From Spirochaetaceae bacterium (GTDB taxonomy: Bacteria > Spirochaetota > Spirochaetia > DSM-27196 > PWMO01), in assembly GCA_007693325.1 (NCBI GenBank), contig REDW01000039.1, positions 1 to 37,459 of the forward strand: DNA of 37,459 bases, read 5' to 3'. Positions 1-37,459 of the stretch are shown here, in pieces. The notes beneath the pieces are model-generated. The model had not been told where the DNA came from and ran no database searches. It saw only the letters and a program-made list of their open reading frames with translations. The position numbers and the translations under genes were made by a program. The stretch's first letter is position 1. Every line of letters begins with the position of its first letter.

Positions 1-2622
1 CAGCGGGGATGGTGCCGGCTCCGGTTGGTCTGTCGGTGCCGGCGGCAGGATTGGAAAGATGCGCTGGAATTGCGGCTGCTCGGCGTCAACGGGCAGTCCG
101 GAATCGGGATCGATCCGCTGCAGCGGTTCCCACTGATCCGCGGTGTAGATTCCGCTGAACTGCTCTCCGTCAACAGTCTCCAGGTTCTGCGCGCCACCCA
201 GCTCTATGTGAACGGGGCCCAACAGAATGCCACTGTCGCGCAGGTATTCGCGCTGCATGGCAAACGGGGAGTCGTGCTCAACCTCCAGCAGTTGCTCAAA
301 CACCGTGGTTGACAGCGGCAGCGGCAGCCGGCTGGGTATCGCCAGAGCAACGGTTTCTATATCGCTCCAGAACGGCTCGGCAGCGGCATTCTGCTCAGCA
401 TCGTTGCGTACTTCGTTTGCATCTCTGATGTCCAGCCACTGCTTGATACTGCTCAACGTCGGCATATGAACGGAGAACGCCCACGGTACGCGGAGCGGAG
501 AATCGTCAATCGTGATCTCCTCTACGGTTTGCGGGCTGTGCTCCTCGGGCGCGCGCCCCGTGAAAGGGTCTATCTCTATACTGATGATCTGCTCGGGGGG
601 GTCAAACGCCGGGTCACTGCGGTTGGCGATCTCCTCGTCTGCATCGATAACTCGCCGCATGTAATCGCCCCACACAACCGAAGCGTGGACACCGGTCAGC
701 TCCATTTCCGGGTCATCGGGGTCGGTTATCAGCTCACCGTCGGTTGTGCGTCGGTAGCGCATCGGCTGCGGTGAGTCCTCGCCGATCCACACCGCTGAAA
801 CCAGTCCCTGTGTGTAGCCGACAAACCAGGCGTCGTGGTTCTGATCGCTGGTCCCGGTCTTGCCGGCTACCGGGATGTCGAGCGCCGCGGCCGTGCCGGT
901 ACCGTCCTCTACCACCGAACGCAGCATGTCGGTCATGATGTAGGCTTCAGCCTCGCTCAGGCTCTGGTCGCGGTCCAGTGCTTCGGTATGCGGCGGGGTC
1001 AGGCCGTAGCGAATGTACTGGAAGTAGAGCTCTTCGGAGCTCGGATCCTCTGACGGCGGGGCGCGATACAGTATCTGACCGTCGCGGTCGGTGATTTTCT
1101 TGATAGCGTAGGGCCTGGGGGCCACCCCGCCGGCGGCAAAGGCCCCGTAAGCGGCGGCCATCTCCAGCGGGCTGACACCCTGGTCCAGACCACCGAGCGC
1201 CAGCGAGTAGTGATCCTCGCGGCCGTCACGTGCGGTCAGAGAGGTGAACCCGTAGCGATCGATGTGGCCGCGTGCTTGCTGGATTCCCACCGCGCGCAGC
1301 ACTTCCACTGCCGCGGTATTGATCGAACGCGCCAGTGCGCGGCGGTAGGTCACCAGGCCGCGGTAGCGGTCATCAAAGTTGCGCGGCCAGACAATATGTG
1401 TGTCGTTTTCCTGCTCAGCAATCCGCGGAATGTCGTTTACCACAGTGCCGGGATGATCGCCGCCGCTTATCGCGGCGGCGTAGATGAACGGCTTGAAAGC
1501 CGAGCCCGGGTGACGCCGCGCCTGAACCGCCCGGTTGTACTCATCGTCACCGCGGCCGCCCACCATCGAGCGGATGGCGCCGCTCTCAACCTCCATCGTC
1601 ACCAGCGCGTACTGCGGTTGCAGCTCAGCTATGGGGTTTTCCTCGGCTCCGTCCGGGAACCGGCGCGTGGGGATGATGCCGTCCGCAACCGCCTTTTCAA
1701 GCGCGGCTTCCGCTGCAGTCTGGGTTTCGATGTCCAGCGTTGTGTGTACTACCAACCCTTCGCCGTAGACCATCTCGTGTTCGAACATCTGCAGCAGCTC
1801 GCGGCGCACATGCTCCACAAAGTAGGGCGCGCCGGTGTGGCGGTCTGCAATCGGATCAGATACCACAAGCGGTTGCGCCGCCGCCTCGGATGCATCGGCT
1901 TCACTCAGGTAGTTATTCTGGCTCATGCGCTGCAGTACCAGGTTGCGTCGCCCTTTGGCTGCCTCCGGGTTGTTCAGCGGCGAATAGTAGTTGGGCGCGC
2001 GCGGCAGCGCCGCAAGCAGCGCCGCCTGCTCTACGCTGAGTTCATCGACATCCTTGTCAAAGTAGCGGTTGGCGGCGGCCTGCACTCCGTAGGCCCCCGA
2101 GCCGAGGTAGATGTGGTTGAGGTACATCTCCAGGATCTGGTCCTTGCTGTAGGTCTGCTCCAGGCTGAATGCGATGCGGACTTCCTGCAGCTTGCGGCGG
2201 ATGGTGCGGCTGCGGTCGAGGTAGAGGTTGCGCGCCAACTGCTGGGTAATGGTGCTGCCGCCCTCTACGATCCGGCCGTGGCGCAGGTTGGCGTAGAGCG
2301 CACGCAGAATTGCCCACGGGTCTACACCGGGGTGCGAGTAGAAATTGCGGTCTTCTACGGCGATAAAGGCGTTGCGCACTGTGGGCGGAATATCCTCAAG
2401 CGATACGTGGATGCGATCCTCTTCGTAGATTCCGGCGAGCACCTCGTTGCCGCGGGCGTAGACCACCGTTGTCTCAAGGGCCTGGTATTCGCGCTCAACC
2501 GGTGGTGCGGCCGACATGATGGCCAGCACGTGCACAAGCCCGACCACCAGTGCAAGAAGCGCTCCAGCCGAACCCAGCAGCACTATTTGAGTTTTTCTGT
2601 TGTGAGGCACAGGTACAGGCAT
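1..2622 (-). CDS. Class A penicillin-binding protein (PBP1A type), C-terminus cut by window edge
   Basis: Bifunctional peptidoglycan synthase: it polymerises lipid II and cross-links stem peptides at the outer face of the inner membrane. An uncleaved N-terminal membrane anchor (about residues 12-37) comes first. The GT51 glycosyltransferase domain follows, with EDRNFYSHPGVD (catalytic Glu90) and GGSTITQQLARNL near 121. The transpeptidase domain shows SAFK with nucleophile Ser374, SIN at 433-435 and KTGT at 588-591, so both active sites look intact. After about residue 700 the chain becomes acidic and proline-rich, and it is still open at the left edge after 874 codons, so it is longer than a minimal PBP1A. 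The ATG lies just before the membrane segment; no clear Shine-Dalgarno precedes it. It sits 53 bp downstream of ilvD on the same strand. The family is certain; the exact PBP1A/1C class is less so. Confidence 0.93.
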   Translation of the reverse strand, partial: MPVPVPHNRKTQIVLLGSAGALLALVVGLVHVLAIMSAAPPVEREYQALETTVVYARGNEVLAGIYEEDRIHVSLEDIPPTVRNAFIAVEDRNFYSHPGVDPWAILRALYANLRHGRIVEGGSTITQQLARNLYLDRSRTIRRKLQEVRIAFSLEQTYSKDQILEMYLNHIYLGSGAYGVQAAANRYFDKDVDELSVEQAALLAALPRAPNYYSPLNNPEAAKGRRNLVLQRMSQNNYLSEADASEAAAQPLVVSDPIADRHTGAPYFVEHVRRELLQMFEHEMVYGEGLVVHTTLDIETQTAAEAALEKAVADGIIPTRRFPDGAEENPIAELQPQYALVTMEVESGAIRSMVGGRGDDEYNRAVQARRHPGSAFKPFIYAAAISGGDHPGTVVNDIPRIAEQENDTHIVWPRNFDDRYRGLVTYRRALARSINTAAVEVLRAVGIQQARGHIDRYGFTSLTARDGREDHYSLALGGLDQGVSPLEMAAAYGAFAAGGVAPRPYAIKKITDRDGQILYRAPPSEDPSSEELYFQYIRYGLTPPHTEALDRDQSLSEAEAYIMTDMLRSVVEDGTGTAAALDIPVAGKTGTSDQNHDAWFVGYTQGLVSAVWIGEDSPQPMRYRRTTDGELITDPDDPEMELTGVHASVVWGDYMRRVIDADEEIANRSDPAFDPPEQIISIEIDPFTGRAPEEHSPQTVEEITIDDSPLRVPWAFSVHMPTLSSIKQWLDIRDANEVRNDAEQNAAAEPFWSDIETVALAIPSRLPLPLSTTVFEQLLEVEHDSPFAMQREYLRDSGILLGPVHIELGGAQNLETVDGEQFSGIYTADQWEPLQRIDPDSGLPVDAEQPQFQRIFPILPPAPTDQPEPAPSPL

Positions 2623-2675
2623 ACTATAGGATAAAAATACTGAGCCCTGCGGCGTAAGTCCAATTGGCGGGCGAA

Positions 2676-4508
2676 TCAGACCTCGCGAACCGCTCCCCTG
2701 TCAGCCGAGGTTGCGTGTGCCGCGTAGAGCGATAGAGCCCGGCTCACCGTACGCTGCCTGCTCGGGGTAAAAGCGGCGTCTCCGCGGGCCTCTTCGGCTG
2801 TACGTCGTTTGGCCAGCTCGGCATCCGACAGACGTACGTTGAGCGCTCGTGCGCGGATGTCGATATCGATGGTATCCCCGTCACGTACCAGCGCGATAGC
2901 ACCGCCGGCAGCGGCCTCCGGCGAAACGTGGCCAATCGATAATCCCGAGGTGCCGCCGCTGAACCGGCCGTCGGTGATCAGCGCACACGCCTTGCCCAGC
3001 TTCATGGACTTGAGGTAGCTGGTGGGGTAGAGCATCTCCTGCATTCCGGGGCCACCGCGGGGCCCCTCGTAGACGATTACCACCACATCCCCTGCGGCAA
3101 CTCGACCTTCGAGGATAGCGTCGCAGGCGGCGTCCTGCGAATGGAACACCCTGGCGGGGCCGGAGAAGGTAAGCGAGGACTCGTCCACACCGGCGGTCTT
3201 GACGATACTGCCACGTGCGGCGATGTTGCCGCTGAGTACCGCCAGGCCACCGTCGGCGCTGTAGGCGTGGTCAACGTCGCGGATGCAGCCGGCGCTACGG
3301 TCCCTGTCCAGCTCGTTGAAGACTGCGCTCTGTGACCCCATTACCAGGTTACGTCCCTGGCCGCCGGGAGCGGCGCTGAAGATAGCGTGCGCGGACTCAG
3401 CGTGGTTCTCAGCCGGTGCCGTGATGTCGTAGCGTGATAGAGCCTCCTTCAGTGACAGGCCGTCAACGCGTAACACCGACGTGTCCAGCAGACCGCCTCG
3501 GTCAAGCTCGGCCATGATGCCGAGGATCCCTCCGGCGCGGTTGACGTCCTCGACGTGATAACGGCTGCTGGGAGCCACCTTGCACAGGTTGGGCACGCGC
3601 CGTGACAGCGCATCGATGTCGGCCATGGCGAAATCAACCTCTGCTTCGTGGGCGATAGCCAGAATGTGCAGCACGGTGTTGGTTGAGCCGCCCATGGCGA
3701 TATCGAGCGCCATGGCGTTGTGGAAGGCGGCCCTGGATCCTATTGCGCGCGGCAGTACGCTGTTGTCGTCTCGCTGGTAGTAGGCCTCGGCCATAGCCAC
3801 GATTCGCTCAGCGGCGGTCTCGAACAGGCGTGTCCGCTCGCTGTGGGTTGCCACTACGGTGCCGTTACCGGGCAGCGCCAGGCCGAGCGCCTCGTTGAGG
3901 CAGTTCATGCTGTTGGCGGTGAACATTCCCGAGCAGGAGCCGCAGGTTGGGCACGCCGCCAGTTCAACGCGTTCCATCTCCTGGTCGGATACCGACTGGT
4001 CAGCGGCCATCACCATGGCGTCTATCAGATCGAGGCGCTGCTCACCGATGCGGCCGGCTTCCATCGGACCGCCGGAGACAAAGATGGTGGGGATGTTGAG
4101 CCGCATGGCGGCCATCAGCATGCCCGGCGTGATTTTGTCGCAGTTACTGATGCATACCAGCGCATCAGCGCCGTGCGCGTTGACCATGTACTCCACGCTG
4201 TCGGCAATCAGGTCTCGGGACGGAAGCGAATAGAGCATGCCGTCGTGACCCATCGCTATACCGTCGTCGATGGCAATAGTGTTGAACTCGGCCGCAAAGC
4301 AGCCGTGCGCCTCGATACGCTGCTTGACCAGTTGGCCAATCTCGTGCAGGTGGACGTGGCCCGGTACAAACTGGGTGAACGAGTTGGCTATGGCGATGAT
4401 CGGCCTGCCGAACTGCTGCTGCTGCATGCCGTTGGCCCGCCACAGACTGCGCGCACCGGCCATGCGGCGGCCCTCGGTGGTGGTGTTGCTACGAAGTGGT
4501 CGAGGCAT
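2676..4508 (-). CDS. ilvD: Dihydroxy-acid dehydratase
   Basis: Dehydrates 2,3-dihydroxy-3-methylbutanoate and the isoleucine equivalent to 2-oxo acids, the third common step of valine/isoleucine synthesis, in the cytoplasm. The 610-residue length matches the E. coli enzyme (about 616). Recognisable motifs are [13 protein letters not shown] near 42, [12 protein letters not shown] at 119-130 with the conserved Cys and Lys, [19 protein letters not shown] at 186, and [14 protein letters not shown] near the C-terminus. The protein follows the proteobacterial Fe-S type along its whole length. The ATG has an AGGAGAG Shine-Dalgarno. The upstream aldo/keto reductase gene overlaps its start by 20 bp, so the two are probably translationally coupled. 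A TATAAT hexamer inside that upstream gene could give ilvD its own transcript. No other ilv gene is in the window. Confidence 0.96.
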
Positions 4509-5622
4509 TTCTCTCTCCTGTTGCGGCTATCTTTGCCAACCGCTCTATTATACTCAGGTGCTGAGTGCAGGCGTCTTCGCAGCGGCCGCACTCTACGCAG
4601 CGCGCTGCCTCATCCATTGGCACGTCCCAGTGGTCCTTCAATCGGCTTATCATTTCCTTTTCGTCGCGCAGGATCAGCTGATTGTAGGCGTCCATCAGCT
4701 GCGGGATGCGGATCTCTTCAGGGCACTCGCCGAGGCAGTAACGGCAGCCGGTACAGATTCCCTCAAAGGAGGCTGCCGCCGACTGTTTAATCTGATCGAG
4801 CTCGGCGCTGCTCAGCGCTTCAAACTTCTCAACCGCATCCACCGCTTCATCGATATGCTTTCGGTTGCCAAACCCAACCAGAGTCACGGCGATGTCGCGG
4901 TGCGCAACCAGAAAGCGCAGCGCCGCCTGCACGATAGTCTGGCCGCGGGCGCCGTCATCGCTACGGTTGTCTTCACCCGACAGAAACGCAAAGAGGTCGG
5001 GATTCTGTGGAATGAGGCCGCCGCCCAGCGGATTCATCACCACGCAGCCGATGCTGCGGCGCCGGATTGCATCAAAGGCCGCCTCGCGGGTGCGAAAATT
5101 GTATGCCGAGTAACCGAACAGCACACCCTCAAAGACGCCTTCGTCCAGCAACTCGCGTATATCATCGCCGATCAGATGGCTGGAGACACAGATGTGTCCG
5201 ATCAATTTCTCATCGCGCAGTCTCTGAAAGGCATCGAGCAGGCCACGGGCCTTGCGCCGGCGCCAACTTTCGAGATCGGTGATACACCAGGCGTGATAGA
5301 AGTCGATAGTCTCCACGTCCAGGCGCTTGAGCTGCTGCTCGATCTCGTTGCGGATACCTTTCTCGCTAGCCTCAAAGGTCTTGCTGCTTACGTAGTACGG
5401 CAGGTCGCGCCGCCGTAGCTGGCGCAGTGCGGCGCCAAAGCGCTCCTCGCTCTTGACGCCAAAGTACTTGGGCGCTGTGTCAAAGTAGTTGATGCCGCGC
5501 TCGGCCGCGTGCACCAGCATCTCCACGCAGGCTTCCTCGTCATCAATTGCTTCGAAGCGCATTCCGCCAAAGCCGATTACCGAGACCTGCTTGCCGGTCC
5601 GGCCATAGCTGCGGTAGATCAT
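4489..5622 (-). CDS. Aldo/keto reductase with C-terminal 2x[4Fe-4S] ferredoxin domain
   Basis: NAD(P)H-dependent oxidoreductase of unknown substrate. The N-terminal TIM-barrel shows the AKR fold with [10 protein letters not shown] (Asp and catalytic Tyr), SSKTFE (Lys) and FYHAWC (His). The last about 100 residues form a ferredoxin-like domain with two cysteine clusters, [12 protein letters not shown] and [11 protein letters not shown], fitting two cubane clusters. This architecture is known in the predicted Fe-S aldo/keto reductase group (COG1453). The start was taken at the ATG beginning [12 protein letters not shown], where the AKR fold begins; an in-frame start 32 codons upstream would add unrelated sequence. 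The 3' end overlaps ilvD by 20 bp. Its link to branched-chain synthesis is not known; redox support of the Fe-S enzyme IlvD is a speculation from context only. Confidence 0.88.
4547..4552 (-). promoter_or_regulatory. Possible internal -10 box for ilvD
   Basis: A perfect TATAAT on the minus strand lies 38 bp before the ilvD start codon, inside the 3' end of the aldo/keto reductase gene. No convincing -35 box is found at 16-18 bp, so this is only a candidate secondary promoter. Confidence 0.25.
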
Positions 5623-5707
5623 CGGCTGACACTCGTGAGTTTTGCTGCCATTATGGCAGCACGTTAGCGCATGAACAGCAGTTCTGCAATACCGAGGTAA
5701 ACAGCCC

Positions 5708-6892
5708 GTGACTCCCACTGATCAGGATCTGGACATTCAACCCTTTGACGCACGCCCGATTCTGCTGCTGGTAAGCGTGCTGTTTCTCACGTTTGTGCCG
5801 CGGATGCTGCTGGCACCGCTGCTGTTGCGGATCGAAGCCGGGTTTGGTCTGACGCGCGCGCAAGCCGGCGGGCTGTTCTTCTACATGTCCCTGCCGTACA
5901 GTGCAGCCATGCTGGGGTCGGGGTTTGTAGCCGCGCGGCTGCACCATCGAGGCACTATCGTGCTCTCGCTGATAATTGTGGGACTGAGCCTGATGCTGCT
6001 CTCGCTGGCCGCCGAGGCGTGGCTGTTGCGCGCGGGGCTTGCGCTGCTGGGTGCCGGGGCGGGGTTGTACGCGCCCTCGGGGATAGCAACCCTGACCGGG
6101 GTGGCGCACGCGCGCCACTGGGGTAAGGCGCTGGCAATGCACGAGCTGGGACCTATACTGGGATTCTTCTCGGCACCGCTGCTGGTGGAACTGGCGCTGC
6201 GCTTTGCAAGCTGGCGCGTGCTCTACGCGCTGCTGGGTGTTATCTGCCTGCTGGTTGCATTTCTCTACGCGCGCGTGGCCTCCGGCGGGCGCTTTGCCGG
6301 AGCTGCACCCCGATTGCGCCACATCACGGCTATCTTCTCGCAGGTCACCTTCTGGGTGGTGGCGCTGTTCTTTGTTCTGGCGGTTGGTCTTGAAGTTGGT
6401 GTCTACTCCATGCTGCCTACCTTCCTGGTGGCCGAACGCGGCATGAGCGAGACCGTGGCAAACAGCCTGGTGGCGGTCTCGAGGCTTACGGCTGTGCTGC
6501 TGGTGTTCAGCTCGGGATTTCTGGCGGACCGCTTTGGAGCGCGCCTGTTGATCGCGGTGGTCTGCGTTGCCGCCGGGCTGGCCACCGCGCTGATCGGTGT
6601 TGCCGGGGGTGCGCTACTGGTGGCGGCGGTTGTGCTGCAGCCGATGCTGGTTTCAGCCTTCTTCCCGGCGGGGTTTATCGCGCTGGCAGGCGTTTCGCCA
6701 CCACAGACGCGCAACCTGGTGGTCTCGATGGTGATTCCGCTGGCGTATCTGTTTGGCGGCGGCGTAGTGCCGGCGGGAATCGGATTTCTGTGGCAGCGCG
6801 GTCATTTTGGCGCCGGATTTGTGGCCATCGGGGCTATGATGATAACCGCGGTTGGGTTACTGCGTGTGCTGCCCGAGCGCAAGAGCCGCTGA
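5708..6892 (+). CDS. MFS-type membrane transporter
   Basis: A 394-residue inner-membrane protein with about 12 hydrophobic segments in two sets of six, typical of the major facilitator superfamily. A DRFGAR motif at the loop between segments 8 and 9 matches the family's repeated DRxGRR signature. The overall pattern resembles CynX/NimT-like or nitrate/nitrite-type permeases, but the substrate cannot be read from sequence. Initiation is at GTG with a GAGGT Shine-Dalgarno about 11 nt upstream. It is divergent from the Fe-S aldo/keto reductase with 85 bp between start codons, and convergent with the YeeE pair. A stem-loop overlaps its stop codon. Confidence 0.85.
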   Translation: MTPTDQDLDIQPFDARPILLLVSVLFLTFVPRMLLAPLLLRIEAGFGLTRAQAGGLFFYMSLPYSAAMLGSGFVAARLHHRGTIVLSLIIVGLSLMLLSLAAEAWLLRAGLALLGAGAGLYAPSGIATLTGVAHARHWGKALAMHELGPILGFFSAPLLVELALRFASWRVLYALLGVICLLVAFLYARVASGGRFAGAAPRLRHITAIFSQVTFWVVALFFVLAVGLEVGVYSMLPTFLVAERGMSETVANSLVAVSRLTAVLLVFSSGFLADRFGARLLIAVVCVAAGLATALIGVAGGALLVAAVVLQPMLVSAFFPAGFIALAGVSPPQTRNLVVSMVIPLAYLFGGGVVPAGIGFLWQRGHFGAGFVAIGAMMITAVGLLRVLPERKSR

Positions 6893-6903
6893 ACGCAGCG
6901 GCT
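6884..6903 (+). terminator. Stem-loop overlapping the MFS stop codon
   Basis: AGCCGCTG and CAGCGGCT form a perfect 8-bp stem around an AACG tetraloop, with the TGA stop inside the 5' arm and loop. It lies between convergent genes, so it may end transcription from both sides. There is no T-tract, so it is not a canonical intrinsic terminator. Confidence 0.4.
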
Positions 6904-6936
6904 GCAACTTGACAGCTCCACGGCCCTGCGCGCCAG

Positions 6937-7350
6937 TCAGTGCGGCAGGTGCGGTTTGAGATAGCCGTAGGCGATAGTGCCCGCCAGCGCGCCCGCGATT
7001 GCCAGCAGAATTGCCCAGTAGCCGGCGCCCAGCAGCGCGTAGAGCGGACCCGGACACGCTCCGGTGAGCGCCCAGCCGAAACCAAAGATAATCCCGCCGG
7101 TGAGATTACCCACCTTGTTGAACGGCTTGCCGGCCAGCTTGATCTCGCTGCCATCTCTGGAGCGTATCTTCAGCGCGCGAATCAGCGCTACCGATATGAC
7201 TCCGACAACAACGGCACTGCCGAGCACGCCGTACATGTAAAACGAGCGGAAGTGGAACATCTCCTGGATACGGAACCACGACACCACTTCACCCTTGATC
7301 AGCACAACGCCAAAATAGACTCCGATCAGAAAGAACTTCAACAGCTTCAT
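6937..7350 (-). CDS. YeeE/YedE-family membrane protein, small partner
   Basis: A 137-residue inner-membrane protein with about four hydrophobic helices. The motif GWALTGACPGPLYALLG is the conserved cysteine loop of the YeeE/YedE (sulfur transport, PF04143/DUF6691) family, in which related proteins move thiosulfate or other reduced sulfur species. It is half the size of full-length YeeE and pairs with the upstream gene, as in other two-gene YeeE systems. A GGGAGG Shine-Dalgarno precedes the ATG. It lies 15 bp behind its partner in an operon divergent from the persulfide-dioxygenase-like gene, which supports a role in sulfur traffic. The transported species is inferred. Confidence 0.85.
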   Translation of the reverse strand: MKLLKFFLIGVYFGVVLIKGEVVSWFRIQEMFHFRSFYMYGVLGSAVVVGVISVALIRALKIRSRDGSEIKLAGKPFNKVGNLTGGIIFGFGWALTGACPGPLYALLGAGYWAILLAIAGALAGTIAYGYLKPHLPH

Positions 7351-7365
7351 CGGTACCTCCCTGAG

Positions 7366-7929
7366 CTAGAGCGCCATTACAATTGGCACAAGCAGGTGCG
7401 ACACCAGCAGCCCGCCGATGAAGAACCCTATCACCGCAACCAGCGAACCAACACTCAGCAGCGAAAGCCCCATGACGGCGTGGCCGGAAGTGCAGCCTCC
7501 CGCGTAACGGGCGCCAAAACCCACCAGAAATCCGCCGAACAACAGCGCCACCAGAGACCGCGTGCTGAACAGATGCTGCAGCGAGAACAGCTCAGCCGGC
7601 TGCAGCGCGTCAATTGACGCAACACCCCACGACGCAAACAGCTCACGCGCGCTCTGCGACAGCGCCGGAGCGGCTGCGCCGTCGAGCAGGCTTACCGCAA
7701 TTGCGGCGCCCACGATAACCCCGCCTATCAGCGCCAGGTTCCACGCTTGCGCCTTCCAGTCGTACTTGAAGTAGGCGGCTTTGAGCGGCAATGCAGCGGC
7801 GCACAGATGCTGTAGCGATGAAGAGACGCCAAATTGCTTGTTGCCCACTATCAATAACAGCGGTACCATGAGTCCCAGTAGGGGACCGGTTACGTACCAT
7901 GGCCAGGATGACGAAAGAAAATCCAGCAT
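7366..7929 (-). CDS. YeeE/YedE-family membrane protein, large partner
   Basis: A 187-residue inner-membrane protein with about five hydrophobic helices and the family signature GARYAGGCTSGHAVMG, whose cysteine is the presumed sulfur-relay residue. The family (PF04143) takes up thiosulfate or handles sulfane sulfur. The ATG was preferred over the GTG two codons upstream because AGGAGG is 9 nt from the ATG but only 3 nt from the GTG. It is the first gene of a two-gene operon, and its promoter region is shared with the divergent metallo-beta-lactamase/rhodanese gene. Joint control by one regulator is likely but not shown. Confidence 0.87.
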   Translation of the reverse strand: MLDFLSSSWPWYVTGPLLGLMVPLLLIVGNKQFGVSSSLQHLCAAALPLKAAYFKYDWKAQAWNLALIGGVIVGAAIAVSLLDGAAAPALSQSARELFASWGVASIDALQPAELFSLQHLFSTRSLVALLFGGFLVGFGARYAGGCTSGHAVMGLSLLSVGSLVAVIGFFIGGLLVSHLLVPIVMAL

Positions 7930-7962
7930 TGTCACTATCCTCCTGCATTCAATGTAGCATTT

Positions 7963-7996
7963 GATGTAGCGTCGGGAACCTTTTTTTGGCTACATC
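7963..7996. promoter_or_regulatory. Inverted repeat (8-bp arms, 18-bp spacer) in sulfur-module intergenic region
   Basis: GATGTAGC and GCTACATC are perfect inverted arms, with a T7 run in the spacer. A further direct copy of TGTAGC lies at 7953-7958. It sits between the YeeE operon and the divergent sulfur gene. It could be a regulator site for the leftward promoter or an RNA hairpin; sequence alone does not decide. Confidence 0.4.
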
Positions 7997-7998
7997 GC

Positions 7999-8027
7999 TT
8001 GCCTTAGAATATAGCATATATTACTAT
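7999..8027 (+). promoter_or_regulatory. Sigma70-like promoter of the persulfide dioxygenase gene
   Basis: TTGCCT, 17 bp, TACTAT, ending about 39 bp before the start codon. Each hexamer matches four of six consensus positions. The -10 box lies inside an AT-rich inverted repeat, as expected for a repressed promoter. Confidence 0.5.
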
Positions 8028-8029
8028 AT
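8009..8029. promoter_or_regulatory. AT-rich inverted repeat overlapping the -10 box; candidate repressor operator
   Basis: ATATAG, 9 bp, CTATAT forms a perfect inverted repeat in otherwise GC-rich DNA. ArsR-family sulfide/persulfide repressors (BigR, SqrR, YgaV) control similar metallo-beta-lactamase/YeeE gene sets from AT-rich palindromes. By analogy this may be such an operator, although no ArsR-family gene is in the window. Confidence 0.5.
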
Positions 8030-8065
8030 ATGGAAAGTGTTATCTGATGAAGAAGGAGTGCAAAT

Positions 8066-9487
8066 ATGTTCTTACGACAGGTCTACGACGATGCGTTGGC
8101 TCAGGCGGCTTATCTGATTGGCTGCCAGCAGACCGGCGAGGCGCTGGTTATCGATCCTGAACGTGATGTGGACCGCTACTACCGTCTGGCGGCGGATAAC
8201 GGGCTGCGGATCACCGCGGTGGCCGAGACCCACATACACGCCGACTTTGTCAGCGGCGCACGCGAGTTTGCCCAGGATCCCGCGGTGACGATCTTCCTCT
8301 CCTCGCTTGGCGGTGATGACTGGTCCTACAGGTGGCCGGATTCACAGACTCGGGTACACTACCTCAAGGATAACGAGAGGTTCTCCCTCGGCAAGATCGA
8401 GATTCAGGCGATCCACAGCCCCGGGCATACCCCCGAGCACCTGAGCTACACAATAACCGATCACGGCGGCGGGGCAGATGAGCCAGTAGCGGTAGTCACC
8501 GGAGACTTTGTCTTTGTAGGCGACGTGGGCCGTCCCGATCTGCTGGAGAGCGCAGCCGGCATAACCGGCGCCATGGAGCCGTCCGCGCGTACGCTGCAGG
8601 TTTCTCTGGCAGAGCGCCTGCTGCCGCTGCCGGACTTTGTGCAGCTGCTTCCCGGTCACGGCGCCGGTAGCGCGTGCGGCAAAGCGCTGGGGGCTATTCC
8701 CAGCTCTACGGTGGGCTACGAGCGGCGCTTCAACGGGGCGCTGAAGCTGGCTGAAACCAACGCCGAAGGCTTTGTCAAAGAGATCCTCTCGGGCCAGCCC
8801 GAGCCGCCGCTCTATTTCAAGCGCATGAAGCAGGTCAACCGTGACGGCATTCGCGTGACCGGTGGCGTTCCGCAGTGTGAACACCTGAGCGCAACGCAGT
8901 TTGCCGAGCTGGCTGGAAGCGGCCGGAGCCGGATCGTGGATACGCGCGCCGATCGGGAAGCTTTTGAGGCGTCGCACGTTCCCGGGTCGCTGTGTGCGCC
9001 GCTGTCGGACAGTTCTCTGGTGAACTCAGCCGGTTCATTCCTGAACGGCGATGAGTCGCTGCTGTTGGTGGTAGATAATCCGCAGTCGCTGGAGGCGGTG
9101 TCGCGCCAATTGTATCGCATCGGACTGGATGATTTTGCCGGCTGGGCCACCTTTGCCGAGCTGGAGCAGGCGGGGCTTGCCACCGCCAGCCTCGAGCGTA
9201 CCGACTTTAGCCGCTTTGACCCCGGTGTGCTGCCGGCCGCAGCACGCCTGCTCGACGTACGCAACCGCTCTGAATACGATGAGGGCCACGTCAAAGGTGC
9301 AATCAACGTCTCGTACACCCGGATGCGCGAGCGCATTGACGAGTTGCCGACAGACGCACGCTACTACGTCTACTGTGCCTCCGGTAGACGGGCCGCGCTG
9401 GCGTCCTCCTTTCTGCAGGCGCAGGGCTACCGCGTAGTGCTGATCAACGGCAGCGGAGCGGCACACTTCCAGCCTGACGCTGCCTGA
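8066..9487 (+). CDS. Persulfide dioxygenase-like metallo-beta-lactamase fused to two rhodanese domains
   Basis: Predicted to oxidise glutathione or other low-molecular-weight persulfide to sulfite and to handle sulfane sulfur. The N-terminal MBL domain (about 1-240) has THIHADFVSG (His56, His58, Asp60), HSPGHTPEH near 115, GDFVFVGDVGRPDLL near 151 and LLPGHGAG, the metal ligands of the ETHE1/Blh group. Two rhodanese-like domains follow. The first (about 265-365) has Asp where the catalytic Cys should be (LLVVDNPQ), so it is probably inactive. The second (about 380-473) keeps CASGRR with Cys437. AAGGAG precedes the ATG. The TauE/SafE exporter starts 10 bp downstream, suiting sulfite export. 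The divergent YeeE pair completes a sulfur-detoxification set. Confidence 0.93.
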   Translation: MFLRQVYDDALAQAAYLIGCQQTGEALVIDPERDVDRYYRLAADNGLRITAVAETHIHADFVSGAREFAQDPAVTIFLSSLGGDDWSYRWPDSQTRVHYLKDNERFSLGKIEIQAIHSPGHTPEHLSYTITDHGGGADEPVAVVTGDFVFVGDVGRPDLLESAAGITGAMEPSARTLQVSLAERLLPLPDFVQLLPGHGAGSACGKALGAIPSSTVGYERRFNGALKLAETNAEGFVKEILSGQPEPPLYFKRMKQVNRDGIRVTGGVPQCEHLSATQFAELAGSGRSRIVDTRADREAFEASHVPGSLCAPLSDSSLVNSAGSFLNGDESLLLVVDNPQSLEAVSRQLYRIGLDDFAGWATFAELEQAGLATASLERTDFSRFDPGVLPAAARLLDVRNRSEYDEGHVKGAINVSYTRMRERIDELPTDARYYVYCASGRRAALASSFLQAQGYRVVLINGSGAAHFQPDAA

Positions 9488-9497
9488 GGAGTGCCGT

Positions 9498-10292
9498 ATG
9501 CAGACCGTGCTGGCGCTGCTGTTCGGTAGCGCCATGGGTTTGTCGCTGGGCCTTACCGGCGGCGGTGGATCGATACTGGCGGTGCCGCTGCTGGTATACG
9601 GGCTTGGTCTGGACCTGCGCGCGGCAGTTGCGGTATCGCTGGCGGTTGTGGGGTTGACCGCGCTTTTTGGCGCCGTCATCCAGGCGCGCTCGGGTCAGGT
9701 GCTCTGGCGTGCCGGTGCGTTGCTTGGCGGCGGCGGCATAATCGCTGCGCCGTTTGGCGCGCGCCTGGGCGCGGTTATGCCCGATGACGTTGTCCTGGTG
9801 CTGTTTGCGCTGCTGATGGTAGTAGTTGGCGTTCGCATGGCACGCGGTAGCAGCGACGCGCCCGAACTGCCGCTGGGGCGTTTCCGCTGCCCGCGTGGCG
9901 ACGACGGGCGCCCGCAGCCAACCCTGGCGTGCATGGCCAAACTGGCCGGCGCGGGCGCCGTAGCCGGGGTGCTCTCCGGCTTCTTTGGTGTTGGCGGCGG
10001 ATTTCTACTGGTTCCGGCGCTGGTATGGGTTGGCTCGGTGCGCATCGAGCACGCGCTTGCCACCTCGCTGGTGGCTATCGCACTGATTGCGGTATCCGGG
10101 TTTGCGGCAAACGTGGGCGCCGCCGGCCACATTTCGCTCACCGTTGCCACCCTCTTCGGCGCCGGCGGCGCCGCGGGCATGGTTATTGGCGCGCGCCTCA
10201 AACGCTATCTGTCCGCGGTGGTACTGAGCCGCGTCTTTGCCGCGGTGGCCATAGCCGCTGGTTTCTATGTTGTAGCGCAGGTGGTACTCTGA
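9498..10292 (+). CDS. TauE/SafE-family anion (sulfite) exporter
   Basis: A 264-residue inner-membrane protein with about eight hydrophobic helices in two halves. Each half contains a glycine-rich GLTGGGGSILAVPLL-like or FFGVGGGFLLVPAL motif, the duplicated signature of PF01925. The family includes sulfite/sulfoacetate exporters and unknown permeases. Position 10 bp behind a persulfide dioxygenase, whose product is sulfite, makes sulfite export the natural assignment; this is inference from context. It converges with the kinase gene across only 9 bp. Confidence 0.88.
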   Translation: MQTVLALLFGSAMGLSLGLTGGGGSILAVPLLVYGLGLDLRAAVAVSLAVVGLTALFGAVIQARSGQVLWRAGALLGGGGIIAAPFGARLGAVMPDDVVLVLFALLMVVVGVRMARGSSDAPELPLGRFRCPRGDDGRPQPTLACMAKLAGAGAVAGVLSGFFGVGGGFLLVPALVWVGSVRIEHALATSLVAIALIAVSGFAANVGAAGHISLTVATLFGAGGAAGMVIGARLKRYLSAVVLSRVFAAVAIAAGFYVVAQVVL

Positions 10293-10301
10293 GGTTGTCG
10301 C

Positions 10302-10955
10302 TCAAGATCGGGCAACGTCATCCAGCGTGAACTGTATCAGTCCATCCGCGCGTTCGCGCGTTGCCTCAACGGTGCACGCGTTTACCCGGTCATTCTGAGC
10401 AATTCTGCGTTCGGTCTCGGCGGGGCTGCGGCCAAACGCACGGTGTCTCAGCCGCAGCCGCTGCATAGCATGCGCCGCTGCAATGTCGATGTACCATACG
10501 CTATCCAGTAGCTCGCGTATTGTGTGCCATGGCGGTTGGTCGTACAGCAGGTAGAGCCCCTCGATGATCACGATGCGCGTGTCGGGGGTTACGACAATGG
10601 CATCGGCAATTGGCTCGTGGATGGTTCGGCTGTACTCGGGGCACATAACGTTGCGATCGCTGCAATCGCGCAGAGCGTGCAGCGCGCGGACAAATCGATG
10701 CGCGTCAAAGCTGGCCGGGCAACCTTTGTAGTCACTCAGACCAAGGGCGCGCAGCTCGGCGTTGGAGCGGTGAAAGCCGTCCATCGGAACGCTTGCCGCA
10801 AGCGCCCGATCGGCGGCGGAATTGAGTTCTGCTGCCAGCGCGCCCGCCAGCGTAGACTTGCCCGAACCCGGGATGCCGGTAATACCGACCAGGTAGCGGC
10901 CGCCGGCGCCGGCACGCGTTTGCAGTTCGGTGGCGAGCTCAGCTATCCGCATCAA
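10302..10955 (-). CDS. P-loop nucleoside/sugar kinase family protein (uridine kinase-like)
   Basis: A cytoplasmic ATP-dependent kinase of the PRK/uridine kinase fold, 217 residues. Walker A is GIPGSGKST near 26. MDGFHRSNAEL gives the Asp of the phosphoryl-transfer site, IIEGLYLL is the Walker B-like strand, and RLRHRAFGRSPAETERRI is an arginine-rich lid. This pattern fits the nucleoside/nucleotide kinase group that includes the FrcK/YggC-like proteins, so the acceptor may be a sugar rather than a nucleoside. Its 5' end overlaps the end of the GH65 phosphorylase by 17 bp, so it is co-translated with a sugar-cleaving enzyme. It could recycle the glucose or other sugar released, but the substrate is unproven. 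Confidence 0.8.
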   Translation of the reverse strand: MMRIAELATELQTRAGAGGRYLVGITGIPGSGKSTLAGALAAELNSAADRALAASVPMDGFHRSNAELRALGLSDYKGCPASFDAHRFVRALHALRDCSDRNVMCPEYSRTIHEPIADAIVVTPDTRIVIIEGLYLLYDQPPWHTIRELLDSVWYIDIAAAHAMQRLRLRHRAFGRSPAETERRIAQNDRVNACTVEATRERADGLIQFTLDDVARS

Positions 10956-13317
10956 CGGGTGCTGATTCGGGCGCCGGCAGAGTGACGCGCTTGCCGGGCT
11001 CCAGTGCCACTTTCTGGCCGCAGACGCTGATAGTCAGCGGATCGCCTTCAAAGACTTCGAATGAGAGCTGCTTATGCGTGATGTCGACGGTAAGACGGCT
11101 TTCGTGAAACCGCACCGGGAAGCACAGACGGTTCCACGCCTGCGGCAGCTTGGGGTCAAACACCAGGTGGCCGTCGAAATCACGCATACCGCCGAAACCG
11201 TAGGTCAACGCCATCCAGACACCACCGGTGGATGCGATGTGAACGCCGTCGATGACGTTTCCCGCCACATCGGCCAGATCCATCAGCAGCGCGTACTGGA
11301 AGTACTCCAGGGCTTTCTGTTCGTAGCCGATCTCGGCTGCCAGAATAGCCTGCACGCACGCTGAAAGCGAGGAGTCTCCGGTGGTCAGCGGGTCATAATA
11401 GTCAAAGTTGCGCCGCTTCTGCTCCAGCGAGAACTCATCGCCCAGCAGTACCATTGCCAGCACAACATCGGCCTGCTTGATCACCTGGTGACGGTAGATC
11501 ACCAGGGGATGGTAATTCAACAACAGCGGGTAGTTCTCTTTGGGGGTATTCTTGAAGTCCCAGACCTCTTTCTCGAGGAAGTTGGCATCCTGCGGGTGGA
11601 TTCCACGCTCTTCATCGTAGGGGATGTACATGGCGTCAGCCGAGCGCTGCCAGCGGCGCACCTCGTCGGTCTCGAGGCTGGTAGCGTGCTTGAGGTGCGA
11701 GTACGCTTTGGGGTCCTCTTTCTCCAGCCAATCGACTACCTCTGCGGCAAAACGCAGGTTGACGCGCGCCATCAGATTGGTAAACGTGTTGTCGTTGACC
11801 ACGGTAGTGTACTCATCGGGGCCGGTAACGCCGTGAATGTGAAACGCTCCTGTGTCGGGGCTGAAGAACCCCAGGCCCGACCACAGCCGCGCGGTCTCCA
11901 CCAGAATCTCGGCGCCCACCTCCGAGAGAATGTTGCGGTCACCGCGGACCTCCACGTAGCGCTTGATGGCGTAGGCGATGTCTGCATCGATGTGGTACTG
12001 CGCGGTGCCTGCGGCGTAGTAGGATGAGGCTTCTTCGCCATTGATGGTGCGCCAGGGGAACAGCGCGCCGTCTTCGGAGAGAATCCTGGCGCGTTCGCGC
12101 GCCAGGTTGAGCATGGAGTGCCGGAAGCGCAGCAGGTTGCGCGTAATGCGCGAATCGGTGTAGGTCAAGAACGGCGCCACGTAAATCTCGGTGTCCCAGA
12201 AGTAGTGGCCCTCGTAAGACTGTCCGGTCAGTCCCTTGGCCGGGATACCGGTGGTCTCGGCGCGTGCCGAGGCCTGACACAGCTGAAAGATATTCCAGCG
12301 CACCGCCTGCTGTACCCGTGGTTCGGCCTCAACCACAACGTCGGCGCGCGACCAGAAGTCATCCAGGTAGGCTCGCTGGCGCTGTTCAAGATCGTCGTAG
12401 CCGTGCTTGATGCAGCGGTCGAGGGTGCGGTTGCAGCGATCAACCAGTTCGATTGCCGGGACCGACCGTGAGGTGTGGTAGGTGAAATATTTGATGATGG
12501 TGATCGGGACGTCGGCGCGCGCCTCGATAGTATACACGGTCTTACCGAGGTCCTCGCTCCAGCTTAGCTGAGACTCCCAGCTGTTGTCGGTCTCGATGAC
12601 GTGGTCCATGCCGACGCCCAGGGTCATGCGCGAATTGGTTGTGCGGTAGCCGGTAATGATACGATGTTCGTCCCGCGAATGCTCGCGTGCGTTGAGAACG
12701 CGGTGCGCAAATGCCTTGGCGCGCCGCGGATCACTGTAGCCGTTGCGCGGCTCATCGGTGGGGCGGCTGTCCTGGCGGTTCAGCATTTGCGATGATATAA
12801 CCACCGGAGCATCGGTGTCGATGCAGACTTCGTACTTGATGGCGCCAACGTGGCGGTAGTCCAGCGATATCAGGCGGCTGGACTTGACGTGCACCTGCTT
12901 GCCGGCCGGTGAAGACCAGTTCATGTCGCGCCGCAGTACGCCGTCGTGGAAATCCAGTGTACGGCGGTACTCGGTCAGCCGCGCGGTGGGGAGATATAAC
13001 GGCTCGTCATCCACGTAGAGTTTGATGATGGTTGTATCGGGCACATTGACGATTGTCTGCCCGGTGCGCGCAAAGCCGTAGGCTTCCTCGGCGTGTACGA
13101 TGTCCCAGGTCTCGTGAAACCCGTTACAGAACGTTGCCTCTTCAACCGCCGGCCGCCCTTCTTCAAAGAGCCCCCGTACTCCCAGAAATCCGTTGGCCAG
13201 CGAGAAGATCGTCTCGGCATTACCAATCCACTCGGGAGTGAAGGTAGTCTCGATGATGCTCCACTCATCGGACGGGTAGAGATGCTCCGGTAACAGTCGC
13301 AGTTTTCGTGGAACCAT
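10939..13317 (-). CDS. Glycoside hydrolase family 65 disaccharide phosphorylase
   Basis: A 792-residue GH65 enzyme. The family cleaves alpha-linked glucosides (maltose, trehalose, kojibiose, nigerose and others) with phosphate, giving beta-glucose 1-phosphate with inversion. The N-terminal beta-sandwich runs to about 270. The (alpha/alpha)6 barrel contains YEGHYFWDTEIYVAPF, the general acid Glu502 in HGVTGPDEYTT, and KQADVV with the usual phosphate-binding neighbourhood. Family length is about 750-800. The ATG is preceded by AAGGGG at about 9 nt. It overlaps a P-loop kinase by 17 bp and is divergent from a sugar nucleotidyltransferase. No beta-phosphoglucomutase (HAD type), the usual partner, is in the window. 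Linkage specificity cannot be told from sequence. Confidence 0.92.
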   Translation of the reverse strand: MVPRKLRLLPEHLYPSDEWSIIETTFTPEWIGNAETIFSLANGFLGVRGLFEEGRPAVEEATFCNGFHETWDIVHAEEAYGFARTGQTIVNVPDTTIIKLYVDDEPLYLPTARLTEYRRTLDFHDGVLRRDMNWSSPAGKQVHVKSSRLISLDYRHVGAIKYEVCIDTDAPVVISSQMLNRQDSRPTDEPRNGYSDPRRAKAFAHRVLNAREHSRDEHRIITGYRTTNSRMTLGVGMDHVIETDNSWESQLSWSEDLGKTVYTIEARADVPITIIKYFTYHTSRSVPAIELVDRCNRTLDRCIKHGYDDLEQRQRAYLDDFWSRADVVVEAEPRVQQAVRWNIFQLCQASARAETTGIPAKGLTGQSYEGHYFWDTEIYVAPFLTYTDSRITRNLLRFRHSMLNLARERARILSEDGALFPWRTINGEEASSYYAAGTAQYHIDADIAYAIKRYVEVRGDRNILSEVGAEILVETARLWSGLGFFSPDTGAFHIHGVTGPDEYTTVVNDNTFTNLMARVNLRFAAEVVDWLEKEDPKAYSHLKHATSLETDEVRRWQRSADAMYIPYDEERGIHPQDANFLEKEVWDFKNTPKENYPLLLNYHPLVIYRHQVIKQADVVLAMVLLGDEFSLEQKRRNFDYYDPLTTGDSSLSACVQAILAAEIGYEQKALEYFQYALLMDLADVAGNVIDGVHIASTGGVWMALTYGFGGMRDFDGHLVFDPKLPQAWNRLCFPVRFHESRLTVDITHKQLSFEVFEGDPLTISVCGQKVALEPGKRVTLPAPESAPVDADS

Positions 13318-13396
13318 GCCCGTTTGCCCCTTGTTTGGTCTACTGTGCGCATCCTACCGCAACATGGCGTAGATTCCAAGCACAAACTGCCCGCCA

Positions 13397-13425
13397 TAGC
13401 CACGCCAGATGCTTTGCGCTACAAT
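13397..13425 (+). promoter_or_regulatory. Promoter placed for a leaderless nucleotidyltransferase mRNA
   Basis: TAGCCA, 17 bp, TACAAT, followed by only 6 nt before the ATG. The expected start of transcription therefore falls at or next to the start codon. No Shine-Dalgarno is present. Confidence 0.45.
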
Positions 13426-13431
13426 GCCGCC

Positions 13432-14343
13432 ATGGCACAGCCGACGCTGGTGATTCTGGCTGCCGGCATGGGCAGCCGTTACGGGGGGCTCAAGCAGGTG
13501 GACCCGATCGGGCCCAACGGCGAGACTCTACTGGACTACTCGGTTTTCGATGCGCGACGGGCGGGGTTTGGTACGGTAGTCTTTGTGATCCGCCACGATA
13601 TAGAGGCGGTTTTCCGCGACAAGGTTGGAAGCCGTTTTGAGCGGCACATGGATGTTGAGTACGCGTTTCAGGAGCTCGGAGATCTGCCGGTCCACCGGGA
13701 AGCGGCGCGGGAGCGCGTCAAGCCGTGGGGTACGGCCCACGCGGTCTGGGCTGCCCGGACGCAGGTCAGCGCCAATTTCGCGGTGATCAACGCAGATGAC
13801 TACTATGGCAACCGCTCGTACCGCTTACTCGCCGATCATCTGAACAGGGCGCGCGGGGCGTCCGACTTCGCCATGATCGGCTATCTGCTGGGCAATACCC
13901 TGTCGGAGCACGGCCATGTCAACCGTGCGGTCTGCCGCACCAATGACGCCGGTGAGCTGATCGAGGCGGTGGAGACGCTGGCCATCGAGCCCGACCCGGC
14001 CGATGATGCGCTTGCGCGCTACCCGGCGGATGGCGGTTACCGCTGGATCTCGCGCGACGCGCTGGTGTCGATGAACATATTCGGATTTACTCCAGCGATC
14101 TTTGACTTGATTGAGGAGCACCTGGTTGATTTCCTGGCGCAGCGCGGTGATGATCCAAAGGCGGAACTCTACATCCCAACCGTGGTAAACTCGCTGATTG
14201 CCGCCGGCCGTGCGCGCATGTCTGTGATTGCCAGCCAGGACAGCTGGTTTGGTGTTACCTACACCCAGGACAAGCCCTACGTGCAGCGCGCTATTGAACG
14301 CCTGATCAGCGATGGGGTCTATCCGCAGCGCTTGTGGGCGTGA
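13432..14343 (+). CDS. Sugar-phosphate nucleotidyltransferase
   Basis: A cytoplasmic NTP-transferase (GT-A-like fold), 303 residues, probably making an NDP-sugar from a sugar 1-phosphate. The N-terminus has LAAGMGSRYGGLKQVDPIGP, a variant of the GxGTR nucleotide loop with the Lys of the family, and NADDYYG near 120 supplies the metal-binding Asp. It resembles uncharacterised UDP-glucose pyrophosphorylase-like proteins rather than GalU itself. The ATG right before the first strand was chosen; an in-frame start 36 codons upstream adds non-homologous sequence. It is divergent from the GH65 phosphorylase, 114 bp apart. GH65 yields the beta anomer while this fold normally takes alpha, so a direct relay is doubtful. 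Confidence 0.82.
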   Translation: MAQPTLVILAAGMGSRYGGLKQVDPIGPNGETLLDYSVFDARRAGFGTVVFVIRHDIEAVFRDKVGSRFERHMDVEYAFQELGDLPVHREAARERVKPWGTAHAVWAARTQVSANFAVINADDYYGNRSYRLLADHLNRARGASDFAMIGYLLGNTLSEHGHVNRAVCRTNDAGELIEAVETLAIEPDPADDALARYPADGGYRWISRDALVSMNIFGFTPAIFDLIEEHLVDFLAQRGDDPKAELYIPTVVNSLIAAGRARMSVIASQDSWFGVTYTQDKPYVQRAIERLISDGVYPQRLWA

Positions 14344-14349
14344 CGCTGG

Positions 14350-14583
14350 TCAGGCGTAGATATCGATCCTGGTGCCCATATGCGGCGGCAGCGGGTAGCG
14401 CCGGCGCCGGCTGCGGCGGCCGGGCCGGTAGCGCCGCCGTACCGCATCCGGGGCGCGGTCGAGATCGATGGGATCGAGGCTGTCGTTATCCGGAATCTCG
14501 GCTGCCTGGGCGGTGCGGGGTGCCGGCGGTTGCTTGTACCGCTCCACGGAGCGCGTAGCATCCGGATCTATGACGATCGCCAT
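14350..14583 (-). CDS. Small arginine/proline-rich protein of unknown function
   Basis: A 77-residue protein, not recognised. The first half is acidic and polar, then comes a strongly basic stretch RRRYRPGRRSRRRR and a C-terminal segment ending in RIDIYA. It has no signal peptide or membrane segment. It is likely real: AGGAG is 6 nt before the ATG, and a perfect TATAAT lies 19 nt before the start codon. It is alone between the nucleotidyltransferase (convergent, 6 bp gap) and the histidine kinase (same strand). The basic patch suggests nucleic-acid or membrane-surface contact, but nothing more can be said. Confidence 0.6.
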   Translation of the reverse strand: MAIVIDPDATRSVERYKQPPAPRTAQAAEIPDNDSLDPIDLDRAPDAVRRRYRPGRRSRRRRYPLPPHMGTRIDIYA

Positions 14584-14602
14584 ACGCTACTCCTATGGGT
14601 CA

Positions 14603-14608
14603 ATTATA
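14603..14608 (-). promoter_or_regulatory. -10 box of the small basic protein gene
   Basis: A perfect TATAAT lies 19 nt before the start codon, with an AGGAG ribosome site between. No good -35 box is seen at 16-18 bp. Confidence 0.45.
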
Positions 14609-14646
14609 CTACATTTTGCGCGTAACGGCACGCGCGGCGCAGCCGC

Positions 14647-16062
14647 TCAGGCCGGCGCCTCGCGCTGAGCTTGTTTGATCGGTATTGTCACCGTATACGC
14701 GCTTCCGGCGCTGAAGTCCCACTCCAGCTGCGCGCCCAGCTGGGTTGAGAGCCCGCGGATCAGTTCCATGCCAACGCTGTGAGCGCTCATGAAATCCAGC
14801 CCGGGCGGCGGTCCGACGCCGTTGTCGCTGACGCGCAGTACGTAGCTGGCGTGCTTCTGCTGAAATTGCACAGCTATTGTGCCGCATCTTCCGTCCGGGA
14901 AGGCGTGCTTCATGCTGTTGACTACTATTTCGTTGACCAGCAGCCCGCACGGAATTGAGGTGGCGATGTCGAGGCATATCTCATCGATGTCCAGCGAGAT
15001 ATCGACCCGCTCGCGCAGCAAGTGGTAGGCGTCGCGCAGATAGTGAACCAGATCCTGAAGGTAATTGCGAAACGGCACCTGCGCCAGGCTCTCCGAGCGA
15101 TACAGCAGGTCGTGAATCATCGCCATGGCGTGCACGCGCGCCTTGGCCACCTCCAGCGGCTGCTGGTAGCTGTCGTCTTCGGCTGCGGATTGCTGCAGCG
15201 AGAGCAGGCTGCTGATGATGTTGAGGTTGTTCTTGACCCGATGGTGAATCTCCTGCAGCAGAACCTCCTTTTCGTGCAGCGAGTCGCGGATCTCCTGTTC
15301 GGCGCGTACCTGCGCGCTGATATCACGGTAGATCCCGTAGACGCCGATGGTATTGCCGTCAATCCTGATCGGCCTGCTGAGTATTGAAACCGGTATCCGG
15401 CTGCCGTCCTTGCCGCAGCGCAGCGTCTGCGCGATGCGCACGGTTTCACCGCGTTGCAGACGTTCCACCGCGTCCTGGCCCTCCTGCTCGCGTTCGGGCG
15501 GTATCACCACCGCGGGTGGATAACGGTTCAGCAACTCCTGCTTGGAATAGCCGAACATGCGGGCAAACTCGTTATTGGCCATCACGATGCGGAAATCCGG
15601 GTCAAGCAGCACAATGCCCTCGGGTGAATTATCAAACAGATCGAACCAGCGCGCATTCTGGACCGTCAGCTCGCGCTCGGCCTGCTTGCGGTTGCTGATA
15701 TCGGTCATCACAAAGATCAGACCGGCCGAGACATCTGCGGGATCGATCAAGGCGGAGGTTATCATCACGTCCAGCACCGTGCCGTCCTTCCTGCGCCAGC
15801 GGGACTCGCTGCTGGCCCAGCCCTGGCGGGCGAGCAGCGGGTACTTCAAGCGGCCGATGCGGTCGAACTCCTGGCGGCATTCATAGAAGATCTGGATGCT
15901 TTGGCCGACCAATTCGGCGTGCGCGTAGCCCATGGCGCTGCACAACGCCTGGTTTGCATCCTCTATGATGCGGTTGCGGCTGATTCCCATCGCAATCGGC
16001 GCCGACCAGACCAGTCCGTAGGGGTGAACTTGCTGACCTGTTTGCAAAGTCTTCTTAGTCAC
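14647..16062 (-). CDS. Soluble PAS-PAS sensor histidine kinase (HisKA_2 type)
   Basis: A cytoplasmic two-component kinase of 471 residues with no membrane segment. Two PAS sensory domains (about 10-125 and 130-250) are each followed by a PAC-like end (FVMTDISNRKQAE and GIYRDISAQVRAE). HisKA_2 carries the phosphoacceptor in EIHHRVKNNLNIISSLLSLQ. HATPase_c follows with NEIVVNSMKHAFPDG (N box) and SDNGVGPPPG (G1). No response regulator is adjacent, so it is an orphan here. The GTG start was chosen because TATAAT lies exactly 6 nt upstream with TTGTGT 17 bp further, so transcription would start at the codon. Reading further upstream gives 169 residues without kinase similarity. What the PAS domains sense is unknown. 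Confidence 0.88.
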   Translation of the reverse strand: MTKKTLQTGQQVHPYGLVWSAPIAMGISRNRIIEDANQALCSAMGYAHAELVGQSIQIFYECRQEFDRIGRLKYPLLARQGWASSESRWRRKDGTVLDVMITSALIDPADVSAGLIFVMTDISNRKQAERELTVQNARWFDLFDNSPEGIVLLDPDFRIVMANNEFARMFGYSKQELLNRYPPAVVIPPEREQEGQDAVERLQRGETVRIAQTLRCGKDGSRIPVSILSRPIRIDGNTIGVYGIYRDISAQVRAEQEIRDSLHEKEVLLQEIHHRVKNNLNIISSLLSLQQSAAEDDSYQQPLEVAKARVHAMAMIHDLLYRSESLAQVPFRNYLQDLVHYLRDAYHLLRERVDISLDIDEICLDIATSIPCGLLVNEIVVNSMKHAFPDGRCGTIAVQFQQKHASYVLRVSDNGVGPPPGLDFMSAHSVGMELIRGLSTQLGAQLEWDFSAGSAYTVTIPIKQAQREAPA

Positions 16063-16068
16063 AAAACC

Positions 16069-16097
16069 ATTATAAATCAATAATCTGCAATACACAA
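16069..16097 (-). promoter_or_regulatory. Promoter placed for a leaderless histidine kinase mRNA
   Basis: On the minus strand TTGTGT, 17 bp, TATAAT, then 6 nt and the GTG start codon. No Shine-Dalgarno is present. Confidence 0.55.
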
Positions 16098-16209
16098 GGC
16101 GAAATGCTGCACAACGGCACGCTGTTACGAAGCTTGTGGTGCAGCGCTTATTGGCCTTCGCTGCAAACCGTGATAGATTAGCAGATACGGTATCGGAAGG
16201 AGTAGAAGC

Positions 16210-16725
16210 ATGACCTTCAAAAAGCATGGAGCAGTTCTTGTGGCCGTTGTTCTGGTGTTGGCTGCGCCGATGGCGCTGTACTCGTTTGAGAGCTTCGATT
16301 CGTATCCCTCGTTCTCGTACGAGATCGGTGCAGGATCGGGCTATTCGAGTGACGGCGGCTTCTACGAGATCAACGCCGCGCTCAACACACATCTGCAGGC
16401 GTGGCTGGTATGGCGCAACTCTGGTTTCTTTCGCGGGCAGACCGAAGCCGATGACTTCTTCGGGGTGGACACATCGATGCAGGCAGGCAGCCGTGTGCGT
16501 GCCGGTGAGCGAGCCTGGCTGGACTACCACGGTGGGGCCGGCTACCGGTTTACCAGTATCGGCAAGCACGCGCCATTTGGCGAGGCCGGAGCCACCTACC
16601 GTGCCGGAGGCCTGCGCCTGGGCGCCAACGCCAAGTACATCCTGTACGAGCTTGTGGGTGAAGATCGCGACAACGAGTTTGTCTTCAGCGTCTCGATCTC
16701 GGGTTCTACTTCGGGCACGTTCTGA
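16210..16725 (+). CDS. Small exported protein, predicted outer-membrane beta-barrel-like
   Basis: A 171-residue protein of unknown function. Residues 1-25 form a signal peptide (KKH, then a long Val/Leu/Ala core). The mature part alternates polar and aromatic residues, with many Gly, Tyr and Phe and segments such as SFSYEIGAGSGYSSDGGFYE, and ends in a Ser/Phe-rich strand with C-terminal Phe, as outer-membrane beta-barrels often do. Its size would fit an 8-strand barrel. AAGGAG precedes the ATG. It is divergent from the histidine kinase (147 bp apart) and converges with asnA across 5 bp. Function is not known. Confidence 0.72.
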   Translation: MTFKKHGAVLVAVVLVLAAPMALYSFESFDSYPSFSYEIGAGSGYSSDGGFYEINAALNTHLQAWLVWRNSGFFRGQTEADDFFGVDTSMQAGSRVRAGERAWLDYHGGAGYRFTSIGKHAPFGEAGATYRAGGLRLGANAKYILYELVGEDRDNEFVFSVSISGSTSGTF

Positions 16726-16730
16726 GACAG

Positions 16731-17786
16731 CTACAGTAAGTGGATCCCGGCTGCGCGACAGCGTTCCACCTGGTCGCGCGGCCAGAGGCTCGCCTGGATC
16801 TCACCGATGTGCGCCTTCTGCAGGTAGAGCATGCACAGGCGGGACTGGCCTATGCCGCCGCCGATGCAAAGCGGCAGCTCACCGTCCAGTAGACGGCGGT
16901 GAAAGTAGAGTCCCGCGCGCTCGGCCGCTCCGGCCAGCGCAAGCTGCTGCTGCAGGCTCTGCGAATCAACCCGGATTCCCATCGACGAGAGCTCAAACGG
17001 CGCGTCCAGTACGCGATTATGAACCAGAATGTCGCCGTTGAGTCCCTGACGGCCGTCTTCGCCGTGGCTGATCCAGTCGTCGTAATCGGGAGCACGCCCG
17101 TCGTGTGGTTTGCCGTCACTCAATGGCGCACCGATACCCGCCACAAAGACCGCACCGTATTCACGGCATATTTCACGTTCGCGCTCGCGTGGTGAGAGCG
17201 CAGGATAGCGATCCAGCAGTTCCTGGCTGTGAATGATGGTTATCTGCTCCGGCAAGTAGTGATCGAGGCCGCGGTACTCGTGGCAAATGTAGCGCTCGCT
17301 GCGGCGGATCACGTCGTAGATCCGACGCACAGTTGTCTCCAGAAACGCGCGTGTGCGCTGCTGTGGTTCAATAACCAGTTCCCAGTCCCACTGGTCGACG
17401 TAGAGCGAGTGGGTGTTGTCGAGTTCTTCATCCGGGCGCACCGCGTTCATATCGGCGTAGATCCCCTCGCCGGGAGCAAATGCCAGCTCGGCCAGCGTCA
17501 GGCGTTTCCACTTTGCCAGTGACTGTACGATCTCGGCGCGTTGGTCGCGCAGGTGGCGTACCGGGAACGATACCGGACGTTCGGTTCCGTTGAGGTCATC
17601 GTTGATACCGGTACCCGATTCTACAAACAACGGGGCTGTGACGCGCACAAGGTTGAGCTCAAATGCCAGGTTGGTCTGGAAGCTCTCTTTGATTCTGAGA
17701 ATCGCGCGTTCGGTTTCGCGGGGCTCGATGATTTCATCATAGCCGCGCGGAATCACCAGCCGATCCGGGCTACTGTTTACTGACAT
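16731..17786 (-). CDS. asnA: Aspartate-ammonia ligase
   Basis: Makes asparagine from aspartate, ammonia and ATP in the cytoplasm; related in fold to class II aminoacyl-tRNA synthetases. Diagnostic segments are RVTAPLFVESGTGINDDLNG near 45, MNAVRPDEELDNTHSLYVDQ near 110 and GGGIGQSRLCMLYL near the C-terminus. Length 351 residues against about 330 in E. coli. The start at MSVNSSPDRL was chosen because TATAAT lies 7 nt upstream and the upstream in-frame region has no similarity. There is no Shine-Dalgarno, suggesting a leaderless or near-leaderless mRNA. It is divergent from the carbohydrate locus. Confidence 0.95.
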   Translation of the reverse strand: MSVNSSPDRLVIPRGYDEIIEPRETERAILRIKESFQTNLAFELNLVRVTAPLFVESGTGINDDLNGTERPVSFPVRHLRDQRAEIVQSLAKWKRLTLAELAFAPGEGIYADMNAVRPDEELDNTHSLYVDQWDWELVIEPQQRTRAFLETTVRRIYDVIRRSERYICHEYRGLDHYLPEQITIIHSQELLDRYPALSPREREREICREYGAVFVAGIGAPLSDGKPHDGRAPDYDDWISHGEDGRQGLNGDILVHNRVLDAPFELSSMGIRVDSQSLQQQLALAGAAERAGLYFHRRLLDGELPLCIGGGIGQSRLCMLYLQKAHIGEIQASLWPRDQVERCRAAGIHLL

Positions 17787-17793
17787 GGCGCAT

Positions 17794-17799
17794 ATTATA
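17794..17799 (-). promoter_or_regulatory. -10 box 7 nt before the asnA start codon
   Basis: A perfect TATAAT on the minus strand, 7 nt from the ATG. The -35 region is weak. Together with the missing Shine-Dalgarno this suggests initiation at or next to the start codon. Confidence 0.45.
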
Positions 17800-17853
17800 A
17801 CAGAAAAACCGGTTTGCAGGAGCGCCTGACAACCAGCCCGGCGCGATTTGTTC

Positions 17854-17882
17854 TTGCACGCGCGTGCACCAGGTGTTATACT
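17854..17882 (+). promoter_or_regulatory. Strong sigma70-like promoter of the carbohydrate locus
   Basis: TTGCAC, 17 bp, TATACT, about 30 nt before the first ATG of the isomerase. It is among the best promoter matches in the window. Its -35 box is covered by a palindrome, suggesting repression. Confidence 0.65.
17855..17868. promoter_or_regulatory. 14-bp perfect palindrome with central CpG on the -35 box; candidate LacI-family operator
   Basis: TGCACGCGCGTGCA is a perfect palindrome centred on CG, as LacI/GalR-family operators usually are. A LacI-type regulator is encoded 2.3 kb downstream in the same locus. Binding is inferred. Confidence 0.5.
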
Positions 17883-17911
17883 GCAAGAAACCACATTCAT
17901 AAGGAGATACT

Positions 17912-18910
17912 ATGGCACGTCCGGTAACACTATTCACTGGTCAGTGGGCAGACTTGCCGATAAAGGAGCTTGCACCGCTGGCAAAAGAGATGGGCTACGA
18001 TGGGCTGGAGCTGGCCTGCTGGGGAGATCACTTTGAGGTAGACAAGGCGCTTGAGAGCGATAGCTACATCAAGGATCTCAAGGGGCTGCTGCAGAAGAAC
18101 GGGCTGCAGGTGTTCTGCATCGGCAACCACCTTGTGGGACAGTCGGTGTGCGACCCGATTGACCAGCGCCACAAGGCGATTCTCTCACCCAAGATCTGGG
18201 GCGACGGAGATCCCGAAGGAGTACGCCGGCGGGCTGCCGAGGGGATGAAGGACACCGCGCGGGCGGCAGCAAAGCTGGGGGTCAAAGTGGTCTCGGGCTT
18301 TACCGGCAGCAGCGTGTGGGACAAGCTGTACTTTTTTCCGCCAACCCCACCGGAGGTGGCAGAGGCGGGGTTTGCCGATTTTGCCGCGCGCTGGAACCCG
18401 ATTCTGGATGTGTTTGATGAGGTAGGGGTAAAGTTTGGCCTGGAAGTGCACCCCAGCGAGATTGCCTACGACATCTACACCGCCGAGCGGGCGCTGGAAG
18501 CGGTGGGCCACCGCGAGGCGTTCGGCTTCAACTTTGACCCCAGCCATCTGCAGTGGCAGTTTGTTGATCCGGCAAAGTTTGTTGACCGCTTTGCTGATCG
18601 GATCTACCACGTGCACATGAAAGATGCGGCCACGATGCTGGACGGCATCTCGGGTATTCTGGCCTCGCACTTGAGTTTTGGCGATCACCGCCGCGGCTGG
18701 GACTTCCGCTCGGTGGGCCGGGGGGATGTGGACTTCCAGTCGATTATTCGCGCGCTGAATCGCGCCGGCTACAACGGGCCGTTGTCGATCGAGTGGGAGG
18801 ACTCTGGTATGGACCGCGTTCACGGCGCAAGTGAATCGGCACAGTTCACCCGCGAGGTGGATTTTCAGCCGGCCGGTCAGGCCTTTGACTCGGCGTTTGA
18901 GAAGAAGTAG
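17912..18910 (+). CDS. Sugar phosphate isomerase/epimerase (xylose isomerase-like TIM barrel)
   Basis: A 332-residue cytoplasmic TIM-barrel protein of the AP_endonuc_2/IolE-IolI type. Likely metal ligands are seen in [25 protein letters not shown] and SIEWEDSG, giving the Glu-Asp-His-Glu set of the family. Members isomerise or epimerise keto-sugars or inositol derivatives. AAGGAG precedes the ATG. It is the first gene of a run continuing into a Gfo/Idh/MocA oxidoreductase 14 bp downstream. This pairing is common in pathways that oxidise a sugar or glycoside and then rearrange the keto product. The true substrate is unknown. Confidence 0.88.
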
Positions 18911-18924
18911 GAGGCGCACAGAGT

Positions 18925-20085
<1,161 letters not shown>

Positions 20086-20121
20086 CTCCGGTTTTCCCGG
20101 GGAGTAGATGCTGAGATACGC

Positions 20122-20149
20122 GGCGCCGCCGGCACAGTGCGGCGGCGCC
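20122..20149 (+). terminator. GC-rich 10-bp hairpin between oxidoreductase and lacI-type gene
   Basis: GGCGCCGCCG and CGGCGGCGCC are perfectly complementary around an 8-nt loop. No T-tract follows and the next start codon is only 12 bp downstream. It may stabilise the upstream mRNA end, attenuate read-through or limit translation of the regulator. Confidence 0.45.
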
Positions 20150-20160
20150 CACCGTAGCGC

Positions 20161-21192
20161 ATGAGCGGAGCCATAGATCCCAGGCCGACCCGCAGTGATG
20201 TTGCCCGCGCCGCGGGGGTGGCGGAGTCTACCGTATCACGGGCCCTGAATGACTCGCCGTTGATCTCGCAGGCGGTCAAGCTGAGGGTTCGACAAGCTGC
20301 GCTGCGGCTCGGGTATATCCCCAGCCGGCAGGCTGCTATGTTTGCGCGTAATCGCGCAGGCAGTGTTGGCCTGGTGGTGCCGCGCTACACCGCATTCCCG
20401 CCGTTTTCGCGCGCCTATTTCCCTACCATCCTTGACGGTGTTGTGGTGGCCGCAGAGCGGCGGCACTGCTTTGTTACTATTATCCTTGACCACGTGGACA
20501 CCACCGCGGAGTCACTGGCACAACTGGTAACCGAGAAGTCCGTAGACGGACTGCTGTTCACGGTGGGGCCGGCAGAGTACTCGCGATACGAGTACCTCGG
20601 TCAATTGGGCTTGCCGTTTGTTCTGATAAACAACTACTATGAGTCGATGTGCAGCGTTGACTCGCGGCCTGGGCCCGGGATGCACAAGGCGTTTCAGCAC
20701 GCCTGCAGCCTCGGCCACCGGACTATCGGTTACGTCACCGGCGACCTCCGCTACAAGAACGGGCAGGATCGGCTTGCGACGTTTGAACAGCTGTGCCGCG
20801 AGTTTGCCGTTGCGCCGCTGATCAGCGAGGGTGATTTCTCGCGTACCAGCGGCTATCGTTGTTCAGAGAAGCTGCTGGGCGCACAGCCGCGGCCTACCCT
20901 GATCATGGCAGCGTCGGATCGCGCTGCGCTGGGCGTGCTGGCCTACTGCAAGGACCACGGTATGGAGGTTCCGCAGGACGTAAGCCTGATCGGATACGAT
21001 GATCTGCACCCGGCGCGGGATGCGTTCCCGCCGCTGTCAACGGTTTGTAATCCCATTGAACAGAGCGGCGCCTGCGCCACTGACCTGCTGCTCGACATCG
21101 TTGAGGGTAAACGGCGTGCGCCGCACGCCATATGGCTGGATACCGATTTTGTAGTGCGCAGGTCCACCGCCCCGGTAAGCGGGACGCGGTGA
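20161..21192 (+). CDS. LacI/GalR-family transcriptional regulator
   Basis: A DNA-binding regulator of 343 residues. The N-terminal helix-turn-helix is RSDVARAAGVAESTVSRALN, with the hinge helix region after LGYIPSRQAAMFARN. The remainder is a periplasmic-binding-protein-like effector domain (SVGLVVPRY, LIGYDDLHPARDAFPPLSTV). The expected ligand is a sugar or derivative handled by the adjacent dehydrogenases. The ATG has no Shine-Dalgarno and follows a GC-rich hairpin, so expression may be low or coupled. The second Gfo/Idh gene starts 3 bp after its stop. The palindrome at the head of the locus is a plausible target. Confidence 0.93.
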   Translation: MSGAIDPRPTRSDVARAAGVAESTVSRALNDSPLISQAVKLRVRQAALRLGYIPSRQAAMFARNRAGSVGLVVPRYTAFPPFSRAYFPTILDGVVVAAERRHCFVTIILDHVDTTAESLAQLVTEKSVDGLLFTVGPAEYSRYEYLGQLGLPFVLINNYYESMCSVDSRPGPGMHKAFQHACSLGHRTIGYVTGDLRYKNGQDRLATFEQLCREFAVAPLISEGDFSRTSGYRCSEKLLGAQPRPTLIMAASDRAALGVLAYCKDHGMEVPQDVSLIGYDDLHPARDAFPPLSTVCNPIEQSGACATDLLLDIVEGKRRAPHAIWLDTDFVVRRSTAPVSGTR

Positions 21193-21195
21193 GTC

Positions 21196-22224
21196 ATGAT
21201 GAGCGGTCCATCCGGTGCGGTGCGAATTGCGGTTGCCGGAAGCGGCGCCATGTCGCGTTATCATGTGCATCGGTTTGGCGCGTTAAATGGAGTTACCCTG
21301 GCGGGGTGCTACGATCGGTCGATCGAACGCGCCACGGCGCTGGCGCGAGAGTTTTCAGGTGATTCAGCCTTTGATGATATCGGGGAACTGCTGGACCAGG
21401 TTCGGCCGGACGCCCTGAGCGTTGCAACCGCAGATTCACAACACTACGAACTGACCGCGGCGGCAATCAAACGCGCCGTTCCGGTGTTCCTGGAAAAGCC
21501 GTTTACCGTTGATGTTGTGCAGGCCGAGCATCTGGTGACATTGCAGCAGCGCTACCAGGTTCCAATCATGGTCAACTTCTCCAAGATCAACTACCCGGCG
21601 GTCTGGGGACTGATCAACGCTGTAGATGCCGGTGCTGTCGGCCAGCTGCGCGAGCTGGAGCTTCACTATATGCAGAGCTGGCTGATATCAGATGTCTGGG
21701 GTGTCTGGTGGCGTGAACCGCGCTGGCTGTGGCGCATCAGCTCCAGCCACGGTGGTGGCGGAGCGCTGCGCGACCTGGGATCACACCTTATCTACCTTGC
21801 GCTGCGTCTGGCCGGGGACGCCACCTCGGTTAGCGTGACCACCGCGATCACAGCAGATCGGCGGGAGGCCGGCGGGTCGGGATACTCGTGTGACATGAAC
21901 GACAGATTTGGCGTTGAACTGGGCTTTTCCGGCGGTGCGGTTGCCCGCATCACAGGAAGTTATGCCGAGCCGGGTTGCATCAACCGCGTCTACGTCAAGG
22001 CAATCGGAACGCGCGGCAGCGTGGAGGTGAGCGCAGAGAAGCAAAAAGGGCTACTCAGGCTGTGCCGCGGCGGCCAGAACCGTGAGTTCAAGTTTGCCAA
22101 GGTTCACTCCACCTACAGCGCGTTTGTCAGCGGGCTGAGCACGGCTGAGCCGTGGCAGGGTTTCCGGCCGTCGGCACGCGACGGCCTGGCGGTACAGCGC
22201 CTGCTCTCGGGTGTACTTGCGTAG
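21196..22224 (+). CDS. Gfo/Idh/MocA-family oxidoreductase (second of the locus)
   Basis: NAD(P)-dependent dehydrogenase of 342 residues. The Rossmann loop is AVAGSGAMSRYHVHRF; FLEKPF carries the conserved Lys101; GALRDLGSHLIYLALRLAG matches the catalytic-region helix with its Asp and His. It is clearly different from the other Gfo/Idh protein of this locus, so they probably act at separate steps. It starts 3 bp after the LacI-type regulator, and an alternative ATG one codon downstream is possible. Substrate unknown; a sugar or inositol oxidised at a ring carbon is the usual case for such clusters. Confidence 0.9.
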   Translation: MMSGPSGAVRIAVAGSGAMSRYHVHRFGALNGVTLAGCYDRSIERATALAREFSGDSAFDDIGELLDQVRPDALSVATADSQHYELTAAAIKRAVPVFLEKPFTVDVVQAEHLVTLQQRYQVPIMVNFSKINYPAVWGLINAVDAGAVGQLRELELHYMQSWLISDVWGVWWREPRWLWRISSSHGGGGALRDLGSHLIYLALRLAGDATSVSVTTAITADRREAGGSGYSCDMNDRFGVELGFSGGAVARITGSYAEPGCINRVYVKAIGTRGSVEVSAEKQKGLLRLCRGGQNREFKFAKVHSTYSAFVSGLSTAEPWQGFRPSARDGLAVQRLLSGVLA

Positions 22225-22244
22225 TGCCGCAATTTTGCTATAGT
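22217..22244 (+). promoter_or_regulatory. Promoter-like sequence of the J-domain gene
   Basis: TTGCGT, 16 bp, TATAGT, ending 9 nt before the ATG. Predicted transcription would leave a leader of only a few nucleotides. It lies across the end of the preceding gene. Confidence 0.4.
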
Positions 22245-22253
22245 TGAGGGGCC

Positions 22254-22916
22254 ATGGTTGACGCTTCGTACTATGCGACGCTGGAGATTGCCCCCCACTC
22301 GTCGCTCGATCAAGTAAAGGCAGCGTATCACGGCGCGGCCAAACGCTATCATCCGGATCTCTTCCCGGACAGCGAGCGCGATCGGCGTCAGCTCAAAATG
22401 ATGAAGATCAATGAAGCCTACATGCGCATCGTCGCGGACCGCATGCCGCGCGAAACGGTCTCAGATCAGAGCGCCGGCGACAAACCCGTCGGCGCAGCGG
22501 ATGAAGGCTCGGCGGGCGCCGGTCCCGAAAGCGCCGCGGGCGTTTCCGCGGCCGAGATCCGTAACGCGCTGGCGCACCCCAGGGATCCCGCCTACACGCA
22601 CTATAAGCTGGGTTTTGTATTCTACACCCGCGGTTGCACGCAGCTCTATCGCAAGGACCCCAAGATCGTACGGCGCCAGCTGGCCGAGCTCAAGACCTAC
22701 AACTACTACGTGCTGGACCTCGCGCTGCAGGCACTGCTCTCATTTGAGCGTGCCTATAACTATTTTCTGGTGGTAGTGGAACAGTATCCAGACAGTATCT
22801 GGGTAACCGACGCGCGCAACAAGCTGCGGCGTATTCAGCGCTTCAACGAGATCTATCAGCGGATCTGCGAGAACACCTCGCGCAGCCTGGCGGCCCGGCA
22901 GGCCGGCACAGCGTAG
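22254..22916 (+). CDS. J-domain (DnaJ-like) protein with helical C-terminal region
   Basis: A 220-residue cytoplasmic protein. Residues 5-65 form a J domain with the essential HPD at 33-35 (RYHPDLFPD) and the final KMMKINEAYMRI helix, so it should stimulate an Hsp70 ATPase. It lacks the Gly/Phe region and zinc fingers of DnaJ. After a Gly/Ala-rich linker (about 75-105) comes an alpha-helical, Tyr-rich region resembling TPR-type helices (YTHYKLGFVFYTRG, LLSFERAYNYFLVV, NKLRRIQRFNEIY). It is therefore a specialised co-chaperone with its own client module. No dnaK or grpE is nearby. Confidence 0.85.
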   Translation: MVDASYYATLEIAPHSSLDQVKAAYHGAAKRYHPDLFPDSERDRRQLKMMKINEAYMRIVADRMPRETVSDQSAGDKPVGAADEGSAGAGPESAAGVSAAEIRNALAHPRDPAYTHYKLGFVFYTRGCTQLYRKDPKIVRRQLAELKTYNYYVLDLALQALLSFERAYNYFLVVVEQYPDSIWVTDARNKLRRIQRFNEIYQRICENTSRSLAARQAGTA

Positions 22917-22924
22917 CAACGCGG

Positions 22925-23200
22925 CGCCGTCCGCACTGCCGTTTGCTGCCAAAGCGAAAGATGCCCCAGGTCAGGTAGCCGTAGCGGCTACCGTCAACCC
23001 AGTGCTGCAGGCCCTTCTTCATGCGTTCGAAATGATCCGGCTGACCACCGCGGACAGTTGCGCGCCGCGCCTGACGGTCTCGTCGTGCACCCGCTGTGAA
23101 GCATGGCGTCCTGTGACCACACATCGGGGTCGACCGCATTGTCTGGGCTGTAGATCAGCTGGCCGAGCTTCTTGGCGATGAGGAACACCAGCGCTGACCG
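22925..23200 (-). pseudogene. Frameshifted remnant of an unidentified gene
   Basis: No intact gene fits this 290-bp gap, but protein-like sequence appears in three successive minus-strand frames. FLIAKKLGQLIYSPDNAVD and PDVWSQDAMLHS come first. RVHDETVRRGAQLSAVVSRI follows in a second frame. FERMKKGLQHWVDGSRYGYL and TWGIFRFGSKRQ come in a third. Joining them gives one coherent polypeptide of about 85 residues with two frameshifts and no convincing start. It lies directly behind the DUF4424/YARHG gene on the same strand. I do not recognise the family. Chance coding potential in GC-rich DNA is the alternative. Confidence 0.4.
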
Positions 23201-23206
23201 CGCCGG

Positions 23207-24226
23207 TCACTGCGCCTCCGGGATGAGCACGCTGCGACGGCGGCGCTCCTCGGCAACGATGCGATTTACGTTGCGGAGCGCAACCGGCCCCAGCAGCCCC
23301 TCGGTCTCAGTGGTGTACGGTCGATACCAGCCGAATTGGCGGAAGAAATCTCCCAACGGGCCGCTGCAGAAGTCGAGACCCTTGCGTGCAAAGAACGTGT
23401 TGCGCAGCAGTCGCAACTGCTCGAGCGTCAACAGCCGCAGGTAATCTGATTTCAGTTCCAGATACTCAAACGCCCACGCTTCACCCTCCGACGGTGTTGT
23501 TCTGAGCCACCATGGTACCGGCTCGAGACTGAGCCGGAATGCGTCTGAGACGCCGGGCTCGACCGTATCGCTGTGTATCTCGAAGTCACGGCGGCCGATT
23601 GAGACTACCACCGAATCAAGCAGACTGTCGAATTCATAGCCGTCGACCCAGTGTTCGGCCTGGTTGTGAACCTGGACCGTAATGGTCCCGATCGGTCCGC
23701 TCCAACTGCTGCCGGTGCCGTAAAGGTACTCCACGGTACGCAGCAGCCGATCGCGGCCGTACATGGCGCGGAAGCGCACGCGCGTGGCGGTAAGCTGTTC
23801 TGCGGGAAATTGGACCTGCTTGACAAACCAGCTTTGAACACGCGGGTCGTGTCCGTCGCGGTCGGGAAGTTCATCAGCAGCTACTGGATGGTCGTTGACC
23901 CAGGTGCGAAACTCTCTGAACGGCTCGGCTGCTGCACCGTAGGCGAAGCGCGGAAACCCCAGCTCGTGACGGGTTTCCGGGCCGTCGTTGTAGAACAGAA
24001 ACGAGACATCGGCGTAGTAGTGGTCCGAACGCAGATAGATACGGATAGTCTGGGAAAGCAGCGCGACGGTGGTTTCACGCGGATCGCGTAACCCGACCGT
24101 TCCTCCGGCGGTTTCCACAAACGCTTCGTTGGCACGTAATGAAGGTGTAAAGCAGAGCGCCAGCAGAACCACCGCCAGCGCCGCCACACGCGGTCGACCA
24201 GCCCTGACCCGGTTCATCTGTGTCAT
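23207..24226 (-). CDS. Secreted DUF4424/YARHG-domain protein
   Basis: A 339-residue exported protein of unknown function. Residues 1-33 are a signal peptide (RAGRPR, hydrophobic core, then SLRANEA). The main part, beginning NEAFVETAGGTVGLRDPRET and including YYADVSFLFYNDGPETRHEL, matches DUF4424. The C-terminal about 70 residues form a YARHG domain: helices around LRLLRNTFFARKGLDF (the eponymous motif reads FARKG), then FFRQFGWYRP. YARHG domains are extracellular and probably bind cell-wall or surface material. The start is ATG with a second ATG three codons later; the Shine-Dalgarno is weak. It is divergent from the thiamine operon. Confidence 0.8.
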   Translation of the reverse strand: MTQMNRVRAGRPRVAALAVVLLALCFTPSLRANEAFVETAGGTVGLRDPRETTVALLSQTIRIYLRSDHYYADVSFLFYNDGPETRHELGFPRFAYGAAAEPFREFRTWVNDHPVAADELPDRDGHDPRVQSWFVKQVQFPAEQLTATRVRFRAMYGRDRLLRTVEYLYGTGSSWSGPIGTITVQVHNQAEHWVDGYEFDSLLDSVVVSIGRRDFEIHSDTVEPGVSDAFRLSLEPVPWWLRTTPSEGEAWAFEYLELKSDYLRLLTLEQLRLLRNTFFARKGLDFCSGPLGDFFRQFGWYRPYTTETEGLLGPVALRNVNRIVAEERRRRSVLIPEAQ

Positions 24227-24314
24227 ATCTTAAGCGTAGCACGGGTTCACTCAGCTGTAAACTGTGCTGTATGGTGCCAAAATTGTGTTTTCTCACCAGT
24301 CGAGCAGCCTCCGC

Positions 24315-24343
24315 TTGACACGTAGTCTGTTGATTCGTAGTAT
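24315..24343 (+). promoter_or_regulatory. Promoter of the TPP-riboswitch operon
   Basis: TTGACA, 17 bp, TAGTAT, placing the transcription start near 24350, about 20 nt before the aptamer. The -35 box is perfect. Confidence 0.75.
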
Positions 24344-24369
24344 TTCACTAGAGCTTTGAAACTACAAGT

Positions 24370-24468
24370 ACAAGGGGAGCCCGTGCGGTTAACGCGGGCT
24401 GAGAGGAGGGGGATTCGCTCCCTCGACCCTTTGAACCTGATCCGGGTAATGCCGGCGGAGGGAGATGT
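24370..24468 (+). ncRNA. TPP riboswitch (THI-box) aptamer
   Basis: The conserved THI-box elements are present in order: GGGGAGCCC, GGGCTGAGAGGAGG, a variable hairpin, then ACCCTTTGAACCTGATC, CGGGTAATGCCGGCGGAGGGA and the closing strand. Binding of thiamine pyrophosphate should favour the downstream terminator and shut the ykoFEDC-thiN operon. It lies directly behind a strong promoter. Confidence 0.97.
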
Positions 24469-24470
24469 CA

Positions 24471-24494
24471 CTGCAGCACCCGGCGGGGCTGCAG
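24471..24494 (+). promoter_or_regulatory. Hairpin between TPP aptamer and terminator
   Basis: CTGCAGC and GCTGCAG form a perfect 7-bp stem with a 10-nt loop just after the aptamer. It could be part of the expression platform or an insulating spacer hairpin. Confidence 0.4.
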
Positions 24495-24500
24495 CATAAC

Positions 24501-24537
24501 AGGGGCGTCTACCTTTGCGGGGGACGTCCTTTTTTTT
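24501..24537 (+). terminator. Intrinsic terminator of the TPP riboswitch
   Basis: A 9-bp stem (with two G-T wobbles) pairs AGGGGCGTC with GACGTCCTT around a 13-nt loop and is followed by an eight-T run. This is a classical regulated terminator ahead of ykoF. Confidence 0.8.
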
Positions 24538-24588
24538 GGCGTCTTCGGCAATCCCATCGTGGCGTTACTCACTCTGCAGGAGGTATGC

Positions 24589-25161
24589 ATGTTCAGTGGA
24601 GCGCAGTTTTCGCTCTATGTCATGAGCGATGATTTCGTTGACGTGATTCTCGGCGCCGTGGATGCCATGGGTAAGCCCGAAGATCTGCGCATCGAGAGCG
24701 ACGACATCTCAACCCTGGTGGTAGGAACGCCGCCGCGCGTTTTTGAGGCGGTTCAGACCGCCTACGCTGAAGCGTGCCGTCGCGGGGGGCACGTGGTACT
24801 CTCGGCACTCTTCTCTCGCGGCTGTCCCGGTGAGCCCGATGATCCCATCTGTACCCCTGGTGGCCCCGAGGCCTCCGAGCTGCCCGAGCCGGGAGTTGTT
24901 CCGCCCAGCGGAATCGAGGTCAATGCCCAGTTTTCGCTGTATCCGCTGGGGTACCCCGGCTATATGGAGGTCATCGGGCGTGAGATCCAGGCGGTCAAAG
25001 CCGGCACACTCTTTGACGGCAGCAAGCATTTCTGCACCAGGCTCAGCGGTGACCTGGCGCACGTATTTGCGGCGGTCTATCGGGCCTTTGAGAGCGCAGC
25101 GCGCGACAGCGCTCACGTTGTCATTCACCTGACTGTGTCCAAGGGCAGTCCGAGCAATTGA
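24589..25161 (+). CDS. ykoF: Thiamine/HMP-binding protein YkoF
   Basis: A soluble protein that in Bacillus binds thiamine and the pyrimidine moiety HMP and is encoded with the YkoEDC transporter. The 190 residues contain two homologous YKOF (Ykof_like) domains. Each opens with AQFSLY (residues about 5 and 109) and ends in a helix plus the strands VVLSALFSRG or VVIHLTVSKG. The ATG after AGGAGG was used. First gene behind the riboswitch and 29 bp ahead of ykoE. Its role may be ligand buffering or delivery to the transporter. Confidence 0.92.
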   Translation: MFSGAQFSLYVMSDDFVDVILGAVDAMGKPEDLRIESDDISTLVVGTPPRVFEAVQTAYAEACRRGGHVVLSALFSRGCPGEPDDPICTPGGPEASELPEPGVVPPSGIEVNAQFSLYPLGYPGYMEVIGREIQAVKAGTLFDGSKHFCTRLSGDLAHVFAAVYRAFESAARDSAHVVIHLTVSKGSPSN

Positions 25162-25190
25162 TCGAACAATGAATCGAGGAGGAGGAGTTT

Positions 25191-25820
25191 ATGTCCGACA
25201 ACACGAACAGTGAACAGTTTGCACAGCCGCAGCCGGCGGCGTTGCGCCGAGCGTGGACCATGCGCGAGACCGTGACACTGGCGATTATCGGTGTAGTGTT
25301 TGCGTTTCTCTACCTGGCGTGGGTGCAGTTGTGGCTGGTGCTGCAATCGGTCACCGGACCGCTGGCGATGGATGTCCTGATGGGATTCTGGTTCAGTGGA
25401 TCGATGTTTGCCGCCTATATCATTCGCAAGCCGATGGTGGCGTTTACCACCGCCATGCTGACCGTTATTGTGCAGATCCTGGCCGGTAACCCGTCAGGGG
25501 CAATTCTGCTGTTGACCGGACTGGTGCAGGGTGCCGGAAGCGAAGTTCCGTTTGCACTGACGCGCTGGAAGCGCTACTCCACCCCGGTGCTGATGGCCTC
25601 CGGGGCAACCACGGCGGTGTTCAGCTTCATCTACACCTGGTTCCGCTTCAGCTACTGGGAACTGGCAACCGGGCTTGTGATCACCATGCTGGTGATCCGC
25701 ATTATCAGCGGAGTGGTACTCGGCGGTCTGCTGGGCAGATTTCTGGCGGAGGCTGTCTACAAGACCGGGGTGACCAGTGGACTCGCAATCGACTACGCCA
25801 AGCGAAACACTGAAGCCTGA
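25191..25820 (+). CDS. ykoE: ECF transporter substrate-specific component YkoE
   Basis: A 209-residue inner-membrane protein with about six hydrophobic helices, the S-component size of energy-coupling-factor transporters. Recognisable family features are the N-terminal TLAIIGVVFAFLYLAWVQLW helix and the central GNPSGAILLLTGLVQGAGSE loop. It would bind thiamine or its HMP part and deliver it through the YkoD/YkoC energising module. GAGGAGGAGG precedes the ATG. Its 3' end overlaps ykoD by 44 bp, indicating tight coupling. Confidence 0.9.
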   Translation: MSDNTNSEQFAQPQPAALRRAWTMRETVTLAIIGVVFAFLYLAWVQLWLVLQSVTGPLAMDVLMGFWFSGSMFAAYIIRKPMVAFTTAMLTVIVQILAGNPSGAILLLTGLVQGAGSEVPFALTRWKRYSTPVLMASGATTAVFSFIYTWFRFSYWELATGLVITMLVIRIISGVVLGGLLGRFLAEAVYKTGVTSGLAIDYAKRNTEA

Positions 25821-27543
25821 TACACGCGCTGCGGCGTTGGAGGCGCGCTCGTTTGGCGCGCGCTATCCAGTAACCTCGCGTGACGCCCTGTGCGGCGTCA
25901 GTTTCCGCTTGATGCCGGGTGAGCGGGTGCTGCTGCTGGGCGCCAGCGGCAGCGGCAAGAGCACGCTTGTAGCCGCGATTTGCGGCCTTGTGCCTCACAG
26001 CAGCTACGCGCGCATCGGCGGTAGCCTGGCGCTGTTCGGCATGAATACGCTGCAGTATCAGCCCTCGCAACTGTCGCGTCGCGCCGGCGTGGTGTTCCAG
26101 GACCCGGACAGCCAGCTGACCATGCTGACGGTGGAGGACGAGGTTGCCTTCGGCCTGGAAAACCTGGCGGTTGAGCCGCAACAGATGGAACAGCGCATCC
26201 ACGAGGCCCTGTCTGCGGTAGGCCTGTTGAACGAGCGCGGCACACGGGTGGACCGGCTGTCGGGCGGCATGAAACAGCGCCTGGTAATCGGTGCTATTCT
26301 GGCGATGCAGCCCGATATGCTGGTGCTCGATGAGCCCACCTCCAATCTGGATCCGGAGGGTGCGCGCGAGGTAGCGCTGCTGCTGCGGCAGCTGGCGCTG
26401 TCACGCCCACAGACTACCATTGTTCTGGTGGAGCATCGCCTGGACGCGCTGGTGGCGCTGGTTTCGCGCGTACTGGTGCTGGACCGTAACGGCGCGCTGG
26501 CCGTAGATGCGGCTACCGATGACGCCTTCGGCCCGCTGGCGGCAACACTCGACGAGCTCGATGTCTGGCTGCCTACCTCGACACTGGCGCTGCGCCACCT
26601 GCGTTCAAACGCGGTGCAGGTTCCCGGGGCGCTGTGGAGCCCCGAGCACCTGCGCGGTCTGGCAGCGCGCAACGCCGAGGCGGCACGGCTGTTGCAGCTA
26701 TGGGGCGCGCCGCAGCGCTCCGCCAACACTGCGGCGTCTGCGCACCGCTCGGCAGCGCCGGCGGTCACTCTGGAGGACGTGGGGTTTGCCTACCAGGCGG
26801 GGCGGCCGGTCCTCAACGGCGTCAACCTTCAGCTGCAGCGTGGAGAGATGTGCGCGCTGGTGGGGGGCAACGGCAGCGGCAAGAGTACCCTGGCGGCGCT
26901 GGCCGCGGGGTTGATGCGTCCGGATCGCGGGCGCGTGCTGATCGAGGGCATCGACAGCCGGCGGATCGGCGCGGCTCAGATTGCGGCGCGCGTAGGATTT
27001 GTATTCCAGAATCCCGAGCACCAGTTTGTTACCGACAAGGTCTTTGACGAGGTGGCGTTTACCCTGCGGCGGACCTCGCTGGATGAGGCCGAGCAGAAAC
27101 AGCGCGTCGAGCGCACGCTGCAGGCACTGCGGCTGGACGGTCTTGCCGATCGTAATCCGTTTGAACTGAGTCACGGCCAGAAGCGCAGGCTGTCGGTTGC
27201 CAGCATGCTGGTGGCTGAGAAGGATGTGCTGATTTTTGACGAGCCGACCTTTGGCCAGGATCCGCGCGCGCTTGATGAATTACTGCAGATGGTGCAGGGG
27301 CTGCAGCAGCGGTCGGTGGCGGTTATGATAGTCACCCACGACATGGAGCTGGTGTATCGTCACGCCGACAGGGTAGCGCTGCTGCTGCACGGCCGTATTG
27401 CACGCTGCGATTCTCCCGAGCGCCTCTTTTGTGACGATGAACTGCTCTCGAGTGCCGGGCTGGAGTTGCCGGCACGCCTCGAGCTATTGCGTCAACTGCA
27501 GCTTCTGCCGGCGGCGGTCCGCCGCCACGAGGAGGTACGGTGA
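25777..27543 (+). CDS. ykoD: ECF transporter ATPase with two fused ABC domains, YkoD
   Basis: A 588-residue ATPase that powers the ECF importer. Domain 1 has Walker A GASGSGKST (about 55-63), signature LSGGMKQR and Walker B MLVLDEPTSNLDP. Domain 2 has Walker A GGNGSGKST with Lys369, signature LSHGQKRR (a variant with His instead of the second Gly) and Walker B VLIFDEPTFGQDP. One chain thus replaces the separate EcfA/EcfA' subunits. The GTG start lies within ykoE; a TTG 20 codons later, right before the domain, is an alternative. It overlaps ykoC by 4 bp (GTGA). Confidence 0.93.
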   Translation: MDSQSTTPSETLKPDTRAAALEARSFGARYPVTSRDALCGVSFRLMPGERVLLLGASGSGKSTLVAAICGLVPHSSYARIGGSLALFGMNTLQYQPSQLSRRAGVVFQDPDSQLTMLTVEDEVAFGLENLAVEPQQMEQRIHEALSAVGLLNERGTRVDRLSGGMKQRLVIGAILAMQPDMLVLDEPTSNLDPEGAREVALLLRQLALSRPQTTIVLVEHRLDALVALVSRVLVLDRNGALAVDAATDDAFGPLAATLDELDVWLPTSTLALRHLRSNAVQVPGALWSPEHLRGLAARNAEAARLLQLWGAPQRSANTAASAHRSAAPAVTLEDVGFAYQAGRPVLNGVNLQLQRGEMCALVGGNGSGKSTLAALAAGLMRPDRGRVLIEGIDSRRIGAAQIAARVGFVFQNPEHQFVTDKVFDEVAFTLRRTSLDEAEQKQRVERTLQALRLDGLADRNPFELSHGQKRRLSVASMLVAEKDVLIFDEPTFGQDPRALDELLQMVQGLQQRSVAVMIVTHDMELVYRHADRVALLLHGRIARCDSPERLFCDDELLSSAGLELPARLELLRQLQLLPAAVRRHEEVR

Positions 27544-28364
27544 TCAGGCGCGGTGTCTTTGAGAGTTACGAGCTGGCTTCTCCGCTGCACCTGGTCAACC
27601 CGGCGGTCAAGCTGCTGTGCAGCCTTGCGGTGATGCTGTTTGTATCGCTGATCTTCGATATCCCTACGCTGAGCGCAATCGCCGGGTGGGGTCTGCTGCT
27701 GGTGCTGGGCCTGGCCAGGGTACGCCCGACTGTCCTGGCGCGCGCCATGCTGCCGTTTGCCATATTTGGCCTGGGGTTTCTGTGGATGAACGCCATTCTG
27801 CCGCGCGCCGCTGAGGGGCAGGCGGAAGCGCTACTGCGCCTGGGGCCACTGACGGTCTGGCGTGAAGGACTGCTCAACGGAATCAGCTTCGCAATCCGCG
27901 CGCTCAGCTTTGGCGTCTATTCGGTGCTGTTTGTTGCAACCACCGACCCCACCACGTTTGTCCTGAGCCTGATCCACCAGTTGCGTGTGCCGCCGCGCCT
28001 GGCGTACAGTGCGCTGGCGGCCTACCGCTACCTGCCGACGCTGCACGCCGAGCTGGCACAGATCCGCGCCGCGCACCGGCTGCGCGGCGTGGGAGAGACC
28101 GGCGGCCTGCGCGGCAAGCTGCAGCAGGCGTACCGCTACACCATCCCGCTGCTGGCCGCTGCGCTGCGGCGCGCCGGCCGCACCGCCAACGCCATGGAGG
28201 CGCGCGCGTTCACCGGCAGGCAGCGAACGTGGTATCGTACCACGCGCCTCCGTACGGTTGACGCCGGCTACGCGCTGCTGGCGCTGGGCGGGGTAGCCGC
28301 AATTGTGGTGCTGAGCGCGCGAGCCGGCACACTGATGCTGTGGAGCGGCCGGCTGTGGGTTTGA
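27540..28364 (+). CDS. ykoC: ECF transporter transmembrane coupling protein YkoC
   Basis: The T-component, 274 residues, about five membrane helices plus a cytoplasmic helical region. The two coupling motifs that dock on the ATPase domains are visible as IRAAHRLRG near 176 and AMEARAFTG near 218, matching the family's Ala-Arg-Gly pattern. It connects the YkoE substrate unit to YkoD. Starts with GTG in a 4-bp overlap with the ykoD stop, so translation is coupled. thiN follows after 50 bp. Confidence 0.92.
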   Translation: MIRRGVFESYELASPLHLVNPAVKLLCSLAVMLFVSLIFDIPTLSAIAGWGLLLVLGLARVRPTVLARAMLPFAIFGLGFLWMNAILPRAAEGQAEALLRLGPLTVWREGLLNGISFAIRALSFGVYSVLFVATTDPTTFVLSLIHQLRVPPRLAYSALAAYRYLPTLHAELAQIRAAHRLRGVGETGGLRGKLQQAYRYTIPLLAAALRRAGRTANAMEARAFTGRQRTWYRTTRLRTVDAGYALLALGGVAAIVVLSARAGTLMLWSGRLWV

Positions 28365-28414
28365 GCAACGCTGGTGAGGCAAGCGGCACGGTCTGCCGTA
28401 TGAGGAGATAGCTC

Positions 28415-29029
28415 GTGACAGCTCTGGTGTATTGCAATGGGGCGCCGATCAGCGATGAGCTGTTCAGCGAATACCGCCGTCAGTCCGACCTGCTGATTGC
28501 CGCTGACGGCGGCGCTTACAATGTGCTGGATCACGGATCGCTGCCGGATGTCATTATCGGCGATCTGGACAGCTACACCGATCCCGGCCCGGCCGGCTGC
28601 GAGGTGATCCACGATCCGGACCAGGAGACCAACGATCTGCAGAAGGCGCTGAGCTACGCGCTGCGGCGCGCGGCCAGACGCGCGGTGGTAGCGGGGGCTA
28701 TCGGCGATCGGCTGGACCACGAACTCAATAACCTATCGGTGCTGCTGGAGTTCAGCCGGCGGTTTGAGTCGCTGTGGATGATAGACAACTTCGGGTGCTA
28801 TTTTGTGGCTGAGCCCCACCAACGGCTGCAGACCGCAGCGGGAAAGGTTGTCTCGCTGTTTCCGCTTTCCGGGCGTGTCGACGGCATTACAACCAGCGGG
28901 CTGCAATATCCGCTGCAGAACGAGGCTCTGGAAAACGGGGTGCGCAACGGCTGTCTCAACCAGGCGTCGGATGCCGCGGTTAGCATTACGCACCGCAGCG
29001 GCGCCCTGCTGTTGATTGTCCAGCACTGA
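28415..29029 (+). CDS. thiN: Thiamine pyrophosphokinase
   Basis: Transfers pyrophosphate from ATP to thiamine to give TPP in the cytoplasm. The 204 residues show AADGGAYNV, the metal/ATP motif IGDLDSYTD, QETNDLQKAL and GAIGDRLDHELNNL, all diagnostic of TPK. The GTG is preceded by GAGGAG. Last gene of the riboswitch operon: its presence behind ykoFEDC suggests that imported thiamine itself is used, whereas HMP would need ThiD and ThiE, which are absent from the window. TPP closes the feedback loop on the riboswitch. Confidence 0.94.
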   Translation: MTALVYCNGAPISDELFSEYRRQSDLLIAADGGAYNVLDHGSLPDVIIGDLDSYTDPGPAGCEVIHDPDQETNDLQKALSYALRRAARRAVVAGAIGDRLDHELNNLSVLLEFSRRFESLWMIDNFGCYFVAEPHQRLQTAAGKVVSLFPLSGRVDGITTSGLQYPLQNEALENGVRNGCLNQASDAAVSITHRSGALLLIVQH

Positions 29030-29050
29030 ACGCGCGCCGCTTTGCCTTAT

Positions 29051-29074
29051 GGCGGCGCCCGTAGCGGGGCCGCC
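29051..29074 (+). terminator. GC-rich hairpin after thiN
   Basis: GGCGGC(G)CCCG and CGGGGCCGCC pair over 10 bp with one bulged G and a TAG loop. It lies between convergent genes 22 bp after the thiN stop. It lacks a T-tract, so it is a probable but non-canonical terminator. Confidence 0.45.
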
Positions 29075-29108
29075 GCGGCAGGTCCCGCGGTGCGCGCGGA
29101 TGTGCTGC

Positions 29109-29513
29109 CTACAAGAGAAAGCGCGAGAACCAGCGTCCGATGCCGTGGCCGTAGTGCGACGCAAAGCTGCGCGCCGCGACTTCAGCGCTTGCGTTTGGCT
29201 GGTGCTGCTTGAGATAGTGCCAGTGATCGGAAACCGCCAGGTAGAGATCGCCAACGGCCTGGCGCGGAAAGGCGCTGCGGAACTCCCAGCTATCTACTAC
29301 GCGCTTGAGCGGAACCATGATGTTTTCGTACCATGAAAAGACCGCGTCTTCCCAGGTAACCCGCATATCGAGGCTCTGACCCAGCCAGTACTTATGCTTC
29401 TCCACGTGATCGGCCAGCTGATCCCAGCCGTTTGGGCGCGAAAAATCCAGGTTTGCGCTTGCCAGCATTGTTGAAAGGCTGCGTGCCTTGTCCAGTTGTG
29501 CTACTGTGTTCAT
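29109..29513 (-). CDS. Small cytoplasmic protein of unknown function
   Basis: A 134-residue, mostly helical protein with no signal peptide. The section WEDAVFSWYENIMVPLKRVV followed by FPRQAVGDLYLAVSDHWHYL resembles a helical motif (W..NxxxP, then FPxxxxxDLYL..xH) that I remember from DUF4032-like and other uncharacterised proteins; this is a low-confidence recollection. Many Trp, His and Tyr residues suggest a ligand- or metal-binding surface. It is clearly a gene: AGGAGGG is 6 nt before the ATG and a good promoter lies upstream. It is monocistronic and convergent with the thiamine operon. Confidence 0.7.
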   Translation of the reverse strand: MNTVAQLDKARSLSTMLASANLDFSRPNGWDQLADHVEKHKYWLGQSLDMRVTWEDAVFSWYENIMVPLKRVVDSWEFRSAFPRQAVGDLYLAVSDHWHYLKQHQPNASAEVAARSFASHYGHGIGRWFSRFLL

Positions 29514-29569
29514 AATGACCCTCCTACATCGGGGACATGCTCTTGTGTATCTCTCCCGTGTCAGGGCCT

Positions 29570-29597
29570 AATGTATCACTCTTTCAGCAAAAATCAA
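29570..29597 (-). promoter_or_regulatory. Promoter of the 134-residue protein gene
   Basis: On the minus strand TTGATT, 16 bp, TACATT, about 57 nt before the ATG. The surrounding region is markedly AT-richer than its neighbours. Confidence 0.55.
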
Positions 29598-29666
29598 AAG
29601 TTTTTCTTGACAAATAGCGAAATTCCCCCTTATCTGCGGCGATCGGATGCGGCAACCGAGCTCACG

Positions 29667-30233
29667 TCACGAACGCCGGCGGTCAAAGGCCGCCGGAGCA
29701 GAGGTCAGCCGCTCGATGAGCAGCTGCGGATCGCTCTCTATCAGCGCCAGCGCGCGCGCTTCGGGGCGCACAAATCCACGCTCTACCGCGTGATCCAGGA
29801 AGCTGATCAGCCCGTGGTAGTAGCCGTCAACGTTGAAAAGGCCGCACGGTTTGCGGTGCAGCCCGATCTGCGCCCAGCTGAGCACCTCGGCAAATTCTTC
29901 CAGCGTACCGAGACCGCCGGGTAACGCGATGAAGCCGTCGGCGAGTTGCGCCATCCTGGCTTTGCGCTCGGCCATCGACCCGGTTACGTGCAACTCGTCG
30001 AGCGTATCGAAGGCAACCTCTCTGTCAAACAGGTGCTCGGGAATAACGCCGGCTACGCGTCCACCGGCAGCCAGCGCTGTTTCAGCTACAACGCCCATCA
30101 GGCCGACCGTGCCGCCGCCGTAGACAATTCCAATCTTGCGTTCTACCAGCTCGGTTACCAGCTGCCGCGTGGCATCGGCAAATCGCGGTGAGTTGCCCTC
30201 GGCTGCACCACAGAACAGGCAGATTGCGCGCAT
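29667..30233 (-). CDS. LOG-family protein (TIGR00730, cytokinin riboside 5'-monophosphate phosphoribohydrolase-like)
   Basis: A Rossmann-fold protein of 188 residues. Family members cleave nucleoside 5'-monophosphates (cytokinin-type or AMP) to base and ribose 5-phosphate. Key features are the N-terminal CLFCGAAEGNSP, VYGGGTVGLMGVVA near 41 and the signature LPGGLGTLEEFAEVLSWAQIG with its catalytic Glu. GGAGGT precedes the chosen ATG; seven extra codons upstream are unlikely to be translated. Monocistronic by position. The substrate in bacteria without plants as hosts is usually unknown. Confidence 0.92.
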   Translation of the reverse strand: MRAICLFCGAAEGNSPRFADATRQLVTELVERKIGIVYGGGTVGLMGVVAETALAAGGRVAGVIPEHLFDREVAFDTLDELHVTGSMAERKARMAQLADGFIALPGGLGTLEEFAEVLSWAQIGLHRKPCGLFNVDGYYHGLISFLDHAVERGFVRPEARALALIESDPQLLIERLTSAPAAFDRRRS

Positions 30234-30344
30234 ATGACCTCCATCGTGCCCCACGGCACCCTGGACTGTTTAGCGCAGTTGTGTCAGGAAATCAATAGTG
30301 CGGCGCGCAGGTCGGCATCTTCATACAAAGTTCAGAAATTCTCA

Positions 30345-31259
30345 TCAGCCAACGCGCTGCGGGTGATCCTCCTGCGCCAGAGCCGCCGCCGCAGCGTTGG
30401 AGGCAACCTGCTGCGGATTCCTGCATCCGGGGATCACGCAGCTGACCGCCGGGTGCCTGAGGCACCACGCCAGCGCCCAGCGGGCCATGTCAACGCCGTC
30501 GGGGATCTCGTTGGCGCGGATTCTCTCGACTTCGCGCAGCGCGGTCTGGACTTTCTGCTGCTCTTTGCGGCTGCGCACATCGGTATTCTCGAATGTGGCA
30601 CCGGGTGCGTACTTGCCGCTGAGAAAGCCGCTGGCCAGCGGTACGCGCGCCAGCACTCCGAGGTCCTGCTCGATGCACAACGGCAGCACACGCTCCTCGG
30701 GCTCACGCTCCAGCCGGTTGTAGACCAGCTGGATGGCGTGCGCGCCAACGCCGGCGGCCGATTCCACCTGGTGCACGCTGATAGTGTTGCTGACCGAGAT
30801 CCCCAGGTGCCGCACTTTGCCCGCATCGACCTGCTTCTGCAGCATGCTCCACAGCTCCTGGTTGTCAAAGGCCTCATCGCTGCCGGAGTGGAACTGGTAG
30901 AGATCCACGTAGTCGGTCTGCAGCGCGCGCAGCGAGTCTTCCAGCTGCTGCTGAACCTCGGCTGCCGACCAGAGCTGATCGCGCTCAAAGCGGTCCGTAT
31001 AGCGGTGGCCAAACTTGGTGGCAATGACCCACTGTTCACGGTCGCGCTTGACCGCCTGGCCCACCAGTTTCTCAGATAGATGGTCGCCGTAGCATTCTGC
31101 GCTGTCGAGCAGGTTGATACGCTGTTGGCGTGCCGCATCGATGATGGCATCGACCTCGGCCTGGTTGTAGTCGTGGCCCCATTCTCCGCCGAACTGCCAG
31201 GTGCCCACTCCTACAACGCTGACGCTGATGCCGGTCTTTCCCAGTCTGCGGTATTGCAT
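30345..31259 (-). CDS. Aldo/keto reductase
   Basis: A 304-residue NADPH-dependent oxidoreductase with the AKR TIM-barrel. It starts MQYRRLGKTGISVSVVGVGT. LLDSAECYGD holds the Asp and catalytic Tyr, IATKFGH the Lys and YQFHSG the His; the C-terminal VSCVIPGCRNPQQV is the cofactor segment. It lacks the Fe-S tail of the other AKR in this window. GGAGG lies about 10 nt before the ATG. The promoter carries a 12-bp palindrome on its -35 box. The 111 bp behind it hold no visible gene. Confidence 0.92.
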   Translation of the reverse strand: MQYRRLGKTGISVSVVGVGTWQFGGEWGHDYNQAEVDAIIDAARQQRINLLDSAECYGDHLSEKLVGQAVKRDREQWVIATKFGHRYTDRFERDQLWSAAEVQQQLEDSLRALQTDYVDLYQFHSGSDEAFDNQELWSMLQKQVDAGKVRHLGISVSNTISVHQVESAAGVGAHAIQLVYNRLEREPEERVLPLCIEQDLGVLARVPLASGFLSGKYAPGATFENTDVRSRKEQQKVQTALREVERIRANEIPDGVDMARWALAWCLRHPAVSCVIPGCRNPQQVASNAAAAALAQEDHPQRVG

Positions 31260-31279
31260 ATGGCTGTGCCTCCGCTGAC

Positions 31280-31308
31280 AGTATAGCCGCTGGACAGCGT
31301 TATCTGAA
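31280..31308 (-). promoter_or_regulatory. Promoter of the aldo/keto reductase gene
   Basis: On the minus strand TTCAGA, 17 bp, TATACT, 20 bp before the ATG. The -35 box lies in a perfect palindrome. Confidence 0.55.
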
Positions 31309-31316
31309 CCGGTTCA
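31305..31316. promoter_or_regulatory. 12-bp palindrome with central CpG; candidate operator
   Basis: TGAACCGGTTCA is a perfect palindrome overlapping the -35 box of the leftward promoter and about 40 bp upstream of the rightward -10 box. Its CG-centred form fits a LacI-family site, but no regulator is adjacent. Confidence 0.4.
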
Positions 31317-31353
31317 CGGTTACATTTTTTCGCTTGTTTTGGCGCACTGGGTG

Positions 31354-31359
31354 TATAAT
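31354..31359 (+). promoter_or_regulatory. -10 box of the four-gene exported module
   Basis: A perfect TATAAT lies 60 nt before the GTG start. A TTGTTT upstream is only 14 bp away, so the -35 contact is weak or helped by an activator. The downstream leader contains a short ATATGC/ATATGT repeat. Confidence 0.5.
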
Positions 31360-31418
31360 CCACGCATATGCATATGTATATGCACTATGAACAGGTAAAG
31401 CGAGAGCGGAGGCGGAAA

Positions 31419-31871
31419 GTGAAACAGGCGGTGGTATTGGGATGTCTGCTGTTGCTGAGCGCGGGGGTTGCCGCGGCGCAGTCAAACGAAGCACTGGATG
31501 AGATTCTGGCGGCGCCTGAGGCAACCTACGGCCAGGCGGCGTACCTGCTGCTGGTCGGTGACGGGAGGATCGAGGAAGACAGCAGTTATGCGCAGGCGGT
31601 GAGTGTGCTCGAGCAGCAGCTGGGAGCGCTGGTGCAGCGCGCAGCAGGAGATGCGCTGACCCTCGGTGAGTTTGCGCTGCTGGTACAGGTCTACCACGAG
31701 CTGCCGCGCGGACTGCTGGGCAGTCTGGTGAGCGCCCCGCGCTACGCGGTGCGCGATCTGCGCTACCTGCGGGTGGTGCAGGGCAGAAGCTATCCCAACA
31801 TGCGGCTGTCCGGTGAGCGCATGCTGCGCATCACAGGCAGGGTGCTGGCGTGGCAGGAAGGTGTGCTGTGA
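31419..31871 (+). CDS. Small secreted protein, first gene of an exported module
   Basis: A 150-residue protein of unknown function. A signal peptide covers the first about 21 residues (VKQAVVLGCLLLLSAGVAAAQS). The mature part is helical and acidic at first (ALDEILAAPEATYGQAAYLL), with a repeated ALVQR/ALLVQVYHEL style, and ends with a basic patch near RYAVRDLRYLRVVQGRSYPN. GTG was chosen because GGAGG lies 6 nt upstream; ATG codons up to 17 codons upstream, 8 nt after TATAAT, would add a basic n-region and remain possible. Its stop overlaps the next start by 4 bp (GTGA), so it is coupled to the beta-barrel-like protein. Confidence 0.78.
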   Translation: MKQAVVLGCLLLLSAGVAAAQSNEALDEILAAPEATYGQAAYLLLVGDGRIEEDSSYAQAVSVLEQQLGALVQRAAGDALTLGEFALLVQVYHELPRGLLGSLVSAPRYAVRDLRYLRVVQGRSYPNMRLSGERMLRITGRVLAWQEGVL

Positions 31872-33139
31872 GGCGCCCGGCAGCGTGTGTGCTGGCGCTA
31901 TTGTTGATAGCCGCCGGCGCGCGAGTGTGGGCACAGCAGGGCGGTGACTGGGGCGTGACGCTTGACAGCGCCACCACGCTGCGCCACAGCGCGGAGCTCG
32001 ATGAGCAGGAGTGGGGGCAGCGCGTACGCGCGGCGCTGTGGGGCGAGCTGTTCTGGCGGTTGGACGGTGGCGGCAGCGCCACGCTGAGTGCCGAGGGCAG
32101 TTACGTCTATTCTGATGATCGCGACTACCTGTTTGACGTTGACCGGCTGCGGGTCTCGAGCCTGCACCCGGGGGTGATCAGCCCGGCTGCGGTGCTGGCC
32201 CTCGATGCCGGCAGGTTTGGCTTCCGCGAGCCCAGCGGGCTGGTGCTGAACCACAGCGCTGACGGGGTGCGTGCAGCGCTGCGGTTTGCGGGTGTGGCGG
32301 TGGAGCTCGGCGGGGCCTACACCGGGCTGCTGCTCAATCCCTCCTCGCAGATCCGCATGACCGCGACCGATCGGGCCGAGGAGGACGATGACGATGAGTA
32401 CTTTGGCCCGAAGCGGCTACTGGGGCAGCTGAATGTGCGCTTTGGCGATCTGCCCGGACGCCAGAGTGTAACCGCGGGAGTGCTGGCGCAGTGGGACCTG
32501 CGCGATGACGATGAGGCGTTTACGCTGAACTCGCAGTACTACACGCTGGCCGGCGCAGGGGCGGTGGCAGCCAATCTGTACCACCGCAGCTTTGTAACGC
32601 TGTCCACCATGCAGGCTGAGGTAGGCGGAGAGTCGGAGTCGGGAACGGCGCTGGCGCTGGGTACCGGCTTACGCTACCTGAGAGAGGATTGGCTGGGATC
32701 GCGGCTGAGCGCGGGATTCCGCTATGCGTCGGGGCAGGGGGATAATCTGGACGGATTTGTCACCATCAATGATCCCGCTACCGGCACGGTGTTCCAGCCG
32801 TGGCTGACCAACCTGATGATCATCAGCGGCGGCTACGCGGTGCGGCCGTGGTTTGGCAACCGCTCGCAGACGCTGAGTAACATCGAGTTCTCCACTGCAC
32901 TGCGTGCGTTCCTGCGCGCCCAGGATGACCAGCCGCTGCAAGGCGGCGGACTGCTGGCCGGGCTGAACCTGGAAGAGGGCAAGCGCTACGCGGGCAGCGA
33001 GTTTGAGTGGGCGATCCGTGCGCGGTTACTGCCCGACCTTGGGGCAGCGCTGACCACGGGGCTGTTTCTGCCGTCAGACGGCGCGGTAGACGCCGAGCCT
33101 GAGTTTCTGGGCCGCCTGGAAGTCTCTGTGAGTTTGTAG
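31868..33139 (+). CDS. Predicted outer-membrane beta-barrel protein
   Basis: A 423-residue exported protein. It has a signal peptide ending ARVWAQ. The mature part is full of alternating hydrophobic/polar strands separated by Asp/Gly turns (for example GGGSATLSAEGSYVYSDDRD, SAGFRYASGQGDN), and it ends in LEVSVSL, a terminal strand of outer-membrane type. Length fits roughly 14-18 strands. GTG was chosen because AGGAAGG is 6 nt upstream and it gives the 4-bp GTGA overlap. The FecR-domain gene follows after 11 bp. It is probably the surface or channel component of the module; no family name is recognised. Confidence 0.8.
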   Translation: MRRPAACVLALLLIAAGARVWAQQGGDWGVTLDSATTLRHSAELDEQEWGQRVRAALWGELFWRLDGGGSATLSAEGSYVYSDDRDYLFDVDRLRVSSLHPGVISPAAVLALDAGRFGFREPSGLVLNHSADGVRAALRFAGVAVELGGAYTGLLLNPSSQIRMTATDRAEEDDDDEYFGPKRLLGQLNVRFGDLPGRQSVTAGVLAQWDLRDDDEAFTLNSQYYTLAGAGAVAANLYHRSFVTLSTMQAEVGGESESGTALALGTGLRYLREDWLGSRLSAGFRYASGQGDNLDGFVTINDPATGTVFQPWLTNLMIISGGYAVRPWFGNRSQTLSNIEFSTALRAFLRAQDDQPLQGGGLLAGLNLEEGKRYAGSEFEWAIRARLLPDLGAALTTGLFLPSDGAVDAEPEFLGRLEVSVSL

Positions 33140-33150
33140 GAGCTGGAAAT

Positions 33151-33834
33151 ATGAACAATCGAATAGTGATTATAGCGCTGGCGCTGCTGCTACTGTTGGC
33201 AGCGGCGGCTGCAGCGCAGCAGAACGCCACGGTGCGCCAGGTCCGCGGCAAGGTGGAGTACCGTCTGGCGCCGGGGGCGGGGTGGCAGACCGCGGCGGTG
33301 GGAACGGAGCTGCCGCTGGGAGCAACGATCTCCACGGGGTTTGGTTCGCGCGCAACGCTTGAGTTTGGCTACACCACGCTGGTGGTGGAGGCGTTGAGCC
33401 GGCTGACGCTGGAAGACCTGGTGGAGCGCGAGACAGCGGTGGACACCGATCTGAGGCTCAACGTAGGACGGGTGCGCGCGGAGGTGCGTGACGCGGCCGG
33501 GCTGGAGCAGAACTTCCGTCTGCGCAGCACGCAGGCAACCGCTGCGGTGCGCGGCACGGAGTTCATCTTTGACGGGGTCAATGTGCAGGTGATATCGGGG
33601 ATAGTGACGATGTTCAACCGCTTCAACCAGTCAAGCACGGTTGGCGGCGGCGAGAAGACCTCGGTGCCCGAGGATGACCCGCCACCAAGCGGCGGCGACT
33701 ACCTGGAACAGCTGCTTGCGGTAATACCCTACGCCCCCGGCAGCGAAGAGCGCGAGACGGGTAGTGGGAGCGGTGGAATCGGCGACAGCGGTACGGGATC
33801 GGTGGAGTTTGAACTGGTGGAACTGCCCTTTTAG
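33151..33834 (+). CDS. Exported FecR-domain protein
   Basis: A 227-residue protein with a signal peptide (first about 22 residues, Leu/Ala-rich, cleavage near AAAQQ) and a FecR domain (PF04773). Typical elements are ATLEFGYTTLVVEALSRLTL, LRLNVGRVRAEV and FRLRSTQATAAVRGTEFIF. After residue 160 a Gly/Ser/Pro/Glu-rich low-complexity tail follows. Classical FecR is a membrane anti-sigma regulator; this one has no anti-sigma N-terminus and no sigma factor nearby. It is of the stand-alone secreted type, possibly a periplasmic scaffold. It lies between the barrel and the lipoprotein genes. Confidence 0.9.
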   Translation: MNNRIVIIALALLLLLAAAAAAQQNATVRQVRGKVEYRLAPGAGWQTAAVGTELPLGATISTGFGSRATLEFGYTTLVVEALSRLTLEDLVERETAVDTDLRLNVGRVRAEVRDAAGLEQNFRLRSTQATAAVRGTEFIFDGVNVQVISGIVTMFNRFNQSSTVGGGEKTSVPEDDPPPSGGDYLEQLLAVIPYAPGSEERETGSGSGGIGDSGTGSVEFELVELPF

Positions 33835-33861
33835 GTTGCCGTGAAAAGTGGAGATACAGAT

Positions 33862-34416
33862 ATGAAATCTATTGATTGGAACATGATACTCAACCCGATG
33901 TTTCGAGCCCGATTTGCTGGAAAAGCCATTGCGTTGACCGTAATGGTGCTGTTCTTGTCGGCTTGTTTCTCACCACTACAGGTCGAAGACGGCGGAGCGA
34001 TATCTTTCCAGATCCCGAATGAGATTGGTGCACAGCAGTGGCCGTTCTACGAGGGCGAAGTTGACCGCGCACTTGTGTTTATCTTTCGCGAGTCGGATCT
34101 GGATATCGAAGGCGAAGGCGATGAGCCAAACGAAGATATCGAGCCAGTACTGATCGGCGGACTCCCCTACCATGAGGCGTCCGTTGGTTCTGATGGTGTT
34201 ATTCGGGTTTCCGGTATTACCGCGGGCAGTGGTTACGTGCTACTGGTCTACCTCTTTGATCCAGACTATGGTGACGAGGAGCCAGTCACCTTTGGGTGGT
34301 CGATGGACATCGCCGCTTACCAAATGGAGGAGTTCATACTCGTGCCATTCAACGTTATTCGTGGCCAGACCACAAGCGGAATCAAGGTGGGAGTCCTTCC
34401 GAGCGTCTTTCAGTAG
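33862..34416 (+). CDS. Lipoprotein, last gene of the exported module
   Basis: A 184-residue protein not matched to a family. A lipobox LSAC (Cys35) follows the hydrophobic IALTVMVLFLSAC, so it should be lipid-anchored. The mature part is very acidic (DIEGEGDEPNEDIEP) with beta-rich segments (RVSGITAGSGYVLLVYLFDP), suggesting an Ig-like or lipocalin-like sandwich. The ATG with GGAG at 8 nt was chosen; an ATG 12 codons later gives a shorter signal peptide, and a GTG 7 codons earlier is also open. Base composition is less GC-rich than upstream. It follows the FecR gene by 27 bp. Confidence 0.78.
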   Translation: MKSIDWNMILNPMFRARFAGKAIALTVMVLFLSACFSPLQVEDGGAISFQIPNEIGAQQWPFYEGEVDRALVFIFRESDLDIEGEGDEPNEDIEPVLIGGLPYHEASVGSDGVIRVSGITAGSGYVLLVYLFDPDYGDEEPVTFGWSMDIAAYQMEEFILVPFNVIRGQTTSGIKVGVLPSVFQ

Positions 34417-34680
34417 CCGACGGGTGGTGAATTCGAAGCGAGACACTCGTCTCTGCGGCTTTGGCCTTGCCACCAACGGTGAAAACGGGCCATTGGCTGC
34501 GATATGAGCCCGTGTAAGCCAGGAATCGCCGGCGGTGCCCGGCTCGTGCTATTGTCCCAAACCTGTGGAACGCACCGCTTGGGTTACCCGCAACCGGCGT
34601 GGCGTTTCAGCCAGGCGCTTCCGGACAGGACAGGGGATTGACTGGTTTCTGTTTGCCGTTGGATGGTGTACTGTTGACTG
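34417..34680. other. Intergenic region without a recognisable gene
   Basis: The 264 bp between the lipoprotein and the pyruvate-kinase-like gene hold a weak hairpin (GAGAC/GTCTC at 34440-34453) that might end the module. A weak -10-like TACTGT lies 6 nt before the next ATG. A 45-codon frame is open but has neither a ribosome site nor protein-like character. Confidence 0.4.
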
Positions 34681-35673
34681 ATGCAGCAATACCGGGTCAT
34701 CGCCACGCTGGGGCCGGCTACCGAGTCCGAGCTGTTGCGTTCGCGTCTGCTTCACGCGGGCTGCAACGCCTTCCGTCTCAACACCTCTCACATGTCCGCC
34801 GCTGATGTTGCCTCGACGCTGGAGCGTATCGCGCAGTTGGAATGGCCCGAGCGCGGCCGCGCGGGAGCTTCTCCAACGGTTGTGCTGGACCTTCAGGGAA
34901 GCAAATGGCGACTCGGCGATTATCCCGGCGGCACCCTCGCAGCGGGAGATTCGGTCGTTCTGATGCGCGGCACCGAGTCCGATGCTGCCGCAATTCTGCC
35001 GGTACCCCATGGCGATTTCTTTCGCGCCGTCCGCGACTGTTGCGGAGAGATCCGCCTCAACGACGGCCGGGTAATTCTGCGGGTTCAATCGATCCACCAG
35101 GATGAGGTTCGCTGCAGCGTAGAGACCGGAGGCCCGCTGTCGGCCCGTAAAGGCGTAACCGTAGCGGGTACACGCACCCGCACAGAGACACTTGGTGATC
35201 GTGACGCCGAGATCCTGCGGCAGACGCGCGGAGCGGCCGGTGTGGCGTACGCGTTCTCCTACGTGCGCGACGCAGCCGAGATGCGGACGTTCCGCTCGAT
35301 GGTGGACCATGGCGCGGCAGTTATCGCCAAGATCGAACGCGAATCCGCAATCGCTGATGTTGAGGCGATTTCAAACGTCGCCGATGAAGTCTGGCTCTGC
35401 CGCGGGGACCTTGGAGCCGAACTCGGCCTTCTGGAAATGGCGCGGTCGATCCGTCATTTTTCCGGTTCCGTGCCGGAACTCGGCTCACCCTGCCTGCTGG
35501 CGGGCCAGGTGCTGCAGCACATGACCGTCTCACCAACGGCGACCCGCTCGGAGATCACGACGATCTACGACGCGGTTGCCGCGGGCTACGCCGGATTTGT
35601 GCTCTCCGACGAGACCGCTCTCGGGGCCTACCCGGTAGAGAGCTGCCGTACCGCCGCGATGTTCCGGCAGTGA
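34681..35673 (+). CDS. Short pyruvate kinase-like protein lacking the C-terminal domain
   Basis: A 330-residue protein with the pyruvate kinase barrel. It has RVIATLGPATES at the N-terminus, RLNTSH (Arg, Asn and Ser of the ATP/K+ site), LDLQGSKWRLG, a B-domain section EIRLNDGRVI, AKIERESAI (catalytic Lys and Glu), CRGDLGAELG (metal Asp) and PTATRSEITTIYDAVAAGYA followed by LSDETALGAYPVE. Pyruvate kinases are usually about 470 residues; the C-terminal allosteric domain is absent and the chain ends right after the barrel. The catalytic residues appear kept, so it may be active and unregulated or act on another phosphoenol substrate. No Shine-Dalgarno is seen. Confidence 0.82.
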   Translation: MQQYRVIATLGPATESELLRSRLLHAGCNAFRLNTSHMSAADVASTLERIAQLEWPERGRAGASPTVVLDLQGSKWRLGDYPGGTLAAGDSVVLMRGTESDAAAILPVPHGDFFRAVRDCCGEIRLNDGRVILRVQSIHQDEVRCSVETGGPLSARKGVTVAGTRTRTETLGDRDAEILRQTRGAAGVAYAFSYVRDAAEMRTFRSMVDHGAAVIAKIERESAIADVEAISNVADEVWLCRGDLGAELGLLEMARSIRHFSGSVPELGSPCLLAGQVLQHMTVSPTATRSEITTIYDAVAAGYAGFVLSDETALGAYPVESCRTAAMFRQ

Positions 35674-35686
35674 GCCCGCGGTGAGC

Positions 35687-35714
35687 TTGACCTCTGCTGC
35701 AATCCAGACATAAT
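35687..35714 (+). promoter_or_regulatory. Promoter placed for a leaderless cupin mRNA
   Basis: TTGACC, 16 bp, CATAAT, then 6 nt and the ATG. Each hexamer matches five of six consensus positions. No Shine-Dalgarno is present. Confidence 0.65.
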
Positions 35715-35720
35715 AGACGC

Positions 35721-36068
35721 ATGAAGATCACCTCTCTCGCAGACGTTCCCGTAACGCAGCCTCAGATGGAGGGCATGCAGGGGATACAGAAACAGGTGCC
35801 GGTTGGTGTGGCCGATGGGACGCCTACCATGTCGCTGCGGGTGTTCACCGTCGAGCCGGGAGGACACACGCCCTACCACTCACACCCGTGGGAACACATC
35901 AACTACATCCTCGACGGTGCAGGGGTCGTGGTAGACCAGGCGGGTGATGAGCACCCGATCAAGGCCGGAGACTACGCCCTGGTTCTGCCCGACGAGAAGC
36001 ACCAGTTCCGCAATCCGTCCGGTGCGCCGTTGCGCTTCATCTGTCTGGTTCCGCGCGACAAAGAATAG
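35721..36068 (+). CDS. Small single-domain cupin protein
   Basis: A 115-residue cytoplasmic cupin_2 barrel. Motif 1 is HTPYHSHPWEHINYILDGAG, carrying three His and one Glu for a metal. Motif 2 is reduced to the DYALVLPDEKHQFRN segment with a further His. Such proteins serve as isomerases, dioxygenases or ligand-binding modules, and the substrate cannot be predicted. It is followed after 4 bp by the CBS-pyrophosphatase and is probably in the same transcript. Confidence 0.88.
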   Translation: MKITSLADVPVTQPQMEGMQGIQKQVPVGVADGTPTMSLRVFTVEPGGHTPYHSHPWEHINYILDGAGVVVDQAGDEHPIKAGDYALVLPDEKHQFRNPSGAPLRFICLVPRDKE

Positions 36069-36072
36069 CCGG

Positions 36073-37383
36073 TTGAGCCGCAACAAACCGCTGCTGGTGG
36101 TAGGCCATCGGAATCCGGACACCGACTCCATCTGCGCCGCTATCTCGTACGCGCGCTACAAGACGGAGATCGCCGCTGTGGACGCCGTTGCATGCCGCGC
36201 CGGAAGCATCAACCGCCAGACCCGCTTTGCGCTGGACGCCTTCGGCGCGGACGATCCGCGGTTGCTCGCAGATGTACTGCCGCGGCTGTCAGACATCATG
36301 ATCCAGCGTCAGGACCTGCTTCTGGTCGATAGCGGCAGTCCGCTTGCCGAGGCGTACCGCATCATCGTCGATAGACGGTTCTCGTTCATGCCGGTGGTGG
36401 ACGAGGCCGGAATCTGCGTCGGCAGGGTTACCGCAGTCGGCCTGGCGGCGCTGCTTGACCGTGAAGGACCTCCGATTGGCGAGCTTCTCGCGATGCCCGT
36501 CGATAGCTTTCTTGAGCCGGTTGGACCAACGTTCCCCACGTCGTTGCCTATCCGCGACGCCGAGCTCACCGTGAACCGGTCCAACGAGGGCGGGTTCATT
36601 GTAACAGACGAGCGCGGCGCGGTTGCCGGCATCGTGACGCGGATGAACTTCATGACTGACTCGCGCTTCCGTGTCGCCCTGGTGGACCACAACGAGTCCT
36701 CGCAGTCCGTCGACGGCATAGAGCACGCTCACATCGAGGAAATCGTGGACCATCACCGGATCGGAATCGGACGCACCAACACGCCGATCACCGTCATCAA
36801 CCACGTGGTTGGATCAACCTGCACGATTGTGGCTCGCATGTATCGCGAGGCCGGTGTCTCCCCGCCGCCGGCCCTGGCCGGTCTGATGCTGTCCGGCGTG
36901 CTCTCCGACACCGTTGTGCTGAACTCGCCGACCACGACCGACACTGACCGCAGCGTAGCCGAGTGGCTTGGCGGCATCGCGGAGCTGGACCCCGTTGAGT
37001 ACGGGCACGCTATGTTCGCGGCCGGTAGCGGCCTCGCCGAACTGTCCGCGGACGCGATCATCGGTCAGGACCAGAAAACCTACGACGAACGCGGGCGACG
37101 CTTCAGCGTCAGCCAGTTTGAGATGGTTGGTTTCGAGGGGTTCTGGCAGCGACGCGTCGAGCTGGCTGAGGCGCTCGCCGCGCGGCGCGCCGCGGACGAC
37201 CTCTACCTGTCAGCGCTGATGCTCACCGACATCACCACCAGCACAACGCTTCTGCAGATCAGCGGTCCGCCGCTGCTGCTGGACCGTCTGGCCTTTCCGC
37301 AGCCGGCTGACGGTGTCTTTGAAATGCGCGGCGTTCTCAGCCGCAAGAAGCAGGTTCTGCCGTTTCTGCTCGAGTTACTGTAG
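36073..37383 (+). CDS. CBS-domain family II (manganese) inorganic pyrophosphatase
   Basis: Hydrolyses pyrophosphate to phosphate, with activity set by nucleotides bound to CBS domains. The 436 residues begin with the DHH-type site GHRNPDTDSI (His12, Asp16, Asp18). Two CBS domains follow (about 75-195), then VDHNE (Asp205, His206), VDHHRIGIGRT (Asp226, His227, His228) and the C-terminal substrate motif SRKKQV. No DRTGG domain lies between the CBS repeats, unlike some clostridial enzymes. The TTG start was chosen because the first beta-strand (PLLVVGH) needs it and no ATG or GTG fits; earlier in-frame codons would overlap the cupin gene. Translation is probably coupled to the cupin. Confidence 0.9.
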   Translation: MSRNKPLLVVGHRNPDTDSICAAISYARYKTEIAAVDAVACRAGSINRQTRFALDAFGADDPRLLADVLPRLSDIMIQRQDLLLVDSGSPLAEAYRIIVDRRFSFMPVVDEAGICVGRVTAVGLAALLDREGPPIGELLAMPVDSFLEPVGPTFPTSLPIRDAELTVNRSNEGGFIVTDERGAVAGIVTRMNFMTDSRFRVALVDHNESSQSVDGIEHAHIEEIVDHHRIGIGRTNTPITVINHVVGSTCTIVARMYREAGVSPPPALAGLMLSGVLSDTVVLNSPTTTDTDRSVAEWLGGIAELDPVEYGHAMFAAGSGLAELSADAIIGQDQKTYDERGRRFSVSQFEMVGFEGFWQRRVELAEALAARRAADDLYLSALMLTDITTSTTLLQISGPPLLLDRLAFPQPADGVFEMRGVLSRKKQVLPFLLELL

Positions 37384-37397
37384 CCCCGCTGCTGCGG

Positions 37398-37459
37398 TCA
37401 GGACTGTGGCGCTTCGGCCATTACCCACTGGTAGTCGCTGCCCCATTCCAGGCGCATCA
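37398..37459 (-). CDS. C-terminus of a gene continuing beyond the right edge
   Basis: On the minus strand a frame enters from the edge and ends in MRLEWGSDYQWVMAEAPQS and a TGA, converging with the pyrophosphatase gene. It is too short to name, and no start or family is visible. Confidence 0.4.
   Translation of the reverse strand, partial: MRLEWGSDYQWVMAEAPQS

Follow-up and report, generated by a model that had tools for sequence, protein, structure and literature searches.

Four adjacent genes on a contig from a Spirochaetaceae bacterium all appear to encode exported proteins, which raises the question of what they build together in the envelope of a spirochaete. The window, that is, the whole stretch of DNA analyzed (37,459 nucleotides), carries them on the plus strand between 31419 and 34416 as a closely packed set, hereafter called the module, with genes g1 to g4:

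31354-31359, plus strand: TATAAT, candidate -10 element of the module, proposed from the sequence
31419-31871, plus strand: g1, signal peptide and cryptic SLH-like domain, about 129 aa when mature; putative cell-wall tether
31868-33139, plus strand: g2, predicted 18-stranded outer-membrane β-barrel with an AlgE/OprD-like fold
33151-33834, plus strand: g3, periplasmic FecR-domain protein with a FecR domain, a Ser/Gly/Glu-rich linker and a conserved C-terminal β-strand
33862-34416, plus strand: g4, lipoprotein with the lipobox FLSAC; the variable member of the module

The translations show signal peptides in g1, g2, and g3 and the lipobox in g4, so that the four consecutive exported genes described in an earlier, sequence-only reading are borne out. 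The coupling proposed there is equally confirmed: g1 and g2 overlap by the GTGA at 31868-31871, 11 nt separate g2 from g3, and 27 nt separate g3 from g4 when the latter starts at ATG 33862 (Shine–Dalgarno GGAG). Similar spacings recur in related loci, with medians of -3 nt from the g1 stop to the start of the longest g2 ORF (n = 82) and 13 nt from the g2 stop to the g3 start (n = 104), which argues that the coupling of g1, g2, and g3 is not due to chance. The g1 frame is open from ATG 31368; its start is most likely GTG 31419, which is favored because a GGAGG Shine–Dalgarno sequence precedes it. A single -10 box had also been placed ahead of the genes. TATAAT is indeed present, but a sigma-70 promoter scan at this position gave no acceptable -35, so a module promoter at 31354 is only possible. 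As for regulatory sites, the palindrome TGAACCGGTTCA was rejected as a common operator, being absent from the other module copies inspected, and CRP-like sites are not enriched upstream of modules.

The module is conserved as a neighborhood. Loci around 123 FecR matches to a g3 profile were compared, with related-locus genes called by a simple ORF picker in records that are mostly metagenome assemblies. A g2 gene lies directly upstream in 119 of the 123, and g1 is also present in 92, counts that are slightly inflated by about a dozen contigs entered twice under different locus numbers, with proportions unaffected. In 17 further cases the contig edge is too close to judge g1, and ten non-edge copies have no upstream g1 on the same strand. 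The scattering of orthologues that the sequence-only reading had named as grounds for abandoning such a module is contradicted by these counts.

A scan of one genome per species across 84,980 prokaryote species gave 351 confirmed relatives, the best 80 of which are all from spirochaetes. Within a systematic sample of 392 Spirochaetota genomes, g1 occurs in 148, g2 in 180, and both together in 139. Most genomes of one large family, probably the Treponemataceae (f7), have a single module copy. Outside the class, the order changes to lipoprotein, FecR, g1, g2, and a cyclase gene, discussed below, follows or flanks the genes in three of five loci.

In its own family the module is multiplied. Members are found in all seven family genomes, and the genome of the window has five close g3-type FecR paralogues (contigs C148, which is the window, C31, C85, C114, and C68); a g2 paralogue lies immediately ahead of every one. 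These form five g2-g3-g4 copies, four of them with g1; the C68 copy is one of the ten without g1, and its g2 is broken into two frames. A g3 tree assigns the own-genome copies and those of congeners to five orthologous groups with ultrafast-bootstrap values of 96-100. Contig C21 carries a sixth g1-g2-g3 locus, which is more distantly related. One further FecR match, a 787-aa frame on C45, differs in type: it is a lipoprotein whose C-terminal part is long and repeat-like.

Among the four proteins, a Pfam search matches only g3; g1, g2, and g4 have no match. The β-barrel claimed for g2 is upheld by an alignment-based AF2 model (pLDDT 95.1), which contains 18 long strands as in AlgE. A Foldseek search of this model against the PDB places AlgE at ranks 1-17 (E = 5.6e-19, TM 0.70), followed by OprD/Occ channels and MOMP. 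By sequence, g2 has no PDB match and weakly matches an NCBIfam outer-membrane barrel domain. The best reading of the model is an AlgE/OprD-type outer-membrane channel, with channel activity suggested by the fold.

The 17 leading AlgE ranks could point to an AlgE-like polysaccharide export channel under cyclase regulation, the more so as two of 17 g2 relatives weakly match the Alginate_exp family (best 4.2e-4). The window g2 itself has no Pfam match to that profile (PF13372), however, and neither an alginate-operon gene family nor a recurrent polysaccharide synthase, AlgK/AlgX-like or polymer-modifying family adjoins the modules; the only candidate is a possible glycosyltransferase of 292 aa in five loci. 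Five copies per genome would also be odd for such a channel, and we regard this explanation as very improbable.

The g1 product had been described simply as a small secreted partner. It is exported, but it is not generic. Its AF2 model, likewise alignment-based, has a mean pLDDT of 95.2, and Foldseek ranks 1-10 against the PDB are all SLH domains (Sap, SpaA) with probabilities of 0.60-1.00, compared with at most 0.07 for every non-SLH match, although the E-values are modest (best 0.036, TM about 0.5). Profile alignment with hhalign, using SLH repeats from canonical spirochaete SLH proteins, locates two tandem repeats, one at residues 53-98 and one at 110-147, both keeping register with the model helices. 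They score 21.5 and 20.7; the 300 column-shuffled control profiles score 10.2 (sd 2.2), and none reaches those values. Conventional searches do not see this relationship: no member of the g1 set (A1) matches the Pfam SLH family (PF00395) even at E ≤ 10, and sequence comparison of g1 with PDB chains gives no SLH match. By predicted structure and profile comparison, g1 is thus a divergent, cryptic SLH-type repeat protein. The Arg of the ITRAE motif is not conserved, with consensus I-T-L-G-E and L-S-G-E and with Leu/Phe or Gly in its place, which leaves room for a different ligand or for a loss of binding. Canonical SLH proteins were considered as stand-ins for g1 and rejected, since they are found in only 14 of the 392 genomes.

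Two kinds of fusion bear on g1. Eight proteins of relatives join g1 to a C-terminal OmpA domain (PF00691, E 3e-14 to 7e-21), a domain of the peptidoglycan-binding type; by analogy, g1 is a putative wall binder. In one genome (L248), g1 and g2 are fused in frame in a 706-aa protein, with g1 at residues 71-211, g2 at 313-705, and a Pro-rich linker between them. An even-stranded barrel has its N-terminus in the periplasm, so this fusion places g1 in that compartment. Some g1 relatives have a long C-terminal extension, helical in appearance; OmpM-type SLH-porins, discussed below, are trimers with a coiled-coil stalk.

The third protein, g3, consists of a signal peptide, a FecR domain (PF04773, residues 59-152, E = 4.4e-8), and a tail, with no further Pfam domain. 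It has no PDB match by sequence, and NCBIfam gives weak matches to Lsa33 and LipL45, both leptospiral. The tail had been called low-complexity, which describes the linker but not its end: an alternating hydrophobic C-terminal strand is found in 79% of 96 non-redundant homologues as opposed to 8% of shuffled sequences, and 42% of these C-termini have a Trp among the last 14 residues, as opposed to 12%. On this residue pattern, the tail combines a linker with a conserved β-strand at its end and is not merely low-complexity sequence.

A FecR domain is a component of classical Fec-type cell-surface signaling, in which a TonB receptor acts through FecR on an ECF sigma factor. Neither a TonB-dependent receptor nor a sigma factor lies beside the modules, as the sequence-only reading had noticed for the window and the neighborhoods bear out. 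Furthermore, the Fec-type architecture of a cytoplasmic anti-sigma part, a TM helix, and a receptor-binding C-terminus does not describe g3, with its cleavable signal peptide, PF04773 as the only domain, and a terminal strand after the linker. Gene content rules this explanation out, and the chance we leave it is negligible.

The fourth gene sets the copies apart. A lipobox ORF directly follows FecR in 81 of 114 non-edge matches; under this strict lipobox rule the remaining 33 modules have no adjacent lipoprotein. Among 71 of these lipoproteins there are two linkage groups, with 51 and 13 members. Mature lengths of g4-type proteins range from 106 to 618 residues, and in a few of them Lcl_C, GLUG, NHL or DUF5018/5074 domains are present. 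Between the window and the orthologous copy in a congener (G006), g1 is 73% identical, g2 83%, and g3 83%, compared with 27% for g4; in other orthologous groups, g4 conservation is only somewhat below that of g1-g3. Judged by this divergence, g4 is the variable part of the module, and it may well be exposed at the surface.

This variability could also reflect a machine for lipoprotein export and surface display, in which the barrel moves its cognate g4 to the surface, FecR serves as chaperone or adaptor, and g1 anchors the assembly to the wall. Each paralogue group has its own lipoprotein type encoded 3' of barrel and FecR, the Lcl_C, GLUG, and NHL domains of some g4 proteins are typical of exposed proteins, and the free terminal β-strand of FecR could cap a lipoprotein. 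The g2 fold, however, resembles the AlgE and OprD channels and not Slam-type or Omp85 translocons; the TPR domain of a Slam-type barrel has no counterpart in the Pfam search of g2. The 33 modules lacking an adjacent lipoprotein also argue against such a machine. The idea of donor-strand pairing was rejected, as the C-terminal strand of FecR shows no locus-specific similarity to the N-terminal strand of the cognate g4 (p = 0.33). We consider lipoprotein export unlikely.

A fifth member of the module is a CHASE2 nucleotide cyclase. CHASE2 and a class III nucleotide cyclase domain are combined in a protein of some 900 aa that is encoded within 3.5 kb of 42 of the 123 FecR matches, mostly in divergent orientation, and thus recurs as a module member. 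It is absent from the window itself. In the own family, all seven genomes have one long match to this module-type cyclase, covering 659-903 of 903 positions, the shorter matches sitting at contig ends. In the genome of the window, the gene is full-length (G000:C18:13497-16208, all 903 positions) and lies away from the modules, in trans; Pfam confirms both its CHASE2 and its cyclase domain, and other CHASE2 proteins of this genome match only the C-terminal half of the cyclase. In one congener (L240), the cyclase is divergent from an orphan g1.

The association also holds at the level of genomes. CHASE2 is found in 186 of the 189 genomes that carry g1 or g2, and both genes are missing in 131 of 134 genomes without CHASE2, counts of co-occurrence that ignore phylogeny. 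A further 72 spirochaete genomes have CHASE2 and no module.

These links bear on the proposal of a porin for uptake of a specific substrate, served by a surface-binding lipoprotein, an OprD-type barrel following SusCD-like logic, in which g1 would do no more than align the porin with the wall and FecR would be structural. The best fold matches of g2 include OprD/Occ channels, the diversity of g4 is compatible with ligand specificity, and OmpM, the nearest SLH-porin, is a tether and a nutrient channel (PMC10628300). Such a porin leaves the conservation of FecR and the linkage to the CHASE2 cyclase unexplained, and transporter or catabolic genes are not consistently adjacent to the modules. We find it unlikely as well.

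The reading that we prefer, with a probability of roughly one half, is an outer-membrane channel that is tethered to the wall, has a variable lipoprotein as partner, and is probably linked through FecR to the CHASE2 cyclase. It draws on the computed gene set, its phylum-wide co-conservation, the predicted folds, the fusions, the cyclase linkage, and the divergence of the lipoproteins. g2 would form the 18-stranded channel in the outer membrane, and g1 would dock on it and anchor it to the wall through either peptidoglycan or a wall polymer. The pair would be a two-gene version of the OmpM/SlpA design, in which an N-terminal SLH precedes a barrel, and in one relative the two are fused. g3 would be soluble in the periplasm, its C-terminal linker and β-strand probably pairing with g2 or g4. 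As a lipoprotein of the outer membrane that diversifies, g4 would endow each copy with a ligand or surface specificity of its own.

Probably FecR also provides the input to the module-type CHASE2 cyclase in the inner membrane; many species have the gene of this enzyme next to the module, and each genome of the own family has it once, in trans. We infer a contact between FecR and CHASE2 and a resulting cyclase output, by which the state of the outer-membrane complex would become a cyclic nucleotide signal. A more specific version, a trans-envelope sensor in which several paralogous outer-membrane heads with interchangeable lipoproteins report through FecR to one common CHASE2 cyclase, is possible, and we put it forward tentatively.

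If true, spirochaetes would report the state or contacts of their surface as a cyclic nucleotide. Their outer membrane is loose, and both its attachment to the wall and the sensing of the outside are poorly understood. The module is phylum-wide, yet three of its four proteins lack a Pfam match. Spirochaetes belong to the Gracilicutes, and an OmpM-like SLH-plus-barrel design would now be placed in a group said to be without OmpM. The FecR–CHASE2 pairing would gain a physical context, and the common cyclase is named and directly testable.

The envelope module of barrel, FecR protein, and lipoprotein is conserved and, as the sequence-only reading had surmised, the set matches no described system that we found; in the literature on FecR with spirochaetes or Treponema, no paper describing it was found. 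Secretion, adhesion or surface display, the roles suggested in that reading, are no more than possible. Parts of the set have parallels, and the pairing of FecR with CHASE2 is already known elsewhere.

In OmpM, an SLH domain is joined to a barrel that serves as outer-membrane tether and nutrient entry (PMC10628300). The module shares with the OmpM/SlpA/Mep45 SLH-porins of Negativicutes, Deinococcus, and other Terrabacteria an SLH-type periplasmic domain combined with an outer-membrane barrel (PMC10628300). Only the L248 fusion, however, has the OmpM order in one chain with a linker; in the window, as usually elsewhere, g1 and g2 are separate genes. The SLH-like part of the module, unlike that of OmpM, is invisible to Pfam and lacks the ITRAE Arg, and the predicted barrel has 18 strands as compared with 16 in VpOmpM1 and 30 in SlpA. 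The module adds FecR, lipoprotein, and cyclase partners. It belongs to Spirochaetota, and the Gracilicutes are described as lacking OmpM completely (PMC10628300). The AlgE/OprD channels resemble g2 in predicted fold and strand number (18), but identity is about 15%, and the module has SLH and FecR partners instead of alginate or polysaccharide genes.

In Sinorhizobium meliloti, the CHASE2 cyclase CyaD1 shares one signaling context with the FecR protein SMc02177, which the cAMP regulator Clr targets (PMC5498481). There the relation is transcriptional, and no operon of barrel and SLH-type anchor is described (PMC5498481). The BiofilmReg operons of Burkholderiales encode a LysM/FecR protein with a CHASE2 histidine kinase (PMC5192318). 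As in the module, a CHASE2 sensor and a FecR domain are encoded together with a part for peptidoglycan binding, which is LysM in those operons and the putative SLH-like binder in the module. The output is a kinase in BiofilmReg and a nucleotide cyclase in the module, which adds the barrel and the lipoprotein and carries its putative wall-binding part and its FecR part on separate proteins.

Downstream of the module, the window carries a pyruvate kinase gene and, at its end, a gene for a DHH/CBS protein:

34681-35673, 330-aa pyruvate kinase
36070-37383, DHH/CBS protein

The PF00224 barrel domain is the sole domain matched by Pfam in the 330-aa pyruvate kinase. The DHH/CBS protein shares 93.6% identity with a protein from a congener (L043, 2-1360), which sits just upstream of a module of the type found on contig C31 of the genome studied here. 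Because of this similarity and gene order, the C31 module may lie further along the contig of the window, in which case two modules may be neighbours. The copy on contig C68 of the same genome is devoid of g1, the gene for the small SLH-like exported protein, and its beta-barrel gene, g2 (L039, 8820-10153), is broken into two frames, reflecting either a frameshift or an assembly error.

A perfect palindrome, TGAACCGGTTCA, is observed at 31305-31316, upstream of the TATAAT at 31354-31359. It is present as a single exact copy within the window and was not found upstream of the remaining module copies inspected.

Several protein types recur beside modules across the spirochaete loci:

L098 2745-3836, L100 6084-7187 and 14 other loci: exported proteins of one family, ~344 aa, near modules (16 loci)
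L036 5218-6096, L194 6869-7798, L195 11128-12006, L135 and L173: 292-aa protein adjoining modules (5 loci)
L128 7545-8189, L110 7025-7603, L038 3689-4787 and related loci: exported proteins that are small (~190 aa) and frequently paired, flanking the module (7 loci)

No Pfam match was obtained for the member of the ~344-aa family tested, the 292-aa protein or the ~190-aa proteins. Judged by eye, the 292-aa protein is possibly glycosyltransferase-like.

Some loci encode unusual forms of g1. In L247 (3545-5245), it is joined to a repeat-rich, Gly/Asn-rich C-terminal region, while in L163 (2880-3848), L144 (10723-11856) and L149 (10660-11703) it bears a long, helical-looking C-terminal extension and lies on the strand opposite to g2 and the FecR gene, g3.

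In other spirochaete classes, small proteins with a single canonical SLH repeat are found in L220, L221, L224, L225, L230 and L231. Each of them also has a stretch that looks helical, ends in a hydrophobic C-terminal segment and adjoins a long exported protein.
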